NCBI RefSeq assembly: GCF_009184545.1
Contig: NZ_QJOW01000002.1
Location: 1-64,000 of the forward strand
Length of the DNA: 64,000 bases
Source: Halosegnis rubeus
Lineage (GTDB): Archaea; Halobacteriota; Halobacteria; Halobacteriales; Haloarculaceae
Direction: 5' to 3'
Part shown: positions 1 to 64,000 of the stretch, piece by piece
How the letters are laid out: the number at the start of each line of letters is the position of its first letter
Numbering within the stretch: position 1 is the first letter of the stretch
Position numbers and translations under genes: made by a program
The notes under the pieces: generated by a model
What the model saw: the letters and a program-made list of their open reading frames with translations, nothing else
What the model was told of the DNA's origin: nothing
Databases searched by the model: none

Positions 1-500
1 TTCGACGGAAGCGCCGTGACTTCTTGCACAAGCTCTCGAACTACTACGCCACCGAGTACGACCTCGTGGCGGTCGAAGACCTGAACGTGAAGGGGATGAT
101 GGAGTCGCCGTCGAACAGCCGCAACACGGCGTCTGCGGCGTGGCGAACGTTCCTCTCGCTGCTCGAATACAAGTGTGAGCGAGAGGGAACGCACTTCGTG
201 GCAGTCAACCCGAGAGGGACGACCAAGGAGTGCGCGTCGTGTGGTGTTTCGACCGACAAGCCGTTGTGGGTGCGTGACCACTCCTGTCCAGCCTGCGGGT
301 TTGAGGCGGACAGGGACGCAAACGCGGCGTTGAACATCCGTTCTCGCGGCCTCGAAGATGTAGGAGTGGGACACTCCGAATCAACGCCTGTGGAGACTGC
401 GCTCCCTACGGACACCAATTCGGTGTCTGCAAAGCGCGTCGTCGGAGCAGGAAGCCCTACCCTCAAGGAGCCGCCGAAGGCGGCGAGTAGGCAGTGGTAG
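1..500 (+). CDS. tnpB: RNA-guided endonuclease TnpB (IS200/IS605 OrfB), C-terminal part
   Basis: The reading frame is already open at base 3 and ends at the TAG at 498-500, so the N-terminal part lies outside the window. Visible are the RuvC-like segment AVEDLNVKGM with its catalytic Glu, the zinc ribbon CASCG...CPACG, and the final RuvC Asp in DRDANAALN. These are the C-terminal hallmarks of TnpB/OrfB, the transposon-encoded endonuclease guided by an RNA made from the right end of the element. No tnpA can be judged because the sequence is clipped. The visible catalytic and zinc-binding residues are intact, so nothing here argues for decay. Confidence 0.9.
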   Translation, partial: RRKRRDFLHKLSNYYATEYDLVAVEDLNVKGMMESPSNSRNTASAAWRTFLSLLEYKCEREGTHFVAVNPRGTTKECASCGVSTDKPLWVRDHSCPACGFEADRDANAALNIRSRGLEDVGVGHSESTPVETALPTDTNSVSAKRVVGAGSPTLKEPPKAASRQW

Positions 501-505
501 TTCAC
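440..505 (+). ncRNA. Likely omega-RNA scaffold / right end of the IS200/IS605 element
   Basis: The 3' end of tnpB carries nested inverted repeats: GCCGCC (470-475) pairs with GGCGGC (479-484) over a GAA loop, inside CCTAC (456-460) pairing with GTAGG (487-491). In this family the guide (omega) RNA overlaps the 3' end of tnpB and runs to the right end of the element. The end is probably near the TTCAC at 501-505, just before the ABC gene. The hairpin is seen directly; the RNA and the exact end are inferred from family knowledge. Confidence 0.4.
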
Positions 506-532
506 ATGCACCCGGACCCTATACCACCGACA

Positions 533-1294
533 ATGACCGACCGAGCAATCGAGACCGAGGAACTGACGAAGCAGTACGGCGAGGTGACGGCGCTCGACTC
601 GCTCGATCTCGACGTACCGACGGGCGAGCTGTACGGCTTTCTCGGCCCGAACGGCGCGGGCAAGTCCACGACCATCAACATCCTGACGGGCCAGCTCACG
701 CCCGATTCCGGGACGGCCGAGGTCGCCGGCGTCGACCCCGTCGCCGAGCCGGTGCGCGCCCGCGAGCGCGTCGGCATCCTCCCCGAGAACGGCAAACCGC
801 CCTACTTCCTCACCGTGCGGGAGTACTTCGACTTCGTGGCCGAGGCGCGCGGACTCGATTCCGTCGACGACCGCGTCGACCGGTGGGCCGACCGCCTCGC
901 CTTCGAGTCGAAACTCGACACGCTGTGTACGGACCTCTCACAGGGTGAACGACAGAAGACGCTCATCACGCAGGCGTTTCTCCACGAACCCGAGGTGGTG
1001 TTCATCGACGAGCCGCTGACGAATCTCGACCCCATCATCCAAGAGCGCGCAAAGCAGTTCTTCACGACGTACGCGGAGGCGGGCAACACCGTCTTCCTCT
1101 CGACGCATTTCATCGCCACCGCCCAGGAGATGTGCACGCGGGTCGGCATCGTCAACCGCGGGAAACTGCTGGAGGAACTCGACCCCCGCGACCTCGGCGA
1201 GGAGACGCTGCTCGACCGGTTTTTCGCGACGGTCGACACCGACACCGCGGCCGTCGACCCCGCCGACCCGGCCGCGCTCGCGGGGGAGGAGTAG
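533..1294 (+). CDS. ABC transporter ATP-binding protein
   Basis: 253 aa nucleotide-binding subunit of an ABC exporter. Walker A GPNGAGKST lies near residue 40, the signature LSQGERQK near 135, and Walker B VVFIDEPLTNLDP just after, followed by the H-loop STH. The ATG at 533 is chosen because it begins the canonical N-terminus (MTDRAIETEEL) and because an upstream GTG at 494 would start inside the IS end. The partner permease starts at the base after the stop codon, so the two form an operon. The TALDSLDLDVPTGELYG-like N-terminus resembles drug/lipid or gliding-type export ATPases; the substrate is unknown. Confidence 0.88.
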   Translation: MTDRAIETEELTKQYGEVTALDSLDLDVPTGELYGFLGPNGAGKSTTINILTGQLTPDSGTAEVAGVDPVAEPVRARERVGILPENGKPPYFLTVREYFDFVAEARGLDSVDDRVDRWADRLAFESKLDTLCTDLSQGERQKTLITQAFLHEPEVVFIDEPLTNLDPIIQERAKQFFTTYAEAGNTVFLSTHFIATAQEMCTRVGIVNRGKLLEELDPRDLGEETLLDRFFATVDTDTAAVDPADPAALAGEE

Positions 1295-2722
1295 ATGGTC
1301 TCGGTCCGGTATCTGTTCGACCAACTCCTGCGCGAGGAGTGGCGGATGCACGCCCGCCTGTTCGGCGGCTGGCGTTTTGCCGCCTTTCCCGTCTTCCTCG
1401 CCGCGCTCGCGGCCGGGACGGCGACGTTCTTCGCGCTCGCCGGCTCCGAGACGGAGACCCTGCTTGCCGGCCTTCACGTCGTCGTCGCGCTCGTCGGTCT
1501 TCAGGTCGGCTCTATCGGGCTCGTCGGTCGGGACGCGCTCGGCGACTTGCTCGGCGACGTGACGCTGCTCGTCTTCTCGGCCCGAACCCTCCCGGTGAGC
1601 GAGCGCCGGCTGCTCGCCGTCTTCGTCGTCAAAGACGTACTCTACTACGCACTCCTGTTCATCGCGCCGCTGGTCGTCGGGGTCGCGCCGCTGGTCGTCC
1701 TCACGGACCTCTCGGTCGCGGTGCTCCCGCGCCTGCTCGCGAGTGCGTGGCTCGCCTTCGCGTTCGGTGTCGGCACCTCGCTGCTGCTCGTCGGGCTTGC
1801 CACCCGGAGCCGGCTGCTCGCCGCGCTCGTCGGGGTCGCCGCCCTCGCCGGCGGTTCCCTCCGCCCGGGTCTCGTCGTCGCGTTCACGCCCTTCGGTCTC
1901 TACGCCGACCCGTCGTACTTCCGGCTCGCTGTGTCGGTCACGGTCCCGCTCCTCGCGGCGGTCGTCGGCTTCTCGCTGTTCGAGTTCGACCGGACCGGCA
2001 CCACCCGGACGGCGGGCAATCAGTTCCGCCGGCTCACCGGCCTGTTCGGCGCGCGCGACGAGCAAGGGCTCCTCGCGAAGTCCCTGCTCGACGTAGCTCG
2101 CTCCTCGGGCAGCCTCTGGAAGGTCCTCCTTTCCCAGGGGCTCATCTTCGGGGTCGTCGCGATTCTGCTCGGCTACATCCCCGACATCCTCGTCGGAGTT
2201 CGCCCCTCGCCCGGTCTCACCCTCGGGTCCGTCCTCGCGCTCGGGGCCTTCACCACCTACAACTGGCTGTGTCAGTACGACGACGCGGCCTTCTTCGGGA
2301 CGTACCCAATCGACCTCGCGCGAGTGTTCGAGGCGAAGCTGTGGGCGTTCTTCCTGCTCGCGGTTCCGGCGGGTGGCTTCTACCTCGCGCTCGGGACGGT
2401 CGTCTTCGGGCCGACATCGCTGCTCGTCGGTGCGACGGTGTACGTCCCCGTCGCAGTCTACGTCTTCGGCGTGACGGCCTACGTCGCCGGGCTTCGACCC
2501 ACGGAACTGCTGTTCGACACGCCCGTCTTCATGCTCTTTTCGGGCGCGGTGATGGCCGTGTTGCTCCCGCTCGTCGTGCTCGCCATCGCCTACCCGCTCG
2601 CGCCGACACGCATCTCCGTTGCGGCCGTCGGGCTGTCGCTCGTCGCCGGGCTGCTCGGGGTCGTTGGCTATCGCCGGGCGGGGCCGAAGTGGACCCGGCG
2701 CGCGCGTGCAGGCGACCTCTGA
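1295..2722 (+). CDS. ABC transporter permease, multi-spanning
   Basis: 475 aa, very hydrophobic, with roughly ten predicted membrane segments from about residue 25 to the C-terminus and an Arg-rich tail. It starts with ATG directly after the TAG of the ATP-binding gene (zero spacing), which argues for translational coupling and one complex. A polar linker rich in Arg and Thr around residues 230-270 probably faces the cytoplasm. I recognise no substrate-specific motif. It would form the membrane channel of a two-component exporter with the preceding ATPase. Confidence 0.8.
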   Translation: MVSVRYLFDQLLREEWRMHARLFGGWRFAAFPVFLAALAAGTATFFALAGSETETLLAGLHVVVALVGLQVGSIGLVGRDALGDLLGDVTLLVFSARTLPVSERRLLAVFVVKDVLYYALLFIAPLVVGVAPLVVLTDLSVAVLPRLLASAWLAFAFGVGTSLLLVGLATRSRLLAALVGVAALAGGSLRPGLVVAFTPFGLYADPSYFRLAVSVTVPLLAAVVGFSLFEFDRTGTTRTAGNQFRRLTGLFGARDEQGLLAKSLLDVARSSGSLWKVLLSQGLIFGVVAILLGYIPDILVGVRPSPGLTLGSVLALGAFTTYNWLCQYDDAAFFGTYPIDLARVFEAKLWAFFLLAVPAGGFYLALGTVVFGPTSLLVGATVYVPVAVYVFGVTAYVAGLRPTELLFDTPVFMLFSGAVMAVLLPLVVLAIAYPLAPTRISVAAVGLSLVAGLLGVVGYRRAGPKWTRRARAGDL

Positions 2723-2760
2723 GGGCGGCCGATACCACTAACACCGCGGTGTGTGATAGA

Positions 2761-3972
2761 ATGCGTATGAGCGACGAGCCGCGTGCGACGGCACCCTCTG
2801 AGACGCCCGTCGCGCTCACGATTGCCGGTAGCGATTCCGGCGGGGGCGCGGGAATTCAGGCCGACACGAAGACCATCGAGGCGACCGGTGCGTTCGCCAC
2901 GAGCGTCCTCACCGCCGTCACCGCACAGAACACGCAGGGTATCGAGGGGTCACACCTCGTCCCGAACGACGACATCGCCGCCCAGTACGACGCGGTCATG
3001 GACGACTTCGACGTGCGTGCCGCCAAGACGGGGATGCTCGCGACCGCCGACACCGTCGAGCAGGTGGCCCGGTTCGTCCGCGAGGCCCCGTTCCCGGTCG
3101 TCGTCGACCCCGTCATGGTCGCCACCGCCGGCGACCGCCTGCTCTCGGAGGATGCCGAGGAGTCGTACGAATCCCTCGTCGCCGCCGCCACGCTCGTCAC
3201 CCCGAACACCGACGAGGCGGCCGTCCTCACCGGGCTCGACCCCGACGGTCCCGACGAACAAATCGAGGTCGGCGAACGCCTGCTAAACATGGGCGCGGGC
3301 GCGGCCCTCGTGAAGGGTGGTCACGGCACCAACGAAATCGTCCACGACGTGCTCGTCACGCCAGAGGGTTCCGAAATCTTCTCTCACCCCCGCGTCGACA
3401 CCGACGCCACTCACGGCTCCGGGTGTACCCTCTCGGCTGCCATCGCCGCCCGACTCGCGCAGGGCGAGGGACTCGTCTCCGCGGTCGAGGCCTCGGTTAC
3501 GTTCATGGAGCGGGCCATTCGCTACCACCACGACGTGGGTCACGGTCCGGGAACGGTGAATCACCTCGTCGCGCTCGGCAACGAGTCGGCACGCGAGCCG
3601 ACTCGCGAACACGTCACCGACCTCGAACACCGACTGGAAGACGTCGATACCACCGGTGTCGCTGCCGCGACACCCTACGCCGAGAACAGCCGCGACATCG
3701 TGGAAGCGGGCGGGGAGTCGTTCGGCACGAGCGACATCGCAGCCACCTTACTCGCCGTCCGTGAGCCGCTTCCGACCGCACGCTTCGTCGTGCGCGTCCC
3801 GACCGAAACCGCGACTCACCTCGGCGAGGCGGCCGTCCCGACGACCGACCACCCCGAACAGGGTGACTTCGACCGGCCGGTCGTCGCCGTACTTGACGGC
3901 GAGGACGCGCTGTTCGTCGGGGTGGAACGCGACGGGCTGGCGAAGACGATACGGGCCGCGACGGACGCCTGA
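2761..3972 (+). CDS. thiD: Hydroxymethylpyrimidine / phosphomethylpyrimidine kinase ThiD with C-terminal extension
   Basis: 403 aa (397 if the second ATG at 2767 is used). Residues 15-265 are a ribokinase-fold ThiD, which phosphorylates HMP and HMP-P in thiamine synthesis. It has the N-terminal TIAGSDSGGGAGIQAD substrate/phosphate motif, VVVDPVMVAT, and the ATP-site motif THGSGCTLSA with its catalytic Cys/Gly anion hole. About 130 residues follow (from LEHRLEDVD). Archaeal ThiD is often fused to the thiamine-phosphate synthase ThiN, but this tail is shorter than a usual ThiN and I do not see its signatures, so it may be a reduced or different domain. The frame is open far upstream, but only the ATG near 2761 gives a normal ThiD start. 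Confidence 0.87.
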   Translation: MRMSDEPRATAPSETPVALTIAGSDSGGGAGIQADTKTIEATGAFATSVLTAVTAQNTQGIEGSHLVPNDDIAAQYDAVMDDFDVRAAKTGMLATADTVEQVARFVREAPFPVVVDPVMVATAGDRLLSEDAEESYESLVAAATLVTPNTDEAAVLTGLDPDGPDEQIEVGERLLNMGAGAALVKGGHGTNEIVHDVLVTPEGSEIFSHPRVDTDATHGSGCTLSAAIAARLAQGEGLVSAVEASVTFMERAIRYHHDVGHGPGTVNHLVALGNESAREPTREHVTDLEHRLEDVDTTGVAAATPYAENSRDIVEAGGESFGTSDIAATLLAVREPLPTARFVVRVPTETATHLGEAAVPTTDHPEQGDFDRPVVAVLDGEDALFVGVERDGLAKTIRAATDA

Positions 3973-4021
3973 GACCCCTGCGACCGAAGGAGTGTTACGG
4001 TCTCGTGCCCTTCATCGTGTA

Positions 4022-5260
4022 ATGGGAGTCCACTCCGCGCCACTCGACGTGAGCGCCCGCCGCGAGGAGTTTCCGATCTTGGACCGCGAGTTCGACGGCA
4101 CGCCGCTCGTGTATCTCGACAACGCCGCCACCTCACAGACCCCGAAACGCGTCGTCGAGTCGATCACCGATTACTACTACGAGTACAACGCCAACGTTCA
4201 CCGCGGCATCCACAACCTGAGCCAGGAGGCCTCTATCGCCTACGAGGAGGCCCACGACACCGTCGCCGACTTCATCGGCGCGGCCGGCCGCGAGGAAATC
4301 GTCTTCACCAAGAACACCACCGAAGCGATGAACCTCGTCGCGTACGCGTGGGGGCTCAACGAACTCGGTCCCGGCGACGAGGTCGTCCTCACGGAGATGG
4401 AACACCACGCCTCGCTCGTCACGTGGCAACAAATCGCGAAGAAGACGGGCGCTGAGTGTCGCTACATCCCCATCACCGACGACGGCCGTCTCGACATGGA
4501 CGCCGCCCGTGAGCTCATCACCGACGACACCAAAATGGTGAGTGTCGTCCACGCGTCTAACACGCTCGGCACCGTCAACCCCGTTGCCACGCTCGCCGAT
4601 ATCGCCCACGACCACGACTCGTACATCTTCGTCGACGGCGCGCAGTCGGCCCCGCACATGGCCGTCGACGTGCAGGACATCGACTGTGACTTCTTCGCCT
4701 TCTCCGCCCACAAGATGTGTGGGCCGACCGGAATCGGCGCGCTCTACGGCAAGGAAGAGATTCTCGACGCCATGGAGCCGTATCTCTACGGCGGCGACAT
4801 GATTCTGAAGGTCACCTTCGAGGACACCGACTTCAACGAACTGCCCTGGAAGTTCGAGGCCGGCACGCCCTCCATCTCGGAAGGCATCGCCTTCGCCGAG
4901 GCCGTCGAGTACATCGAAGACGTCGGCATCGACCGCATCCACGACCACTCGACCGACCTCGCGGCGTACGCCTACGAGCGCCTCTCCGAGCACGACGACG
5001 TGGAAATCTACGGGCCCGGTCCCGACGAGCGCAGCCCGCTCGTCGCGTTCAACATCGACGGTCTCCACGCTCACGACCTCGCGTCCATCGTCAACGACTA
5101 CGGGGTCGCGATTCGCGCCGGCGACCACTGCACCCAGCCGCTCCACGACGTGCTCGGTGCCAGCGCCTCAGCTCGCGCGTCCTTCTACCTGTACAACACC
5201 CGCGAGGAAGTCGACGCGCTCGTCGAGGCCGTCGACGAGGCGCGCCAGATTTTCGCCTGA
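4022..5260 (+). CDS. sufS: SufS-type cysteine desulfurase
   Basis: 412 aa PLP enzyme that removes sulfur from cysteine for Fe-S cluster assembly. Key features are YLDNAATSQTP near the N-terminus, the PLP lysine in FSAHKMCGPTG, and RAGDHCTQPL, which carries the persulfide-forming Cys of group II (SufS/CsdA) desulfurases. The length is typical. Start ATG 4022 gives MGVHSAPLDVSARREEFP, the normal N-terminus. The scaffold partner sufU lies 1.7 kb downstream on the same strand, separated by an opposite-strand gene. A perfect 26-bp hairpin begins at the first base after the stop codon. Confidence 0.95.
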   Translation: MGVHSAPLDVSARREEFPILDREFDGTPLVYLDNAATSQTPKRVVESITDYYYEYNANVHRGIHNLSQEASIAYEEAHDTVADFIGAAGREEIVFTKNTTEAMNLVAYAWGLNELGPGDEVVLTEMEHHASLVTWQQIAKKTGAECRYIPITDDGRLDMDAARELITDDTKMVSVVHASNTLGTVNPVATLADIAHDHDSYIFVDGAQSAPHMAVDVQDIDCDFFAFSAHKMCGPTGIGALYGKEEILDAMEPYLYGGDMILKVTFEDTDFNELPWKFEAGTPSISEGIAFAEAVEYIEDVGIDRIHDHSTDLAAYAYERLSEHDDVEIYGPGPDERSPLVAFNIDGLHAHDLASIVNDYGVAIRAGDHCTQPLHDVLGASASARASFYLYNTREEVDALVEAVDEARQIFA

Positions 5261-5315
5261 GAACCTTTTGCAGCCGAGTGGTGCGCTTCGCGCACCACTC
5301 GGCTGCAAAAGGTTC
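5261..5315 (+). terminator. Perfect 26-bp inverted repeat with TTC loop after sufS
   Basis: Bases 5261-5286 are an exact reverse complement of 5290-5315, separated by only TTC. The repeat begins at the base after the sufS TGA. The right arm carries CAAAAGG, so an A/T tract sits inside the stem rather than after it. Position suggests a transcription terminator or a 3'-end RNA processing and stability structure for sufS, and it could act on convergent transcripts from the downstream minus-strand gene too. Haloarchaeal terminators are poorly defined, so the function is inferred. Confidence 0.65.
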
Positions 5316-5328
5316 ATGAAAAACGCAG

Positions 5329-5353
5329 CCGGCGCTCACTTCGTTCGCGCCGG
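5329..5353 (+). repeat. Second, shorter inverted repeat in the sufS 3' region
   Basis: CCGGCGC (5329-5335) pairs with GCGCCGG (5347-5353) around an 11-nt loop. The loop region reads GCTCACTTCGTTCGC, a motif that recurs in other intergenic structures of this window (34441-34460 in inverse orientation and 58964-58976 in related form). The 5354-5398 remainder of this intergenic stretch is AT-richer and shows nothing else. Confidence 0.5.
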
Positions 5354-5398
5354 TGACTGAACAGCAGTAGTTGTCGAAATATCGTCTCTAAATTAGCT

Positions 5399-6901
5399 TC
5401 ACTCGCTTTCCTCACCGCGCAGGAGCCGCGAGGCGCCGACGACACCGCCGGCCAGCGCCGCGAGCACGCCGAAGCCGGGCTGGCTCCCGCTCGTCTCCGT
5501 CGCCGATTCGGTGGCGGTCGCGGTCTCCGTTGCCGTCGGCTCCGCCGTCTGGGTTGCCGTCGGCTCCGGCGTCGCCGTCGGTGTCGGGGTGGGTGTCGGC
5601 GTCAGCGTCGACACCTGATTCACCGTCGAGTTCGTGTTGCCGGGCCAGGCACCCAGCTCCGCGGGCGCGGTCTCCTCGCCCGACGGCTCCGGGAACACGT
5701 ACAGCTGTGCCGGGAACGACTCCCCGCCGCTGGTCTGGCCACCCATCGAGGAGGCGACGAAGCCACCCTCGTTCGGGACGGCCGCCCAGAACTGCGCCTC
5801 GTCCGGCTGCCGGTACTCGCCGACGACCTGCGGGTCGGTCACGTCCGAGAGGTCGTACACCTTCGCGCCCCCGTAGTAGAAAGAGGCGTAGAGGCGGTCG
5901 CCGCGCCAGCGGATGTTGTGGGCGGTGGAGCGTCGGTTGTCTTCGAGCACCGGCGGCGCAAGCGACTGGACCCGGCGTGGATTCTCCATATCCGAGATGT
6001 CCCAGACGGTGATACCGGCCGGTGCACCGCTGGTCTCCGTCTCCGGGGAGTCGAACGCCTCGTGTCCGACGGCCACGAGCGGACGGTCGGGATGCGGCGC
6101 GGCGACGTGGTGGTTGGCCGGCATCTCGACGTACTGGGTCGTGTTGCCCGTCTCCCGTTCGGCCAACTCCGACTGGGAGAGCCCGCCGATTTTCCCCTCG
6201 GCGGTCATCGCCGCGGGGTCGCTGGCGTCGATACGCCACGTCCCGGCGTCCCACTGTGAGGTGTACAGCGTGTCGCCGTCGGCGTAGATGTCGTGGCTGA
6301 TTCGGTAATACTGCCACACGTCGCTCCAGCCGTCACCGGCGTCGATCACAGACCACCGGCCGAGTTCCGTCCCGTCGGTCGCGTCGTAGGCGATAATCGG
6401 TGAGTCGGGGGCGATGCCGGCGGCCGTCGCGTACACGGTCGTCCCGGACACCGCAGCGTTGTGGATGCCGTGGTCCGTGGGGATGAACCGCTGTTGGGTC
6501 GGACTCGTCGGGTCGCTCACGTCGAAGACGACGATACCGTTGAGCGCGTCGCCCGGCCCGTTGATGCGACCGGCGAGCGCTAATACGCCGTCGTTGTACA
6601 CGCAGTCCGCGTAACTGGAGATCGGACCACTCTCGCGGTCGGCGAGCAGCTCGCGGCGGCGGGCGACTACCTCGCCGGCGTCGGTGTCGACGACGACGAT
6701 GCCGTCACCGACGGCGATGAACGCGTGAACCCCGTCGTCGGCCATGGTGACCTCCCGGGTCCCGGGTGCTTCGACGGTGTGTGTCGGTTCGAGCGCCTGC
6801 TGTCGTGTCGCTGTCGCGGGCCCGACGCCGGTGACGCCGGCTGCCGCCGCGACGCCGAGCGCCGACAGCACCGTCCGCCGTGTCATGGAGGGGCGTGTCA
6901 T
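5399..6901 (-). CDS. Secreted LVIVD-repeat beta-propeller protein with PGF-CTERM anchor
   Basis: 500 aa from ATG 6901. A Tat signal (TRRTVLSALGVAAAAG) follows the start; ATG 6886 would begin directly at MTRRTV and ATG 6925 is also open. The mature part contains propeller repeats of LVIVD type, such as IVVVDTDAGEV, IVVFDVSDPTSP, ITVWDISDMENP and KVYDLSDVTDP. The C-terminus has a Thr/Pro-rich stalk (PTPTPTPTATPEP), then PGFGVLAALAGGVVGA and a short Arg-rich tail. That is the tripartite PGF-CTERM signal processed by archaeosortase A and lipid-anchored in the haloarchaeal S-layer envelope. Function is unknown. It lies between sufS and sufU but on the other strand. Confidence 0.85.
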   Translation of the reverse strand: MTRPSMTRRTVLSALGVAAAAGVTGVGPATATRQQALEPTHTVEAPGTREVTMADDGVHAFIAVGDGIVVVDTDAGEVVARRRELLADRESGPISSYADCVYNDGVLALAGRINGPGDALNGIVVFDVSDPTSPTQQRFIPTDHGIHNAAVSGTTVYATAAGIAPDSPIIAYDATDGTELGRWSVIDAGDGWSDVWQYYRISHDIYADGDTLYTSQWDAGTWRIDASDPAAMTAEGKIGGLSQSELAERETGNTTQYVEMPANHHVAAPHPDRPLVAVGHEAFDSPETETSGAPAGITVWDISDMENPRRVQSLAPPVLEDNRRSTAHNIRWRGDRLYASFYYGGAKVYDLSDVTDPQVVGEYRQPDEAQFWAAVPNEGGFVASSMGGQTSGGESFPAQLYVFPEPSGEETAPAELGAWPGNTNSTVNQVSTLTPTPTPTPTATPEPTATQTAEPTATETATATESATETSGSQPGFGVLAALAGGVVGASRLLRGEESE

Positions 6902-6994
6902 ACACCCATCAGTGTCTCTCACCATATTTGTATCTTTCTGACAGTTCCGACGCAGGACAACCCTTTTGACCGTGATTCCCCAATAAATCGTATC

Positions 6995-7414
6995 ATGGGA
7001 ACTGGCTCCGATATGTATCGCCAGCAGATTCTTGACCACTACAAGAATCCACGCAACTACGGCGATGTAGACGACGCGACGTTCGAACACGTCGGCGAGA
7101 ACCCGATGTGTGGCGACACGATCAAGCTGTTCGTGAATCTCGAGGACGACGACGAGACTATCGCCGGGATCTCGTTCATCGGCGACGGCTGTGCCATCTC
7201 GCAGGCGTCCGCGAGTCTCCTCTCGACGGAGCTACAGGGGATGACGCTCGAGGCGGTCCGGGATATGGACCGCGACGACATCGTCGAGATGCTCGGCGTC
7301 GAGATTTCGCCGATGCGCATCAAGTGTGCCGTGCTCGCGGAGAAGGTCGTCCAGGACGGCGCTGCCATCTACGTCGGCGACAAGGAACTCGACGAGACGA
7401 CGACGGAAACGTAG
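6995..7414 (+). CDS. sufU: SufU/IscU-like Fe-S cluster scaffold
   Basis: 139 aa. It starts MGTGSDMYRQQILDHYKNPRN, the family N-terminus. Three conserved cysteines are visible: NPMCGD, GDGCAIS and IKCAVLA, plus the Asp of the CGD motif, which together match SufU/IscU. SufU accepts persulfide from SufS or acts as a zinc-dependent sulfurtransferase. The C-terminal tail is short and acidic. The ATG at 6995 was preferred because the frame upstream is only open by chance through the signal peptide region of the opposite-strand gene. Confidence 0.93.
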   Translation: MGTGSDMYRQQILDHYKNPRNYGDVDDATFEHVGENPMCGDTIKLFVNLEDDDETIAGISFIGDGCAISQASASLLSTELQGMTLEAVRDMDRDDIVEMLGVEISPMRIKCAVLAEKVVQDGAAIYVGDKELDETTTET

Positions 7415-7462
7415 CCGGTCGGCTGTCCGGGGATTTTTGCTCACACCGGTGTTCGCTGCGGT

Positions 7463-8347
7463 ATGCACGTCGCCGTCGTCGGAGCCGGTAGTCTCGGCTC
7501 ACTGCTTGGGGGGCTGCTCGCACGCGAGCATAGGGTCACGCTCGTCGGACGTGACCCCCACGTCAGCGCGATTCGCGAACACGGGCTTCGCGTGACTGGC
7601 GTCGTCGACCTGACTATTTCCCCTGACGCCGACACGACTGCCCCCGCGCGGTGTGACCTCGCGCTCGTGACGACGAAGGCGTTCGACACGGCGGGTGCCG
7701 CGGCCACGCTCGCCGACACCGACGCCGGCTGTGTGGTCTCACTCCAGAACGGACTCGGCAACGAGACTGTCCTCCGTGACCGACTCGACTGTCCGGTGCT
7801 CGCCGGCACCTGCACCTACGGGGCGCGACGCAGTGACCCCGGCGTCGTCGCCTGTACCGGGGAGGGAACCGTCACCGTCGGCGATCCGGACGGCGGGCCG
7901 AGCGAGTGGGCCGACCGCGTCGCCGACGCGTTCACAGCGGCCGATATCGACGCGACGGCCAGCGACGAGATGCCGCTGCTCGTGTGGCAGAAGCTCGCGG
8001 TCAACGTCGGCATCAACGCGACGACCGCGCTCGCCCGCACGGAGAACGGCGCACTCCTCGACGGGCCGGCGAGTTCGGTCGCGGCGGCCGCGGCCCGCGA
8101 GACGGCGACCGTCGCCCGCAGCGAGGGCGTCGACCTCGCCGACGAGACGGCGACCGACGCGGTCGAGCGGGTCGCCCGAAACACGCGCGCGAACCGGTCG
8201 TCGATGCTGCAGGATATCGATGCACGACGCCGGACCGAAGTCGACGCCATCGTCGGCCCGGTCGCGGACCACGCGGAGCCGACGCCGGTCGCCGCCACGC
8301 TCGCCGGCTTACTCCGGGCGTGGGAGGCCGAACGCGGTCTCCGGTGA
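7463..8347 (+). CDS. Ketopantoate reductase family (ApbA/PanE)
   Basis: 294 aa. The N-terminal Rossmann fold starts VAVVGAGSLGSLLGGLLA, giving the NADP-binding GxGxxG. Further family motifs are VTTKAFDT, SLQNGLGNE and WQKLAVNVGINATTAL, where the Lys is the expected catalytic residue and the following Asn contacts substrate. The enzyme would reduce 2-dehydropantoate to pantoate for coenzyme A. Archaea also have paralogues of unknown substrate, so the symbol is withheld. It stands alone, 48 bp downstream of sufU. Confidence 0.85.
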   Translation: MHVAVVGAGSLGSLLGGLLAREHRVTLVGRDPHVSAIREHGLRVTGVVDLTISPDADTTAPARCDLALVTTKAFDTAGAAATLADTDAGCVVSLQNGLGNETVLRDRLDCPVLAGTCTYGARRSDPGVVACTGEGTVTVGDPDGGPSEWADRVADAFTAADIDATASDEMPLLVWQKLAVNVGINATTALARTENGALLDGPASSVAAAAARETATVARSEGVDLADETATDAVERVARNTRANRSSMLQDIDARRRTEVDAIVGPVADHAEPTPVAATLAGLLRAWEAERGLR

Positions 8348-8378
8348 GAATAAGTGACCCCCCGTGTTACAGGCTCCC

Positions 8379-8666
8379 ATGTGGGGACGCCGCGACCGCT
8401 CGACGCAGGTGACCTGTATCGCCTGTGGCGAGACGGTCGCCCGCTCTGACGCCCGCGAGTACGACAAACACGGGGACCGTTACACCCGCCGAGAGAAGGA
8501 GTTCGAGTACCTGTGTAAGAGCTGCTACCGCGACACCGACCACCAGCCGCGGGGCGACCTCGAGACCGTTCTCGAAGAAAGCGGTGCCGGCCAGTGTGAC
8601 CGCTCGGAGTTCCTCGCCCGCTACACCGACCTCGCTACCGAGTCCAGACAGGAAAGCGAGCGGTGA
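8379..8666 (+). CDS. Small Cys-rich (zinc-ribbon-like) haloarchaeal protein
   Basis: 95 aa from ATG 8379; a GTG at 8364 would add five residues. A CIACG pair near residue 15 and a CKSC pair near residue 50 could form one zinc site of the CPxCG type. The rest is charged (many Arg, Glu and Asp). It resembles small haloarchaeal DUF zinc-finger proteins (perhaps DUF7562), a recollection I cannot verify. It probably folds around Zn and binds nucleic acid or protein; the role is unknown. Confidence 0.7.
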   Translation: MWGRRDRSTQVTCIACGETVARSDAREYDKHGDRYTRREKEFEYLCKSCYRDTDHQPRGDLETVLEESGAGQCDRSEFLARYTDLATESRQESER

Positions 8667-8779
8667 CCGGCCGCGTCGCCGGACCGAGCCGGCAGCGTCT
8701 TCTCACCGGCGAGGGTGTCCTGCTCGCTGGCGCACGGGTGCGACGGAACGCCTAACTGACGGCCCGTCCAACGTCGTTC

Positions 8780-10126
8780 ATGACCGACGATTCGCCCAAG
8801 CCCGGCAGCGCCGAGGCTCAGGGTCCCGTTCAAATCGACGAGGAGCTGGACCGCCACCTCCAGAACAAACGCGAGGAGCTGTTCGAGGAGTTCGAGCTTC
8901 GCGACACCTTCCCCAGTGAGGTGATTCGCGAGGCCGACGAGCGCACGACCGATATCGACGCCGAAATTCAGTCGGAAATCGACGAGGACTACCGGACGGA
9001 CTGTCGTGACCTGACGACCTGCACCATCGACCCCGCCGACGCACAGGACTTCGACGACGCCGTCTCCATCGCGAAGACCGACGACGGCGACTACAAGCTG
9101 TGGGTCCACATCGCCGACGTGACCCACTACGTCCAGCCGGGGACGGCGATGTGGGAGGAAGCGCTCGAGCGGGGCAACACCGTCTACCTGCCGGGGTACA
9201 CGATGCACATGCTCCCGCCGATGCTCGCGGAGACGGTCTGCTCGCTCGTCCCGAACGAGGACCGACTCGCTCACACCGTCGAGATAACCATCGACGGCGA
9301 GACGTTCGCCAACGAGTCAATCGACATCTACAAATCCGTCATCCACTCCGACGAGCGGCTCACCTACGCACAGGCGGAGGACCGACTCGACGACCCCGAC
9401 GCCGAGTTACACGAGGAACTCACGCTCGTCCACGAGCTCGCCGACCAGCTCCACGAGCGCCGGAAGGAGGACGGCTCGCTCGTCTTGAATCCGCGCCGCG
9501 ACCGCGCACACACCATCATCGAGGAGTGTATGCTGAAGGCGAACAAGGCCGTCACCCACGAACTCCAGTGGGTGCGCAGTCTGGAGGCCATGTTCCGCGT
9601 CCACCCCCAGCCCACCCCCGACGAGTGGGACGAGGCGCTGCGCGAGATTCAGGACTTAGACGGCGTCTCGATTCCCGGTAGCTCGTGGGAAGACCCGCGG
9701 AAGGCCGTGAACGCGACGCTCGAACAGGCACCCGGTCGCCAACTCGACCAGATTCAGTGGGCCGTGATGAAGGTGATGCCGCGCGCGAAGTACATGTCCG
9801 ACCCCTTCGGCGGCCACCACGCGCTCAACTTCGAGGTGTACGGCCACTTCACCTCCCCCATCCGCCGGCTGTCTGACCTCGTGAACCACTGGATTATCTA
9901 TCAGGACGAGACGCCAGAAGGCGTCGTGCTCGCCGACCTGTGTGACCACGCGAGCAAGCGACAGAAAGCCGCGGAGACCTGCGAGCGCATCTACAAAGAC
10001 TTCCTCCAGGAGGTCGGGCTGGACCCCGACGCGGTCAACAACCGTGGCCTCGAGGTCGTGGAGGATGCCGACCCCGAGGACCTCGACCGGTCGGCCGGCG
10101 AGGTCAGCCCGGAAGCGTTCAACTAG
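8780..10126 (+). CDS. RNase II/R-type 3'-5' exoribonuclease (RNB domain)
   Basis: 448 aa. The RNB catalytic signature IDPADAQDFDDAVS (residues about 85-98) supplies the metal-binding Asp cluster. HIADVTHYV, LPPMLAETVCSLVP and FTSPIRRLSDLVNHW are further RNase R/II motifs. It lacks the N-terminal cold-shock domains and the C-terminal S1 domain of bacterial RNase R, so it is a minimal RNB protein of the kind found in haloarchaea, which have no archaeal exosome. The likely role is 3'-5' degradation or trimming of RNA. The start MTDDSPKPGS is typical and acidic. Confidence 0.9.
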   Translation: MTDDSPKPGSAEAQGPVQIDEELDRHLQNKREELFEEFELRDTFPSEVIREADERTTDIDAEIQSEIDEDYRTDCRDLTTCTIDPADAQDFDDAVSIAKTDDGDYKLWVHIADVTHYVQPGTAMWEEALERGNTVYLPGYTMHMLPPMLAETVCSLVPNEDRLAHTVEITIDGETFANESIDIYKSVIHSDERLTYAQAEDRLDDPDAELHEELTLVHELADQLHERRKEDGSLVLNPRRDRAHTIIEECMLKANKAVTHELQWVRSLEAMFRVHPQPTPDEWDEALREIQDLDGVSIPGSSWEDPRKAVNATLEQAPGRQLDQIQWAVMKVMPRAKYMSDPFGGHHALNFEVYGHFTSPIRRLSDLVNHWIIYQDETPEGVVLADLCDHASKRQKAAETCERIYKDFLQEVGLDPDAVNNRGLEVVEDADPEDLDRSAGEVSPEAFN

Positions 10127-10215
10127 ACCGTCGTCGGTCGACGCCCGCTCGCCCCGTTGTCGTGCGTGTCAGTATCACGCAAGGACTTTTCTCGTCTCCC
10201 CATCGGGACGTTGGT

Positions 10216-11841
10216 ATGAGCTGGACGCTCACGGTGCCAGACGCGAGCTACGAGACCGCACGCCGCGAGTTCGAGTGGTCGATTCCCGACGACTACAACC
10301 TCGCTGCGGACCTCGTTGGGAAACACGACCCCGAGCGGCCGGCGCTGTACGAACAGCTCCCCGACGGGACCGAGACCACCTACACGTTCGGCGACCTCGA
10401 CCGGCAGTCCGACCGCGTCGCGGCCGCCCTCCGCGAGCGCGGAGTCGAGCGTGGCGACCGCGTCGGCGTCGTGCTCACCCAGACGGTCGAGAACCCGCTG
10501 GTCCATCTCGCCTGCTGGAAACTCGGTGCGGTATCGCTCCCGCTGTCAGTGCTGTTCGGTCCCGACGCGCTGGCGAGCCGTCTCCGAGACAGCGGTGCGG
10601 TCGCCGTCGTCGCAGCCGCCGACAGACACGACGCAATCGCTGAGGCGATGACCGACTGTCCCGACCTCGATACGCACGTCGAACGGGGGGAGACGGCAAC
10701 TGGCGACGCGATACCGTTCGCCGACCTGCTCGATGCCCCGGACGCGATTGAGACGGTCGAGACGACGCCGGAGACGCCGGCGACTATCATCTACACGAGC
10801 GGCTCGACCGGGCCGCCGAAGGGCGTGCTCCACACGCACAGCGTCTGGGTCGCTCACTGCCCCTCCTTCCAGCTCTACTTCGAACTCGACCCGACAGGGG
10901 TGTTCTGGACGCCGGCCGACTGGGCGTGGATCGGTGCGCTCGGCGACCTGCTGTTTCCCGCGTGGCACTACGGGCAGCCGGTCGTCGGCGCACCGACCGG
11001 GGAGTTCGACCCCGAGTGGGCGTACGCGCTCATGGAGCGGTACTCGGTGACGAACGGCTTCCTCCCGCCGACCGCGATACGGATGTTGATGGACGTGTCC
11101 GCCGACAGCTACGACCTCGCGCTGTCGGCCATCTGCTCTGGCGGCGAGCCGCTCACGCCCGAGATACTCGACTGGGCGGACGAGGAACTCGGCGGCGTCC
11201 TAATCAACGAACTGTACGGCCAGACGGAGGCGAATATCTTCATCGCCAACTGTCGGTCGTGGTTCGAGACACGGGCCGGGAGTATGGGGAAGCCAGTCCC
11301 CGGCCACGAGGCCGCACCGATCGACCCCGAGACGGGCGAGCGCCGCCCCGACGGCGAGGTCGGCGAGCTGGCTATCAAACGTGAGGGGGACCCGATCGTC
11401 TTCGAGCGATACTGGAATCAGCCCGAGAAGACCGCCGCGGCGACGGTTGATGCACCGGACGGTGGAACGTGGCATCTCACCGGCGACCTCGGCTGGCGCG
11501 ACGAGGACGGCTACTTCTGGTTCAAATCGCGTGCCGACGATGTCATCATCACCGCCGGCTACCGGGTCGGTCCCGGCGAGGTGGAGCAGGCGATACTGGA
11601 CCACCCTGGCGTGGCACAAGTCGGTGTCGTCGGCGTGGACGATGACCTCCGCGGCGAGAAGATTGCGGCGTTCGTCCAGCCCACCGACGACGCCACTGCC
11701 GGAGACGCGCTGCGCGGGGAGATTCGCGCCCTCGTGCGCGAGCGACTGGCGAAACACGAGTACCCACGCGAGATACAGTTCCGTGCGGAGTTGCCCCAGA
11801 CGACGACCGGAAAAATCAAGCGACGAGAGCTGGGCGAGTAG
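10216..11841 (+). CDS. Acyl-CoA synthetase (AMP-forming)
   Basis: 541 aa ANL-superfamily enzyme that activates a carboxylic acid to acyl-AMP and then acyl-CoA. The P-loop-like motif IIYTSGSTGPPKGV lies near residue 190, LYGQTEAN near 335, the hinge region GYRVGPGEVE near 450, and the C-terminal catalytic Lys is in TTGKIKRREL. The TPADWAWIGALGD segment resembles medium-chain (ACSM-like) and aryl-acid ligases. Its stop codon abuts the stop of the opposite-strand livM gene exactly, and its position beside a branched-chain-type ABC transporter suggests that the imported acid is its substrate (inference). Confidence 0.88.
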   Translation: MSWTLTVPDASYETARREFEWSIPDDYNLAADLVGKHDPERPALYEQLPDGTETTYTFGDLDRQSDRVAAALRERGVERGDRVGVVLTQTVENPLVHLACWKLGAVSLPLSVLFGPDALASRLRDSGAVAVVAAADRHDAIAEAMTDCPDLDTHVERGETATGDAIPFADLLDAPDAIETVETTPETPATIIYTSGSTGPPKGVLHTHSVWVAHCPSFQLYFELDPTGVFWTPADWAWIGALGDLLFPAWHYGQPVVGAPTGEFDPEWAYALMERYSVTNGFLPPTAIRMLMDVSADSYDLALSAICSGGEPLTPEILDWADEELGGVLINELYGQTEANIFIANCRSWFETRAGSMGKPVPGHEAAPIDPETGERRPDGEVGELAIKREGDPIVFERYWNQPEKTAAATVDAPDGGTWHLTGDLGWRDEDGYFWFKSRADDVIITAGYRVGPGEVEQAILDHPGVAQVGVVGVDDDLRGEKIAAFVQPTDDATAGDALRGEIRALVRERLAKHEYPREIQFRAELPQTTTGKIKRRELGE

Positions 11842-12927
11842 TTACTCGCCGCGGGAGTCGAGCCACGAGCGAACCTGTTTCGGCGCACCGATGACGCCGT
11901 TGGCGACGAACAGCACGACCAACAGCAGGAGGAGGCCGAAGCTGAACTGCCAGTACGCCTCCAGCATCTCGAAGCGGCTGATGAACCACCGGAGGTACCG
12001 GTAGCTGAACGCGCCGACAAGCGGTCCGAAGAAGGAGTACGGGCCGCCGATGACGGTCATCAACACCGGCTCCGCCGAGAACGCCCAGTAGGCGTACCGG
12101 GGCGTGACGTTCGTGAACAGCGGGATGAGCAGTCCGCCCGCCAACCCGGAGAAACCGCCCGAGAGGACGAACGTCACCCACGAGTGCCGCGTGATGTTGA
12201 TACCGAGTGCGCTCGCACGCTCCGGATTCTCACGAATCGCCTTACACACCGTCCCGAACGGCGACTTGACGATGCGGTACAGCAGATACATCGTCACCGC
12301 GAAGATGGCGATGGTGAAAAAGTAGTAGGCGAACGGGTCGGCGATGTCCACGAGCGTGAACGTGAAGCCGAACAGGTCCACCTCACCGAGGGTGAAGGTC
12401 AGCCCGTCCGAACCGTTGGTGAACGTGCCGTTGCCCATCCCCAAGAACTCGAGGAGCGTCCCGATGATGTCCTGGTTCGCAATGGCGTAAATCGCCATCG
12501 TGAACGAGAGGGTGATCATCGCGAAGTAGATCTCCTCGAGCTGGACGGCGAGATAGCCGATTGCCATCGCTACCAACACGGTGACGAGTATCGCGAGCAC
12601 GAGTCCGAACAGCCACGTCGCGAGCACGCTCGCCCCGCCGAACAGCTCGCCGAAGCCGAGCATCGGTCCGACCGTCTGGACGGTCTTCGCCATCGTGTAG
12701 CCGGCGACGGCAAAGAACATCCCGTGTCCGAACGAGAGCAGCCCGGTGTAGCCGTACAACAGGTTAAACGCCGTCGCGAAGATGCCGAAGATGAGCACCT
12801 CCGCGAGCAACCCCGTCTGGAACGGCCCGAGGATGAACGGCGCGACGACGAGCAGGAGCAGCCCGGCACCGACGAGCAGCCGCTCGTTGCCCTCGACGGC
12901 CGGCGCTGAATCGAGTGCTCCGCTCAT
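11842..12927 (-). CDS. livM: Branched-chain-type ABC transporter permease LivM (system 1)
   Basis: 361 aa with about ten hydrophobic segments. The stretch FNLLYGYTGLLSFGHGMFFAVAGY near residue 60 is the LivM/LivH family signature, and the EAA-like loop AIRENPERASALGINI lies near residue 235. It is the second membrane subunit of a hydrophobic amino acid/amide or carboxylate uptake system. The ATG at 12927 directly abuts the stop codon of the upstream livK on the same strand. The paired permease livH and the two ATPases are on the opposite strand from 14385, so the system is split over two divergent operons. Confidence 0.88.
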   Translation of the reverse strand: MSGALDSAPAVEGNERLLVGAGLLLLVVAPFILGPFQTGLLAEVLIFGIFATAFNLLYGYTGLLSFGHGMFFAVAGYTMAKTVQTVGPMLGFGELFGGASVLATWLFGLVLAILVTVLVAMAIGYLAVQLEEIYFAMITLSFTMAIYAIANQDIIGTLLEFLGMGNGTFTNGSDGLTFTLGEVDLFGFTFTLVDIADPFAYYFFTIAIFAVTMYLLYRIVKSPFGTVCKAIRENPERASALGINITRHSWVTFVLSGGFSGLAGGLLIPLFTNVTPRYAYWAFSAEPVLMTVIGGPYSFFGPLVGAFSYRYLRWFISRFEMLEAYWQFSFGLLLLLVVLFVANGVIGAPKQVRSWLDSRGE

Positions 12928-14274
12928 CTACATTCCGGGGCCGAGACCGCTCCCGTCGAGCAGTTCCAGCGATTCGTCGCGGGTGATGGTGTACTTCTGG
13001 ATGTCGGCGAGTCCGGCACCGTCGTACGGAACGTCCACGTCGAAGCTCGTCGTGCCGAGCGTCACCGGAGCCTGCGCCTGGTGGCTGTCGGCGTCGTAGG
13101 TGACGGGACCGCGCGGGTCCTCCTCGAAGGTGAACCCTTCTAGCTCGGAGATGATGTCGTCGGAGTTGAGCGAGCCGACCGACTCGATGACCTGCTTGTA
13201 CGTCTGGACTGCGCCCCACGTCTGCCCGCCGGTGAAGCCCGGAATCGATGGGACGTTCTCGTCGGCGTACATCGACTCGTACTTGTCGAGGAACGCCTGA
13301 TTGTACTCGTTGTCGTATGCGGTCGGCCAGTACCATCCGGACAGGTGAATCCCTTCGGGCGTGGTGTCACCGAGCGCGCTGAACACCGTCGGGTCCGCGC
13401 CGATGGTGTCGAACACGTCCTCCACCTCGTCGAACAGCCCCTGCTCTGCGGCCTGTGACATGAACGTCGTCGAGTCGCCGGCCCAGAAGCTCGTAAAGAC
13501 GAGGTCCGGGTCGTTGCTCAACACGGAGTTGATCTGTGGCGTCATGTCGCTTGCACCCAGCGACGGGAACTCGCTGGCGACGTACTCGTGGTCGACGCCC
13601 AGCCCTTCCGAGTAAGCCTTGAAATACTCCCAACACTGCTCGCCGTAGGCGTAGTCCGGTCCCATGTTCGCGACCCGCATCGCGCCGTAGTTGTCGGCGA
13701 TGAACTTCGCGATGCCGTAGGTCATGTGCGAGGTGTTCGCGGTCGACCGGAAGATGTTCGGCTTGAGTGCCGCCTTCCCGTCGTCGCTCTCGTAGTAGTC
13801 GCCGTACGCCTCCGTATCGAACTCCGTGATATACGGTGTCCCGATATCGGTGGCGATGAACGGCACGCCCAGCGACTCGATGGTTGGGGCCGTCGCCAAT
13901 CCGACACCCGAAGAGGTGATGCCGATGAGCAGGTCGGAGTTGTCCTCCTGCACCAGGCTCCGAATCGTCTGTGCCGGCTGGCTGCCGTGGTCGCGAATCG
14001 TGATCTCCACGTCGTTGCCGTTGATTCCCCCGTTCTCGTTGATGTCGTCGACCGCGGCCCGCGCCGCGTTCTCTGAGGAGGTTCCCAGCGCCTGCGCCAG
14101 CCCGGAGATGAGGTAGATTCCACCGATTCTGACGGTGTCACCGCCCCCGCCGCTACAGCCGGCCAACGCCACCGCGGTTCCCGTCCCCGCGGCAGCGAGG
14201 AAACTCCGCCTGTTCACTCGTCCACTACTTGTCTTGCCAGCACCGTCACTGTGTTTCATGTGGTCACTTCCCAT
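12928..14274 (-). CDS. livK: Branched-chain-type ABC transporter substrate-binding lipoprotein LivK (system 1)
   Basis: 448 aa. The Tat twin-arginine signal NRRSFLAAAGTGTAVALAGC ends in a lipobox Cys, so this is an exported lipid-anchored protein. The mature domain is a type 1 periplasmic-binding fold (VRIGGIYLISGLAQALG...). Substrate family cannot be fixed by eye; members bind branched-chain amino acids, amides, urea or aromatic acids. ATG 14274 fits a leaderless mRNA because a TATA-like tract lies about 30 bp upstream; ATG 14259 (MKHSDGAG) is the alternative. It abuts livM downstream. Confidence 0.88.
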   Translation of the reverse strand: MGSDHMKHSDGAGKTSSGRVNRRSFLAAAGTGTAVALAGCSGGGGDTVRIGGIYLISGLAQALGTSSENAARAAVDDINENGGINGNDVEITIRDHGSQPAQTIRSLVQEDNSDLLIGITSSGVGLATAPTIESLGVPFIATDIGTPYITEFDTEAYGDYYESDDGKAALKPNIFRSTANTSHMTYGIAKFIADNYGAMRVANMGPDYAYGEQCWEYFKAYSEGLGVDHEYVASEFPSLGASDMTPQINSVLSNDPDLVFTSFWAGDSTTFMSQAAEQGLFDEVEDVFDTIGADPTVFSALGDTTPEGIHLSGWYWPTAYDNEYNQAFLDKYESMYADENVPSIPGFTGGQTWGAVQTYKQVIESVGSLNSDDIISELEGFTFEEDPRGPVTYDADSHQAQAPVTLGTTSFDVDVPYDGAGLADIQKYTITRDESLELLDGSGLGPGM

Positions 14275-14384
14275 GCTACGACCGAATATGCAGGAATAGT
14301 ATTTATATTCTATGCAGGAATTGTGTCATGACGGGAGAACATCGGGACGTAAGGTTTAATCATATTGTGTTGGAGTGGTACGGT
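14275..14384. promoter_or_regulatory. Divergent livK / livH promoter with paired 11-bp direct repeats
   Basis: TATGCAGGAAT occurs at 14287-14297 and again at 14311-14321, 24 bp apart, flanking the AT tract TATTTATAT (14301-14309). In the minus direction this tract sits about 30 bp from the livK ATG. A second TATA-like tract, GTTTAATCATA (about 14353-14363), lies about 28 bp from the livH ATG. The repeats could be an operator for a regulator that controls both arms of the split transporter. Repeats are seen; the regulator is inferred. Confidence 0.55.
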
Positions 14385-15263
14385 ATGGTATCCCAAGGGT
14401 TGGTTTTCGACCAGATAATCACGGGGCTGTCCATCGGTGGGCGGCTCTTTCTCATCGCTGTGGGGTTGAGTCTCATCTTCGGCGTCCTCGACGTCTTGAA
14501 CTTCGCACACGGGGCGCTGTTCATGATCGGCGCGTACATTGGCGTCGTCGCGATCCAGTCAGTCGCCGGGGGGTTCTGGCTCGGGCTGGTGGCGGCCGCG
14601 GTCGGTGCCGGACTCGTCGGCGTCTTGATCGAGGTCGGTGCGATCCGTCGCGTCTACCACCGCGAGGAGCTGGACCAGCTGCTCGTCACCTTCGCGTTCG
14701 TGTTGATACTCACAGACGTGGTCCGGTTCGTCTTCGGGACCGGGCAGAAAGTCGTCGACCCGCCGGCGCTGCTGGCCGGAAGTATCCGGCTCACGGAGAG
14801 TCTCGCCCTGCCGGCCTACCGCGGCTTCGTCATCCTCGTGTCCGTGCTCACCCTCGGTGCCATCTTCCTCGTGCTCCGGACGACCAACATCGGTCGGCTG
14901 GTGCGGGCCACTTCCTCGGACCGCGACATGGCCGCGCTCATGGGTGTGAACGTCCCACGGCTCTACACGCTCGTCTTCTTCGTCGGCGCGGCACTCGCCG
15001 GACTCGGCGGTGCACTCGCGGCACCGACGCTCTCGATTACCTCCAGTCTCGGCGACCAGGTCATCATCCGGGCGTTCGTCATCGCGGTCATCGGCGGGCT
15101 CGGCTCCTTCGGTGGCGCGTTCGTGGGCGCGTATATCGTCGGGATTACTATTGCCGTGGGGAGTCTCGTCGTCCCCGGCGCGGGTGAACTCATCCCGTTC
15201 GTGGCGATGATCGCCGTGTTACTCGTCAAGCCGGAGGGGCTGTTCGGGGGTGCTGAAGCATGA
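14385..15263 (+). CDS. livH: Branched-chain-type ABC transporter permease LivH (system 1)
   Basis: 292 aa, about eight to nine membrane segments. GLSLIFGVLDVLNFAHGALFMIGAY near residue 25 is the LivH signature. The EAA-like loop (ATSSDRDMAALMGVNV) lies near residue 180. ATG 14385 gives the normal MVSQGLVFDQI N-terminus and sits the expected distance from a TATA-like tract; an upstream in-frame ATG at 14328 would add 19 polar residues. It overlaps livG by the ATGA tetranucleotide. Confidence 0.88.
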   Translation: MVSQGLVFDQIITGLSIGGRLFLIAVGLSLIFGVLDVLNFAHGALFMIGAYIGVVAIQSVAGGFWLGLVAAAVGAGLVGVLIEVGAIRRVYHREELDQLLVTFAFVLILTDVVRFVFGTGQKVVDPPALLAGSIRLTESLALPAYRGFVILVSVLTLGAIFLVLRTTNIGRLVRATSSDRDMAALMGVNVPRLYTLVFFVGAALAGLGGALAAPTLSITSSLGDQVIIRAFVIAVIGGLGSFGGAFVGAYIVGITIAVGSLVVPGAGELIPFVAMIAVLLVKPEGLFGGAEA

Positions 15264-16096
15264 GTTCGGTGCTCGAAACCGAGGAGCTCCGCCGGCAGTT
15301 CGGCCGGCTCGTCGCCGTCGACGACGTGAACGTCTCAATCGAGGCCGACGAGATTACGAGCATCATCGGGCCGAACGGCGCGGGCAAGACCACCTTCTAC
15401 AATCTGCTCACCGGCCGATTGGAGCCGACGAGCGGATCGGTCCGGCTCCGGCCCCGCGACAGCGAGGCAGACCTCATCGACGTGACCGACAAGCCACCCC
15501 ACGAGATTGCCTCGCTCGGGCTCTCGCGTGGCTTCCAGATCAACAACGTCTTCGACGGGCTGACCGTCGGCGAGAACCTCCGTATCGCCCGTATCAGCCG
15601 CGACGGTCGCACCCTCGATTTCCGTGCGGTTGCCGACACCGACGACGACCTCGCCGAGGGCGTCCGGGACATCGCCGACCTGGTCGACGTCACCGACATC
15701 CTCGACACCGAGTGTGCGAACCTTTCGCACGGTGACAAGCGGAAGGTCGAAATCGCGCTCGCGCTGGCGACCGACCCCTCTATCGTCCTGCTGGACGAGC
15801 CGACCGCGGGGATGAACGCCACCGAGACGGCGCGGATGGTGGAGCTGGTCGAGCGACTCGACGACGAGACCGACACCACCTTCGTCATCACCGAACACGA
15901 CATGGAGGTCGTGCTCGGCATCTCCGACCGGATTCTCGTCCTCGACAATGGTGAACTCATTGCCGACGGGGCTCCCGACGAGGTGTTGGCCGATTCGCGC
16001 GTCCGCGAGGCGTATCTCGGGCTGGACGAGGACGAGGAACTGGAGGCGTCGCCAGAGCGTGGCGAGGCCGAGGAGACCGGAGGTGAGTCGGCGTGA
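15260..16096 (+). CDS. livG: Branched-chain-type ABC transporter ATPase LivG (system 1)
   Basis: 278 aa. Walker A GPNGAGKTT, signature LSHGDKRKVEIALAL and Walker B IVLLDEPTAGMN, then an H-loop in ITEHDMEVV. The AGMN after Walker B and EHDME are typical of LivG rather than LivF. The C-terminal 20 residues are very acidic and appear to be a halophilic extension. It starts in an ATGA overlap with livH and overlaps livF by GTGA, so H-G-F is one tightly coupled operon. Confidence 0.88.
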   Translation: MSSVLETEELRRQFGRLVAVDDVNVSIEADEITSIIGPNGAGKTTFYNLLTGRLEPTSGSVRLRPRDSEADLIDVTDKPPHEIASLGLSRGFQINNVFDGLTVGENLRIARISRDGRTLDFRAVADTDDDLAEGVRDIADLVDVTDILDTECANLSHGDKRKVEIALALATDPSIVLLDEPTAGMNATETARMVELVERLDDETDTTFVITEHDMEVVLGISDRILVLDNGELIADGAPDEVLADSRVREAYLGLDEDEELEASPERGEAEETGGESA

Positions 16097-16815
16097 GCCT
16101 GCTCGAACTCTCCGACGTGAACGGCTTCTACGGCAACAGCCACGTCCTGTTCGATCTGAATATCGACATCGAGCACAACGAGGTGGTGACGCTGCTGGGC
16201 CGCAACGGTGCCGGCAAGACCACTACGCTCCGCACGATTACCGGCACGATTCCCCGCCGCGAGGGAGGTATCACCTTCGACGGCGACGACATCTCCGAGG
16301 AGTCCGTCGACCAGATTTCGAACCGGGGTATCAAACTCGTTCCAGAGGCCAGACGCATCTTCCCGACGCTCACCGTCCACGAGAACATGCAGGTGGCCCG
16401 CGACATGTCCAAAGGCCGCGAGCCACGGCCTGTCGAGGAGATGTACGAGGTGTTCCCCATCCTCGATGAGCTTCGAGAGAACCGCGGTCGCAACCTCTCT
16501 GGCGGTGAACAACAGATGCTCTCGGTCGCGCGTGCGCTCATCCAGAGCCCCGACCTCCTCCTGTTGGACGAGCCGACCGAGGGGCTCGCGCCGGTCATCG
16601 TCGACGACCTCTACGACGTGCTCTCGGAGGTCGTCGAACAGGACGTGACCGTGCTCATCACCGAACAGAACGTCGACTTCGCGCTCGACTTGGCAGAACG
16701 GGCCTACATCATCGACAAGGGAGCCAACGCGTGGGAAGGGACCGTCGACGAACTCGAACAGCGACAGGACCTCCTCGACGAGTATCTCTCCGTCGGCGCA
16801 ACCGACGCAGAGTAG
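16093..16815 (+). CDS. livF: Branched-chain-type ABC transporter ATPase LivF (system 1)
   Basis: 240 aa, GTG start at 16093 overlapping the livG stop. Walker A GRNGAGKTT, Q-loop LVPEARRIFPTLTVHENM (the LivF-type ENM/ENL motif), signature LSGGEQQMLSVARAL and Walker B LLLLDEPTEGLAP. With LivG it drives import through LivH/LivM. Its TAG is followed without any gap by the stop codon of the opposite-strand MATE gene. Confidence 0.88.
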   Translation: MSLLELSDVNGFYGNSHVLFDLNIDIEHNEVVTLLGRNGAGKTTTLRTITGTIPRREGGITFDGDDISEESVDQISNRGIKLVPEARRIFPTLTVHENMQVARDMSKGREPRPVEEMYEVFPILDELRENRGRNLSGGEQQMLSVARALIQSPDLLLLDEPTEGLAPVIVDDLYDVLSEVVEQDVTVLITEQNVDFALDLAERAYIIDKGANAWEGTVDELEQRQDLLDEYLSVGATDAE

Positions 16816-18252
16816 TCAGGCCGTCTCGGCCCGGCTCCCGTCGTCGGTCTCGACGACCGTGTCCTTCCACGTTCCGCGGGTGAACCACGCCACCGCAGCG
16901 ACCGCCCCGACGATATTGCCCAGCGCCATTCCGATCCAGATGCCGGTCGCACCCAGCCCGAGGGTGAAGGTGAGCAGATACACCGTCGGGACGCGGCCGA
17001 GCCACAGCGCGGTCAACGAGAAGGCCAGCGCTGTCCTGGTGTTTCCGGCACCGCGATACGCCCCGAGAACGACCTGTAACACGCCGATGAAGGCGAACTC
17101 GACGGTCCGGATCCGGAGATACTGCACCCCGTTCTCGATTGTCGCGGTCGCGTCCGCGGTCGTCGAACTGATGAACACCGAGACGATTGGCTCGGCGAAG
17201 ACGAGCGCGACGACGGCGACGCCGGCCATCACGACCGCGCCCGTCGTGGCCGCGAGTTTCACCGCGCGCTCTGCCCGGTCCCCCCGGCCCGCGCCGAGGT
17301 TCTGCCCGACCATCGTGTTCGTCGCCCGCCCCAATCCCATCGCGGGGAGGAAGACCAGCGAGATGAGCCGATTACCGAGCCCGTAGGCCGCCACGACCGG
17401 CGGGGCGAAGGAGGCGACCATCGCGGTCAGGGTTATCATCGCCAGCGCGCTCGTCGACTGTTCGAGCGCGGAGGGGGCACCGATGTTGACGATGCGTTTC
17501 ACCCACTTCCGTTCGAGCCTGAGATACGCGATCTTGAGCTGGGGACCGACGGCCAGCCGGAAGAGGATGAACAGCCCGATTGCCGTGGCGACGACCCGCG
17601 AGAGCAGGGTCGCGACCGCCGCACCCTCGACGCCCATCGCCGGGAAATCGAGCGGGCCGACGTCCCACCCGAAGATGAACAGCGGGTCGAGCACGACGTT
17701 GAGGACGACCGTCACGAACATGACGGCCATCGGAATCCGGGTGTTGCCGTAGCCGCGCATCAGCGCCGAGAAGACGAAGAAGCCGAACAGGAACGGCGTT
17801 CCGAGGAAGAACACCCGCATGTAGTCGCTCGCCAGCGGGATGACCAACCGCGCGGTCTCGGAGTCCGCCGGGAGCAGTCCCAACAGGAGGTCGGTCGAGA
17901 GATAGCCGACTGCCCCGACGACGACGGCGATGACGGTGACGAACGCGAGCGTCTGGCTGGCGGCCTTGCTGGCGTCCTCGTCGCCGCCCGCGCCGGTGTA
18001 CTGGGCGACGAGCGTACTCCCGGCCACGGTGAGTCCGCCGCCGACTGACAGGAACAGGAAGATGAGCGGAAACGCGAGCGAGAGGGCACCGACCGCCGCC
18101 GACGGGTAGGCCGTCCGGCCCAGCCAGATGGTGTCGGCGATGTTGTACGCGACCTGCAGCAGTTGCGTGACGACGATGGGCCACGCGAGCGTGAACAGCG
18201 GTCGCACCAGACTCCCCTCCGTGATGCTCGAATCGGTGGAGTCGGCGCTCAT
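16816..18252 (-). CDS. MATE-family efflux transporter
   Basis: 478 aa with twelve hydrophobic segments in two similar halves. The N-terminal half has PIVVTQLLQVAYNIADTIWLGR and the second half ALEQSTSALAMITLTAMVASFAPPVVAAYGLGNR, both typical of MATE (DinF/NorM-like) cation-coupled multidrug or metabolite exporters. The first 14 residues are polar (Ser/Thr/Asp). It is a single gene that abuts livF tail to tail. The substrate is unknown. Confidence 0.88.
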   Translation of the reverse strand: MSADSTDSSITEGSLVRPLFTLAWPIVVTQLLQVAYNIADTIWLGRTAYPSAAVGALSLAFPLIFLFLSVGGGLTVAGSTLVAQYTGAGGDEDASKAASQTLAFVTVIAVVVGAVGYLSTDLLLGLLPADSETARLVIPLASDYMRVFFLGTPFLFGFFVFSALMRGYGNTRIPMAVMFVTVVLNVVLDPLFIFGWDVGPLDFPAMGVEGAAVATLLSRVVATAIGLFILFRLAVGPQLKIAYLRLERKWVKRIVNIGAPSALEQSTSALAMITLTAMVASFAPPVVAAYGLGNRLISLVFLPAMGLGRATNTMVGQNLGAGRGDRAERAVKLAATTGAVVMAGVAVVALVFAEPIVSVFISSTTADATATIENGVQYLRIRTVEFAFIGVLQVVLGAYRGAGNTRTALAFSLTALWLGRVPTVYLLTFTLGLGATGIWIGMALGNIVGAVAAVAWFTRGTWKDTVVETDDGSRAETA

Positions 18253-18366
18253 ACCTACCGTCGGCTACCGGATGGGATGACACCTTCGTTTCGGTCGATT
18301 GTCACGCTATCGCGTGACACACCCGACGACCGGGAGCCTTACCTGCCGGCCCTCGAACCGACGTGT

Positions 18367-19260
18367 ATGCACCTCGGCGTTATCGGACTCGGACGGATGG
18401 GACGTATCGTCGCCGACCGCGTCGTCGATTCCGGCCACGACGTGACTGCCTTCGACGTGAGCGAGGACGCGCTCGCCGACGCCCGCGACGCCGGCATCGG
18501 TACCGCCGACTCGATTCCCACCCTCGCAGACGCGCTCGGCGAGGAGAAGCGCATCTGGCTGATGGTTCCCGCCGGCGACCCGGTCGACGCCGCGCTCGAC
18601 GAACTGGAGCCGTCACTCTCCGAGCAGGACATCGTCGTCGACGGCGGCAACAGCCACTTCGAGGACTCGACGCGTCGCGCCGAGTCGACCGCCGCCCGGT
18701 ATCTCGACTGTGGCACCTCGGGCGGCCCGGCCGGCGCAGAGCTGGGCTTCTCGCTCATGGTCGGTGGTCCCGAGGGAGCCTACGAGACGATGACGCCGGC
18801 CTTCGACGCCGTCGCCACCGGTCCCGAGGGTCACGACCGGATGGGACCGGCCGGCAGCGGCCACTACGTGAAGATGGTCCACAACGGCGTCGAGTACGCG
18901 CTGATGCAGGCGTACGGCGAGGGGTTCGAACTGCTCCACGAGGGGCGATACGACCTCGATCTGGAGGCCGTCGCGCGAACCTGGAACAACGGCGCAGTCA
19001 TCCGGTCGTGGCTGCTCGAACTCTGCGAGGAGGCGTTCCGCGAGGAAGGGACCGACCTCGGTGACGTGGCCGACCACGTCGCCGGCGGCTCGACCGGCAC
19101 CTGGACCGTTCAGGAGGCGCTCGAACAGGAGGTCGCCGTGCCGCTCATCTACGACGCGCTCGGCGAGCGGTTCGACTCACGCACCCGAGCGAAGTTCTCT
19201 CGCCGGCTGGCCAACCGGCTCCGGTACGGGTTCGGTCGCCACGAGGTCGCCCGCGAGTGA
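18367..19260 (+). CDS. gnd: 6-phosphogluconate dehydrogenase (decarboxylating)
   Basis: 297 aa, the short form of the family. The Rossmann motif GVIGLGRMG lies at the N-terminus. VDGGNSHFEDSTRR, the catalytic-region CGTSGGPAGAELG and VKMVHNGVEYALMQAYGEG follow, with the catalytic Lys in YVKMVHNG. It oxidises 6-phosphogluconate to ribulose 5-phosphate, the haloarchaeal source of pentose phosphates and NADPH (established for haloarchaea). The ATG at 18367 gives MHLGVIGLGRMG. Upstream there is a GC-rich leader and the divergent MATE gene. Confidence 0.92.
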   Translation: MHLGVIGLGRMGRIVADRVVDSGHDVTAFDVSEDALADARDAGIGTADSIPTLADALGEEKRIWLMVPAGDPVDAALDELEPSLSEQDIVVDGGNSHFEDSTRRAESTAARYLDCGTSGGPAGAELGFSLMVGGPEGAYETMTPAFDAVATGPEGHDRMGPAGSGHYVKMVHNGVEYALMQAYGEGFELLHEGRYDLDLEAVARTWNNGAVIRSWLLELCEEAFREEGTDLGDVADHVAGGSTGTWTVQEALEQEVAVPLIYDALGERFDSRTRAKFSRRLANRLRYGFGRHEVARE

Positions 19261-19266
19261 CACGGC

Positions 19267-20440
19267 TCAGTTGACCATCGTCGGCTGAAACGAGACGCCG
19301 TGCAACACGAGGCGAGCGCCCCCGTCCGCGCTGTCGGTGATCTCCAACTCCCACCCGTGGGCCGAGGCGATTCGCTCGACGATCGTGAGTCCAAGTCCCA
19401 TGTTCCCCGCCTCCGTCGTGAAACCGGATTCGAACACTAGCTCGCGGTCCTCCTCGGGGATGCCGGTGCCGTCGTCCTCGAAGTAGAGGCTCCCGTCGGC
19501 TGTCCCCACGGCACAGGTGGTGGCCGGTCCACCGTGGGTAATGGCGTTTGAAATCAGGTTTTCGAACAGCTGCTGGAGCCGGTCAGGGTCTCTCTCGATC
19601 TGTTTTGACCGTCTATCCGGAGGGTCGCCTCCTTCGTGTCGACCATGTTCCACGCCGACTGGACGACCTGGCTGAACGGCACCGTCGTGGTGTCCTCGAT
19701 TCGCAGGGGTTGGTCCGCCAGGACGTTCGTCTGGTCGATGAGCGTGTCCATGCGGCCGGGTGCCTGTTCGACGTTGTCGATGTGTGATGCGTCGTCGTCC
19801 TCCCGATAGAGGTCGAGCGAGCCCCGCGCGACGTTCAGCGGATTCCGGATGTCGTGTGAGATGAGGTCCCTGATGTTCTTCAACTGCGTGTTGCGCTGTT
19901 CGAGGTCCTGCTCTCGGCGCTTCAGCTCCGTGATGTCGCGGGTGTTCACTACGAACCCCTCCACGATGTCGTCGTCCAGCAGATTCGTCCCCCGCGATTC
20001 GAGGATGATGTCGTCCCGTTCAGCGTGGTCGAGACGGGACTCGATGACCGGGGTGATATCCGGATTCTCCACGCCCTCGAAGAACTCCTCCATCACGTAC
20101 TGTCTGTCCTCCGGATACACGTAGCTGAAGATCGAATCGCCGATGAGTTCCTCCTGCGTGTAGCCGATGATCTGCTCACACGACGGCGAGACGTACTCGA
20201 ACCGGCCGTCCTCGGAGACGATGGAGATGAGGTCCGTGGAGTTTTCGACCAGCTTGCTGAACTTCCGTTCCGACCGCTCCAGCTGTTTTTGCACCCGGTA
20301 CGTCTCGATTGCGTTGCCGAGGCGATTCGCGAGTACGGAGTACGAAACTGAAGCCGGTCGACGAATTCGAACGCCTCGACGGCGGCCGCATAGTTTCTGC
20401 GGTCGTGTTGGACGAACCCGTTGCAGATCTGTCGGGCCAT
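19267..20440 (-). pseudogene. PAS-domain sensor histidine kinase disrupted by two frameshifts
   Basis: Three reading frames together make one haloarchaeal kinase. The first (about 20440-20345) reads ARQICNGFVQHDRRNYAAA...FEFVDRLQ. The second (about 20345-19605) reads SYSVLANRLGNAIETYRVQKQ, then a PAS domain, the H-box ISHDIRNPL and on to TLRIDG. The third (about 19605-19267) reads ERDPDRLQQLFENLISNA with N, G1 (DDGTGIPEED) and G2 (GLGLTIV) boxes. Each junction is repaired by one extra base in a homopolymer: AAA at 20345-20347 and TTTT at 19603-19606 on the plus strand. No convincing start codon is seen upstream. Either a decaying gene or sequencing errors. Confidence 0.75.
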
Positions 20441-20722
20441 CTCTCTGGGTGCGTCCTCCCTAGAAATAGATGTGTCCGGAATCGATTCGACACTAGACTG
20501 CGTTCCAATGTCTCGTACTGGGTGGAGTCTTCACGTAAAAATTTTATACAGTACAGTGAATCGCGGTACGAACGACCTGCCACGACATCGGTCTCTGCAC
20601 GCGTGTGAACAAGCCCGACGCCCCGAGTGGGTCGTCGTGTCAGCAAACGCGGCCTCTCTGTCGCTCGGACAGGTGAGTCCCCCGAAAACACTTTGCGGCT
20701 GTCCCCCGCAGTAGTATTCGAT
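20441..20722. promoter_or_regulatory. Intergenic region with probable aldehyde dehydrogenase promoter
   Basis: The region separates the broken kinase (minus) from the aldehyde dehydrogenase (plus). CCGAAAACACTTTG at about 20681-20694 looks like a haloarchaeal BRE plus TATA element about 35 bp before the ATG at 20723, consistent with a nearly leaderless mRNA. An AT-rich tract, AAAATTTTATACAG (about 20538-20551), could be a second promoter. No gene is supported here: frames open in this stretch lack haloarchaeal composition. Confidence 0.4.
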
Positions 20723-22237
20723 ATGTCTAGTGAATCGCAAGCAGGCGAGTCAGCGCGAAGTGAGATTCGAGAGCGACACGAGTCGGTCGCCGCGGAGGTC
20801 GTCCCCGAGCAGACGGACCTCTACATCAGCGGCGAGTTCGTCGAGCCGGCGGAGGGTGGCACCATCGACACGGTCGACCCGACGACGGGTGAGGTACTCG
20901 CGTCCGTCGGTGGCGCGACGGAGGCAGACATCGACCGTGCCGTCGACGCCGCGTGGGACGCCTTCGACTCGACGTGGTCGGGCTACGGTGCCGGCAAGCG
21001 CCAGCAGATCCTCATCGACATCGCCGACGCCATCGACGAACACTCCCAGGAGCTTGCGAAACTGGAGTCGCTCGACAACGGGAAGCCGGTCTCCGAGTCG
21101 AGCGCCGACGTGTATCTGGCCGCAGACCACTTCCGCTACTTTGCGGGCATCGTCCGCAAGAACGGAGGCAGCACGATGCCGGAGGGGTCACGCCTCGGAC
21201 AGGTCGTCAAGGAACCGTACGGGGTCGTCGGTCAGATCATCCCGTGGAACTTCCCGCTGCTCATGGCGTCGTGGAAGCTCGCGCCGGCGCTCGCCGCCGG
21301 CAACTGTTCCGTCCTGAAGCCGGCCGAACAGACCCCGCTGTCGGCGCTGCGGCTCGCGGAACTCATCGACGACATCGTCCCCGACGGCGTCGTCAACATC
21401 GTCCCCGGCTACGGCGAAGAGGCCGGCCCACCGCTGACGGGCCACGAGGACGTTCGCAAGGTCGCGTTCACCGGCTCGACGGCCGTCGGCAAGCAGGTGA
21501 TGAAGTCGGCCGCCGACAACGTCACCGACGTGACGCTCGAACTCGGCGGGAAGAGCCCGGTCGTCGTCCACCCCGACGTGGCTCCCGGGAAGGCGGTCAA
21601 GCTCGTCGCACAGGCCATCTTCTACAACACCGGCGAGTGTTGTGAGGCTGGCTCCCGGCTGTTCGTCCACGACGACATCGCCGACGAGGTGCTCGGCGGG
21701 CTGGCACAGGCCGTCGACGACATGACCATCGGCGATCCGCTCCTGCGCGAGACGGACCTCGGACCGAAGGTCTCCCGCGAGCAGGTCGACCGCACGCTGG
21801 AGTATCTGGAGAAGGCCGAATCCGGCGGTGGCAAGTTCCTCGCCGGCGGCGGCATTCCGGACGACGAGTCGCTGTCGGACGGCTGTTTCGTCGAGCCGAC
21901 GCTCGTCGACGGGCTGGACCACGACCACGAGGCCGTCCAGGAGGAGATCTTCGGGCCGGTGCTCGACGTGTTCCGCTGGGACGACTACGACGAGATGATG
22001 GAACTCGCCAACGACGTGGACTACGGTCTCGCCGGCGGTGTCATCACGGACGACATCTCACAGGCCAACGAGACGGCCCGCGACATCGAAGCGGGGTACA
22101 TCTGGGTCAACACGTACCACGACCTCGTCGCCGGCCTGCCCTTCGGCGGCTACAAGCAGTCGGGTATCGGCCGCGAGCTGAGCGAGGAGACGCTGGACCA
22201 CTACCAGCAGACGAAGACGATCAACCTCTCGCTGTAG
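20723..22237 (+). CDS. NAD(P)-dependent aldehyde dehydrogenase
   Basis: 504 aa. All core ALDH motifs are present: IIPWNFPLLMASWKLAPALAAG, FTGSTAVG for the cofactor, the general base in LELGGKSP, and the catalytic Cys in NTGECCEAGSR (two adjacent Cys). The end FGGYKQSGIGRELSEETLDHY is typical of ALDH1/2-like and betaine aldehyde dehydrogenase groups. It oxidises an aldehyde to the acid. Substrate cannot be fixed from sequence; glycine betaine synthesis is one possibility in a halophile but is not supported by neighbours. The acidic N-terminal 30 residues are lineage-specific. Confidence 0.88.
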   Translation: MSSESQAGESARSEIRERHESVAAEVVPEQTDLYISGEFVEPAEGGTIDTVDPTTGEVLASVGGATEADIDRAVDAAWDAFDSTWSGYGAGKRQQILIDIADAIDEHSQELAKLESLDNGKPVSESSADVYLAADHFRYFAGIVRKNGGSTMPEGSRLGQVVKEPYGVVGQIIPWNFPLLMASWKLAPALAAGNCSVLKPAEQTPLSALRLAELIDDIVPDGVVNIVPGYGEEAGPPLTGHEDVRKVAFTGSTAVGKQVMKSAADNVTDVTLELGGKSPVVVHPDVAPGKAVKLVAQAIFYNTGECCEAGSRLFVHDDIADEVLGGLAQAVDDMTIGDPLLRETDLGPKVSREQVDRTLEYLEKAESGGGKFLAGGGIPDDESLSDGCFVEPTLVDGLDHDHEAVQEEIFGPVLDVFRWDDYDEMMELANDVDYGLAGGVITDDISQANETARDIEAGYIWVNTYHDLVAGLPFGGYKQSGIGRELSEETLDHYQQTKTINLSL

Positions 22238-22294
22238 CGCGGCCGTCTGCGCGCTAATCGCAACGCTATTGAAGCACGTACACAAAGACGGCGT

Positions 22295-22873
22295 ATGGTC
22301 ACTACGCTGGGCATCGTACTCGGGGCGTCGCTCACGCTCACGATGGTTGCCCTGCATTTCGCACGCGGCACCGAGCACGCGACTCCGGACGATATCTCAC
22401 AGAAGGTGCTCGAACGTCGCGCCGAGAGCGTCCACGAGACCGACTTCCCCGAGCCGATGAACCGGTCCATCGGCGGCGGTGGTGCTGCCGCCGCCGTCGG
22501 CGGGGGCGGTGCCGAGGGTGAACTCGCGGAGGGTGACGCCGAGGTCGACGACGACCCCGCCGCGATTCCGGACGACGAGGCCGAGGTGTACGAGGTCGAG
22601 TACGTCAAGGAGGGGACGACGATCGAGGTCAAGGAGAACACAACGCTGTTGGAAGCCGGCGAAGAGCAGGATTGGGACCTGCCGTACGCCTGCCGACAGG
22701 GTCAGTGTATCTCCTGTGCCGGTCACATCACCGACGGTGGCAATTCCGAGCAGTACGTCGAACACTACACCAACGAGATGCTCGGCGAACCCGAACTCGA
22801 CGACGGCTACACGCTCACCTGTGTCGCCTACCCCGTCTCCGACTTCTCCATCGAGATGCGCGAGTCGCCGTAA
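22295..22873 (+). CDS. Membrane-anchored [2Fe-2S] ferredoxin
   Basis: 192 aa. Residues 1-23 form one hydrophobic segment (TTLGIVLGASLTLTMVALHFA). A Gly/Ala and then acidic linker runs to about residue 95. A plant-type ferredoxin domain follows, with CRQGQCISC supplying three cluster ligands and LTCVAYP the fourth. The insertion GGNSEQYVEHYTNEMLG lies between them. Unlike the abundant soluble haloarchaeal ferredoxin, this one should be tethered to the membrane facing the cytoplasm and donate electrons to a membrane or peripheral oxidoreductase. It stands alone, 57 bp after the aldehyde dehydrogenase. Confidence 0.87.
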   Translation: MVTTLGIVLGASLTLTMVALHFARGTEHATPDDISQKVLERRAESVHETDFPEPMNRSIGGGGAAAAVGGGGAEGELAEGDAEVDDDPAAIPDDEAEVYEVEYVKEGTTIEVKENTTLLEAGEEQDWDLPYACRQGQCISCAGHITDGGNSEQYVEHYTNEMLGEPELDDGYTLTCVAYPVSDFSIEMRESP

Positions 22874-22931
22874 CGTCCGACCCCGACTGATTTTCGCCGA
22901 CGTTTAAGCCGCGCCCGCGAGGAGTCAATGT

Positions 22932-23357
22932 ATGTTCGATACGGTCGTGATTGCGACGGACGGGTCCACCAGCGGCCGCCGTGCGGTGACCGTCGCGCTC
23001 GACGTGGCCCGCCGGTTCGAGGCCTCGGTCCACGCGCTGTACGTCGTCGACGAGACGCAGGTCGACGGACTTCCCGAAGATGTCCACGACGACGTACGCG
23101 AGGCGCTGGAAGCGCAGGCAGACGAGTCACTCGACGCTGTCGAGACGGCGGCCGACCAGCCGGTCACCGTCGCCGTCCGCGAGGGTGACCCGGCGACGGA
23201 GATCATCGACTACGCCGACGACACCGACGCCGACATGGTCGCGACGGGGACGCGCGGCCGCCACGGCGAGCACTCCTTCATCGTCGGGTCGGTCGCGGAG
23301 ACGGTCGTGCGCGACTGTCCCGTGCCCGTTCTCACCGTCCGCCAGCTCGAGGCCTGA
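22932..23357 (+). CDS. UspA-family universal stress protein
   Basis: 141 aa, single Usp domain. It starts FDTVVIATDGSTSGRRA, and the C-terminal ATP-binding motif is ATGTRGRHGEHSFIVGSVAETVVRDCPVPVLTV, close to GxxGxRG-x9-GS. The ATP-binding type is therefore expected. Haloarchaea carry dozens of paralogues whose specific roles are mostly unknown. It is a separate short gene between the ferredoxin and the DHH protein. Confidence 0.88.
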   Translation: MFDTVVIATDGSTSGRRAVTVALDVARRFEASVHALYVVDETQVDGLPEDVHDDVREALEAQADESLDAVETAADQPVTVAVREGDPATEIIDYADDTDADMVATGTRGRHGEHSFIVGSVAETVVRDCPVPVLTVRQLEA

Positions 23358-23402
23358 CGGGCGTATCGGGGGCTTCTTGCCCACAGCCGTCACAGCCAGC
23401 GC

Positions 23403-24485
23403 ATGGACGACTCGCTTATCGACCCGGAGACGCTTCCGCTGGAGCGAGCCTCGCTGTTGCCGGGGGCCGGATTCTTCGCCCCCGATGAGGAAGAGCGCGA
23501 CGAGGCCGAACTCGAAGCCACGCTCGGCGACGCCGAGACGGTCGTCGTGGCCGACCCCGACGCCGACGGACTCGCCTGCGTCGCGTTCATCCGTGAGTTC
23601 CACGACGGCGCGAGGCTGTTGCCAGCGAGCCCACACGAACTTGACGACGCGATCGCCGACCTCGCGGAGTTCGCCCCCGACGGCGTCCGCGTCTACATCT
23701 GTGACTTGTGTCCCGACGAGCGCGACGACCTGACCGGGCTCGCTGACCTCGTCGAGCGAGCCGACTCCGTCTCGTGGTACGATCACCACCAGTGGAGCAG
23801 CGAGGCGACCGACCGCGTCGAGACCGCCGGCGTCGACCTCGTCGTCGGCGACTCCGACGAGGAGTGTTCCGCCGACGTGACGCTCCGGTCGCTGGGTGAA
23901 CTCCCCCGTCGCTTTGCCGAACTCGCGGCCGTCACCCGCGACCACGACCTCTGGATTCGCGACGACCCGCGCTCTGACGACCTCGCCGACTACGCCCACT
24001 GGGAGGAGCCGGAGGAGTACGTCGCCGTCGTCCGCGAACACGGCGCGGACCTCCCGACCGAGGTCGAGGCGTTCCTCGAAGCCGAGCGCGTCGAGAAACA
24101 GCGGCTCATCGACAAGGCCGTCGAGCGCGCGGAACTCCGCGAGGTCGACGGTACGACGGTCGGTGTCACCTACGGTCGGTGTTCACAAAACGAGGTCGCG
24201 GAAGCCCTCCGAGAGCAGGGCGCGGACGCGGCGGTTGTCGTCAAGCCCGCCGGCTCCGCCTCGATTCGCGGCACCGACGGCTTCGAGCGGTGTCACGAGG
24301 TCGCAGAGCAGGTAAACGGCGGCGGCCACCCAAAGGCCGCCGGCTGTAAGCCGGACATCTACGACGACATGCTCGATTACGCCCACCACTGGACGACCCG
24401 CGGCGCGGTGGCGAAACAGGTCATCCTCGACGCGTTCCGGAATCTCCCTGAGGAGGACGAGGAAGGCGTCGACACCGAGCGCTAG
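23403..24485 (+). CDS. DHH/DHHA1-family phosphoesterase
   Basis: 360 aa. VVVADPDADGLACVA near residue 48 and WYDHHQWS near residue 120 supply the metal-binding Asp and His residues (DHH core). The C-terminal DHHA1 domain ends with NGGGHPKAAGC, the substrate-binding GGGH motif. Relatives include RecJ-like nucleases and oligoribonucleotide (nanoRNase) or cyclic dinucleotide phosphodiesterases; the short length favours a small-substrate or nanoRNase-like role, but this is inference. Its stop codon shares the tetranucleotide CTAG with the convergent phosphotransferase gene. Confidence 0.85.
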   Translation: MDDSLIDPETLPLERASLLPGAGFFAPDEEERDEAELEATLGDAETVVVADPDADGLACVAFIREFHDGARLLPASPHELDDAIADLAEFAPDGVRVYICDLCPDERDDLTGLADLVERADSVSWYDHHQWSSEATDRVETAGVDLVVGDSDEECSADVTLRSLGELPRRFAELAAVTRDHDLWIRDDPRSDDLADYAHWEEPEEYVAVVREHGADLPTEVEAFLEAERVEKQRLIDKAVERAELREVDGTTVGVTYGRCSQNEVAEALREQGADAAVVVKPAGSASIRGTDGFERCHEVAEQVNGGGHPKAAGCKPDIYDDMLDYAHHWTTRGAVAKQVILDAFRNLPEEDEEGVDTER

Positions 24486-25540
24486 AGATACTTTTCCACG
24501 TACTCGCGGTGTTCGCGCTCTCGCACCGCCTTCTCGCGTGGCGTCGCGTCCTCCAACCACAGGGGAAGACACGCCATCGCCTCCGTCCGACACTTGAGCA
24601 GATACGTCTCCATCCGGTCGCGCTTCGCCGGGGTGAAGCTCCAGTCGTCGCGGGCCGACTCGTAGCTGTCGCGGAACAGCTTACGCAGCTCGCTCGCCCG
24701 TCCGCCCGTATCCTGTCCGTACGCATCGAACAGATGTGACTCCACGCTCGCGAGATTGTGGGCCGGCTCGCGGACAGAGAGATTCGCCCAGTCGAGCACC
24801 GCCGTTGTCTCGCCCGTTTCGGAGTCTACGAGCAGATTTCCGTAGCGGTAGTCCCAGTGGCAGTAGCGGGGTGGCTCCGGTGCTGTCAGCGCGCCGGCAC
24901 GCGCGTGGAGCGTCTCGCGAAGCGGCTCCGCGAGGTCGACAAAGCGCTGCGGCTCGTCGGCGTAGTCTGGGAAGTAGGTGCCATCAGCCAGCGCGTCACA
25001 CGTCTCATCGATGCCGGCACGGAACAGCTCGCGCTCGGAGTCGGCGTCGTGGTCGGTCGGCAGTATCGCCAGGTCGCCGTCGCTGACGCCAACGCGCCCG
25101 ACACGCGGCTGTTCGCCGAGTTCGTGAAGCGCGGCTAGATTTCCGCCGGCCTCGCGAATCACGCGCTCACGGGCGGCGGGAAGTAGCTCCTCGGGTCGCC
25201 CTTCGAAGTTTTCGCCCGGGCGTTCCTCCACGAGATAGAACGGGGCCGGATACTCGTCGTGGCGGTCGACGAACCCGTACACCTCGGGAACCGGAATCTC
25301 GGTTTCGCGTCCGACGAGTTCGAACAGCCGCGGCTCGGCGCGGGCAATCTCGGGGGCCATCCACTCCGCGATGGTGGCCTTGAGGACGGCCCGCCGCTCA
25401 CCGTTCGGGGTCGAGCAGGCGACTCGGGCGACGAAATCCGTCCCCTGCTCGACGCGCTCGAACGAGTCGAGCGTCCAGTCGCCCCGGCAGGCGGCGACCA
25501 TCCCGGCGACAGTCGGAAAATCGATGGCGTCGTCACTCAC
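24482..25540 (-). CDS. Aminoglycoside-phosphotransferase-fold kinase
   Basis: 352 aa APH/choline-kinase fold protein. The Brenner catalytic loop reads YCHWDYRYGNLLVD (Asp and Asn present), and the metal-binding Asp is in TTAVLDWANL. The N-lobe has VARVACSTPNGERRAVLKA with the ATP-binding Lys. Family members phosphorylate small molecules including sugars, choline and homoserine; the substrate here is unknown. Antibiotic resistance should not be assumed. The gene is convergent with the DHH gene and overlaps it by CTAG. Confidence 0.8.
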   Translation of the reverse strand: MSDDAIDFPTVAGMVAACRGDWTLDSFERVEQGTDFVARVACSTPNGERRAVLKATIAEWMAPEIARAEPRLFELVGRETEIPVPEVYGFVDRHDEYPAPFYLVEERPGENFEGRPEELLPAARERVIREAGGNLAALHELGEQPRVGRVGVSDGDLAILPTDHDADSERELFRAGIDETCDALADGTYFPDYADEPQRFVDLAEPLRETLHARAGALTAPEPPRYCHWDYRYGNLLVDSETGETTAVLDWANLSVREPAHNLASVESHLFDAYGQDTGGRASELRKLFRDSYESARDDWSFTPAKRDRMETYLLKCRTEAMACLPLWLEDATPREKAVREREHREYVEKYL

Positions 25541-25585
25541 GAATGAAGCGAGTCGCGAATCCGGTAAGGCTCTTGTGTCGGTGTG

Positions 25586-26017
25586 TTACTCCTCGCCAAT
25601 GACCCACTTGTCGGAGTAGGTCTGGCCGCACTCGCAGGCGGCGTAGGCGTGGAGCACGTCGCCCTCGGCGTAGATGCCGCCGACCTCCTCGTTTTGGGCC
25701 TCGGTGAACGCGAAGACGAACTTGACGCGGTGGGCGTCACCCGTCCCCTCGGGGCAGGTGCCGCCGGTGCAGTCACGGCGGATATCGCCGTCGGTGTCCA
25801 TCGCGACGCCGGCAAAATCCATCGGGTCGATGCCGACGACCTCGCCGAGCACCTCGCTGCCGCGGTCGCCGGGGAGGACGAGCGCGACGCCCGGCCCCAC
25901 GTCCTCGGCGACGCCGGCGAGCGCCTCGGGGTCGCCCACCGACTGCTCGTGGAGAAAGACGAGGATGTCGTCGTGGCGCTGGCCGGCGAGGAACTGCTCG
26001 TACGGCGTCTCGCTCAC
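25586..26017 (-). CDS. Conserved haloarchaeal protein of unknown function (DUF5807-like)
   Basis: 143 aa. Acidic, soluble, with DCTGGTCPEGTG near residue 83 and CECGQTYSDKW near the C-terminus; these four Cys may bind a metal. The wording FVFAFTEAQNEEVGGIYAEGDVLHAYA is reminiscent of the haloarchaeal DUF5807 family, from memory only. It overlaps the upstream gene (26014-26451) by the ATGA tetranucleotide, so the two are co-translated; both lie directly downstream of the eS6 gene. Confidence 0.72.
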   Translation of the reverse strand: MSETPYEQFLAGQRHDDILVFLHEQSVGDPEALAGVAEDVGPGVALVLPGDRGSEVLGEVVGIDPMDFAGVAMDTDGDIRRDCTGGTCPEGTGDAHRVKFVFAFTEAQNEEVGGIYAEGDVLHAYAACECGQTYSDKWVIGEE

Positions 26018-26451
26018 TGTGACCCCTCCTCGATGCCTTCGGCGATGTCGGAAAGCCCGTCGTCCGGGCGGTCTGGGACGCGGTAGACGACGCGTTCACC
26101 CGGGGCGCGAAGCCCGTAGAAGAACCCCTCGTCCACGATGTCGAGGTGGACGGTGCGTTCGAAGTCGAGCCCGTTGTCGTCGGCCCACGCGGGCAGGTAG
26201 TTCTCGCCCTCGCCCTCCTTCGCGAGGCGGGCGTTGTCGTAGAGTCCGCGGATCTCCATCGTGTCGTCGATGGCGAGATCGACGCGGGCGAAGTAGGTGC
26301 TGTCGCCGGTGCCGACGCGGACGACATCGAACTCCGGGAAGCGGTCGGTCTCCTTGTCGGGGACCGTCACCTTCGGCCGGTCGGTGCGACCAGCGCGGAC
26401 GAGCGTTGCACGCACGCTGTTGACGGCGTCGCTCGGGACTGAATCAGCCAT
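26014..26451 (-). CDS. Conserved haloarchaeal protein of unknown function
   Basis: 145 aa, predicted soluble beta-rich protein: RATLVRAGRTDRPKVTVPDKE, then VDLAIDDTMEIRGLYDNARLA and RTVHLDIVDEGFFYGLRAPGE. It may belong to DUF7112, a recollection only. It follows eS6 by 8 bp on the same strand and overlaps the next gene by ATGA, giving an rps6e-unknown-unknown operon. That context hints at translation or RNA metabolism, but nothing in the sequence shows a catalytic site. Confidence 0.7.
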   Translation of the reverse strand: MADSVPSDAVNSVRATLVRAGRTDRPKVTVPDKETDRFPEFDVVRVGTGDSTYFARVDLAIDDTMEIRGLYDNARLAKEGEGENYLPAWADDNGLDFERTVHLDIVDEGFFYGLRAPGERVVYRVPDRPDDGLSDIAEGIEEGSQ

Positions 26452-26459
26452 AGAACGTG

Positions 26460-26855
26460 TTACTCGTCGTCGCTCTCCTCGTCGCCGAGGACCGCTGCGA
26501 CGTCCGTGTCGTCGCCCGTGACCTTCACGTTGATCTGTCGCGTCTCGTCGCTCACTTCCGCGCCGCGGACGGTGACGCGGCGGCGCTCGCCGTCGCGCTC
26601 CGGGTTGTACCCCGTGCCGCCGGTGACGAGAATCGACTCCGTGTTCGGACCGCGCACGTCAGAGCGCATCGGTCGGCCGGCGGTGTCCGAGCCGCCCGTA
26701 AGCTCGAGTGTCGCCCCCGAGAGGCCGATTGCCTCGCCGTCGACCTCGTCGCCGAGGGACCTGCCGATGAACCGGTTCGCGTCCTGTCCGTCGATCTCCA
26801 GTTGGTACGTCATCCCGTCGCTCGGGTCACCGACGACGATCTGAAAGTCTGCCAT
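26460..26855 (-). CDS. rps6e: 30S ribosomal protein eS6
   Basis: 131 aa. It starts [21 protein letters not shown] and continues with [27 protein letters not shown], the eS6 core signature, then [23 protein letters not shown]. It is a small-subunit protein shared by archaea and eukaryotes but without the eukaryotic phosphorylated tail. The acidic C-terminus (GDEESDDE) is halophilic. ATG 26855 gives the canonical N-terminus. Confidence 0.93.
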
Positions 26856-26916
26856 ACGGGAAATGTATCTTCGGGCGAGCAAAAGGGTATTGAATCGCGT
26901 CTCAGCGACCGGTACG

Positions 26917-27675
26917 TCAGTCTGCGACCGCCGGCTCCCCGGACTCCAACACGTACTCGCGGGTCACGTCCACGAGCGCCTTCCGGTAGTCCGACTCGTC
27001 GGGGTCGGCGTCCAGCGACCGGAACGCGCGCTTGAACGCCGACAGCGAGACGCCGGGCGCGTCGCTCGCGGCCGCGCGAGCGAGGTCGTACAGCCGGTGG
27101 TCGTCGGCGATGGCGTCGTGTCGCTCCAACAGCGCGAGCGCGAACGCCGCGTTGACGACCGTGATCTCGGGGTCGGCCGCGCTGGTCAGTCGCGTCCAGT
27201 CGCCCGGCCGCTCGACCGGTCGGTCCGCGACCGCCGCTGCCAGCGACGACTCCATGAACGAGACCAGCTTGTCGGCCGGCGAGACGGCAAGCGTCAGGTC
27301 GTCGGCGTAGATGTCCTTCATGTGATTCGCAATCTGATAACAGTGCGCGAGCTTGCGCTGTTCGACCGACCGGCCGGCGAGCGCGAGGAACAGCGCCTCC
27401 TTTGTCTCCATCGTGTGGGAGGGGTGTTCCTCTTCGTACCGTGCCATGTGGGCGAACTCGTGGATGGCGAGTTCTGGGGCCATCACGCTCGTGGCGGCTT
27501 GCTGGCTCATGACGAGTCGGTGGTGGTCGTCGTAGTGGCCGACGAGGGTCCGCTCGTCGGGGTCTTCGCGAATCTCGACCGTCACGGGGAGGGCCACCTC
27601 GTGTTCCGTCTCGAAGCGGTCGCGGGCCGAGAGGAACGGTGTGGCCGGCCCGTCGCCCGTTACGCGCAGTTCCAT
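26917..27675 (-). CDS. Zincin-like putative metalloprotease (DUF5781-like)
   Basis: 252 aa. The central motif [16 protein letters not shown] (near residue 75) contains HExxH, the zinc-binding and catalytic signature of zincin peptidases. A downstream Glu that could be the third ligand is plausible in the helical segment but not assigned. N-terminal beta-rich domain, C-terminal mostly helical. I recall a haloarchaeal family DUF5781 with this motif, unverified. There is no signal peptide, so it would act in the cytoplasm. ATG 27675 begins [14 protein letters not shown]; upstream in-frame sequence is less typical. Confidence 0.72.
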
Positions 27676-27761
27676 GTGTACTAGTGGCACGGCTCGCGCG
27701 CGTTTGAGCCTTGCGGCGACTCCACCGGAGAGATTTACACGCATCGTCCACTACGAAGAGT

Positions 27762-28373
27762 GTGTACCGTGGGTGGCTGCTGTTCGGGGCCGGCGTAGTG
27801 CTCGCCGTCACAGGAACGGTGCTCACGCTGTTTGCCGCGTTCGTCACGCCCGGCGGTGTCTCGCTGCTGTTGTTCGCCGGTGCGGGCCTCACGTTCGCCG
27901 GCGGCTACCGCTGTTTCACGCGGAGCCGCGAGAGTATCGCCGCGACCGCCTACCAGCGGGTCGGCGTCGAACGCAATCCCGACGGGACGGTCGGCGAGGC
28001 CGGCGCGGAGACCGAACGGTCCCGGTCTGCGGACATCGACTACGAGCCGCCCGACTGGGACGACCCCGCGTGGTTCGAGGATCCGTTCTGGCGGGAGCCG
28101 ACCGACCACGACCCGCCGGGTCCCGACGAGGGGCCGAGCGACTGGTGGAACGAGCGCGTCAACAGCGAGCAGCGCCAGTCGGAGACGGTCGCGCCCCGCG
28201 AGCGGGAGGCGTGTGAGGTGCTCGGCGTCGGTATCGACGCCGACGAGGAGAGGGTGACGGCCGCCTATCGCGACCGAGTGAAAGAGACCCATCCCGACCG
28301 CGACGGCGACGAGACCGAGTTCAAGCGCGTCCGGTGGGCCTACGAGTATCTCCACGAGCACCGAGACGACTGA
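27762..28373 (+). CDS. Membrane-anchored J-domain protein
   Basis: 203 aa from GTG 27762. Two hydrophobic segments occupy residues 3-45 (GWLLFGAGVVLAVTGTVLTLFAA and GVSLLLFAGAGLTFAGGY). An acidic, Pro/Trp-rich linker follows (YEPPDWDDPAWFEDPFW). The C-terminal 60 residues are a J domain: ACEVLGVGIDADEERVTAAYRDRVKETHPDRDG, with the HPD tripeptide that stimulates DnaK ATPase. It probably recruits DnaK to the membrane. The ORF is open further upstream to 27711 but those residues are atypical. EF-2 follows 101 bp downstream. Confidence 0.82.
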   Translation: MYRGWLLFGAGVVLAVTGTVLTLFAAFVTPGGVSLLLFAGAGLTFAGGYRCFTRSRESIAATAYQRVGVERNPDGTVGEAGAETERSRSADIDYEPPDWDDPAWFEDPFWREPTDHDPPGPDEGPSDWWNERVNSEQRQSETVAPREREACEVLGVGIDADEERVTAAYRDRVKETHPDRDGDETEFKRVRWAYEYLHEHRDD

Positions 28374-28474
28374 GCGAGTTCGCCGGCCTGCGGCGCGTTA
28401 CCACGGTTTCGGGGCGGTTTCGGTAGCGGCGAAACACTACCCTTTTGTCGCTGGTGTCGTTACTCGCCTGCATA

Positions 28475-30661
28475 ATGGGCCGACGGAAAAAAATCGTAGA
28501 CGAGTGTGAGGCGCTGATGGACGAGCGGGACCAGATCCGCAACATCGCCATCGCTGCTCACGTCGACCACGGGAAGACGACGCTCACCGACAACCTCCTC
28601 GAAGGTGCGGGCATGATCGGCGGCGGCGAACAGGCCGACCAGCTGATGATGGACACCGAAGAAGACGAGCAGGAACGCGGGATTACCATCGACGCGGCGA
28701 ACGTCTCGATGACCCACGAGTACGAGGACACCAACCACCTCATCAACCTCATCGACACGCCAGGCCACGTCGACTTCGGTGGCGACGTGACGCGTGCGAT
28801 GCGTGCGGTCGACGGTGCGCTCGTCGTCGTGGACGCGGTCGAGGGCGCGATGCCCCAGACCGAGACCGTCCTGCGACAGGCGCTCCGCGAGGGTGTCAAG
28901 CCGGCACTGTTCATCAACAAGGTCGACCGACTCATCTCCGAGCTGCAGGAGGGACCAGAAGAGATGCAGCGCCGTCTCCAGGACGTCATCGCCAACGTCA
29001 ACGACCTCATCGAGGGGATGACCGAGGAGATGGACGACGTGGACGACTGGACCGTCTCCATCCAGGACGGCACCGTCGGGATGGGATCTGCCCTCTACAA
29101 GTGGGGCATCTCCTTCCCGTCGATGCAGCGCACCGGCATGGACTTCGGTGAGATCATCGAGCTAGAACAGAACGACGAGCGGCTCGAACTCCACGAGCGC
29201 ACGCCGCTTTCGGATGTCGTGCTCGACATGGTCTGTGAGCACTTCCCGGACCCGCTCGACGCACAGCCGCGACGTATCCCCCGGGTCTGGCGTGGCGACG
29301 CCGAGTCCCAGCTCGCACAGGACATGCGCGACGTCGCCCCCGACGGCGAGGTCGTCCTCATGGTCACCGACATCGGTATCGACCCGCACGCCGGCGAAAT
29401 CGCCGCCGGGCGTGTCTTCTCCGGAACGCTGGAGAAGGGCCAGAACCTCCACGTCTCCGGAACCGTCGGCACCAACCGCGTCCAGTCGGTCGGTATCTAC
29501 ATGGGTGGTGAACGCGAGGAGGTGGAGCGCGTTCCCGCCGGAAACATCGCCGCCGTCACCGGGCTGAAGGACGCAATCGCCGGCTCCACGGTGTCGAGCG
29601 TCGAGATGACGCCGTTCGAGTCCATCGAGCACATCTCCGAGCCCGTCATCACGAAGTCCGTCGAGGCGAAGAACATGGACGACCTCCCGAAGCTCATCGA
29701 GACGCTGCGACAGGTCTCGAAGGAGGACCCGACCATCCGCATCGAGATCAACGAGGACACCGGCGAGCACCTCATCTCCGGGCAGGGCGAGCTTCACCTC
29801 GAAGTCATCACCCAGCGTATCGAGCGCAACCAGGGCATCCCGGTTATCACGGGCGAACCCATCGTCGTCTACCGCGAAGCGCCGACGACGAACTCCCGCG
29901 AGGTCGAGGGCATCTCCCCGAACCGCCACAACCGCTTCTACATGACCGTCGAGCCGCTCTCGGAGGACATCGTCGAGACCCTCCAGCTCGGTGAGGCCAC
30001 GATGGACATGCCGGAGATGGAGCGCCGCGAGGCGCTGATGGACGCCGGACTCGACAAGGACCTCGCACAAGAGGTCGAGCACATCCACGGCACCAACATC
30101 GTCATCGACGACACGAAGGGCATCCAGCATCTCAACGAGACGATGGAACTCGTCCTCGAAGGTATCGAGGAGTCGCTCGACGACGGTCCTCTCGCCGCCG
30201 AGCCGGTGCGTGGCGCGCTGCTGAAGCTCCACGACGCCCGGCTCCACGAGGACGCCATCCACCGCGGTCCGGCACAGGTCATCCCGGCGACCCGCGACGC
30301 GGTCCACACCGCGCTGATGGACGCCGAGATTCGTCTGCTAGAGCCGATTCAGAACGTCCGCATCGACGTGCCGAACGAGCACATGGGCGCGGCCTCCGGC
30401 GAGATTCAGGGTCGCCGCGGCCGCGTCGACGACATGTACCAGGAGGGTGACCTCATGGTCGTCGAGGGTATCGCCCCCGTCGACGAGATGATCGGCTTCT
30501 CCTCGGACATCCGCTCGGCGACGGAAGGTCGCGCGTCGTGGAACACCGAGAACGCCGGCTTCCGCGTCATGGCCGACAACCTCCAGCCGGAGACCATCAC
30601 GCGCATCCGCGAGCGCAAGGGCATGAAGACGGAGCTGCCACAGCAGATCAACTACCTGTAA
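28475..30661 (+). CDS. fusA: Translation elongation factor EF-2
   Basis: 728 aa GTPase that translocates the ribosome. G1 [11 protein letters not shown]3 [11 protein letters not shown]4 NKVD. The C-terminal stretch [19 protein letters not shown] holds the archaeal/eukaryotic diphthamide loop with the modified His. Start [23 protein letters not shown] is canonical. The upstream sequence GCGAAACACTACCC (about 28429-28442) is a plausible BRE/TATA element roughly 35 bp before the ATG. Confidence 0.97.
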
Positions 30662-30686
30662 CCCGATAGTCGGCCCTTTTTCATTT

Positions 30687-30902
30687 CTATCGCCGGAGCA
30701 GCCGCGCGTACACGTCGTCGATTGCTTCGTTCACTTCCTCGCCGTTGCCGCCCCACGGATTCCGGGAAAAGTAGTAGAGTCCCGCCGCGAGCACGCCGAC
30801 GCTGACGGCGACGTTCGGGGCGACCGTCGCGAGGGCGAACGTCGTCACGCCTGCGAGGATGCCAGCGATAACGATATCGAGCGTCTGATACAGGAGTACC
30901 AT
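30687..30902 (-). CDS. Small membrane protein, two hydrophobic segments
   Basis: 71 aa. Residues 9-45 are hydrophobic (DIVIAGILAGVTTFALATVAP, then NVAVSVGVLAAGLYYFS), followed by a charged tail EEVNEAIDDVYARLLRR. It probably forms a membrane hairpin. No family recognised. It is convergent with EF-2, 25 bp away. The ATG at 30902 is chosen because the sequence upstream in this frame no longer looks coding. Confidence 0.62.
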   Translation of the reverse strand: MVLLYQTLDIVIAGILAGVTTFALATVAPNVAVSVGVLAAGLYYFSRNPWGGNGEEVNEAIDDVYARLLRR

Positions 30903-31008
30903 ACCATGGCTACGGGACGGGGGCAGAAGGATTCGACGGCGGGGTTTGTGAGTGCCGGCGTGTTTATACTCCATCCCACGCTCTGTTCCGTATGACCGAG
31001 GGTTCACC

Positions 31009-31530
31009 GTGAGCGAGGCTGTCCAAGCGTATACTGTCAGACTCGAACTCGTGGACGAACCGGGCGAACTGCTGCGCGCGCTGGAACCGATTTCGGAAAA
31101 CGGCGGCAACCTCCTCTCCGTGCTCCACGAGCGGGGCAATCTCACGCCACGGGGGCGCATCCCAATCGAGGTCGACCTCGAAGCGACCCCCGAGCGGTTC
31201 GACGCTATCGTCGAGTCGCTGCGGGACGCCGGAGTTAACGTCGTGCAGGCGGGCGCGGAACGGTACAGTGAGGAACTGGTCGTCATCCTCTCGGGCCACC
31301 TCGTGGAGACGGACCTCTCGGAGACGCTCACCCACATCCAGGGGTCGGGTGAGGTCTCGGTGACGGACGTGTCGCTGTCGGCTCCCGGCGGGACCGGCGA
31401 CGTGTCGTCGGCACGGCTCCGACTCGCCACCGAATCAGGCGGTATCGACGGTGTTCTCGACGCCATTGACGATCTCGCCGAGGAGAAGGGACTGCGCGTC
31501 ATCACGCCGCTCACGGAGGGAGAGGCATGA
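31009..31530 (+). CDS. ACT-domain amino-acid-binding regulatory protein
   Basis: 173 aa from GTG 31009. The N-terminal part, YTVRLELVDEPGELLRALEPISENGGNLLSV, is a classical ACT domain; a second, weaker ACT-like half follows (VVILSGHLVETDLSETLTHIQ). It overlaps homoserine dehydrogenase by ATGA and is likely its feedback-sensing partner, since the dehydrogenase here lacks a C-terminal ACT domain. In haloarchaea the same gene pair is common. A six-codon ATG frame (30992-31012) ends in a GTGA overlap with this start. Confidence 0.82.
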   Translation: MSEAVQAYTVRLELVDEPGELLRALEPISENGGNLLSVLHERGNLTPRGRIPIEVDLEATPERFDAIVESLRDAGVNVVQAGAERYSEELVVILSGHLVETDLSETLTHIQGSGEVSVTDVSLSAPGGTGDVSSARLRLATESGGIDGVLDAIDDLAEEKGLRVITPLTEGEA

Positions 31531-32474
31531 AATTAGCCGTGATGGGTGCCGGTGCGGTCGGCGCAAGTGTGCTCGATTTGGCGGCGGAGTACGGCCATGA
31601 GGTCGTCGCAATCGCCGACTCATCGTCTGCAGCCGTTGATTCCCACGGGCTAAACCCCGAGGCCGTGACCGACCGGAAGGCCGAAACAGGAACTGTCGGC
31701 GACCACGACCCCGCGGATGCGCTCGCGGCCGACTACGATGTACTGGTGGAGGCGACGCCGACGACACTGGGCGACGCGGAACCGGGCTACTCCCACGTCG
31801 TCGAGGCGTTCGAGCGGGACTGCCACGTCGTGCTCGCGAACAAGGGACCGGTGGCAGAGCGGTACGCGGACGTGCGCGCCGCCGAGGAAGCGAGCGACGG
31901 TGACCTCCTGTTCGAGGCGACGGTCGCGGGCGCGATTCCGGCGCTCTCGACCGTGGCTGATCTCGGTCCGACACACGTCACCGCAGTGCGCGGTGTGTTG
32001 AACGGGACGGCGAACTTCGTCCTCTCGCGGATGGCCGCCGAGGGACTCGACTACGAACACGTGCTCGCGGAGGCACAGGATTTGGGCGTCGCGGAGGCCG
32101 ACCCCAGCTTTGACGTGGAAGGGACCGACGCCGCTCTGAAATGTGTCATACTTGCGAACGTGTTGTACGACCGCGAGTACACGCTCGCGGACGCGTCCGT
32201 CGAGGGGATCGCGAATCTCTCCGGGAGCGTGCTCGAACTCGCCGCCGAGGACGGCCGGACGGTCCGGCTCATCGGCGAGGTGCAAGACGGCGAGATACGG
32301 GTTGGCCCGCGGCTCGTCCCCGAAAATGGGACGCTCGCGGTGACCGGGACGCGCAATATCGTCCAACTGGACACTGCATTCGCCGGCCGGCTCAACATCT
32401 CTGGGCGCGGTGCAGGGGGGCCGGAGACGGCGAGTGCCGTGCTAGCGGACGTTGGTCGGCTGGCGAAACGGTAG
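31527..32474 (+). CDS. hom: Homoserine dehydrogenase
   Basis: 315 aa. Rossmann fold at the N-terminus (LAVMGAGAVGASVLDLAAEYG), then ATPTTLGDAEPGYSHVVEA, the catalytic-domain signature VLANKGPVA, and RGVLNGTANFVLSRMAAEG, followed by AQDLGVAEADPSFDVEGTDAALK, which holds the substrate-binding Glu/Asp and catalytic Lys. It reduces aspartate semialdehyde to homoserine for threonine and methionine synthesis. Its C-terminal regulatory ACT domain is missing; the stand-alone ACT protein encoded just upstream probably substitutes. Confidence 0.92.
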   Translation: MKLAVMGAGAVGASVLDLAAEYGHEVVAIADSSSAAVDSHGLNPEAVTDRKAETGTVGDHDPADALAADYDVLVEATPTTLGDAEPGYSHVVEAFERDCHVVLANKGPVAERYADVRAAEEASDGDLLFEATVAGAIPALSTVADLGPTHVTAVRGVLNGTANFVLSRMAAEGLDYEHVLAEAQDLGVAEADPSFDVEGTDAALKCVILANVLYDREYTLADASVEGIANLSGSVLELAAEDGRTVRLIGEVQDGEIRVGPRLVPENGTLAVTGTRNIVQLDTAFAGRLNISGRGAGGPETASAVLADVGRLAKR

Positions 32475-32523
32475 GCGTGTGAACGGCTGGCATAGGGGCT
32501 GAACACGCCGTCTGCGGGGGTTT

Positions 32524-32545
32524 CTTTCGAAATCGTTTTACGGGC
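32524..32545 (+). promoter_or_regulatory. Probable promoter of the EF-1 alpha / uS10 operon
   Basis: TTTCGAAATCGTTTTACGG (about 32525-32543) matches the haloarchaeal pattern of a purine-rich BRE (CGAAA) followed by a TATA-like tract. Transcription would start near 32565, leaving a leader of roughly 25-30 nt before the ATG at 32592. A promoter of this strength is expected for a highly expressed translation gene. Inferred from pattern only. Confidence 0.45.
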
Positions 32546-32591
32546 GAGTATCGAAGCACTTCCACAGCGCATTAGCGCGTGAGTTACACTC

Positions 32592-33857
32592 ATGAGCGAC
32601 AAACCACACCAAAACTTGGCCGTCATCGGCCACGTTGACCACGGAAAGAGTACGATGGTCGGGCGACTCCTCTTCGAGACGGGGAGCGTACCGGAGCACG
32701 TCATCGAGCAGCACCGCGAGGAAGCAGAAGAGAAGGGCAAGGGCGGCTTCGAGTTCGCCTACGTGATGGACAACCTCGCAGAGGAGCGAGAGCGAGGTGT
32801 CACCATCGACATCGCCCACCAGGAGTTCGACACCGACGAGTACTACTTCACTATCGTCGACTGTCCGGGTCACCGCGACTTCGTCAAGAACATGATTACT
32901 GGCGCGAGCCAGGCCGACAACGCCGTGCTCGTCGTCGCCGCGGACGACGGTGTCCAGCCCCAGACCCAAGAGCACGTCTTCCTCTCGCGAACTCTCGGTA
33001 TCAACGAGCTCATCGTCGCGGTCAACAAGATGGACCTCGTCGACTACCAGGAGTCCCGCTATCAGGAGACCGTCGAGGAAGTGACCCAGCTCCTGAAGCA
33101 GGTCCAGTTCAACACGGACGACGCGAGCTTCATCCCGACGTCGGCCTTCGAGGGCGACAACGTCTCCACGGCCTCGGAGAACACGCCGTGGTACGACGGC
33201 GAGACCCTCCTCGAGGCGCTCAACAACCTGCCTGAGCCGCAGCCGCCGACGGACGCGCCGCTGCGACTGCCGATTCAGGATGTCTACACGATTTCGGGTA
33301 TCGGGACGGTCCCGGTCGGCCGAATCGAGACCGGGACGATGGAGACCGGCGACGACGTCTCCTTCCAGCCGTCCGACGTTGGCGGGGAAGTGAAGACCGT
33401 CGAGATGCACCACGAGGAGGTCCCGTCCGCGGGCCCGGGTGACAACGTCGGATTCAACGTCCGCGGCATCGGCAAGGACGACATCCGCCGCGGTGACGTC
33501 TGTGGACCGGCCGATGACCCGCCGAGCGTCGCTGAGACGTTCCAGGCGCGTATCGTCGTCATGCAGCACCCCTCGGTCATCACCGCCGGCTACACGCCGG
33601 TCTTCCACGCCCACACGGCACAGGTCGCGTGTACCATCGAGTCCATCGACTACACCATCGACCCCGCCAGCGGCGAGAAGGAAGAGGAGAACCCCGACTT
33701 CATCCAGTCCGGTGACGCAGCCGTCGTGACGGTCCGACCGCAGAAGCCGCTCAGCATCGAGTCGGCAAACGAGATTCCGGAGCTCGGTAGCTTCGCAATC
33801 CGTGACATGGGTCAGACCGTCGCAGCCGGTCAGGTCCTGGAAGTCCACGAGCGATAA
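32592..33857 (+). CDS. tuf: Translation elongation factor EF-1 alpha
   Basis: 421 aa. G1 [10 protein letters not shown]3 DCPGHRDF, G4 NKMD. The domain order G, II, III is normal, and the length matches archaeal aEF1A. It delivers aminoacyl-tRNA to the ribosome. The next codon after its TAA is the ATG of uS10, so the two are coupled; the tuf-rpsJ order is conserved in archaea. Confidence 0.97.
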
Positions 33858-34166
33858 ATGCAGCAAGCACGCGTCCGCCTCGCGGGCACCGCCCCCGGGG
33901 ACCTCGACAACATCTGCGACGACGTGCGGGAGATTGCGGACTCGACCGGTGTACAGCTGTCCGGTCCGGTCCCGCTCCCGACGAAGACGCTGGAAATCCC
34001 GTCGCGAAAGTCCCCCGACGGTGAGGGGACGGCGACGTGGGAGCACTGGGAGATGCGCGTCCACAAGCGGCTCATCGACATCGATGCCGACGAACGCGCG
34101 CTCCGCCAGCTGATGCGGATTCAGGTCCCGAACGACGTCTCAATCGAGATCGTCCTCGAGGACTGA
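33858..34166 (+). CDS. rpsJ: 30S ribosomal protein uS10
   Basis: 102 aa. [40 protein letters not shown] and [26 protein letters not shown] are uS10 signatures. It forms part of the 30S head. ATG follows the EF-1 alpha stop with no spacing. A haloarchaeal acidic end (VSIEIVLED) closes it. Confidence 0.97.
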
Positions 34167-34268
34167 ACGCGGTCGCGGCGGCCGGCGTTCCAGCGGGCGT
34201 GTGTCTCCACTCACGCGCGTTTTCGGAACGAAACAGATAAGCGACACACGTGGATACACCTGCACTGC

Positions 34269-34340
34269 GGGCGAGTAGATCAGCGGCAGATCGCTTCCTT
34301 CGCAAGGAAGAGGCCCGGGGTTCAAATCCCCGCTCGTCCA
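34269..34340 (+). tRNA. tRNA-Ala (anticodon CGC)
   Basis: 72 nt, cloverleaf verified by hand. Acceptor GGGCGAG pairs with CTCGTCC (one G-T pair), D stem GATC/GATC, anticodon stem CTTCC/GGAAG around loop TTCGCAA (anticodon CGC, codon GCG), T stem CGGGG/CCCCG with loop TTCAAAT, discriminator A. No intron and no encoded CCA. A short T tract (CTTTT) follows at 34346-34350, which may end transcription. Reading upstream there is a leader of about 100 bp after uS10. Confidence 0.96.
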
Positions 34341-34413
34341 TCGAAACTTTTGACGCCCCCACGCGCCGAGCGACGCGAGCGAGCCGCCTGGGGCGCATAC
34401 GCGAGCCACGGGC

Positions 34414-34493
34414 GGATTTGAACCCTACCAGTCGCGCGCAGCGAGCGAAGTGAGCGAGCACGTCTGGCTCCGGTTCACATCCCCGCTCGTCCA
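34414..34493 (+). repeat. tRNA-Ala-matched inverted/direct repeat element
   Basis: Three parts are visible. GGATTTGAACC (34414-34424) is the exact reverse complement of the tRNA-Ala T arm (34319-34329). A GC-rich core runs 34431-34466, starting GTCGCGCGCAGC and ending GCGAGCACGTCTG. Bases 34472-34493 copy the tRNA 3' end (34319-34340) with one mismatch in 22. The same core, with arms matched to a different tRNA, follows tRNA-Arg at 58091-58165. Could be a tRNA-linked mini-element, an attachment-site scar or a processing structure. Confidence 0.75.
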
Positions 34494-34558
34494 TGCTTCT
34501 CGTCTTCTGAGCGGCTGTGCCGGCCTGTGTTTATCAGTCGTCCCTCCGTACAGTGCGT

Positions 34559-34999
34559 ATGCAGCTATCTGGTGTGTGGAGCCGCGAGGAACTCGACGCG
34601 TTTCTGACGAGCGAGGCCGGAACCGTCCCGCTTCGACTCGCGTGTCGGACCCCCGCGGGTGGGCTGTGGATGCTGTCGCTGTGGTACCGGTGGCGCGACG
34701 GCGGACTCGACTGTGCGACGAGCGCGAGCGCCGACGTGGTCGAGTATCTCCGCCACGACGACGGCGTGAGCTTCGAGGTGTCGGTGAACGAGCCGCCGTA
34801 CTTCGGAGTTCGGGGGAGCGGACACACGACCCTCCAGCCGGACGAGGAGAAACGGCTGTTGCAGTCGCTGCTGGAGCGGTATCTCGGTGGAACGGACTCG
34901 GGACTCGCAAAGCGGCTGCTCTCGGAGGACCGCGAGGAGGTTCACATCCGCATCGAGCCGTCGAAGCTGTACACGTGGGACTTCAGCGACCGGATGTGA
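34559..34999 (+). CDS. Pyridoxamine 5'-phosphate oxidase-like (FMN split-barrel) protein
   Basis: 146 aa from ATG 34559. The pattern VPLRLACRTPAGGLWMLSLWYRWRDGGLDCATSASADVVEYLR...VSFEVSVNEPPYFGVRGSG matches the split-barrel flavin-binding fold, where FMN or F420 sits between strands. The C-terminal half is helical plus VHIRIEPSKLYTWDFSDRM, a frequent ending in this family. Probably a flavin- or F420-dependent oxidoreductase of unknown substrate. It is a single gene downstream of the tRNA element. Confidence 0.72.
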   Translation: MQLSGVWSREELDAFLTSEAGTVPLRLACRTPAGGLWMLSLWYRWRDGGLDCATSASADVVEYLRHDDGVSFEVSVNEPPYFGVRGSGHTTLQPDEEKRLLQSLLERYLGGTDSGLAKRLLSEDREEVHIRIEPSKLYTWDFSDRM

Positions 35000-35050
35000 C
35001 GAACACGTTCGGGGTGAGACGTACCCCCAGCGCTCGGTGTTACTGTACCG

Positions 35051-35524
35051 ATGGCAGCAACAAGCACCGCTCTTGGCGTCGCGGCGCGGATTCACGAGCG
35101 ACTAGACGCGGCCCGACCGCTGGTCGTGGGTGGGCTGGCGATGCTCGTTGCCCTGAATCTGACCGCCGACACGTCGAGCATCCACGGCACCGTCCACATG
35201 CTCGAACACGCCGTGTTGGTGTTTCTCGCCGTGGAGTTCGCGCTCCACGTCGCCGTCTCGGACTCGCTGCCGACCGACCGGTGGCTCGAGGCGGGCGTGC
35301 TCGTGCCGTACGTGACGGTGACGGCGCTGTTGGTCGGTGCACACGCCGTCGGCTGTAGTGTCGGCCCGCTGTCGTCGGTGGTCGGCCCGCTCGACGCCGC
35401 TCACCAGTGTACCGCGGTCGGGCGTGAACTCCTCGCGCTCGACGTGGTCGCGGGGCTGGGCGTGGTGACGTTCCTGAAAGAACGGCTCGACGCGGTCGCG
35501 GCGCGGTTCGACAGCCCGTTTTAG
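35051..35524 (+). CDS. Four-helix membrane protein of unknown function
   Basis: 157 aa. About four hydrophobic segments: LVVGGLAMLVALNL, AVLVFLAVEFALHVAV, VLVPYVTVTALLVGAHAVG and LLALDVVAGLGVVTFL. Two His (HGTVHMLEH) and three Cys are scattered. No recognised family. Its TAG shares the TTAG tetranucleotide with the convergent glutaredoxin gene. Confidence 0.65.
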   Translation: MAATSTALGVAARIHERLDAARPLVVGGLAMLVALNLTADTSSIHGTVHMLEHAVLVFLAVEFALHVAVSDSLPTDRWLEAGVLVPYVTVTALLVGAHAVGCSVGPLSSVVGPLDAAHQCTAVGRELLALDVVAGLGVVTFLKERLDAVAARFDSPF

Positions 35525-35910
35525 AACGGAGCGTCGGTCGCGGCGTCGTTTTCTACCTCGTCGGGGTCGACGCCGAGCTTCTCGGCCAGCTCGCCCCGCT
35601 CGTCGAGTTCGGCGATGATGTCGCTGCCGCCGATGAACTCACCGTCGACGAACGCCTGCGGAATGGTCTCCCAGCCCGAATGTTCGTTGAGGGCGGCACG
35701 GAAGGCGTCGAGATTCTGGAGCGCATCGACCGTCTCCACGTCGTCGCGGTACTGCTGGAGGATGCCGATTGCTCGCTTCGAGTAGCCACACTGCGGCATC
35801 ATCGCGGAGCCTTTCATGAATAGGACGACCTCGTTGTCGGCGATGGCGTCGTCGACGCGCTCTTGGACGGCATCGGCGTCGAGTCCCTGCGCGCTCGGGT
35901 CGAATGTCAT
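35521..35910 (-). CDS. Monothiol (Grx4-type) glutaredoxin
   Basis: 129 aa. VVLFMKGSAMMPQCGYSKRAIGIL places a single Cys in CGYS, the CGFS-like active site of monothiol glutaredoxins, which bind and transfer [2Fe-2S] clusters. TIPQAFVDGEFIGGSDII supplies the cis-Pro and GSH-binding region. N-terminal 25 residues are an acidic extension. Likely an Fe-S carrier that works with the SufS/SufU system elsewhere in this window. Confidence 0.9.
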   Translation of the reverse strand: MTFDPSAQGLDADAVQERVDDAIADNEVVLFMKGSAMMPQCGYSKRAIGILQQYRDDVETVDALQNLDAFRAALNEHSGWETIPQAFVDGEFIGGSDIIAELDERGELAEKLGVDPDEVENDAATDAPF

Positions 35911-35949
35911 ACCCTTCCCTTCGCGTGGAAAGTAAAAGGCGTTGTGTCG

Positions 35950-36639
35950 TCAACAGCCACCACAGGTGCAGTAGCGTGTACACACCGGATTCTCGCAGTC
36001 GGGCGAACGCGCCGTGCAGTGTTCACGCCCGTGAGTGATGAGCAGCACGTGGAGCGGATACTTCAGCTCGTCCGGTACTAGCTCGTCCAGCAGGTCGTGC
36101 ACCTTCGCGTTCGAGGCTGACTCCGGGACGAGACCGAATCGCTTTGAGACGCGCTCGACGTGGGTGTCGACGGCCATCGTCGGCTTGCCGAAGTGGAAGT
36201 TCAAGACGACGCTCGCCGTCTTCGGGCCGATTCCCTTGATGTCGGTGAGCCACGGCTTCGCCGCGTCGGTCTCCATCGCGTCGAGGAAGGCGAGCGAGTA
36301 CGCGCCCCCGGTTTCGGCTCGAACCGCCGACAGCGCCCGCTGGATGCGGTCGGCCTTCGTCTCCGGGAGACCGGCGACGCGGATTACCTCGGCCAACTCC
36401 TCCGGCGGCGCGGACTCGATGGCGTCGTACCCCTCGTAGGTCGAAAAGAGGTTCTCCGCGGCGCGGCGCGTGTTCTCGTCGGCGACGTTCTGTGAGAGAA
36501 TCGTCGTCACCAGCTGGCGGACCCCCTCGCCCGGGTCGGCGTCGCTGCCGTGCTCACCGTCGCGCTCTGCCGGGCCGTACAGGTCCACGAGGTCGTCGTG
36601 AAGCTCGCGGACGCGCGTCTCGTCCCACGTTTCTTCCAT
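35950..36639 (-). CDS. nth: Endonuclease III (DNA glycosylase/AP lyase)
   Basis: 229 aa from ATG 36639 (an ATG at 36660 adds seven residues). The helix-hairpin-helix LTDIKGIGPKTASVVL has the catalytic Lys, and MAVDTHVERVSKRF has the catalytic Asp. Base excision repair of oxidised pyrimidines is the expected role. The C-terminal cluster region reads CTARSPDCENPVCTRYCTC, so the cysteine spacing (x6, x4, then x3 or x5) differs from the canonical x6, x2, x5; it should still bind a 4Fe-4S cluster but that is unproven. Confidence 0.9.
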   Translation of the reverse strand: MEETWDETRVRELHDDLVDLYGPAERDGEHGSDADPGEGVRQLVTTILSQNVADENTRRAAENLFSTYEGYDAIESAPPEELAEVIRVAGLPETKADRIQRALSAVRAETGGAYSLAFLDAMETDAAKPWLTDIKGIGPKTASVVLNFHFGKPTMAVDTHVERVSKRFGLVPESASNAKVHDLLDELVPDELKYPLHVLLITHGREHCTARSPDCENPVCTRYCTCGGC

Positions 36640-36707
36640 GCTCGAACGGAGGAGTGCCACCTATCTAAATCGCCGTGTCCAGCAGTGGCATCCGTCTCCG
36701 ACGGTAT

Positions 36708-36770
36708 CTGTATTGTTAACCCAATACAGTTAGAATAATAGAAATTGTGCTATATTGGGCGAATTCTAAC
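36708..36770 (+). promoter_or_regulatory. Two nested dyads upstream of the P1B ATPase
   Basis: CTGTATTG (36708-36715) and CAATACAG (36722-36729) form a perfect 8-bp dyad with a 6-bp spacer. GTTAGAAT (36729-36736) and ATTCTAAC (36763-36770) form a second perfect 8-bp dyad with a 26-bp spacer that encloses the AT tract CTATATT. A TATA-like GATATTAATA (about 36773-36782) follows about 30 bp before the ATG at 36808. Such AT-rich dyads are typical operators for metal sensors of the ArsR/SmtB or DtxR type. Regulator identity is inferred. Confidence 0.6.
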
Positions 36771-36807
36771 AGCGATATTAATAGGTACGTGTCTCGTAGC
36801 TCCGATA

Positions 36808-39096
36808 ATGAGCAACGCGCACGGAGGCGACGACCACGGCCACGACGAGGGTCACACCCGGGACGTGCCCGCCGAACAGACCACGCTCTCGGTGCCGTCG
36901 ATGGACTGTGCCTCCTGTGCGGACAAGGTGACGGGGGGATTGGAGTCGGTGCCGGGCGTTACCCGCATCGACGCGAACCCGACGACCGGCACCGTCGAGG
37001 TCGACCACGAAGCCGGGACGACGCTCGCCGACCTCGAACGCGCCGTCGAGCGCGCGGGGTACGAGGTCACCGACGCGGACGACGGTGACGAGCGGTCGGG
37101 TACGTGGACCAGTACCCGCGCGCTTGCCACCTACGTCGCCGGCGTCGCGACCCTCGCCGGACTCCTGCTCGCGAACCCGCTCACGCAGGCTACGGGGCCG
37201 ACAGTCGAGGGGTTCCCGGTCGGCGATGTCGCGTACCTCGCTGCGGTCGCCGTCGGCGGGGCTGCCGTGTTCCGCAACGGGTACTACTCGCTGCGCCAGC
37301 GGAGTCTCGACATCGACCTGCTGATGTCGGTCGCCATCCTCGGCGCGCTGGCCGTGAGCGTCGGCTTCGGCGAACGCCTCTACTTCGAGGCGGCGATGCT
37401 CGCGACGCTGTTTTCGATTTCGGAGCTGCTGGAACGGTACGCGATGGACCGCGCCCGCGGCTCGCTCGCGGAGCTGATGGAACTCGCCCCGGACGATGCG
37501 ACCGTCATCCGTGACGGCGAGGAGGTGACGGTCGCGGCCGACGCGGTCGCGCGCGGTGAACGCGTCGCCGTCCGCCCCGGCGAGAAGATCCCCCGCGACG
37601 GGGTCGTGCGCGACGGGACCAGCGCCGTCAATCAGGCTCCCGTCACCGGCGAGTCGGTCCCCGTCGACAAGACGGCCGGCGACGAGGTGTTCGCCGGCAC
37701 CATCAACGAGGGGGGATACCTCGAAATCGAGGTGACGAGCGACGCCGGCGAGGACACCATCGCGACCGTCCTCGAGCTCGTGGAGGCGGCACAGCGCGAC
37801 ACGACCGACCGCGAGCAGTTCGTCGAGCGCTTTGCCGGCTACTACACCCCGCTTGTGGTCGGAGTCGCGATACTGCTCGCACTTGTTCCGCCGCTTTTCC
37901 TCTCGGGCGCGTGGGAGACGTACATCGTCTACGGGCTGACGCTGCTCGTGTTGGCGTGTCCCTGCGCGTTCGTCATCTCGACGCCCGTCACCGTCGTCTC
38001 CGGCATCACGAGCGCCGCCCGCAACGGCGTCCTCGTGAAGGGCGGCCGCCACCTCGAAACGATGGGTGACGTGGACGCCGTCGCCTTCGACAAGACCGGC
38101 ACGCTCACGAAGGGGGAACTCACCGTCACCGACATCGTCCCGCTGGGCGACAACGACGAACAGGACGTGCTCCGGTGTGCGCGCGGACTCGAGCGCCGGT
38201 CTGAACACCCGATCGGCGAGGCAATCGTCGCCCGCGCTGAGACCGCCGACGTAGCAGAGCGCGACGTCAAGGCGTTCGAGGCGCTCACCGGTCAGGGAGT
38301 CACCGCCGACCTCGACGGGACGACCCACTACGCCGGCACGCCCGACCTGTTTTCGGAGTTGGGCTTCGACCTCTCGCACGTCCACGCCGCGACCGACGGC
38401 GGACAGCTCACCCGCACGACCCGGAACATCTGCGCCCGGACGGGCTGTCTCGACCTGCTGGACGACGTGATTCCACGGCTCCAATCGGAGGGGAAAACCG
38501 TCGTCCTCGTCGGTACCGACGAAGAGGTGGAGGGTGTCGTCGCCGTCGCCGACGAGGTGCGGCCCGACGCCGGCCGCGTCGTCTCGACGCTCCGGGAAGC
38601 CGGCGTCCACGTCGCGATGCTCACCGGCGACAACGACCGCACCGCCCGCGCCGTCGCCGACGAGGTGGGTATCGACGACGTGCACGCGAGTCTCATGCCC
38701 GACGAGAAGGTGGCCGCCGTCGAACAGCTGCGTGAAACCCACGGCACGGTCGCGATGGTCGGTGACGGCGTCAACGACGCGCCCGCGCTGGCGACCGCTG
38801 ATGTGGCCGTCGCGATGGGTGCTGCCGGCACGGACACGGCTCTCGAAACCGCCGACATCGCGCTGATGGCAGACGACCTCTCGCGGCTCCCGTATCTCCA
38901 CCGGCTCTCCCGGAGTGCAAACGGAATCATCCGACAGAACATCTGGACGAGCCTCGGCGTGAAGGCGCTCCTCGCGGTCGGGGTGCCGCTCTCGCTGGTT
39001 CCGATTTGGGCGGCGGTGTTGGCCGGCGACGCCGGCATGACCGTCGGCGTCACCGGAAATGCGATGCGACTCGCCGGACTCAGTCCCGAGAAGTGA
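36808..39096 (+). CDS. P1B-type heavy-metal ATPase (Zn/Cd/Pb subgroup)
   Basis: 762 aa from ATG 36808. Start is His-rich (HGGDDHGHDEGH), then one HMA domain with MDCASC. Further motifs: TGESVPV in the actuator domain, CPCAFVISTPVT in helix 6 (CPC plus the ISTPVT context typical of Zn/Cd exporters), DKTGTLTKG with the phosphorylated Asp, SEHPIGEAI with the P1B His-Pro pair, and GDGVNDAPAL. It should export divalent zinc, cadmium, lead or cobalt. An in-frame ATG at 36745 is rejected because it would begin inside the operator. Ends 17 bp inside the convergent hydrolase gene. Confidence 0.92.
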   Translation: MSNAHGGDDHGHDEGHTRDVPAEQTTLSVPSMDCASCADKVTGGLESVPGVTRIDANPTTGTVEVDHEAGTTLADLERAVERAGYEVTDADDGDERSGTWTSTRALATYVAGVATLAGLLLANPLTQATGPTVEGFPVGDVAYLAAVAVGGAAVFRNGYYSLRQRSLDIDLLMSVAILGALAVSVGFGERLYFEAAMLATLFSISELLERYAMDRARGSLAELMELAPDDATVIRDGEEVTVAADAVARGERVAVRPGEKIPRDGVVRDGTSAVNQAPVTGESVPVDKTAGDEVFAGTINEGGYLEIEVTSDAGEDTIATVLELVEAAQRDTTDREQFVERFAGYYTPLVVGVAILLALVPPLFLSGAWETYIVYGLTLLVLACPCAFVISTPVTVVSGITSAARNGVLVKGGRHLETMGDVDAVAFDKTGTLTKGELTVTDIVPLGDNDEQDVLRCARGLERRSEHPIGEAIVARAETADVAERDVKAFEALTGQGVTADLDGTTHYAGTPDLFSELGFDLSHVHAATDGGQLTRTTRNICARTGCLDLLDDVIPRLQSEGKTVVLVGTDEEVEGVVAVADEVRPDAGRVVSTLREAGVHVAMLTGDNDRTARAVADEVGIDDVHASLMPDEKVAAVEQLRETHGTVAMVGDGVNDAPALATADVAVAMGAAGTDTALETADIALMADDLSRLPYLHRLSRSANGIIRQNIWTSLGVKALLAVGVPLSLVPIWAAVLAGDAGMTVGVTGNAMRLAGLSPEK

Positions 39097-39721
39097 GCCG
39101 CTGGAGCGTCTCGACCGCCCCGTCACCGATTGCGTGGCCCACGCCCTGATACGTCTCCGCGCTCGCGGCTGCACCCATCTCCGAGAGCGCCGCGGCCGTC
39201 GCCTCGGCGTGCTCGACGGAGACGTGGGGGTCTTCCGTTCCGACGCCACAGACCGCCGGCGTCCCGTCCAGAGTTCCCTCGCGCGGGCCAATCTCGTCGG
39301 TCGGACCGAGCAGTCCTCCGGCGAGCGCGACCAGCCCGCCATAGCGACGGGGTCGCCGCATCGCGAACTCCGTCGCCACGCTCGCACCCTGTGAAAAGCC
39401 CGCCAGCACCACCTCCTCGGGGTCGACACCCATCGCCTCGGTCTCGTCGAGTGCACGCTCTATCTGGCCGAACGCGGAGTCGAGATACGCCTGCCGGCGG
39501 TCAGTCACCGGATCCGTCAGCTCGCCCGGATACCAGACCCGGCCGGCCGCGGCCGGGGCGAGATACCGGACACCCCGTTCGTAGATGTCGTCTACGAGCC
39601 GGAGGATGCCGGCCGACGAGTCGCCGCGACCGTGGAGTAGTATGAGAGCGCGCTCGGTCGCCTGTGGCGGTGCACCGGCGCTCTCGATTCCCTCCCCCGC
39701 GTGTGGGTCGATGTCGCTCAC
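39080..39721 (-). CDS. Alpha/beta-hydrolase, MhqD-like carboxylesterase
   Basis: 213 aa from GTG 39721. ALILLHGRGDSS carries the oxyanion HG motif; the nucleophile Ser is in LAGFSQGAS, the Asp in GTEDPHVS and the His in GVGHAIG. This is the phospholipase/carboxylesterase (dienelactone hydrolase-like) group. It overlaps the upstream VOC dioxygenase gene by GTGA. In Bacillus the same enzyme pair (MhqO dioxygenase, MhqD esterase) is induced by quinone and diamide stress; a similar electrophile-detoxification role is inferred here. Confidence 0.82.
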   Translation of the reverse strand: MSDIDPHAGEGIESAGAPPQATERALILLHGRGDSSAGILRLVDDIYERGVRYLAPAAAGRVWYPGELTDPVTDRRQAYLDSAFGQIERALDETEAMGVDPEEVVLAGFSQGASVATEFAMRRPRRYGGLVALAGGLLGPTDEIGPREGTLDGTPAVCGVGTEDPHVSVEHAEATAAALSEMGAAASAETYQGVGHAIGDGAVETLQRLTSRD

Positions 39722-40617
39722 GGCTCGAGCGGAAGCTGTGACTCGATGAGCTCGCGGTCCTCCTCGAACCACTCTGGCAGATACAGGTGGTCACCGGGCG
39801 CGGGGTCGTCTCCGAGCATGTCCATCGGCTCGGTCGCGAGTTCAAACAGGATACCGCCGGCGTCACGCACGTACAGCGAGTGGTAGAAGTGGCGGTCTTT
39901 CACGTACGAGGCCCGCATGTCCTCGCGGCCGGCCAACTGCTCGCGCCACTCGTGGAGCCGTTCTTCGCTGTCGACGCCGAACGCGACGTGGTGGATGGTG
40001 CCGGCTCCCTCCCGGCCGAACTCGGTCTCGCGGTCGAGGATGTCGACGACGCCGCGGCCGGTCTCGTACCGGACGCGTTCGCCTTCCTGTCCGCCGCGCT
40101 CGAAGCCGAACGTCTCAAGAATACTCGCCGTCACGAACGGGCTCGCCGAGAGCAGCGAGACGCCGGAAACCCCGCGTGTCGCCGTCGACTCCGGGACGGT
40201 CTCCGTCCACGGCTCGCCGTGACCCTCGGTCTCCACGAGCGCGAGGTGCGTCCCGTCGGGGTCTTCGAGCGTGAGCGTCGGCTCGCCGAACCGCTCGGTC
40301 CGCTCGCCGACCGTCCCCGCGCTCTCGGCGACACGGGCGTCCCACTCGTCGAGCGAGCCGCTCGGCACGGCGAGGGCTGTCTCGGAAATCTGTGGCCGGC
40401 CCACCCGGCCGTCCGCCTCGTCGCGAAACGGGAGGAAGGTGACGGCGCTCCCGGCGCTGCCTGTCGCGTCGCCGTAGTGGAAGTGGTACTCGAAGCGGTC
40501 TTCCATGTTGACCGTCCGCTTCACGAACCGGAGTCCGAGCGTGTCGGTGTAGAAGTCGACGTTCGCCCGTGCGTCACGGACGATTCCCGTGACGTGGTGG
40601 ATACCCGTCGGATGCAT
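39718..40617 (-). CDS. VOC-family ring-cleaving dioxygenase, MhqO-like
   Basis: 299 aa in two vicinal-oxygen-chelate repeats. It starts GIHHVTGIVRDARANVDFYTDTLGLRFVKRTVN. Probable metal ligands are the first-repeat His (HHVTGI), the His in TIHHVAFGV of the second repeat and the Glu in GGILFELATEPMD. The family is annotated ring-cleaving dioxygenase or glyoxalase-like; MhqO acts on hydroquinone-type compounds (established for Bacillus). It is transcribed with the MhqD-like hydrolase. Divergent from another VOC gene at 40739. Confidence 0.82.
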   Translation of the reverse strand: MHPTGIHHVTGIVRDARANVDFYTDTLGLRFVKRTVNMEDRFEYHFHYGDATGSAGSAVTFLPFRDEADGRVGRPQISETALAVPSGSLDEWDARVAESAGTVGERTERFGEPTLTLEDPDGTHLALVETEGHGEPWTETVPESTATRGVSGVSLLSASPFVTASILETFGFERGGQEGERVRYETGRGVVDILDRETEFGREGAGTIHHVAFGVDSEERLHEWREQLAGREDMRASYVKDRHFYHSLYVRDAGGILFELATEPMDMLGDDPAPGDHLYLPEWFEEDRELIESQLPLEP

Positions 40618-40738
40618 ACACGCCGTTCACGCTCCACCGGTATAACGACGCCAGCGACGCGCGTGCCACTGACACCGGCGTCACCCGGCGACGTGGACGC
40701 CCGCGACTCCTTATGTAGGACGGCCACCAATAATGTGT

Positions 40739-41350
40739 ATGGCAGACGACAGCCCCGAAATCACCGCCGAGCAGCCAGACGCACCGTTCAACACCACCGG
40801 CACCGACCACATCACGGTCTGGGGATCGAACGAGGAGGACACCCTCGCATTCTACCGCGACCTGCTGGGGATGCCCCTCGTCCTCCGCCAGCCGAACCTG
40901 GACGACCCCTCCCAGACACACCTGTTTTTCGACACGGGTGACGGCCGGATGCTCACCTTCTTCGTGAGCGACGACCGCCCGTCGGCGGCGGGACAGCGAC
41001 CCCAGACCGGCGCGGTCCACCACCTCTGTTTCAGCGTCGACCCGGAGCGGTTCGAGGAGATGGAAGAATCCATCAAAGACGACGGCCGCGGCTACAACAT
41101 CTTCGACCGCGGTATATTCTACTCGTTGTACACCCAGGACAACAACGGGCTGGTCATCGAGATCTCGACGGACGTGTTCGACATCCCGGACGACCGGAAG
41201 GGCGAAGTGTTCGCAACCGCGCAGCGACTCCGCGAGGAGGACGGTGCCGACTTCGCGGAACGCGAGCACATGCGCCGCGCCATCGAGGAGCTCGGCATGG
41301 AGGTCCACGAGTACGACCTGCCGGAGGCGGCCTCGGGGACGGGCGTGTGA
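40739..41350 (+). CDS. VOC-family protein (extradiol dioxygenase/glyoxalase-like)
   Basis: 203 aa. The N-terminal acidic segment is followed by GTDHITVWGSNEEDTLAFYRDLLGMPLVLRQ, a VOC motif with a candidate His ligand, then AVHHLCFSVD and GLVIEIS, where the Glu is likely the third ligand. Function unknown. ATG 40733 (MCMADD) is an alternative two codons upstream. It faces the MhqO-like gene with a 121-bp intergenic region that may carry a shared regulatory site. Confidence 0.75.
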   Translation: MADDSPEITAEQPDAPFNTTGTDHITVWGSNEEDTLAFYRDLLGMPLVLRQPNLDDPSQTHLFFDTGDGRMLTFFVSDDRPSAAGQRPQTGAVHHLCFSVDPERFEEMEESIKDDGRGYNIFDRGIFYSLYTQDNNGLVIEISTDVFDIPDDRKGEVFATAQRLREEDGADFAEREHMRRAIEELGMEVHEYDLPEAASGTGV

Positions 41351-41393
41351 GCGAGATACGAAGATTCAAACCCGACCGACGTAACCCACGGCT

Positions 41394-41609
41394 GTGAGCA
41401 CTGGGGGACTCGAAACGGCGATTCGACGCATCGAACTGACGGACGACGAGCGCCGGACGGTCGCGCACGCACTCGATGGGGGCTACTACGAACAGCCGCG
41501 TGAGACGACACACACCGACATCGCCGCGGCGCTCGACAGCGACCCGATGTCCGTCGCGAAGACGCTCCGACGGGTGGAGCGACACGCGCTCTCGACGCTG
41601 CTCGATTAA
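41394..41609 (+). CDS. Stand-alone HTH_10 (bacterio-opsin activator type) DNA-binding domain
   Basis: 71 aa, GTG start at 41394. IELTDDERRTVAHALDGGYYEQPRETTHTDIAAALD matches the C-terminal HTH of Bat-type regulators (compare GYYEWPREATTRELAAELDVS in the complete regulator at 53293-54009), but no N-terminal sensory domain is present. The recognition-helix region SDPMSVAKTLRRVERHALSTLL also differs. A mini-regulator or a remnant. It shares TTAA with the convergent response regulator gene, 41606-41609. Confidence 0.68.
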   Translation: MSTGGLETAIRRIELTDDERRTVAHALDGGYYEQPRETTHTDIAAALDSDPMSVAKTLRRVERHALSTLLD

Positions 41610-42199
41610 AAGTCGCTCATGATCTGGGCGAACTCTTCGGGTCCCAGATTCGACAGCATCTCGTCGGTCTCTTGCTTGAGTCGCTCGCGCTCCGCGAGCA
41701 GCGACTCGAACTCGTCGCCCAACTCCTCGTCCGGATACTCCGAACGGAGTAGCTCTATCTTGCGTGTCACCGACAACAGCTCGGTGATGCGTTCGTCGTA
41801 GCCCGCCCGCGCGAGCAGTCTCTCGACCGTCTCGGCCAGCTCCTCTGGGTCGACCGGCTTCTCCAGATAATCGTCGAACGCCATGTCGGCTACGTCGAGT
41901 TCCGGTGAGACGCCGGTGACCATCGCGACCCGGCAGTCGTAGCCCCGCTCGCGAATCACCTCCAACACCTCGCTGCCGTCCATCCCCGGCATCTTTCTGT
42001 CGAGCAAGACCACGTCGACGCCCTCGAGCATCTCCAAGGCCTCCTCGCCCGACTGTGCGGTCCGGACCTCATAGCCGTCGAGCCACAGCGCGAACGCCTG
42101 TGTGACCCGCGGCTCGTCGTCGACGGCCAACACCACTGGCTCGGCCTGGTGCTCCTCGTCCGCGTCGTCGGCCTCGACACGGTCCGAGGTGGCCGTCAT
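41606..42199 (-). CDS. Response regulator with HalX domain
   Basis: 197 aa. Receiver: VVLAVDDEPRVTQAF with the acidic pocket, the phosphoacceptor Asp in VVLLDRKMPGMDG, MVTGVSPE with the Thr, and LEKPVD with the Lys. The C-terminal helical segment RITELLSVTRKIELLRSEYPDEELGDEFESLLAERERLK is the HalX domain, restricted to haloarchaea. Its function is not known; no DNA-binding domain is visible. It overlaps the histidine kinase gene by ATGA, which is its obvious cognate. Confidence 0.9.
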   Translation of the reverse strand: MTATSDRVEADDADEEHQAEPVVLAVDDEPRVTQAFALWLDGYEVRTAQSGEEALEMLEGVDVVLLDRKMPGMDGSEVLEVIRERGYDCRVAMVTGVSPELDVADMAFDDYLEKPVDPEELAETVERLLARAGYDERITELLSVTRKIELLRSEYPDEELGDEFESLLAERERLKQETDEMLSNLGPEEFAQIMSDF

Positions 42200-43221
42200 C
42201 TGGTCGTCACCTCGTGGAACGCGAATCGGGCACCGCCCTCGTCGCTCTCGCCGGCCTCGACCCGCCAGCCGTGCGCCTGCGCGACGGTCTTGACAATGTT
42301 CAGCCCGATTCCCGTCCCGGACTCGCTTTCCGTGTAGCCGTGGTCGAACAGCTGCTCTCTGTCGACGTGGCCCAGCCCGCTCCCGTCGTCGTTGACGGCG
42401 AAGCCGTCGTGGGTGGCCTCGACCCAGATCGACTCTGCACCGCCGTGTTCGCGGGCGTTGGGAAAGAGGTTCTCGAACAGCGTCTGGAGCCGCTCCGGGT
42501 CGGCCTCTAGGGTCACGTCGTCGCTCTCGAACGCGATGTCGCCGTGGCCGGCGACGTTCCACGCGTCCGACGCGACGGCTTCGAGCGACACTTGCTCCGT
42601 CTCGTCGACCGTCTGGCCCTGCGTCGCGAGTTCGAGCACGTCGTCGACGAGTTCGTCCATCCGGTCGAGTAGCTCGTCCAGTTCCTCCAGCGCCTCCTCG
42701 TCGTCGGTCGCCTTCGCGACCGCGAGGGTGGCTTTCGCCATCTGGAGCGGGCTCCGGAGGTCGTGGCTCACGACCGACGCAAACCGTTCTAACTGCTCGT
42801 TTTGCTGTTCGAGCTTGCGCTCACGCTCCTTTCGCCCGGTCACGTCGCGCATGATGCCGGAGAAGACATTCTGGCCGCCGTACTCGTACTCCTCGAATGT
42901 AATCGACACCTGTACCTCGTGGCCGTCGCGGTGTTCCGCCGGGAGTTCGATACCGCTCCAGTCGAGGGTTCGCTCGCCGGTCTCGATATACCGCTCGATT
43001 GCCGCCCGGTGGGCGTCCTGGAAGCGCTCCGGCATGATCGTAGTCAACGACTCCCCGACAAGCTCCTCGGGGTCGTAGCCGAACATCTTCTTAATGACGT
43101 CGTTGGCGAACCGGATCCGGTCGTCCGTGTCGATTGTGATGATCGCGTCCGAGCCGTTCTGGACCAACGCCTCGAAGAAGGCACGGTCAGTGAACGAGTT
43201 CGGCTGGGCACCGGCAGCCAT
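42196..43221 (-). CDS. PAS-domain sensor histidine kinase
   Basis: 341 aa, no membrane segment, so a cytoplasmic sensor. A PAS domain (AFFEALVQNGSDAIITIDTDDRIRFANDVIKKMFGYDPEELVGES) is followed by a PAC-like segment, coiled coil and HisKA with H-box VVSHDLRSPLQ. The HATPase_c domain has N-box ENLFPNAREHG, G1 VNDDGSGLG and G2 GTGIGLNIV. The Pro in the N box where Arg or another polar residue is usual is noted; the Asn is intact. Forms a two-gene operon with the HalX response regulator. Confidence 0.9.
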   Translation of the reverse strand: MAAGAQPNSFTDRAFFEALVQNGSDAIITIDTDDRIRFANDVIKKMFGYDPEELVGESLTTIMPERFQDAHRAAIERYIETGERTLDWSGIELPAEHRDGHEVQVSITFEEYEYGGQNVFSGIMRDVTGRKERERKLEQQNEQLERFASVVSHDLRSPLQMAKATLAVAKATDDEEALEELDELLDRMDELVDDVLELATQGQTVDETEQVSLEAVASDAWNVAGHGDIAFESDDVTLEADPERLQTLFENLFPNAREHGGAESIWVEATHDGFAVNDDGSGLGHVDREQLFDHGYTESESGTGIGLNIVKTVAQAHGWRVEAGESDEGGARFAFHEVTTR

Positions 43222-43298
43222 AGTTACTGTCTACTAGTTTGTGAGCGACGTTGATAAAGACTGCCGGGCGTCTCAGCGACTGAATCTACGCACGTCTG

Positions 43299-43763
43299 CT
43301 ACTCGATGTGCTCGCCTTGATACGTCCCATCGTATCTACCCTCGTGGTCCGCCGCGGCGAGGACGAACTGCGCGATGCGTGCGCCGGCCTCCAGTTCGAC
43401 GGTGTGGCCCACCCGGAGGAGTCCCTCGCCGCGACCCTCGTAGCCGGCGTCCCACACCGCCGTGTTCAGCATACAGGAGTTGCGCATCAGCGACGAGCGG
43501 GGATAGACGAAGCCGACGTGGCCGTCGGGCACGGCGACGGTCTCACCGTAGCGTGCGATGTACGCGCCCGGTTCCAGCCGGTAGACGCCTTCCTCCGGCG
43601 CTACGGTCTCGCGCTTCCCGACCGTCTTCCCGTCCGTGCCGATACGGCCCGGTTCCGTCTGGCGTTCCACGGCCGCGAGCGTCAGGTCGACGCCGTTTGG
43701 CTGTATCTGGTCGTCCGTGACGGGTTCGAGCCGCTCGGCGACGTATCGTCCGCTCTCGTACAT
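43299..43763 (-). CDS. Dcd/Dut superfamily nucleotide hydrolase (dUTP/dCTP)
   Basis: 154 aa from ATG 43763. IQPNGVDLTLAAVE and VYPRSSLMRNSCMLNTAVWDAGYEGRGEGLLRV are signatures of the dCTP deaminase/dUTPase family; PRSSLMR is the phosphate-binding motif. The haloarchaeal members of this short type are usually called dUTP nucleotidohydrolases; it would keep dUTP low and supply dUMP for thymidylate. The C-terminal YDGTYQGEHIE would cover the active site. The 77-bp gap to the kinase shows nothing distinct. Confidence 0.82.
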   Translation of the reverse strand: MYESGRYVAERLEPVTDDQIQPNGVDLTLAAVERQTEPGRIGTDGKTVGKRETVAPEEGVYRLEPGAYIARYGETVAVPDGHVGFVYPRSSLMRNSCMLNTAVWDAGYEGRGEGLLRVGHTVELEAGARIAQFVLAAADHEGRYDGTYQGEHIE

Positions 43764-43842
43764 ACGTCGGCTCGCGGAGCGACTCGCAAAGCCGTGTCGG
43801 TCACACCGTCGGCGTTTTCCACGCCCGTCTCCTCGGTCCGGC

Positions 43843-44457
43843 ATGGAGCAGACGACGACCGGGCAGTTCCGCGTGCTCGCCGGCCGGGACGGCGACGAGT
43901 GGCTCCTGCTCGACACCGAGAGCGGCGACCCAACCTACGTCGCCCGGGGTGACGCCACCGATCTCGAGCCGGGCTACCGCATCGACGCCACCCTCGCGTG
44001 GACCGACGGGGACCCGACGCTTGCCGACCACGAAGTGACCGACGAGACGCGAATCCGGTTCACGCGCACCGACGAGGCGATTTTCGAGGCCGCCACCCGC
44101 TGTTGGGACGACGCCGTCAGCGAGGGAAGCGGGATGAACGCCCGCGTCACCCACGGCACCGACGGCGACGCCAACGGCATCGTCTACACCTTCGCCGACC
44201 AGCCCGGCCAACAGGACGTGTTCGCCGAGTTCCGCGACGGGGTGAAACCCCTCGAGCCGCTGCTCGTGCGCGCAGCGGGTGGCCGCGACGGCTACCACGA
44301 GGAGCGTCAGGGCGCGAGTCCCCCGTTCGAAGTGTTCGTCATCGACCCCGACGAGCCGTTCGTCGTCGTCTACATCGTGCTCGACCCCGACGGCTTCCTG
44401 GCGGAGACGGTGCTCGACACCTACTTCGCGACGGGGTCGCTCTCCGAGCGACTCTAG
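43843..44457 (+). CDS. Conserved haloarchaeal protein of unknown function (DUF6663-like)
   Basis: 204 aa, soluble. The N-terminal third is a small beta-barrel-like segment (GQFRVLAGRDGDEWLLLDTESGDPTYVARG). The C-terminal part includes PPFEVFVIDPDEPFVVVYIVLDPDGFLAETVLDTYF. I recall similar haloarchaeal proteins as DUF6663 but cannot verify. No catalytic motif seen. Stop codon shares CTAG with the convergent flavoprotein gene (44454-44457). Confidence 0.68.
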   Translation: MEQTTTGQFRVLAGRDGDEWLLLDTESGDPTYVARGDATDLEPGYRIDATLAWTDGDPTLADHEVTDETRIRFTRTDEAIFEAATRCWDDAVSEGSGMNARVTHGTDGDANGIVYTFADQPGQQDVFAEFRDGVKPLEPLLVRAAGGRDGYHEERQGASPPFEVFVIDPDEPFVVVYIVLDPDGFLAETVLDTYFATGSLSERL

Positions 44458-45641
44458 ACCAGGTGTCGCGCCACGCGCGGCAGCTTCAGAAAATCACTCG
44501 CCCGCGCCGGATACAGCCGTAGGAGGTCACGTATCGAGAGGTCGTACTGCTGGAGTCGGTCCAGCCCGGCCTGTGAGAACTCCCCCGACGCCCGAACGAA
44601 CTCGTCCTGCTGGCCGGCGTCGAAGTCATACAGCAGCTCCCCGACGATGCGCTGGAGCCGCCAGTCCCAGCCCTTCTCACCGTCCCACCGACGTTCGTAG
44701 GCGGCCAATCGCTCGCGGGACACGTCGCCCGCATCGAGCGCGTCGATGGCAACGTCGGCGGCCATTCGCGCCGACTCCATCCCCGGCCGAATCCCCTCAC
44801 CGAACAGGGGATTGATGCTCGACACCGAATCGCCGACGGCGACGAACCCGTCCGTCGCGCGCTGATTAATCGAGTTGTCCGACACCACCGCCCCCGCGTG
44901 GGTGGCGTGGATCTCGTCGGCCTGCCAGCGGTCGTCGCGCTCGAGCCACGACCGGAGGTAGTCGTCGATGGACCGGTCGTCCGTGGCGTGGCGCTCGTAG
45001 AAGTCGTTCACCCAACAGACGCCCATCTTGAACCGGTCGTCGCCGGGGAACACCCACGCGTAGCCGCCGGGCGCGACCTCGTGGTCGAACCGGAACACCA
45101 TCGCGTCCGAGTCGAAGGTCCCCGACACCTCGAACTCCTTGCCGATGCCGCGCTGGCCGGCTTCGCGGTCCCACATCCCCAGCTCGGTCGTCAACGCGCC
45201 GGTCTCGCCGGTCGCGTCGACGACGAGATTCGCCCGAATCGTCTCGCCGCGCGTCTCGACGCCGACGACCTGCCCGTCCTCGACGAGCGGGCCGGTGACG
45301 CGCGTCCCAGTTCGAACGTCGACGCCGTCGCTCGCTGCTTCCTCGCCGAGCCACTCCAAGAAGGCCGGGAAGTCGAGCACGTAGTTCGGGATGGCGAGCC
45401 GCTCGCGCGCGGTCGGTCCCTCGAAGACGACGCCCGGACTCGATCCCATGACGACGGACTCGTCCACGTCGAAGCCGTCGACCACCTGCTCGAAGGTGCC
45501 GCCGGTCGATTTGTCGTTGTCCGCGAGGGAGGGATTCGCCTCCAGTAGACACACGCGGTAGTCGGTGCGCGCGCCGAGTTCGCGCGCGAACTGCAGGCCG
45601 GCAGGTCCCCCGCCCGCCACCACAACGTCGTACACTGTCAT
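44454..45641 (-). CDS. Geranylgeranyl-reductase-like FAD oxidoreductase
   Basis: 395 aa from ATG 45641. The N-terminal dinucleotide fold YDVVVAGGGPAGLQFARELG, then the second FAD contact FVAVGDSVSSINPLFGEGIRPGMESARMAADVAI, both typical of the geranylgeranyl reductase/digeranylgeranylglycerophospholipid reductase family. Archaeal members saturate isoprenoid chains of membrane lipids or menaquinone; which substrate applies cannot be told. It shares CTAG with the gene at 43843. The divergent thioesterase gene starts 86 bp away. Confidence 0.82.
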   Translation of the reverse strand: MTVYDVVVAGGGPAGLQFARELGARTDYRVCLLEANPSLADNDKSTGGTFEQVVDGFDVDESVVMGSSPGVVFEGPTARERLAIPNYVLDFPAFLEWLGEEAASDGVDVRTGTRVTGPLVEDGQVVGVETRGETIRANLVVDATGETGALTTELGMWDREAGQRGIGKEFEVSGTFDSDAMVFRFDHEVAPGGYAWVFPGDDRFKMGVCWVNDFYERHATDDRSIDDYLRSWLERDDRWQADEIHATHAGAVVSDNSINQRATDGFVAVGDSVSSINPLFGEGIRPGMESARMAADVAIDALDAGDVSRERLAAYERRWDGEKGWDWRLQRIVGELLYDFDAGQQDEFVRASGEFSQAGLDRLQQYDLSIRDLLRLYPARASDFLKLPRVARHLV

Positions 45642-45726
45642 CGTCACTCGTTGGGGCGAGGGCGGGGAGTAGCTTTCGCCGTGTCGCTGTCGTGAGATTC
45701 TTCGCACCCCGGTGTGGCATCTCTGT

Positions 45727-46140
45727 ATGCAGGACATCTGGGAGACACGAGTTCGGTTCGAGGAGACCGACGCACAGGCCGTCGTCTTCTACGGCAACTA
45801 CGTCACCTACCAGGACGAGACGATCAGTCAGTATCTCCGCGACATCGACTACGGCTGGGGCGAACAGACCCAGTTCGACGTACACGTCGTCAACGTCGAC
45901 GTGAACTACCGGAAGTCGGCGACCTTCGGCGACGAGCTCGTCTGTGCGACCCGCGTCGACCGTATCGGCGAGAGCTCGCTCACCTTCGAGTGGGAGTGTC
46001 GGCGCAAATCCGACGACGGCGTGTGTGCAGACGGCACCGTCACGCACGTCTGTGTCAGCGATGGCGAGCCGACGCGGTTCCCCGACGAACTGCGGGAGGC
46101 TGCCGTCGACTTCCAAGAGACCCCGCCGTCGCCGGTGTAG
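45727..46140 (+). CDS. Hotdog-fold (4HBT) thioesterase
   Basis: 137 aa. TRVRFEETDAQAVVFYGNYVTYQDETISQYLR contains the 4HBT active-site region with the conserved Asp (TDAQAVVFYGNY). It is predicted to hydrolyse acyl-CoA thioesters of short-chain or aromatic acids; the exact substrate is unknown. Divergent from the geranylgeranyl reductase-like gene; start ATG 45727 matches the family N-terminus. Confidence 0.85.
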   Translation: MQDIWETRVRFEETDAQAVVFYGNYVTYQDETISQYLRDIDYGWGEQTQFDVHVVNVDVNYRKSATFGDELVCATRVDRIGESSLTFEWECRRKSDDGVCADGTVTHVCVSDGEPTRFPDELREAAVDFQETPPSPV

Positions 46141-46179
46141 GCTCCGGTGGGGCTAAGGCGACGGCCACGAACCCCCGAT

Positions 46180-46584
46180 ATGACTCTCACCGAGGACGAC
46201 GTCGGCGCGATACTGGAGTCGGAACTCGCGGCCGACGGACTCTACATCACGCACTGTGAACACCACGACGGCGCGCTCCACGTCGGCTACGAATCGCCGG
46301 GCGTGAACCGACAGATTCCACAGTCACAGGTCGGCACCATCCTCCGCGCGTTCCTCGCGCTCGCCGGCATCGAGACCGAAAGCAGCGACGGCCTCTCGAT
46401 TCCCGACGCCGGTGGGTGGGACCCGGAAGCCGTCGAGGTGTGGGCCTTCGACAACGTCGACAGCGAAGACGACCGCGAGACGAAGGGCCACTTCGAGGTG
46501 CACGAGGGGTGGTTCCACGCGCTGGAAGCCGGCCACATCTCCGAGACTGACTTCTCGACGCTCGTCTTATCCACGCTGGAGTAG
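46180..46584 (+). CDS. Conserved haloarchaeal protein of unknown function
   Basis: 134 aa, acidic soluble protein: DVGAILESELAADGLYITHCEHHDGALHVGYESPGVN, followed by a helical stretch QSQVGTILRAFLALAGIETES and ending HEGWFHALEAGHISETDFSTLVLSTLE. Composition and codon usage are like the neighbours, so I consider it real. No family recognised. It may be cotranscribed with the thioesterase 39 bp upstream. Confidence 0.65.
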   Translation: MTLTEDDVGAILESELAADGLYITHCEHHDGALHVGYESPGVNRQIPQSQVGTILRAFLALAGIETESSDGLSIPDAGGWDPEAVEVWAFDNVDSEDDRETKGHFEVHEGWFHALEAGHISETDFSTLVLSTLE

Positions 46585-46623
46585 CCACAGCGTGTTCCAC
46601 GGATGACCTGACGCCGGCGAACG

Positions 46624-46965
46624 CTACTCGGGTGTCACGCGCTCCGTCTCGCTGTCGTAGCTGAGGTCGACCTCGTGGTTCGTGTGTCGCGTGTGCGTCC
46701 GTGCCCACCGGCGGACCGCGGTCTCGTCGATGCGCTCGACGCCGTCGGGACAGTGCCGACAGTCGGCGACCCACGGCGTCACGTCGTCGGGGTAGTCGCC
46801 CGTGTGTTCCCGGTGGTCGATGGCGAACGCTTCGAGCGCACCGTTGCCTAGGCCGAGTTCGTCGAGTTCGTACGCCAACGTCCACTCCTCGCAGGCCAGC
46901 CGGAAGAAACATCCCGGGCGTCGGGGCTCGCTCCGTGCCGACTGACACCCACCGCGTTTTTGCAC
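46624..46965 (-). CDS. Small Cys/His-containing protein of unknown function
   Basis: 113 aa if the GTG at 46965 is the start; no ATG gives a better one. CREHT-like composition is not diagnostic: it has CFFRLACEEW, VADCRHCPDGVE and TRHTNHE, giving several Cys/His that might bind zinc. The start is uncertain because the well-conserved-looking part begins near RLACEEWTLAYELDELGLG (about 46915). Divergent from the membrane protein at 46986 with only about 20 bp between starts, if the GTG is right. Confidence 0.5.
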   Translation of the reverse strand: MQKRGGCQSARSEPRRPGCFFRLACEEWTLAYELDELGLGNGALEAFAIDHREHTGDYPDDVTPWVADCRHCPDGVERIDETAVRRWARTHTRHTNHEVDLSYDSETERVTPE

Positions 46966-46985
46966 GCGCCGGGTGACCTCCGGGT

Positions 46986-47564
46986 ATGAGTATCCGCCAG
47001 ACCGCGCTCGAGGCCTACCGGGAGGCGCTTCCGGTGGTGGCACTCAGCGCGGTCGGCGGACTGTTCGCCGGAGTCGTCCTCGGGGGGATGGAAGCCGAAC
47101 TCGCAGCCGTCCCCGGCTTACTTCTGCTCGTTCCCGCCCTCCTCGCGACCCGCGGAAACGTCTACGGCTCGCTGGGTGCACGGCTCGCCAGCGCGCTCCA
47201 TCAGGGACTCATCGACCCGCGATTCGACTTCGCCGACCGGCGGACCCGGGCGGCCGTCGCCGCGGCGATAGCAAACGGCGTTCTAGTGAGCTGTTTTGCC
47301 GCGACCGCCGGCTTCGCGCTCCTGTCCGCGCTCGGGCGCGACCACGCCACGCTGGCGACGCTTCTCGGCATTGCCCTCATCGCCGGCACCGTCTCGGGAA
47401 TCCTGCTCACGATTGCCGTCGTCGTCGTCGTCTTCCTCGGCTACCGTCGGGGGCTGAATCCCGACACCCTGGCCGGGCCCGTCGTCACGACCACCGGCGA
47501 CGTGGTCGGCATCGCGACGATGCTCGCGGCCGCCAGAATCGTCCTCGTGCTCGGGGGTGGGTAG
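46986..47564 (+). CDS. MgtE/SLC41-like membrane domain protein, first of a pair
   Basis: 192 aa, about five membrane segments. VPGLLLLVPALLATRGNVYGSLGARLASALHQGL matches the first part of the MgtE integral domain, whose P-A-x-x-x-x-R-G-N motif lines the Mg2+ pore. The cytoplasmic N and CBS domains of bacterial MgtE are absent. It abuts a second copy of the same fold at 47565; the two together would provide the ten helices of an MgtE-like dimer. Divalent-cation transport (Mg2+ or similar) is inferred. Confidence 0.8.
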   Translation: MSIRQTALEAYREALPVVALSAVGGLFAGVVLGGMEAELAAVPGLLLLVPALLATRGNVYGSLGARLASALHQGLIDPRFDFADRRTRAAVAAAIANGVLVSCFAATAGFALLSALGRDHATLATLLGIALIAGTVSGILLTIAVVVVVFLGYRRGLNPDTLAGPVVTTTGDVVGIATMLAAARIVLVLGGG

Positions 47565-48119
47565 ATGGCGCGCTGGACCGTCCGGGAGATTCTGGCCGAC
47601 ATGCTCCCCGTGCTCGTCGTGTTGACGCTCGTGGAGCTGGGGTCGGGACTCGTCCTCGACACCTTACAGGAGACACTGCTGCAGTACCCGTCGCTGCTCG
47701 TGCTCGTCCCCGTCACCATCGGGATGGCCGGCAACCTCGGTGCCATCATGGCCTCGCGTCTCTCGACGGCGACGCATCTCGGCTTACTGTCGTTTGAACC
47801 GACCGACGAAACGCTGGCCGGCAACGCCATCGCGACGGTCGCGCTGGCTGCGACTCTGTTCCCGGTCGTCGGCGCGAGCGCGTGGGCCGTCCAGTCGGTC
47901 GTCGGCCAGACCGCGCTCCCGGTCGCCACGGTCGTCTTCGTTGCGACGCTGTGTGGCGGGATACTCGCCGTGTTGTCGGTCGTGGTGAGCGTCGCGGCCA
48001 CCTACGTCGCCTTCCGGGTCGGTGCCGACCCCGACGACGTGGTGTTGCCCGTCGTCACAAACACCTGTGACGTGCTGGGGGTGCTCGTCTTGTTCGCCGT
48101 CGTCCGACTGTTCGTCTAA
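47565..48119 (+). CDS. MgtE/SLC41-like membrane domain protein, second of a pair
   Basis: 184 aa, five membrane segments. The pore-like motif here is LVLVPVTIGMAGNLGAIMASRLSTATHLG, homologous in position to VPALLATRGNVYG of the first copy but with GMAGN in place of TRGN. The C-terminal LPVVTNTCDVLGVLVLFAVVRLF parallels VVTTTGDVVGIATML of the partner. It starts with ATG at the base after the first gene's TAG, so the pair is coupled and probably forms a heterodimeric channel. Its stop overlaps a 39-codon antisense-strand gene. Confidence 0.8.
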   Translation: MARWTVREILADMLPVLVVLTLVELGSGLVLDTLQETLLQYPSLLVLVPVTIGMAGNLGAIMASRLSTATHLGLLSFEPTDETLAGNAIATVALAATLFPVVGASAWAVQSVVGQTALPVATVVFVATLCGGILAVLSVVVSVAATYVAFRVGADPDDVVLPVVTNTCDVLGVLVLFAVVRLFV

Positions 48120-48235
48120 GGGTCGACCTCCTCGTCCATCGGGTAGTAGCGGTCGAGGATGTCGTCGAGAAACTCCAGCCCGCCGAACACGAGCGCGAAC
48201 AGTGTCAGCCCGCCGACAATGAACAGCAGGTCCAT
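48116..48235 (-). CDS. 39-aa single-span membrane microprotein
   Basis: Reads MDLLFIVGGLTLFALVFGGL, then an acidic tail with DDILDRYYPMDEE. One membrane helix plus a charged cytoplasmic tail. Its TAG lies in CTAA (48116-48119), shared with the stop of the MgtE-like gene; the same stop-sharing is found at other convergent real genes here, which supports it as a gene. No homology assigned. It might be a small partner of the adjacent membrane proteins, but this is a guess. Confidence 0.6.
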   Translation of the reverse strand: MDLLFIVGGLTLFALVFGGLEFLDDILDRYYPMDEEVDP

Positions 48236-48273
48236 ACCCCGTGGTAGGGCGTGGCAGGCAAAGAAAGCGTGGG

Positions 48274-48978
48274 CTAGCCGCCCAGATACAGCCGCGACAC
48301 CTCTGGGTCGTCCAGCAGCGAGGCGGCCTCGTTCTCGTACGCGACCGTGCCCTGGTCGAGGACGTAGCCGCGGTCGGAGATTCCCAGTCCCTTGTGGGCG
48401 TTCTGTTCGACCATCAGGATGGCCGTCCCGCCGTCGTTGACGGTCTGTACGTCGGCGAACACTTCGTCAGCCGTGTTGGGCGCGAGGCCGGCAGACGGCT
48501 CGTCGATGAGCAACACCTCCGGCTCCATCATCAGGGCGCGAGCGAACGCGAGCAGCTGTCGTTGCCCGCCCGACAGGGTCGACGCCTTCGCCCGGCGCTT
48601 CTCCTCGAGCACCGGGAACCGGTCGTACAGCCCGTCGATAATCGGGTCGAGGTCGTCGTCGCGCGCGACCCCACCCATCCGGAGATTCTCTTCGATGGTG
48701 AGCGAGCCGAAGACGTTCTCGGTCTGTGGGACGTAGCCGATGCCCTCACGGACGATGTCCTCGGGTGCGAGTCCGCCGATGTCGTCGCCGCGGAACTGGA
48801 CCGACCCGGTCCACGGCTCCAACAGTCCGAACACCGTCTTCAGGACCGTCGATTTGCCCGCGCCGTTGGGACCGATGAGACAGACGATCTCGTCGGCCGC
48901 AAGCGACATTGAGAGGTCGTCGAGCACCTGTACGTCGCCGTAGCCGGTGTCGACGCCCTCGAGTTCGAGGATGCTCAC
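48274..48978 (-). CDS. livF: Branched-chain-type ABC transporter ATPase LivF (system 2)
   Basis: 234 aa. Walker A GPNGAGKST, LivF-type Q-loop region YVPQTENVFGSLTIEENL, signature LSGGQRQLLAFARAL and Walker B VLLIDEPSAGLAP. It ends the second liv operon (K-H-M-G-F) and overlaps livG by ATGA. The two systems share architecture but differ in order and in context. Confidence 0.88.
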   Translation of the reverse strand: MSILELEGVDTGYGDVQVLDDLSMSLAADEIVCLIGPNGAGKSTVLKTVFGLLEPWTGSVQFRGDDIGGLAPEDIVREGIGYVPQTENVFGSLTIEENLRMGGVARDDDLDPIIDGLYDRFPVLEEKRRAKASTLSGGQRQLLAFARALMMEPEVLLIDEPSAGLAPNTADEVFADVQTVNDGGTAILMVEQNAHKGLGISDRGYVLDQGTVAYENEAASLLDDPEVSRLYLGG

Positions 48979-49781
48979 GCCGAGTCACCCCCGAGGTACG
49001 CGTCGATGACGCGCTGGTCGTTGCGCACGGCCTCGGATGGCCCTTCCACGAGAACACTCCCGCGGTCCAGCACGATGACCGGGTCCGCGAGGTTCATGAC
49101 GAACTCCATGTCGTGTTCGATGAGACAGAGGGTGACGCCCTCCTCGTTGAGACGGGCGATGTGGTCGGACAGCTTGTTCGCGAGCGTCGGGTTCACACCC
49201 GCGACTGGCTCGTCGAGCAGGAGTATCTCCGGCTCTGCGAGCATCGCGCGGGCCAACTCGACGAGCTTCATCTGCCCGCCAGAGAGGTCCGTCGCCGGCT
49301 GGGTCGCCAGGTGTCCGATTTCGAACTGTTCGAGCATCTCGTGGGCGTCCTCGATGTTCGCCCGCTCCGCGGCTTCGACCCCCGACGGGTCGGTGAACAG
49401 CTTCAGGAACGACTCGCCGGGCTGGTCGCTCGCGCCGACCAACATCGCCTCGCGGACGGTCATCCCCTCCAGCTTCCGGGGGGTCTGGAACGTCCGGATG
49501 AGGCCCTCTGTGGCGACTTCGTTCGGCTCCATCCCGGTCACGTCGGTGCCGTTGACCCGGACGGTGCCCGCGTCCGGCTCGTAGAAGCCGGAGACGAGGT
49601 TGAAGATAGTCGACTTTCCCGCGCCGTTTGGCCCGATGAGCGCGGTTATGCTCCCGCGCTCAACGGCGAAGCTGGCGTCGTCGGTCGCCACCAGCCCGCC
49701 GAAGGCCTTGTGCAGCCCCTCGACTTCGAGCACGGTGTCGTCTTTCTCTCGGTTCGCGCCGGTCGTTAGTGTCTCACTCAT
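48975..49781 (-). CDS. livG: Branched-chain-type ABC transporter ATPase LivG (system 2)
   Basis: 268 aa. Walker A GPNGAGKST, signature LSGGQMKLVELARAM and Walker B ILLLDEPVAGVNP, then the H-loop IEHDMEFVM. The motif GLIRTFQTPRKLEGMTVREAML is typical of LivG. An acidic N-terminal extension of about 15 residues precedes the fold. It overlaps livM by 8 bp (49774-49781) and livF by 4 bp. Confidence 0.88.
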   Translation of the reverse strand: MSETLTTGANREKDDTVLEVEGLHKAFGGLVATDDASFAVERGSITALIGPNGAGKSTIFNLVSGFYEPDAGTVRVNGTDVTGMEPNEVATEGLIRTFQTPRKLEGMTVREAMLVGASDQPGESFLKLFTDPSGVEAAERANIEDAHEMLEQFEIGHLATQPATDLSGGQMKLVELARAMLAEPEILLLDEPVAGVNPTLANKLSDHIARLNEEGVTLCLIEHDMEFVMNLADPVIVLDRGSVLVEGPSEAVRNDQRVIDAYLGGDSA

Positions 49782-50970
49782 CTCTCTCCTCCAGTGCGCT
49801 CGGCCAGACGAGTTCGCGCTGTGGCGGCAACACGCCCTCCGGTCTGAGCCGCATCACCAACACGATGAGCAGACCGACGATGAGCAGTCGCGTCGAGCCG
49901 AAGTCGCTCACGATTGCGCCGTACACATCCACGAGCACCGGGATGTTCACGGGAAGCTGGCTGGGGAGGATATCGCTCGCGAACCGCGTCCCCTCGCGGA
50001 TGGCGACGACGACGAAGCCGCCGAACATCGCCCCGCGGTTCGACCCGCTCCCGCCGAGGATGACCGCAATCCAGACGTAGAACGTGTTGATGGGTTCGAG
50101 GTCGCCGGGGCTGACGTACGCCGCGAGGAAGGCGTAGAAGACGCCGCCGAGCGCCATCACGATCGAGCCGAGCACGAACGACTGGAGCTTGAACCCGTAG
50201 GTGTCCTTTCCGAGCGCCGACGCGAGGTCCTCGTCCGAGCGAATCGTCCGGAGGACGCGCCCCCACGGCGACCGGTGGACCCGCCGGAGCAGGAGATACA
50301 CGGCCACGACGAACACCACGACGACCACGAAGTTCAACAGGTCCGTCCAGAACGGCGTGTCGAGGGTAAATCCGAGCACGCGCACCTGGAACAGTCCCGG
50401 AACGCCGACCGCGTACTCCGTGAACTCTAGGCCGGGAAGCCGCTCGGGGAGTCCCCCGAGGACGGGCCAGCCCGCGAACACGTCCGGAATCCCGCGCAGC
50501 CCACCGGAGCCGTTCGTCCAGTCGCGCTGATTGAGAACGATCTGTCGAACGACCTCGGCCAGTCCGAGCGAGGCGATGGCGAGATAGTCAGACCGGAGCC
50601 GCAGCGTCGGAATCGCGATGGCGACGGCGATGACTGCCGACGCGAGTATCGCGAGCACCAACCCGACGACGACGCCGCCCGGAATCGAAAGCGGTGAGTT
50701 CGTCGCCGTGACGAGCGCCGTCGCGTACGCGCCGATGCCGAAGAAGGCCGCGACGGAGAAGTTGATGAGTCCGGTGTAGCCCCACTGGGCGTTCAGCCCG
50801 AAAGACAACAGGATGTACATCCCCGTCAGCCCGGCGAGATACAGCGTGTACGTCGGCGTCAGCGTGCCGGTCAGCAGTGCGAGCACGAGCAGGAAGCCGA
50901 AGCCGCCGACGAACAGGGTCACGCCCTGTTCGGCCCGCGTCATCGCGTCGTACCGCTCGCGCAGCGTCAT
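49774..50970 (-). CDS. livM: Branched-chain-type ABC transporter permease LivM (system 2)
   Basis: 398 aa. LLSFGLNAQWGYTGLINFSVAAFFGIGAY is the LivM signature (compare YGYTGLLSFGHG in system 1), and TIRSDEDLASALGKDTYGF is the EAA-like loop. Around ten hydrophobic segments. Overlaps livH by the ATGA tetranucleotide. A charged C-terminus (LVWPSALEERDE) ends the protein. Confidence 0.87.
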   Translation of the reverse strand: MTLRERYDAMTRAEQGVTLFVGGFGFLLVLALLTGTLTPTYTLYLAGLTGMYILLSFGLNAQWGYTGLINFSVAAFFGIGAYATALVTATNSPLSIPGGVVVGLVLAILASAVIAVAIAIPTLRLRSDYLAIASLGLAEVVRQIVLNQRDWTNGSGGLRGIPDVFAGWPVLGGLPERLPGLEFTEYAVGVPGLFQVRVLGFTLDTPFWTDLLNFVVVVVFVVAVYLLLRRVHRSPWGRVLRTIRSDEDLASALGKDTYGFKLQSFVLGSIVMALGGVFYAFLAAYVSPGDLEPINTFYVWIAVILGGSGSNRGAMFGGFVVVAIREGTRFASDILPSQLPVNIPVLVDVYGAIVSDFGSTRLLIVGLLIVLVMRLRPEGVLPPQRELVWPSALEERDE

Positions 50971-51899
50971 GTCGACTCACCTCCGGCAATCCCCGACGGC
51001 CGAATGAGGAGCACGGCCACCATGATGAGGAAGGCGACGGAGTCGGCGTACGCCGGCCCGACGTTCGGCACCAGCGGCAGCGCGACGGCGAGATCGGAGA
51101 TGGCGGGCATCAGCTGATTGATGACGCCGATAAGCAGTCCGCCGGCCATCGCCCCGTAGACGGAGCCGATTCCCCCGAGGATGACGGCTGCGAAGACGAC
51201 GAGCAGGATGTCGAACCCCATCCGCGGCGAGAGCTGGTTGTACAGTCCGAGAAAGCCCCCGCCGACGCCGGCGAGTCCGGCACCGATAATCCAGGTCCAC
51301 CACTCCACGTGGCGAGTGCGAATCCCGGAGACACGCGCGAGGTCGGGGTTGTCTGCGGTCGCGCGCATCTTCCGCCCGAGGTCGGTGTACTGTAACAGGA
51401 CGTGCAGCCCGACGACGAGCAGCGCCGCGGTCGCGACGATAGCTACGTCGTGGACGGTGACGCGGAGTCCCAGCGGGACGAGCGCGTCGATGGGTCGCTG
51501 GAGCGGGATGTCGAACTCGACCGGGTTCGACCCGAATCGGAGCTGGATGATGGCCCGATACACGAAGGCGACACCGATTGAGGTGATGAGCAGGCCGATT
51601 GAGTCCACCTCCAGCGGCTCGTAGACGAGCACGTGGGTGACGACGGCGACGAGCGCGGCGACGGCTGCGCCGATCGCCAGCGCGATGAAGAAGCCGGCCG
51701 GTAAGGCGAGGACTGTCGGTCCCACGCCACCGACGACACCGAAGGTGAGCAGGGAGGCGTACGCGCCGACGGCCATCGTGTCCCCGTGTGCGAAGTTGGC
51801 GAAGTCCGCAATCGAGTACACCAGCGACAGGCCGATGCTCGCGAGCACGATGATGCTCGAGAACACCAGCCCGTTCGCCAACAGTTCCAGAATCGCCAC
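50967..51899 (-). CDS. livH: Branched-chain-type ABC transporter permease LivH (system 2)
   Basis: 310 aa with about eight hydrophobic segments. LVYSIADFANFAHGDTMAVGAYASL is the LivH signature near residue 25, and ATADNPDLARVSGIRTRHV the EAA-like loop. Two base pairs separate it from livK upstream. Forms the membrane channel with LivM. Confidence 0.88.
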   Translation of the reverse strand: MAILELLANGLVFSSIIVLASIGLSLVYSIADFANFAHGDTMAVGAYASLLTFGVVGGVGPTVLALPAGFFIALAIGAAVAALVAVVTHVLVYEPLEVDSIGLLITSIGVAFVYRAIIQLRFGSNPVEFDIPLQRPIDALVPLGLRVTVHDVAIVATAALLVVGLHVLLQYTDLGRKMRATADNPDLARVSGIRTRHVEWWTWIIGAGLAGVGGGFLGLYNQLSPRMGFDILLVVFAAVILGGIGSVYGAMAGGLLIGVINQLMPAISDLAVALPLVPNVGPAYADSVAFLIMVAVLLIRPSGIAGGEST

Positions 51900-51901
51900 G
51901 G

Positions 51902-53200
51902 CTACCCCTGGACGGTGTCGGTCTGGACGTACTCGTGGTCCTGGACGGTGAGCACCTGCAGGAAGCCGACCGGGTCACCGTTCTCGTCGAAGTCGATGGG
52001 ACCGGAGACGCCTTGATAATCGATGTCGTCGGCGGTGCCGTCCTCGCCGAGCACCTCCATCGCCTCATCGAAGGTGAACACCTCCTCGCCCTCGGGACGG
52101 GTCACGTCGCGCACCGTCTCCTGGAGCGCGCTTCCGGTGAACTCGTCTGCGGTCGCAATGGAGAGGGCGGCCGTGACGACACAGTCGTACATGAACGCGG
52201 CCCACGAGGTCGGCTGTTGGCCGTACTCCGACTCGAAGTCGGCGGCGAACTGCTGGTAGTTGTCCTGGTCGATCGCCGCCGAGGGGACGACGACCTGCAT
52301 CCCCTCGAGACTTCCCTCCGGGGTGCTGTCCAGCACGTCCGACCCCTGCACGGAGTCGGCCCCGTAGTAGGGTGCCTCGTAGCCGTTGGAGTACGCCTCC
52401 TGTGCCATCGTAGTGAACTCCGGCTGGTAGGTGATGAACACCCACGCGTCGGCACCGGAGTTGGCCATCGAGGAGACGACGCTGGAGTACGACGACGCGC
52501 CCTGGTCGTGGGGCTCGTCGTAGACGATGTCGCCGCCCCACTCCGAGCGGAACGTCTCCGCGAGACCCTGCCCGTAGTCGTTGTTCACCCACGCCAGCGC
52601 GACGGAGTCGTGGTCGTCTGCGTCGACCAGCGAGGCGAGCGCCGACGACTGGACGCCGCCGGGGGGTGACATCCGGAGCAGGCCGGGGTAGTTCGTCAGG
52701 TCCGTCCCCGTGGAGTTTTGACTCAGCTGTACCACGTCGGTGCCGTCGACGACGGACTCGTAGATGGCGAGCGAGACGCCCGACCCGACCGCGCCGATGA
52801 GGAACGGGACGCCGTCCTGATTCACGAGCTTCTGTGCCGCGGAGACGCCCGAACTGGACGTACTCTCGGAGTCCTCGCCGATGGCGTCGAGTTCGCGGCC
52901 GCCGATGGTCGTCTCGTTCACGTCACGCAGTGCAAGCTCCAGTCCGCGGGCGTTGCGCTCGCCGAACGCCGACAGCGAGCCGGTCTGTGAGTTCACCACG
53001 CCGATGCTGTAGGGTCCACTCGACCCGTCGGAGTCGGTGGCGGTGTCCTCGTCGCCGCCGCTGTCTCCGTTCCCCCCGCCGCCGCTGGAGTCGGTCGGCG
53101 TCTCTTCGTCGGTCGTGCTCACACAGCCTGCAGCGAGGGTAACCGCTCCCGCGCCCGTGATCCCGAGTACTGTTCGTCTGTCAATGGGTCTCTCTGTCAT
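51902..53200 (-). CDS. livK: Branched-chain-type ABC transporter substrate-binding lipoprotein LivK (system 2)
   Basis: 432 aa. DRRTVLGITGAGAVTLAAGC is a Tat signal with a lipobox Cys; a Ser/Gly/Asp-rich linker of about 40 residues follows, probably spanning the S-layer space. The type 1 binding fold starts SIGVVNSQTGSLSAFGERN. Key segments QLSQNSTGTDLTNYPGLLRMSPP and SVALAWVNNDYGQGLAE resemble LivK/AmiC-like proteins. The ligand cannot be read from sequence. First gene of the operon; the Bat-type regulator lies upstream on the same strand (53293). Confidence 0.87.
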   Translation of the reverse strand: MTERPIDRRTVLGITGAGAVTLAAGCVSTTDEETPTDSSGGGGNGDSGGDEDTATDSDGSSGPYSIGVVNSQTGSLSAFGERNARGLELALRDVNETTIGGRELDAIGEDSESTSSSGVSAAQKLVNQDGVPFLIGAVGSGVSLAIYESVVDGTDVVQLSQNSTGTDLTNYPGLLRMSPPGGVQSSALASLVDADDHDSVALAWVNNDYGQGLAETFRSEWGGDIVYDEPHDQGASSYSSVVSSMANSGADAWVFITYQPEFTTMAQEAYSNGYEAPYYGADSVQGSDVLDSTPEGSLEGMQVVVPSAAIDQDNYQQFAADFESEYGQQPTSWAAFMYDCVVTAALSIATADEFTGSALQETVRDVTRPEGEEVFTFDEAMEVLGEDGTADDIDYQGVSGPIDFDENGDPVGFLQVLTVQDHEYVQTDTVQG

Positions 53201-53292
53201 ACACCGCTGTTTGACGAACTACAGGGGTATAGCTGTTCCCGACCATGGTCGATTCGGCGGTGAGTGGCAAATATTGCCGCTCACGCGTTCGG

Positions 53293-54009
53293 TTACGACG
53301 ACGGATTCAGCAGCTTCGCCTCGGCCTTCCGGAGATGTTCCAGATACGTGGTCTTCGACACGTCGAGTTCGGCGGCGAGTTCGCGGGTCGTCGCCTCCCG
53401 TGGCCACTCGTAGTACCCCTCGGTGCGCGCGGTCTCGAACGCCTCCCGCTGGGTCGGCGTGAGCGAATCGAGCCGCTGCTCGCGGGGCGACTTCCGCGAA
53501 TCGCCGCTGGTGATGGACTCCACCTCGACGGTGGCGTCGGCCTGCTCGCGAACGCCGTCGAGCGCCGGCTCGATGCCGCTGCGGTCGCCCGCGAACACGA
53601 CCTGCCACTCCTCGCGTCCGTCCTCGATGCGGACGGGCGCGCTGTGGACGAAGCCGTGTTCGAGCAGGGTCGGACACACCATATCGTCGGGGTCGTATTC
53701 GAGGAAAAACTCCGTGACGACGCGCCCGGGTGCGTCGCGCTCGCGTCCGAACCGCTCCTGTAGCTCGTGGACGCTCCCGCCGTGAGGGACCTCGCGTATC
53801 TCGTCGAGCAGCTCCTCCACCTCCGATTCGCTCTCGCCGAAGGCGGTAAACAGCCCGTTGACCGACTCCGGGCTGTCGGCCTCCGGAGAGCTGTAGACGG
53901 CGTGGGCGAGCACGCCTCCCGGTGTCTGACTCGTCGCCTCGATGGCCCAACAGTCGGGATGCCACAGGTCCAGCGTGAGACGCGTCCCGGTCGGTGTCGT
54001 CTGGCTCAT
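53293..54009 (-). CDS. Bat-type transcriptional regulator with HTH_10 domain
   Basis: 238 aa from ATG 54009. The N-terminal 170 residues are a ligand- or signal-sensing domain of the bacterio-opsin activator kind; the C-terminal 60 residues read LTPTQREAFETARTEGYYEWPREATTRELAAELDVSKTTYLEHLRKAEAKLL, a complete HTH_10 DNA-binding domain. Its position between the liv operon and the divergent aldehyde dehydrogenase makes both likely targets (inference). Confidence 0.85.
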   Translation of the reverse strand: MSQTTPTGTRLTLDLWHPDCWAIEATSQTPGGVLAHAVYSSPEADSPESVNGLFTAFGESESEVEELLDEIREVPHGGSVHELQERFGRERDAPGRVVTEFFLEYDPDDMVCPTLLEHGFVHSAPVRIEDGREEWQVVFAGDRSGIEPALDGVREQADATVEVESITSGDSRKSPREQRLDSLTPTQREAFETARTEGYYEWPREATTRELAAELDVSKTTYLEHLRKAEAKLLNPSS

Positions 54010-54092
54010 ACCCACTCGTTCGCACCCACCGGCTTGTAGCTTCCGCCCATGGTCGGGTGTACGGTTTCGTGTGGGGCTACCGAAGCCCGGGT

Positions 54093-55613
54093 ATGTCGGA
54101 CACCTATCGACACTACATCGGCGGTGAGTGGGACGACGGCGACGGGACGGAGACGTTCGAGTCGCGGAACCCGGCGACGGGCGAGACGCTCGCCAGCTTC
54201 GAGCGGGGCACACAGAGCGACGTCGACCGCGCGGTCGCGGCCGCCGACGCCGCAGAGGAGGAGTGGCAGGCGCTCAGCCACCCACAGCGTGCGGAGTACC
54301 TCTGGGACATCTACCAAGAGCTGAAAGACCGCCACGAGGAGCTGGGCGAAATCGTCACCAAGGAGTGTGGCAAGGAGATTTCCGAGGGGAAAGCCGACGT
54401 GACCGAGGCGTGGCACATGGTCGAGTGGGCCGCCGGCGACGCCCGCCACCCGAAGGGCGACGTAGTACCCTCCGAGATTCCGTCGAAGGACGCCTACATG
54501 CGCCGGAAGCCCCGCGGCGTCGTCGGCTGTATCACGCCGTGGAACTTCCCGGTCGCCATCCCGTTTTGGCACATGGCCGTCGCGCTGGTCGAGGGGAACA
54601 CCGTCGTGTTCAAGCCCGCCGAGCAGACGCCGTGGTGTGGCCAGATTCTCGCCGAGATGTTCATCGACGCGGGCATCCCGGACGGCGTGTTCAACATGGT
54701 GCAGGGCTTCGGTGACGCCGGCGAGGCTATCGTCGACGACGAGCGCGTCGACACCGTGCTCTTCACCGGCAGCGCGGAGGTCGGCCACGAGGTCGCCTCG
54801 AAGGTCGCCCAACAGCCCGGCAAGCTCGCCGCCTGCGAGATGGGCGGGAAGAACAACATCGTCATCACGGAGCAGGCGGACCTCGACACCGCCGTCCACT
54901 CGGCGGTCATGTCGAGCTTCAAGACCACGGGCCAGCGCTGTGTCTCCAGCGAGCGACTCGTCGTCCACACCGACGTGTACGAGGAGTTCAAAGAGCGGTT
55001 CGTCGCGCTCGCCGAGGAGGTCGCCGTCGGCGACCCGCTCGACGAGTCGACGTTCATGGGACCGCTCATCGAACCGGAACACCGCGAGAAGGTGCGCGAG
55101 TACAACCAACTCGCACGCGATGAGGGCGTGAACGTGCTCGTCGACCGCGAGGAACTCGACGCCGAGGAGATTCCGGACGGCCACGAGGAGGGCAACTGGA
55201 TCGGCCCGTTCGTCTACGAGGCCGACCCCGACGCCGACCTCCGGTGTACCCACGAGGAGGTCTTCGGGCCCCACGTCGCGCTGCTTGAGTACGACGGCGA
55301 CATCGAGCGCGCCGTCGAGGTCCACAACGACACCGAGTACGGGCTCGCCGGCGCGGTCATCTCGGAGGATTACCGGCAGATAAACTACTACCGCGACCAC
55401 GCCGAGGTCGGTCTCGCGTACGGCAATCTCCCGTGTATCGGCGCGGAAGTCCAACTGCCGTTTGGCGGCGTGAAGAAGTCTGGTAACGGCTACCCGTCGG
55501 CGCGTGAGGTCATCGAGGCCGTCACCGAACGCACCGCGTGGACGCTCAACAACTCCAAGGACATCGAGATGGCACAGGGTCTCTCGGCGGACATCACGAC
55601 CGGCGACGACTGA
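54093..55613 (+). CDS. NAD(P)-dependent aldehyde dehydrogenase
   Basis: 506 aa from ATG 54093. Motifs: ITPWNFPVAIPFWHMAVALVEGNTVVFKPAEQTP, FTGSAEVG, the general base in ACEMGGKNN (ACEMGGKN rather than LELGGK) and the catalytic Cys in TTGQRCVSSERL. The QRCVSSER and EMGGKNN context resembles semialdehyde/1-pyrroline-type and aromatic aldehyde dehydrogenases rather than the ALDH1/2 type at 20723. Substrate unknown. It is divergent from the Bat-type regulator, 83 bp away, and lies next to the second liv transporter. Confidence 0.88.
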   Translation: MSDTYRHYIGGEWDDGDGTETFESRNPATGETLASFERGTQSDVDRAVAAADAAEEEWQALSHPQRAEYLWDIYQELKDRHEELGEIVTKECGKEISEGKADVTEAWHMVEWAAGDARHPKGDVVPSEIPSKDAYMRRKPRGVVGCITPWNFPVAIPFWHMAVALVEGNTVVFKPAEQTPWCGQILAEMFIDAGIPDGVFNMVQGFGDAGEAIVDDERVDTVLFTGSAEVGHEVASKVAQQPGKLAACEMGGKNNIVITEQADLDTAVHSAVMSSFKTTGQRCVSSERLVVHTDVYEEFKERFVALAEEVAVGDPLDESTFMGPLIEPEHREKVREYNQLARDEGVNVLVDREELDAEEIPDGHEEGNWIGPFVYEADPDADLRCTHEEVFGPHVALLEYDGDIERAVEVHNDTEYGLAGAVISEDYRQINYYRDHAEVGLAYGNLPCIGAEVQLPFGGVKKSGNGYPSAREVIEAVTERTAWTLNNSKDIEMAQGLSADITTGDD

Positions 55614-55770
55614 GCCGTCTCGGTCGCCCCGGTATAGTTCGTGTACAACCATGCACGAACACAAACATTCATTATAGTCTGGCTCCTCACCGTGAGTATG
55701 CTCGCTGTACGCCACCGATAACCCTTCGCCACCGCGCGTACAGCACGCCGACCATCCTTCCCCGACCCAA
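55614..55770 (+). promoter_or_regulatory. Structured leader with promoter, 7-codon micro-ORF and two inverted repeats
   Basis: GTTCGTG (55637-55643) pairs with CACGAAC (55654-55660). A TATA-like CATTATAG centred near 55672 lies about 26 bp before an ATG at 55698, which opens a 7-codon frame (MLAVRHR) ending at TAA 55719-55721. GCTGTACGC (55704-55712) pairs with GCGTACAGC (55736-55744) over a 23-nt loop, so the micro-ORF overlaps the first arm. The next ATG (55771) begins the 58-aa gene. The first dyad may serve as terminator of the aldehyde dehydrogenase or operator. Function inferred. Confidence 0.5.
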
Positions 55771-55947
55771 ATGAGCACCACAGAATCCACCACCCGACCC
55801 GGACAGCCGACGACCACCACTACACGCGACCGCTGGACCGACGAGCGTCGTGTCACGACGGCGGCTGCACCCCGGAGCTTCGGCTACCGAAACCAGAATC
55901 GACTCCCGAACCGAACCGACGAGACGAACGAGTCCGTCCCGCGTTAG
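55771..55947 (+). CDS. 58-aa Thr/Arg-rich small protein
   Basis: Starts MSTTESTTRPGQPTTTTTRD and ends with NRLPNRTDETNESVPR; hydrophilic, rich in Thr, Arg and Asn, likely disordered. It has no recognised family. Its TAG sits in TTAG (55944-55947), shared with the stop codon of the CBS-MaoC gene, as with other real convergent pairs here. Third-position GC and a preceding leader with a plausible promoter also favour a real gene. Role unknown. Confidence 0.55.
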   Translation: MSTTESTTRPGQPTTTTTRDRWTDERRVTTAAAPRSFGYRNQNRLPNRTDETNESVPR

Positions 55948-56807
55948 GGTTCCTCGCCGACCAACACGAGCGCGTCGCCGTCCAACACGACTTCTCTGTC
56001 CCCGTCGGTCACGACCGTCGAGAGCCGGAACTGGTCAGCCGTCTCCTCTTCGACGACCTCGATGGCCGCCGTGACGCGCTCGCCGCCGTGGACCGGGGCG
56101 GTGAAGCGGGCGTTCTGTTCGAGATAGATCGGCATTCCCGGGAGCCGTGCGACCGCGGCCGAGACGACGCCCGTCGTGAGGACGCCGTGTGCGATGCGTC
56201 CGCCGAACCGGGTCGCGCCGGCGTACTCGGCGTCGAGATGGAGTGGGTTCGTGTCGCCGGTCGCCTCGGCGAACTGCTCGATGTCCGTCTCGGTGAGCGT
56301 CTTCGCGAACGTGAACTCGTCACCGACCGACAGTGCCGACCCGGTAGGGCCGTCGAACGCCCAGTCGCCCTCGTCGTAGCGGTCGCGTTCGTCCACGTCG
56401 ACCTCGACACCACTCTCGGCGGTCGCGTCCGGAATCGCGTACGCGAGGTCCGTCGCCGTGACCACGCCGACGACTCCGCCGTCGTCGACGACGAGTAGGT
56501 GGTGAATCCCGTGTTCGCGCATCGTCTCGGCGGCTTGCCGACCGGTCGTCTCGGGGGAAACGGTGACCAGCGTGTCGGTCATCACCTCGCGGACCCGCGT
56601 CGTGTCGAAGCCGAGTCCCTCGGCGGCGGCCCGGCCGATATCCCTGCCCGTGGTGATGCCCACAGGCACGTCGTGCTCGTCGGTGACGACGACGGAGTCG
56701 ACGCCGCTCCCGTAGAGGTACTCGGTGGCGGCACGCAGAAACGCCGCCGGCCCGACCGTCTCCACGTCGCTACTCAGCAGTTCGCGTACGGCCCGTGGCG
56801 AAGACAT
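55944..56807 (-). CDS. CBS-domain / MaoC-like dehydratase fusion protein
   Basis: 287 aa from ATG 56807. Residues 5-135 are two CBS repeats (VRELLSSDVETVGPAAFLRAATEYLYGSGVDSVVVTDE, then VMTDTLVTVSPETTGRQAAETMREHGIHHLLVVDDGG). Residues 150-287 are a MaoC/R-specific enoyl-CoA hydratase domain with DIEQFAEATGDTNPLHLDAEYA (the catalytic Asp and His) and GRIAHGVLTTG. CBS domains usually sense adenosyl nucleotides, so the hydratase could be gated by energy charge or CoA-adenylate level. Domain boundaries are clear; the regulation is inferred. Confidence 0.85.
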   Translation of the reverse strand: MSSPRAVRELLSSDVETVGPAAFLRAATEYLYGSGVDSVVVTDEHDVPVGITTGRDIGRAAAEGLGFDTTRVREVMTDTLVTVSPETTGRQAAETMREHGIHHLLVVDDGGVVGVVTATDLAYAIPDATAESGVEVDVDERDRYDEGDWAFDGPTGSALSVGDEFTFAKTLTETDIEQFAEATGDTNPLHLDAEYAGATRFGGRIAHGVLTTGVVSAAVARLPGMPIYLEQNARFTAPVHGGERVTAAIEVVEEETADQFRLSTVVTDGDREVVLDGDALVLVGEEP

Positions 56808-56846
56808 ACGGAAGCTGACGATGGGCGAACACAAGAAGCCCGGCGG

Positions 56847-57068
56847 TCAGCCGTCGACGAACAGCACGACGGCGAGTCCACAGACCACGGCGGCGGCGTA
56901 CGCCGGCTGGGTGCTCGCGAAGGAGACGAGTTCGTTCACGCCCGCGTTCGGCCCGACGGACAGCGCAGTCGCGACTGCACCACCAAGCACGGCGAACCCC
57001 CCCGAGAGCCGTAGCGGATAGTTCCCCACCAGTTCCCCGAGCCACGCCAGCGGATTCAGCCGGACCAT
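56847..57068 (-). CDS. Small membrane protein, two hydrophobic segments
   Basis: 73 aa from ATG 57068. RLSGGFAVLGGAVATALSVG and AYAAAVVCGLAVVLFVDG are membrane-spanning candidates joined by a polar loop; the N-terminus PLAWLGELVGNYPLR is amphipathic. It ends with Asp-Gly at the C-terminus right after the second segment. No family recognised. 39 bp from the CBS-MaoC gene. Confidence 0.6.
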   Translation of the reverse strand: MVRLNPLAWLGELVGNYPLRLSGGFAVLGGAVATALSVGPNAGVNELVSFASTQPAYAAAVVCGLAVVLFVDG

Positions 57069-57256
57069 CGTGTATCGGCTACGCTCGCTCGCAGCAAAAA
57101 ACCGCACTGCGGAACGCCTGACGTGCGTCTGACGCCGTGGCTTATCCGGTAAACGGCTCCCCAAACTGAGCCATACGCTCGTGCAGATGCTCTCCCGCCC
57201 TGTGAGTCGGCCAGCAGTCACAGACGTTCGCCCCGTACTGGGAGCCACACTCCGTT

Positions 57257-57889
57257 TCAGACGACGCCTCGTGATTCGAGCGTCGCCAACAGCTCCTGCA
57301 TCGACGCGACGACCGTGTCACACGACGACTCGACCGCCGGCTTCGGCTCGAATCCGACCGCCAGCCCGGCGACCTCCAACATCGGCAGGTCGTTGGCTCC
57401 GTCGCCGACCGCGACCGTCTCCGACATCTCGACGCCGTACTCCGCGGCCAGCGATTCGAGGGCGTCGTCCTTCGTCCCCTCGATGAGCGGACCCTCCACC
57501 TCGCCGGTGAGCGCGCCCGCTTCTACGGGGAGTCGGTTCGTGACGATGGTATCGACGCTCGTCCCCGCGGCGTCGAGTGCGGCCGCCACGCCCGTCTCGA
57601 ACCCGCCGGTCAGGATGGCGACCGTGTGGCCTCCCTCGCGGAGCGCGTCGATGACCGCCGCCGCGCCGTCGCGCAAGACGACTTGGTTCCACGCCTCCGC
57701 GGCCGCGTCCTCGGAGAGACCGTCCAAGAGTGCGGCTCGCTCGCGCAGCGAGGTGGCGTAGTCGATTTCGTCGTTCATGGCCCGTTCCGTGATGGCTTCC
57801 ATCTCGTCGGCGACGCCGCACTGCTCGCCAAGCAGGACCGTCATCTCGGAGTCGGAGAGCGTGCCGTCGAAGTCGAACGCGATGAGCAT
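57257..57889 (-). CDS. serB: Phosphoserine phosphatase (HAD superfamily)
   Basis: 210 aa from ATG 57889. HAD motif I IAFDFDGTLSDSE (nucleophile and acid/base Asp pair), motif II in AILTGGFETG, and motif IV VGDGANDLPMLE. The GGF after TG and GDGANDLPM are typical of SerB rather than other HAD phosphatases. It removes phosphate from phosphoserine in the last step of serine synthesis. It stands alone, 92 bp from the tRNA gene on the other strand. Confidence 0.88.
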   Translation of the reverse strand: MLIAFDFDGTLSDSEMTVLLGEQCGVADEMEAITERAMNDEIDYATSLRERAALLDGLSEDAAAEAWNQVVLRDGAAAVIDALREGGHTVAILTGGFETGVAAALDAAGTSVDTIVTNRLPVEAGALTGEVEGPLIEGTKDDALESLAAEYGVEMSETVAVGDGANDLPMLEVAGLAVGFEPKPAVESSCDTVVASMQELLATLESRGVV

Positions 57890-57981
57890 ACGCCGTCTTC
57901 TCCGCCGTCGTATCCAAACCCATCGGTTCCCGCAGTCGCCAGCCGTTGTGCTTTTGCTCGCGCCGAGGATACGAGCGGTGA

Positions 57982-58057
57982 GGGCACGTAGCTTAGCTCG
58001 GACCAAAGCGTCGGACTTCTAATCCGAATATCGTGGGTTCGAATCCCACCGTGCTCG
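57982..58057 (+). tRNA. tRNA-Arg (anticodon TCT)
   Basis: 76 nt, cloverleaf verified by hand. Acceptor GGGCACG with CGTGCTC (one G-T pair), D stem GCTT/AAGC, anticodon stem TCGGA/TCCGA around CTTCTAA (anticodon TCT, codon AGA), T stem GTGGG/CCCAC with loop TTCGAAT, discriminator G. No intron and no encoded CCA. It is followed 34 bp later by a tRNA-matched repeat element. Confidence 0.96.
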
Positions 58058-58090
58058 TCATCTGCGAGCAAGACGAGTAGTGACGACACA

Positions 58091-58165
58091 GGGATTCGAA
58101 GCAGGGAGGTCGCGCGCAGCAAAGCGAGCACGTCTGACCGCAGTCCCACTCCCACCGTGCCCGTC
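58091..58165 (+). repeat. tRNA-Arg-matched inverted/direct repeat element
   Basis: Same design as the element after tRNA-Ala. GGGATTCGAA (58091-58100) is the exact reverse complement of the tRNA-Arg T arm (58038-58047). The core GTCGCGCGCAGC...GCGAGCACGTCTG (58109-58136) is shared with 34431-34466 but is 8 bp shorter in the middle. Bases 58150-58165 copy tRNA 3' positions 58044-58059 with one mismatch in 16. Arms follow the local tRNA and the core is constant, which rules out a simple duplication of one locus. Confidence 0.72.
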
Positions 58166-58196
58166 GGTCCCTGCACTCTCCTCCCACGGTGTAGGC

Positions 58197-58215
58197 GCAA
58201 ACGCTTCGCGTTTGC
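58197..58215 (+). terminator. 8-bp hairpin with TTC loop
   Basis: GCAAACGC (58197-58204) pairs with GCGTTTGC (58208-58215) around TTC, the same loop as in the long sufS hairpin. It lies between the tRNA element and an AT-rich stretch. It could end transcription running out of the tRNA-Arg locus. Seen directly; function inferred. Confidence 0.4.
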
Positions 58216-58384
58216 TCACTCCTCTCGTTCTCTCGTGTGTAGAATACATCAAATCTGCTCTACTTTGAGATATAACACCACGAACAAGCTCTTTCACCGT
58301 GTTGTATAAGGTGATATGAACAGTAATTAGACTCAAAACTGCATACAGCACAACGCTTATACACTACCAGATGGACGAATAGAG
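58216..58384. promoter_or_regulatory. AT-rich stretch with TATA-like promoters
   Basis: This is the most AT-rich non-coding stretch of the window and shows no coding pattern. Candidate archaeal promoters include CGCTTATACACT (about 58354-58365), about 25-30 bp before the start of the structured region at 58385. GAGATATAACAC (about 58267-58278) and TTGTATAAGG (about 58302-58311) are other TATA-like tracts, in unclear orientation. No gene identified. Confidence 0.4.
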
Positions 58385-58648
58385 TGTAATGTGCGAACGA
58401 GTGCGTTGGACCATACAGTGGTTGGCTGAGACCACAACATTCAGACAGAAAAAATCGGTTGAGGTGTTCAGATAGAATCGGGACTGGTAACCGGCCAGAT
58501 GGGCTACCGCGGCGAGAGCCGCAATCCGGTACGAGTGCGCTCAACACCGTACCATCTTACGCGTTGTCACTTCGCGTCCACCGTCCCCATCCCGTGGCGG
58601 TGGTTATCTGCCTGGGATCCAGCGAGGGCTCACTCGCTGGGTGTTTTT
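58385..58648 (+). ncRNA. Candidate structured non-coding RNA
   Basis: No convincing protein is encoded here, yet the region is full of complementarity: GTGGT (58418-58422) with ACCAC (58431-58435), a GNRA hairpin GCGGC-GAGA-GCCGC (58508-58521) enclosed by TACC/GGTA and further out by GATGG/CCATC, GGTAC/GTACC, CTGG/CCAG (58484-58498), and CCAGCGAG (58619-58626) with CTCGCTGG (58633-58640) followed by a T run (58644-58648). A TATA-like tract sits about 25 bp upstream. This would be an RNA of about 260 nt. It lacks the SRP helix 8 and RNase P motifs I looked for. Confidence 0.4.
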
Positions 58649-58700
58649 CAACGACCGCAAGCGACTGCGACGTTCCTCTGGACCATCACCTGCACAGCGA

Positions 58701-58988
58701 CGCGTGTCGTCGTTCACTTCGTTCCTCTCGCTCCGTCTCTGTTCAGCCTCGCGTTGCTTGGCTGAACTACTCCGCGTGTCGCTCGCAGCGCTCGCTCCCG
58801 CTCCCTACTTGTCCAAACTCACTCCGTTCGTTTGGACTACTCCGCGTGTCGTCACTCACTCGGTTCGTTCCTCCCGCTCCGTCTCTGTTCAGCCTCGCGT
58901 TGCTTGGCTGAACTACTCCGCGTGTCGCTCGCGGTGCTCGCTCCCGCTCCGTTCGTGTCCAAACTCGCTTCGCTCGTTTGGACTACTC
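58701..58988. repeat. Two-copy 146-bp tandem repeat, each with two hairpins
   Basis: Copy 1 is 58701-58842 and copy 2 is 58843-58988; equivalent hairpins are exactly 146 bp apart. Each copy holds GTTCAGCC...GGCTGAAC (58741-58767 and 58887-58913) and GTCCAAAC...GTTTGGAC (58811-58837 and 58957-58983). The last hairpin begins at the stop codon of the minus-strand aminopeptidase (58983-58985), so it is the natural 3' end structure of that gene, and the rest looks like duplicated copies of such a terminator region. No protein is supported, despite long open frames on the plus strand. Confidence 0.75.
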
Positions 58989-60065
58989 CTCAAACACGAA
59001 GGCCCCATCCTCCTGGACGCGCTCGCCGTCGACCTCGATGAACGAGTCCTCGCTCATGTCGACGATCATGTCGACGTGAACGGCGGAGTCGTTCTGTTCG
59101 TTTGCCTCGCCGACGCAGGCGTCGTACGCGCGCCCGACCGCGAGGTGAATCGTATCGCCCATCTTCTCGTCGAACAGCATGTTGTAGCTAAACCGGCCGA
59201 TATCGCGGTTCATCCCGATGCCGAGCTCGCCGATATATCTCGCGCCCTCATCAGTCGTGAGGATGTCGTCCAACACGTCGGCGTTCTTCTCGGCGTCCCA
59301 CTCGACGGCCTTCCCGTCCTCGAAGCGGAGCCGCGCGCCGGTAATCTCCTTCCCGCGCTGATACACCGGCTTGTCGAAGTACACCTCGCCGTCGACGCTG
59401 TCGCGCACGGGCGCGGTGAATACCTCGCCTCCGGGGAGATTCGCGTGGCCGTCGTCGTTGAGCGTCTCGTTGCCGGCGACGCTCATCGTGAGGTCCGTCG
59501 TCTCGCCCGAGACGATACGCACCGACTCCGCACCGTCCATGATGTCGGTCATCTGCGCTTGGTGTTCGCGCACCTCGTCCCAGTCTTTCAGGACGGCGTC
59601 GTAGACGAAGTTCTCGTAGGCTTCGGTGCTCATCTCCGCGAGCTGGGCGTTCGCGGCGGCGGGGTACTGCGTGAGACACCACGTCTTGCCGAGCCGTTCT
59701 TCCAGTAGGGGTTGGCGAGTCTGGTCGTAGGCGGTCTGGACGTCGCCGTCGATGTCGGCCTCCTCGGTGACGTTGGCGTCCCCGCGGACGGCGACGTAGG
59801 CGTCCATCGCCTCGAACAGTGCCATCTCGTGGTCGGGCAACTCGAACTCGCCGTCGTAGTTACGGAGGTACGCGCGGCGGAATCGCTTGCCCGCACGCCC
59901 CTGAATCGCAAGCGGGTTCGCGCCGATGTCGGCGAGTCGCTCGTGGAGCGCCGTTACGAGGTCCTCCGCGACGGGGTGGGCGTCGATGACGATATCGTCG
60001 CCGGCCTCGGCCTCGATGGAGTGGTCGACGATGACTTCCGCGTGTTCGCGAATCCGTGGGTCCAT
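58983..60065 (-). CDS. M29-family aminopeptidase (leucyl aminopeptidase AmpS-like)
   Basis: 360 aa from ATG 60065 (or 60071). The M29 fold is seen in the DVEADG-like metal site: SVDGEVYFD, IGELGIGMNRDIGRF with a Glu ligand, HLAVGRAY with a His ligand, and AVHVDMIVDM with His and Asp ligands, matching the dinuclear metal centre of thermophilic aminopeptidases. It removes N-terminal residues from peptides in the cytoplasm. Its stop codon is at the base of a hairpin and its 3' flank is the tandem repeat. Confidence 0.87.
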   Translation of the reverse strand: MDPRIREHAEVIVDHSIEAEAGDDIVIDAHPVAEDLVTALHERLADIGANPLAIQGRAGKRFRRAYLRNYDGEFELPDHEMALFEAMDAYVAVRGDANVTEEADIDGDVQTAYDQTRQPLLEERLGKTWCLTQYPAAANAQLAEMSTEAYENFVYDAVLKDWDEVREHQAQMTDIMDGAESVRIVSGETTDLTMSVAGNETLNDDGHANLPGGEVFTAPVRDSVDGEVYFDKPVYQRGKEITGARLRFEDGKAVEWDAEKNADVLDDILTTDEGARYIGELGIGMNRDIGRFSYNMLFDEKMGDTIHLAVGRAYDACVGEANEQNDSAVHVDMIVDMSEDSFIEVDGERVQEDGAFVFEE

Positions 60066-60146
60066 ACGCACACGGTCGTGAGGCCCGGCCTAACGGATTT
60101 CGATGCCCGACCGCCGCGTATTTGTCTCCCCGCGTGAACCCTCTGT

Positions 60147-61151
60147 ATGCTCGACTTCCGCTCCGACACCGTGACGAAACCCTCCGAAGCGATGCGGGAA
60201 GCCGCTCGCGACGCCGACGTCGGCGACGACGTGTACCGCGGTGACCCGACGGTGAACGAACTCGAAGCCCGCGCCGCCGAGGTCGTCGGCACCGAGGCCG
60301 CACTCTACGTTCCCTCCGGCACGATGGGTAACCAGATCGCCATCCGGACTCACACGGAGCGTGGCGACGAACTGCTGTGTGAGACGGACAGCCACATCTA
60401 CAAGTGGGAACTCGGCGGCATCGCCCAACACTCGGGCGTACAGGCCCGGACCATCGACGGTGGCGACCGCGGCGCGCTCGCCCCCGAACAGGTCCACGAC
60501 GGGTACGTCGCCCGCGACGGCCACCGACCGGGCACGAGTCTGCTCTGTGTCGAGAACACCCACAACAGCAAGGGCGGGATCGCCATCCCCGTCGACGATA
60601 TCGCTGCCGCCGCCGAGGCTGCCCGCGACCACGACGTCTCGGTCCACCTCGACGGCGCGCGACTGTTCAACGCCGCGGCCGCCCTTGACGTGCCGGCGAG
60701 TGAGATCGTCGCGCCGGTCGACACCGTGATGTTCTGTCTCTCGAAGGGGCTTGGTGCGCCCGTCGGCTCGATTCTCGCCGGTCCGGAGTCGTTCATCGAG
60801 GAGGCCCGCCGCGTGCGCAAACTGTTCGGCGGGGGAATGCGACAGGCCGGGATGATAGCTGCCCCCGGACTGCTCGCCCTCGAAAATCGGACGCGACTCC
60901 AGGAGGACCACGCGAACGCCCAACTGCTCGCCGACGGCCTGCGCGATATCGAGGGACTCGGCGTCTCTGACCCCGACACGAACATCGTACTCGTGGACAC
61001 CGACGGTCCAGCGGAGACGTTCCTCGATGCACTCGAAGCCGAGGGGGTACTGGCATCGCGATTCGGTCCCGAACAAGTCAGGTTCTGCACTCACTGGGAC
61101 GTAGACGGGTCGGACGTGGAGACAGCGATTGACGCCGCTAGCTCGCTTTAA
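60147..61151 (+). CDS. ltaE: L-threonine aldolase (low-specificity type)
   Basis: 334 aa PLP enzyme that splits threonine/allo-threonine to glycine and acetaldehyde. It starts DFRSDTVTKPSEAMREAA (family signature), VPSGTMGNQIAIRTH, HLDGARLFNAA with the PLP-pyridine Asp, and the PLP Lys in FCLSKGLGAPVGS. Length is typical. It is divergent from the aminopeptidase (82 bp) and shares TTAA with the small gene at 61148. Confidence 0.92.
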   Translation: MLDFRSDTVTKPSEAMREAARDADVGDDVYRGDPTVNELEARAAEVVGTEAALYVPSGTMGNQIAIRTHTERGDELLCETDSHIYKWELGGIAQHSGVQARTIDGGDRGALAPEQVHDGYVARDGHRPGTSLLCVENTHNSKGGIAIPVDDIAAAAEAARDHDVSVHLDGARLFNAAAALDVPASEIVAPVDTVMFCLSKGLGAPVGSILAGPESFIEEARRVRKLFGGGMRQAGMIAAPGLLALENRTRLQEDHANAQLLADGLRDIEGLGVSDPDTNIVLVDTDGPAETFLDALEAEGVLASRFGPEQVRFCTHWDVDGSDVETAIDAASSL

Positions 61152-61279
61152 TCGCGCCTGGAGTCGCGCATCCCTTCCGAGAAGGCGAGCAGCGTCCGCC
61201 GGATGAACAGATACACGAAGAGGACCACGCCCAACAGCAGCGCGATGATGACCACGAGTACGGGGTCCACGTTGACCAT
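61148..61279 (-). CDS. 43-aa single-span membrane microprotein
   Basis: Reads MVNVDPVLVVIIALLLGVVL, then FVYLFIRRTLLAFSEGMRDS: one membrane helix followed by an Arg-rich cytoplasmic tail. Its stop shares TTAA (61148-61151) with threonine aldolase. No family recognised; a small membrane-associated partner or regulator is possible. Confidence 0.58.
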   Translation of the reverse strand: MVNVDPVLVVIIALLLGVVLFVYLFIRRTLLAFSEGMRDSRRD

Positions 61280-61354
61280 ACGCCTGAGTCTTGGCTCACG
61301 CGAATAGGCGTTTCCCCTCACAAAACTCATACTGGTGGCAGGCCACGGGAACGT

Positions 61355-62086
61355 GTGAGCCTGCTGCCCTCCTCCCCCGACATCTCGTCCGACGGCGACC
61401 CCAGAGTGGTCGGCGTCGACAGCGAGGACGCCGACGACCTGCTCGCCGCCCTCGGTTCCGAGACCGCCCGGAGTATCGTCGCAACGCTCCACGAGGAGCC
61501 GGCCTCCCCAGCCAAACTCGCCGACCGCGTCGACACTTCCGTCCAGAACGTCCAGTACCACCTCACCAGACTGGAGGACGCCGGCGTCGTCACCGTCGCC
61601 GGCACCGCCTACTCCGAGAAAGGCCGCGAGATGGACGTGTACGCGCCCGCGGACAGCCCGCTCGTCATCGTCGCTGCCGAGGAGGAACGCACCTCCGGAG
61701 TGCGGGCCGCGCTGTCGCGACTGCTCGGCAGCGTCGGCGTCCTGCTCGTCGGGAGCCTCGCCGTCCAGCAGTACCTCGGCGGCGGACTGTTTCCCGGCGG
61801 CGAATCGGCAAGCGGTGGCACAGATGGCGGTGGCGGCGCGGCCGGCGACACCGCCCCGACCGAGACCGCCACGCCGACGGACGACGGCGGTGGATTCAGT
61901 ATCGCCGAGGCGACACAGACGCCACAGGAGACCGCCGCGGAGACGGCCCAGGCGGCGACGGAGGCGGCCGCGAGTGGTGGCGATGCGCTGTTCGGCTCGC
62001 TCCCGCCGGGGCTGGTCTTCTTCCTCGGCGGCCTACTGGTGTTGTGCACCGCGGTCCTTCTGTCGTACACTCAAAGAGCTGTTTGA
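61355..62086 (+). CDS. Membrane-anchored ArsR-type winged-helix regulator
   Basis: 243 aa from GTG 61355. The N-terminal winged helix reads ADDLLAALGSETARSIVATLHEEPASPAKLADRVDTSVQNVQYHLTRLEDAGVV, typical of ArsR-like haloarchaeal regulators. A first membrane segment (GSVGVLLVGSLAVQQYLGGGLF) lies near residue 125, then a Gly/Ser/Thr/Pro-rich external loop, and a second segment PPGLVFFLGGLLVLCTAVLL at the end. DNA-binding plus membrane anchoring suggests a one-component sensor of an envelope signal. Domains are clear; signal unknown. Confidence 0.8.
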   Translation: MSLLPSSPDISSDGDPRVVGVDSEDADDLLAALGSETARSIVATLHEEPASPAKLADRVDTSVQNVQYHLTRLEDAGVVTVAGTAYSEKGREMDVYAPADSPLVIVAAEEERTSGVRAALSRLLGSVGVLLVGSLAVQQYLGGGLFPGGESASGGTDGGGGAAGDTAPTETATPTDDGGGFSIAEATQTPQETAAETAQAATEAAASGGDALFGSLPPGLVFFLGGLLVLCTAVLLSYTQRAV

Positions 62087-62146
62087 GCTTAGGACACGGC
62101 TTTTTATACTCCCCGTGTAGCGAGAGGTGCTGACTTCGGCCCTCCC

Positions 62147-62668
62147 CTATCTCGGTAGCTCGAACCGCTCGAACGTCTCGCCGTCGGGCGAGACCAGCGA
62201 GCCACCGATAACCTTCGCACCGACCGATAGCTCTGCGTGTGCCGGGCGGTAGCGGCGCGGGTCGGCGTGGCTCCCCGGATTCAGTACCGACACCTGTCCG
62301 AGCCGTCGAAACTCGGGCTTGTGGCTGTGGCCGACACAGACGAGGTCCGCGTTCGACTGCCGGCCGAACATGGCGAGTGCGGTGTCGTGGTGGCGGTGGC
62401 CGTGGACGAGCGCCAGCCGGACGCCCTCGTGTTCGACGACGGTCTCGTCGCCGATGCGTTCGCGGACGGCCGGCGGGTCGTTGTTGCCGGCGACGGCCGC
62501 GAACTCTCCGCCGGCCGACTCCACGACGGACTCGAACTCGTCGAGCACCGTCTCGGTCGTAAAGTCGCCGCAGTGACAGACGAGGTCTGCCTCGCGGACG
62601 GCGCTCGCGGTCCGGCCGTCGAGCCGTGAGCCGGTGGTCCCGTGGGTGTCGGAGAGCACGACAATCAT
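62147..62668 (-). CDS. YfcE/MJ0936-type calcineurin-like phosphodiesterase
   Basis: 173 aa from ATG 62668. Metallophosphatase motifs: LSDTHG (first Asp and His), HCGDF, GNNDPP, HGHRHHD and GHSHKPE, giving the di-metal site. Short single-domain members act on cyclic nucleotides or phosphodiesters in vitro; physiological role is unclear. Divergent from the CDF gene (58 bp). Confidence 0.88.
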   Translation of the reverse strand: MIVVLSDTHGTTGSRLDGRTASAVREADLVCHCGDFTTETVLDEFESVVESAGGEFAAVAGNNDPPAVRERIGDETVVEHEGVRLALVHGHRHHDTALAMFGRQSNADLVCVGHSHKPEFRRLGQVSVLNPGSHADPRRYRPAHAELSVGAKVIGGSLVSPDGETFERFELPR

Positions 62669-62726
62669 ACGCGAACTCGGTCCCCAGAGGGCAAGGACTT
62701 TGCCGTCGCTCCGTGTCCTCGGGACA

Positions 62727-63686
62727 ATGGCGAGTAGCAAATCAGTTGTCCTCGCGGCGCTCGTCGCGAACGGCGCGATTGCCGTGCTGAAGTTCGCCGG
62801 CTATCTCCTCACCGGGTCGCCGGCGATGCTCTCGGAGACGTACCACTCAATCTCCGACACCGGCAATCAGGTCTTTCTGCTCATCGGGCTCCGGTACGGC
62901 GGGAAGTCGGCCACCCGCGACCACCCGTTCGGCTACGGGAAAGCGCAGTTCTTCTACTCGTTTCTCGTCAGCGTGCTCCTCTTTGGCATCGCCGGCTGGG
63001 AGTCGCTCAAACACGGCTATCACGCCATGCGTGAGGCGTTGTTTCACCCCGCGCCCGTCGAGGTGACGGAGGTGACCCTGCCGCTCGTCGGTGCGGCGAT
63101 TCCGAGCGTCTGGGTGAACTACGCCGTCCTCGTCGGCGCAATCGCCTTCGAATCGTACGCGTTCAAACAGGCGTACGCCTCGATGTCCGGTCAGATTGAC
63201 GAGCACGGCTGGTCCGGGTTCCGGGAGGCGTTCACGAAGACCGCAGACGTGACCGTGTTGACGGCGCTCACCGAGGACACGATTGCTCTCGGCGGTGCGG
63301 GTATCGCCCTCCTCGGCGTCTTCCTGACGCGCACCACCGGAAACCCGATTTACGACGCCACCTCGGCCGCCATCATCGGGCTTATGCTGATGGGCTTTGC
63401 CGTCGCGCTCGCGTGGGAGAACAAGCGACTCCTGCTCGGTGAGTCAGTTCCGGCCGACGCAGAACAGCAGCTCCGCAATATCGTTCTCGAAGCCGACGGG
63501 GTCGACGGTATCGTCGACTTCCGGACCGTCTACTTCGGCCCGGAGAACGTCCTCGTCACAGCCGACATCAGCTTCGAGGCCCGGATTCCGACCGGCGAGA
63601 TGGACGAGCGTATCACCACCATCGAGCAGTCGCTCATCGAGGCCAACCCCGACATCAAGAAGGTGTACGTCGAACCGGAGCGGTAG
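62727..63686 (+). CDS. CDF-family divalent cation exporter
   Basis: 319 aa. About five to six membrane segments, with the metal-site SETYHSISDTGNQ in helix 2 (Asp and His) and EDTIALGGAGIALLG in helix 5. The cytoplasmic C-terminal domain (EADGVDGIVDFRTVYFGPENVLVTADISFEA) is the ferredoxin-like CDF dimerisation fold. It exports Zn, Fe, Mn or similar by proton antiport; a long insert lies between helices 3 and 4 (residues about 105-145). Confidence 0.88.
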   Translation: MASSKSVVLAALVANGAIAVLKFAGYLLTGSPAMLSETYHSISDTGNQVFLLIGLRYGGKSATRDHPFGYGKAQFFYSFLVSVLLFGIAGWESLKHGYHAMREALFHPAPVEVTEVTLPLVGAAIPSVWVNYAVLVGAIAFESYAFKQAYASMSGQIDEHGWSGFREAFTKTADVTVLTALTEDTIALGGAGIALLGVFLTRTTGNPIYDATSAAIIGLMLMGFAVALAWENKRLLLGESVPADAEQQLRNIVLEADGVDGIVDFRTVYFGPENVLVTADISFEARIPTGEMDERITTIEQSLIEANPDIKKVYVEPER

Positions 63687-63852
63687 CGAACAGGTGGACA
63701 CGGCCCCGGACCGGTCGTCCACGCATTCCCCTGCGTCGGCCCGGGTACGGCTCAGCGCACACGGCCGGTGGTCTCGGCATCCGTGATAAACGCTAGCTTT
63801 ACTTCCGCTCCGCCGGGCGACCCTTTTTATCCAAGAACGACCGAGCGCCTGT

Positions 63853-64000
63853 GTGAGCGAGAGCGCGTCGTATCTCCGCTACTTCCCGTACGAGGAGCCG
63901 TACGACCACCAGCGGGACGCGATGGGGCGGATTCACGACGCGCTCGCCGACGAACGCGACGTGCTGTTCGAGGGGGCCTGCGGGACGGGCAAGACGCTCG
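63853..64000 (+). CDS. Rad3/XPD-type DNA helicase, N-terminal fragment
   Basis: GTG 63853 begins VSESASYLRYFPYEEPYDHQRDAM, then ALADERDVLFEGACGTGKTL, the Q-motif region plus Walker A (GACGTGKT) of a superfamily 2 helicase. The frame is still open at the window edge. The YEEPYDHQ start and EGACGTGKT are typical of haloarchaeal Rad3/XPD (ATP-dependent DNA repair helicase), often with an Fe-S cluster domain that is not visible here. TTTTTAT upstream (about 63823-63829) may be its promoter. Confidence 0.82.
   Translation, partial: MSESASYLRYFPYEEPYDHQRDAMGRIHDALADERDVLFEGACGTGKTL

Follow-up and report, generated by a model that had tools for sequence, protein, structure and literature searches.

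The 64,000-nt stretch of Halosegnis rubeus DNA analysed here (the window) carries, directly behind a tRNA-Ala(CGC) gene, a short sequence in which parts of that tRNA appear again, once inverted and once direct, which raises the question of what kind of element this is. The original prediction had described an 11-nt exact reverse complement of the T arm and a 22-nt match to the tRNA 3' end with one mismatch, and had offered three readings: a mobile mini-element targeting tRNA 3' ends, an integrase site scar, or a decoy or processing structure sequestering the T arm. Both matches were confirmed: GGATTTGAACC is exactly the reverse complement of GGTTCAAATCC, a part of the T arm of tRNA-Ala(CGC), and GGTTCACATCCCCGCTCGTCCA, which spans the T loop, the 3' strands of T-stem and acceptor and the discriminator, agrees with the last 22 nt of the gene at 21 of 22 positions (Table 1). 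The arrangement of inverted half, core and direct half was also right in its facts, but the interval given for it was too short, as the unit begins at the first base behind the tRNA and includes a hairpin ahead of the inverted arm. The whole unit is 153 nt long and consists of this first hairpin (hp1), the inverted T arm, an imperfect hairpin core and the direct copy of tRNA nt 52–73, in this order. Neither ARAGORN nor Rfam called a second tRNA at the locus, upstream of which lie genes for EF-2 (identified by sequence), homoserine dehydrogenase, EF-1A and uS10.

Table 1. Coordinates of the two tRNA genes of the window that carry units, and of the units and their parts.
Feature	Position	Strand	Basis
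Host gene tRNA-Ala(CGC)	34269–34340	+	ARAGORN; Rfam RF00005, 66.5 bits
Whole unit, first base 3' of the tRNA to end of 3'-end copy	34341–34493	+	Sequence
hp1 (first hairpin)	34355–34396	+	RNA fold of unit
hp1 apical motif GAGCGACGCGA	34368–34378	+	RNA fold of unit
Inverted T arm GGATTTGAACC, 11 nt	34414–34424	+	Sequence
Inner covarying stem 34427–34431 / 34464–34468, enclosing type A core	34427–34468	+	Base-pair count, 19 homologues
Apical motif GAGCGAAGTGA (GA-NC-GNA-GN-GA)	34443–34453	+	Sense/antisense motif counts in trailers
Direct copy GGTTCACATCCCCGCTCGTCCA of tRNA nt 52–73	34472–34493	+	Sequence; identity profile of copies
Second host tRNA, tRNA-Arg(TCT)	57982–58057	+	ARAGORN, Rfam
Second, decayed unit behind tRNA-Arg(TCT)	58058–58163	+	Sequence

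The focal unit is one case of a large family. In a DNA search, 45 of 60 relatives gave significant matches to the element, and the pattern TTTGAACC-N25-55-GGTTCA was matched in 45 of 60 relatives and not at all when read backwards. As had been anticipated, similar cores were found behind other tRNAs of these genomes, directly downstream of the gene and on its strand, with 18 isotypes and 36 tRNA species (ARAGORN labels) among the unit-bearing tRNAs of the set. Strict palindromes of the form GATTTGAACC-N28-58-GGTTCAAATC in named public genomes lay less than 300 nt downstream of a tRNA in 104 of 123 cases and directly upstream of one in 0 of 123; the remainder comprised 3 overlapping an annotated tRNA, 1 located 1.8 kb downstream, 14 on stretches without a called tRNA, and one that precedes a doubtful, intron-containing tRNA call in Bifidobacterium by thousands of bases. 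Strict palindromes from IMG/VR were rejected as units: they were mainly bifidobacterial-type prophage palindromes that lack unit cores, and the five that were scanned had no called tRNA. Such near-perfect palindromes, GCATGGATTTGAACC(A/G)TGGACCTCTGG...CCAGAGGTCCA(T/C)GGTTCAAATCCATG, were seen in bifidobacterial-type prophages (IMG/VR contigs L303, L304 and L306–L309; L077 and L078 from Bifidobacterium); they are unrelated to the units and possibly represent attachment sites built from tRNA halves.

A census of Rfam-detected tRNA genes was carried out in four genomes, searching for the gene's own 3' 20-mer in the 400 nt behind the gene and allowing up to 3 mismatches. Positives amounted to 7 of 43 tRNA genes in the own genome, 8 of 42 in a congener, and 20 of 50 and 19 of 44 in the other two (16–43%), leaving out five weak hits in the tRNA cluster of genome G011, where a few positives are neighbouring tRNA genes. 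The reversed 20-mer gave no hit in the four genomes, even at 5 mismatches, which places the recurrence of the tRNA end far above chance. A looser test (5 mismatches plus the inverted arm) matched the tails of other tRNAs at some loci because T loops are alike, and the strict count and the tracking test described below were therefore preferred. A covariance model of the hairpin, matching the focal unit at 34414–34482 with 90.8 bits, had hits in 141 of the 146 genomes searched from the class, with 1–27 copies per genome. In a phylum-wide draw it matched 31 genomes, all within the order, and none of 164 genomes outside it; G067 and G045, both of the order, gave no match. Rfam gave no match to a known RNA family beyond tRNA. 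The phage collection gave no match to the focal unit and only two plasmid records did so, both at plasmid-borne tRNAs (one behind a tRNA-Val, the other within a tRNA-Cys gene that belongs to an array of tRNAs), so that a viral or plasmid origin was discarded.

The limits of the repeated block were read from the identity between each copy and its own tRNA, which is 0.90–0.99 from the GG before the T loop through the discriminator base and drops to near background on both sides; the block therefore corresponds to tRNA nt 52–73. Within these sharp 22-nt limits the arms match the adjacent tRNA, as a tRNA-bound element had been expected to do. The acceptor part agreed with its own tRNA at 8.39 of 9 positions versus 3.60 of 9 for other tRNAs, with own-tRNA identities of 0.90–0.98 at most acceptor positions against 0.31–0.47 for other tRNAs, and one position, common to most tRNAs, reaching 0.83 with the latter. 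The inverted arm likewise follows the T-loop variants of its host: AATT at tRNA-Gly, TTCGAA at Arg, Leu and Val, C..G at Phe and Tyr, and A..T at Ser. A second kind of unit was also observed, in which only the acceptor part is copied and a hairpin directly precedes it (GCTCA[GC]TCCC + acceptor); examples lie downstream of G000 C9:297397, G004 C1:273356, G011 C1:1783582 and G046 C1:1387072.

The hairpins showed covariation. Among 19 of them belonging to one length class, 98.3% of the cells were paired, and six pairs presented two-sided changes, with 26 such cells. None of 500 shuffles equalled the observed values, in a test that is inflated by sequence kinship, and sliding of the partners abolished the pairing, a control that is indicative since these sequences had also served to derive the structure. 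The inner 4-bp stem appeared in many sequence forms with matching partners. In addition, the apical motif GA-NC-GNA-GN-GA, which often caps unit hairpins, was found 183 times in sense and 9 times in antisense orientation in the trailers, and this tip is much rarer away from tRNAs. Its interpretation as a general 3'-UTR hairpin was rejected, with 18 intergenic cases away from called tRNAs versus 56 near them and no clear orientation rule. On the question of RNA or DNA, wobble at the tip pair was suggestive only (G-U 7 versus A-C 1, p 0.07).

Comparison with close relatives revealed differences in the presence of units. Four of the ten unit-bearing tRNA loci of the own genome, where three of these four carry one unit and the fourth carries two, are unit-free in the congener G004, where the flank continues precisely from the tRNA 3' end. 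The unit behind tRNA-Ser(TGA) is also present in G002, with none directly behind the tRNA in G003, G004 or G005, and at another tRNA G002 has one unit more, next to the tRNA. Congeners G004, G002 and G005 share the focal unit; G003 has none behind tRNA-Ala(CGC) and a different downstream gene, so it counts as an absence without a matched unit-free site. Units from tRNAs of different isotypes can be aligned along almost all of their length. When the arms were removed and the genome labels permuted 300 times, the best relative was found in the same genome at another tRNA in 31 cases for the core (16.6, sd 4.3, with permuted labels; maximum 30) and in 29 for hp1 (17.2, sd 4.1; maximum 31), the latter excess being weaker, as at least 1 of the 300 permutations surpassed it. 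Arrays contain 1–4 units, with 2–4 common, and the tRNA-proximal copy is on average the least diverged. Presence and absence, same-genome relatives, isotype-spanning homology and array polarity together fit insertion at the tRNA 3' end. The initial readings were partly supported. Among them, the idea of a mobile mini-element is the best reading of the clean presence/absence and of the same-genome excess; the congener sites could represent either clean insertions or clean losses.

The tRNA-Arg(TCT) locus of the window is one that is unit-free in G004. Its decayed unit retains an inverted arm, GGATTCGAAGC, at 58092–58102, a type A-like core, and an acceptor copy at 58144–58163 with 4 mismatches in 20. 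Hairpins with the apical motif of the units were also seen elsewhere in the window. Two of them, GTCCAAAC-GA(G/A)CG(A/G)AG(C/T)GA-GTTTGGAC, lie on the minus strand at 58810–58975, about 750–900 nt from tRNA-Arg, on the opposite strand and outside any T-arm unit. Another, CCGGCGC-GAACGAAGTGA-GCGCCGG, at 5328–5352 on the minus strand, carries the trailer apical motif with no tRNA nearby, some 45 nt behind a called ORF of the same strand.

The explanation we favour, to which we give about an even chance, is that the units are non-autonomous insertion modules that enter at tRNA 3' ends, duplicate a 22-nt target and are kept in the trailer under constraint. It builds on the observed anatomy, exact block, arm tracking, covariation, strand specificity, clean presence/absence, arrays and multi-tRNA homology. 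The slow evolution of the copy and the placement of T runs, both described below, also speak for it. A module of ~110–150 nt would enter exactly at the 3' end of the tRNA gene, leaving the tRNA intact, and the insertion would duplicate the last 22 nt of the tRNA (52–73). Each module contains a pair of hairpins on the sense strand, and in the second of these (hp2) the outer stem arises from pairing of the inverted T arm with the T arm of the direct copy. The inverted arm may recognise the tRNA by pairing, as ssDNA or RNA, or may form a hairpin for an enzyme, and the module would be transcribed as the tRNA trailer, with the T-arm hairpin and the 3' copy under constraint. That both tRNA and copy match the host even though cores cross isotypes fits a duplicated 22-nt target better than an integrase crossover, and the tracking of the tRNA by the inverted arm suggests pairing with the target or a hairpin with the new copy. 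Against this proposal, the presence/absence pattern could be explained by loss through direct-repeat recombination, arm tracking needs pairing-based targeting or co-evolution beyond plain target duplication, and constraint on the copy is unexpected for a purely selfish insert. In addition, neither an enzyme nor an autonomous relative was detected, and no new insertion came to light. A 1.8-kb stretch separates tRNA-Ala(GGC) from its unit in Halorubrum alkaliphilum (L111, 2901–4711); it was discarded as an autonomous relative, as by eye it seems to encode a nucleotidyltransferase/HEPN pair and not a recombinase.

The main rival, which we consider rather improbable, is that the units serve the tRNA trailer as functional RNA modules, acting in 3'-end maturation, as released trailer RNA or in arm-swap regulation, and that they were spread by recombination and selected, their mobility being incidental. 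The sense-specific apical motif and the covarying stems speak for it, as does the slow evolution of the copy: in five orthologous unit pairs its identity was 96.4% without gaps, versus 78.6% for hp1, 87.8% for the core and 79.6% for the flank (copy versus flank, Fisher p 7e-6; for one of the five pairs, in which the arm was mislocated, the inverted-arm figure was unused and the hp1 and core gaps partly so). Two ortholog pairs share old mismatches to the tRNA, which points to selection rather than resetting by gene conversion. A tRNA change mirrored in the copy (C8:94467) was considered as a case of gene conversion and set aside, the orthology of that unit being too uncertain.

Indirect signs of transcription weigh on the same side. 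T runs are the usual archaeal terminators, and runs of at least 5 T had a frequency of 0.03 inside units versus 0.19 after the last copy, a difference to which composition may contribute; rarity inside and greater frequency after the last copy are expected if the units lie within the tRNA transcript. In the predicted lowest-energy fold of the precursor, the arms are swapped: the inverted arm pairs with the tRNA's own T arm, and the tRNA 5' acceptor strand with the distal copy. By this prediction the units could disturb or regulate precursor folding, and a decoy or processing structure sequestering the T arm, the third of the initial readings, is possible. However, a functional role in the trailer has to face that the majority of tRNAs lack units in all four censused genomes, that orthologous tRNAs vary in unit presence, and that the focal unit, folded by itself, shows no unusual stability (z -0.62). 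Moreover, the inverted acceptor is weakly matched (3.97 versus 3.33 of 8), which leaves a tRNA-like minihelix at the copy, as a substrate for RNase Z, unsupported.

Less probable still are integrase-dependent cassettes or their remnants, in which a tyrosine recombinase would cross over in the T loop, with the T arms as binding sites and arrays growing like cassettes at attI. The segment from the T loop to the 3' end is a classical integrase target in tRNA genes, and it coincides with the repeated block; the lesser divergence of tRNA-proximal copies and the extra G002 unit on the tRNA side would also agree with such growth. As in integron attC sites, the units have an imperfect strand-specific hairpin and polar arrays, and the layout of conserved outer stem, unpaired asymmetric spacer, covarying inner stem and variable tip resembles folded attC (PMC2727003). 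Unlike integron cassettes, they contain no cassette gene, no integron integrase is known for them, and their entry site is a tRNA gene. With respect to the attC R box (GTTRRRY / RYYYAAC), the T-loop sequence GTTCAAA keeps by eye only GTT and two of the four further positions. A simple Campbell crossover in the T loop would pass the acceptor strand of the donor to the recipient and so exchange acceptor strands between tRNAs, whereas tRNA and copy match the host instead. No integrase was found among the Pfam-annotated genes nearest the focal unit (two small downstream ORFs have no Pfam hit), nor was a larger element with the same ends found, so that the suggested integrase site scar lacks support. 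Finally, local tandem tRNA duplication, combined with template switching in which a hairpin at the end of the tRNA is copied, and with decay of the upstream parts of the extra tRNAs, would account for the order of direct block, hp1, inverted block, hp2 and direct block (a two-switch pattern), for the common arrays of 2–4 units, for the tRNA-like upstream part before 14 of 198 copies and for the larger tRNA remnants with inserted hairpins at two tRNA-Leu loci, but we consider it very unlikely: cores and hp1 sequences common to different tRNAs and genera cannot derive from local copying, and the orientation of core and apical motif is fixed. For its part, a tandem tRNA gene or pseudogene copy was rejected, since, those 14 loci excepted, identity before the copied 3' end is at background and no 5' half is recognisable.

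The same plan of tRNA, spacer, inverted T arm, core, and direct T arm with acceptor copy was observed outside haloarchaea with unrelated cores. It was present at two tRNA-Ser genes of the Woesearchaeota MAG SURF_65 (L503, L512), each copy matching its own acceptor, at tRNA-Asn of a Nanoarchaeia MAG (L504) and, with yet another core, at tRNA-Ala and tRNA-Gly in two archaeal MAGs (L501/L094 and L162), of which one is unclassified and the other bears the name Euryarchaeota. In two of the non-haloarchaeal groups the same core occurs at two or more host tRNAs. These unrelated cores in DPANN and other archaeal MAGs indicate that the architecture extends beyond the sequence family of haloarchaea. A Rhodospirillaceae MAG (L161/L510) presented a single case of the plan, which may be due to chance. 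More speculatively, and with doubt outweighing belief, the units could belong to a general class of archaeal micro-elements whose inverted T arm, as part of the element's own RNA or ssDNA, pairs with the T loop of a tRNA gene and so guides insertion at the tRNA 3' end, nt 52–73 being duplicated. Such structure-guided mobility would be new to the literature, and the architecture would have arisen or spread both in Halobacteriales and in DPANN, with cores that are unrelated.

An unusual tRNA locus was noted on the Haloarcula halophila plasmid NZ_CP119561.1 (L517, 224–2999; compare L432), where about 20 tRNA genes lie beside a TROVE-domain (Ro60-like) gene. One tRNA-Cys of this array is interrupted just before the T loop by an inserted hairpin that has a type A core, and it possesses a single 3' half, so it is either dead or dependent on splicing. 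A tRNA cluster of comparable density is found at G011 C1:2634200–2637900.

To our knowledge, the nearest known arrangement is that of the E. coli tyrT trailer repeats (rtT RNA), tandem trailer units that each end with the tRNA's own 3' terminal sequence and are known from one locus and one tRNA. The haloarchaeal units are likewise in tandem (1–4) and end with the tRNA 3' end. In contrast to the tyrT repeats, they occur at 18 isotypes and in almost every genome of an order, they contain an inverted T arm and two covarying hairpins, they show clean presence/absence, and they have no match to Rfam RtT. Repeats of the tRNA end behind a tRNA were already known, and the inverted-arm hairpin units of this order would be a new form of them.

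Proviruses, ICEs and integrated plasmids also target tRNA genes, in archaea through tyrosine recombinases (reviewed in PMC8371274). The units resemble them in being inserted at the tRNA 3' end with the tRNA intact and its 3' part (22 nt) repeated at the far end. However, at ~110–150 nt they have no room for a gene and no integrase lies beside the focal one; moreover, while each of those integrative elements uses one tRNA, the same unit core is found at many isotypes, with arms that follow each host. With the MITEs, PATEs and other small mobile repeats of Haloquadratum (PMC3119063) the units share being short, non-coding, hairpin-rich and dispersed in haloarchaeal genomes. Those repeats have their own termini and no tie to tRNA 3' ends, whereas the arms of the units copy the host tRNA and a 22-nt repeat is present. 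Element-owned terminal inverted repeats, typical of MITEs, were not found in the units, whose inverted arm follows the host tRNA, and kinship with transposons was sought through the phage and plasmid searches. Clean unit-free sites are seen, which may stem from gain or from loss, and the repeat is 22 nt long. No published description of the units was found in the open-access literature, and subscription journals might hold one.

In conclusion, a feature that occurs throughout an order, in nearly all haloarchaeal genomes searched, and lies behind up to ~40% of the tRNA genes in two of the four censused genomes appears to have gone unnoticed in the searchable literature. It is relevant to tRNA annotation and to the calling of att sites and genomic islands, as each distal copy looks like an attR. 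It is relevant, too, to models of archaeal tRNA maturation. The units would supply tRNA precursors with self-complementary T-arm copies, and they provide a natural setting in which to test how insertions are drawn to tRNA 3' ends.
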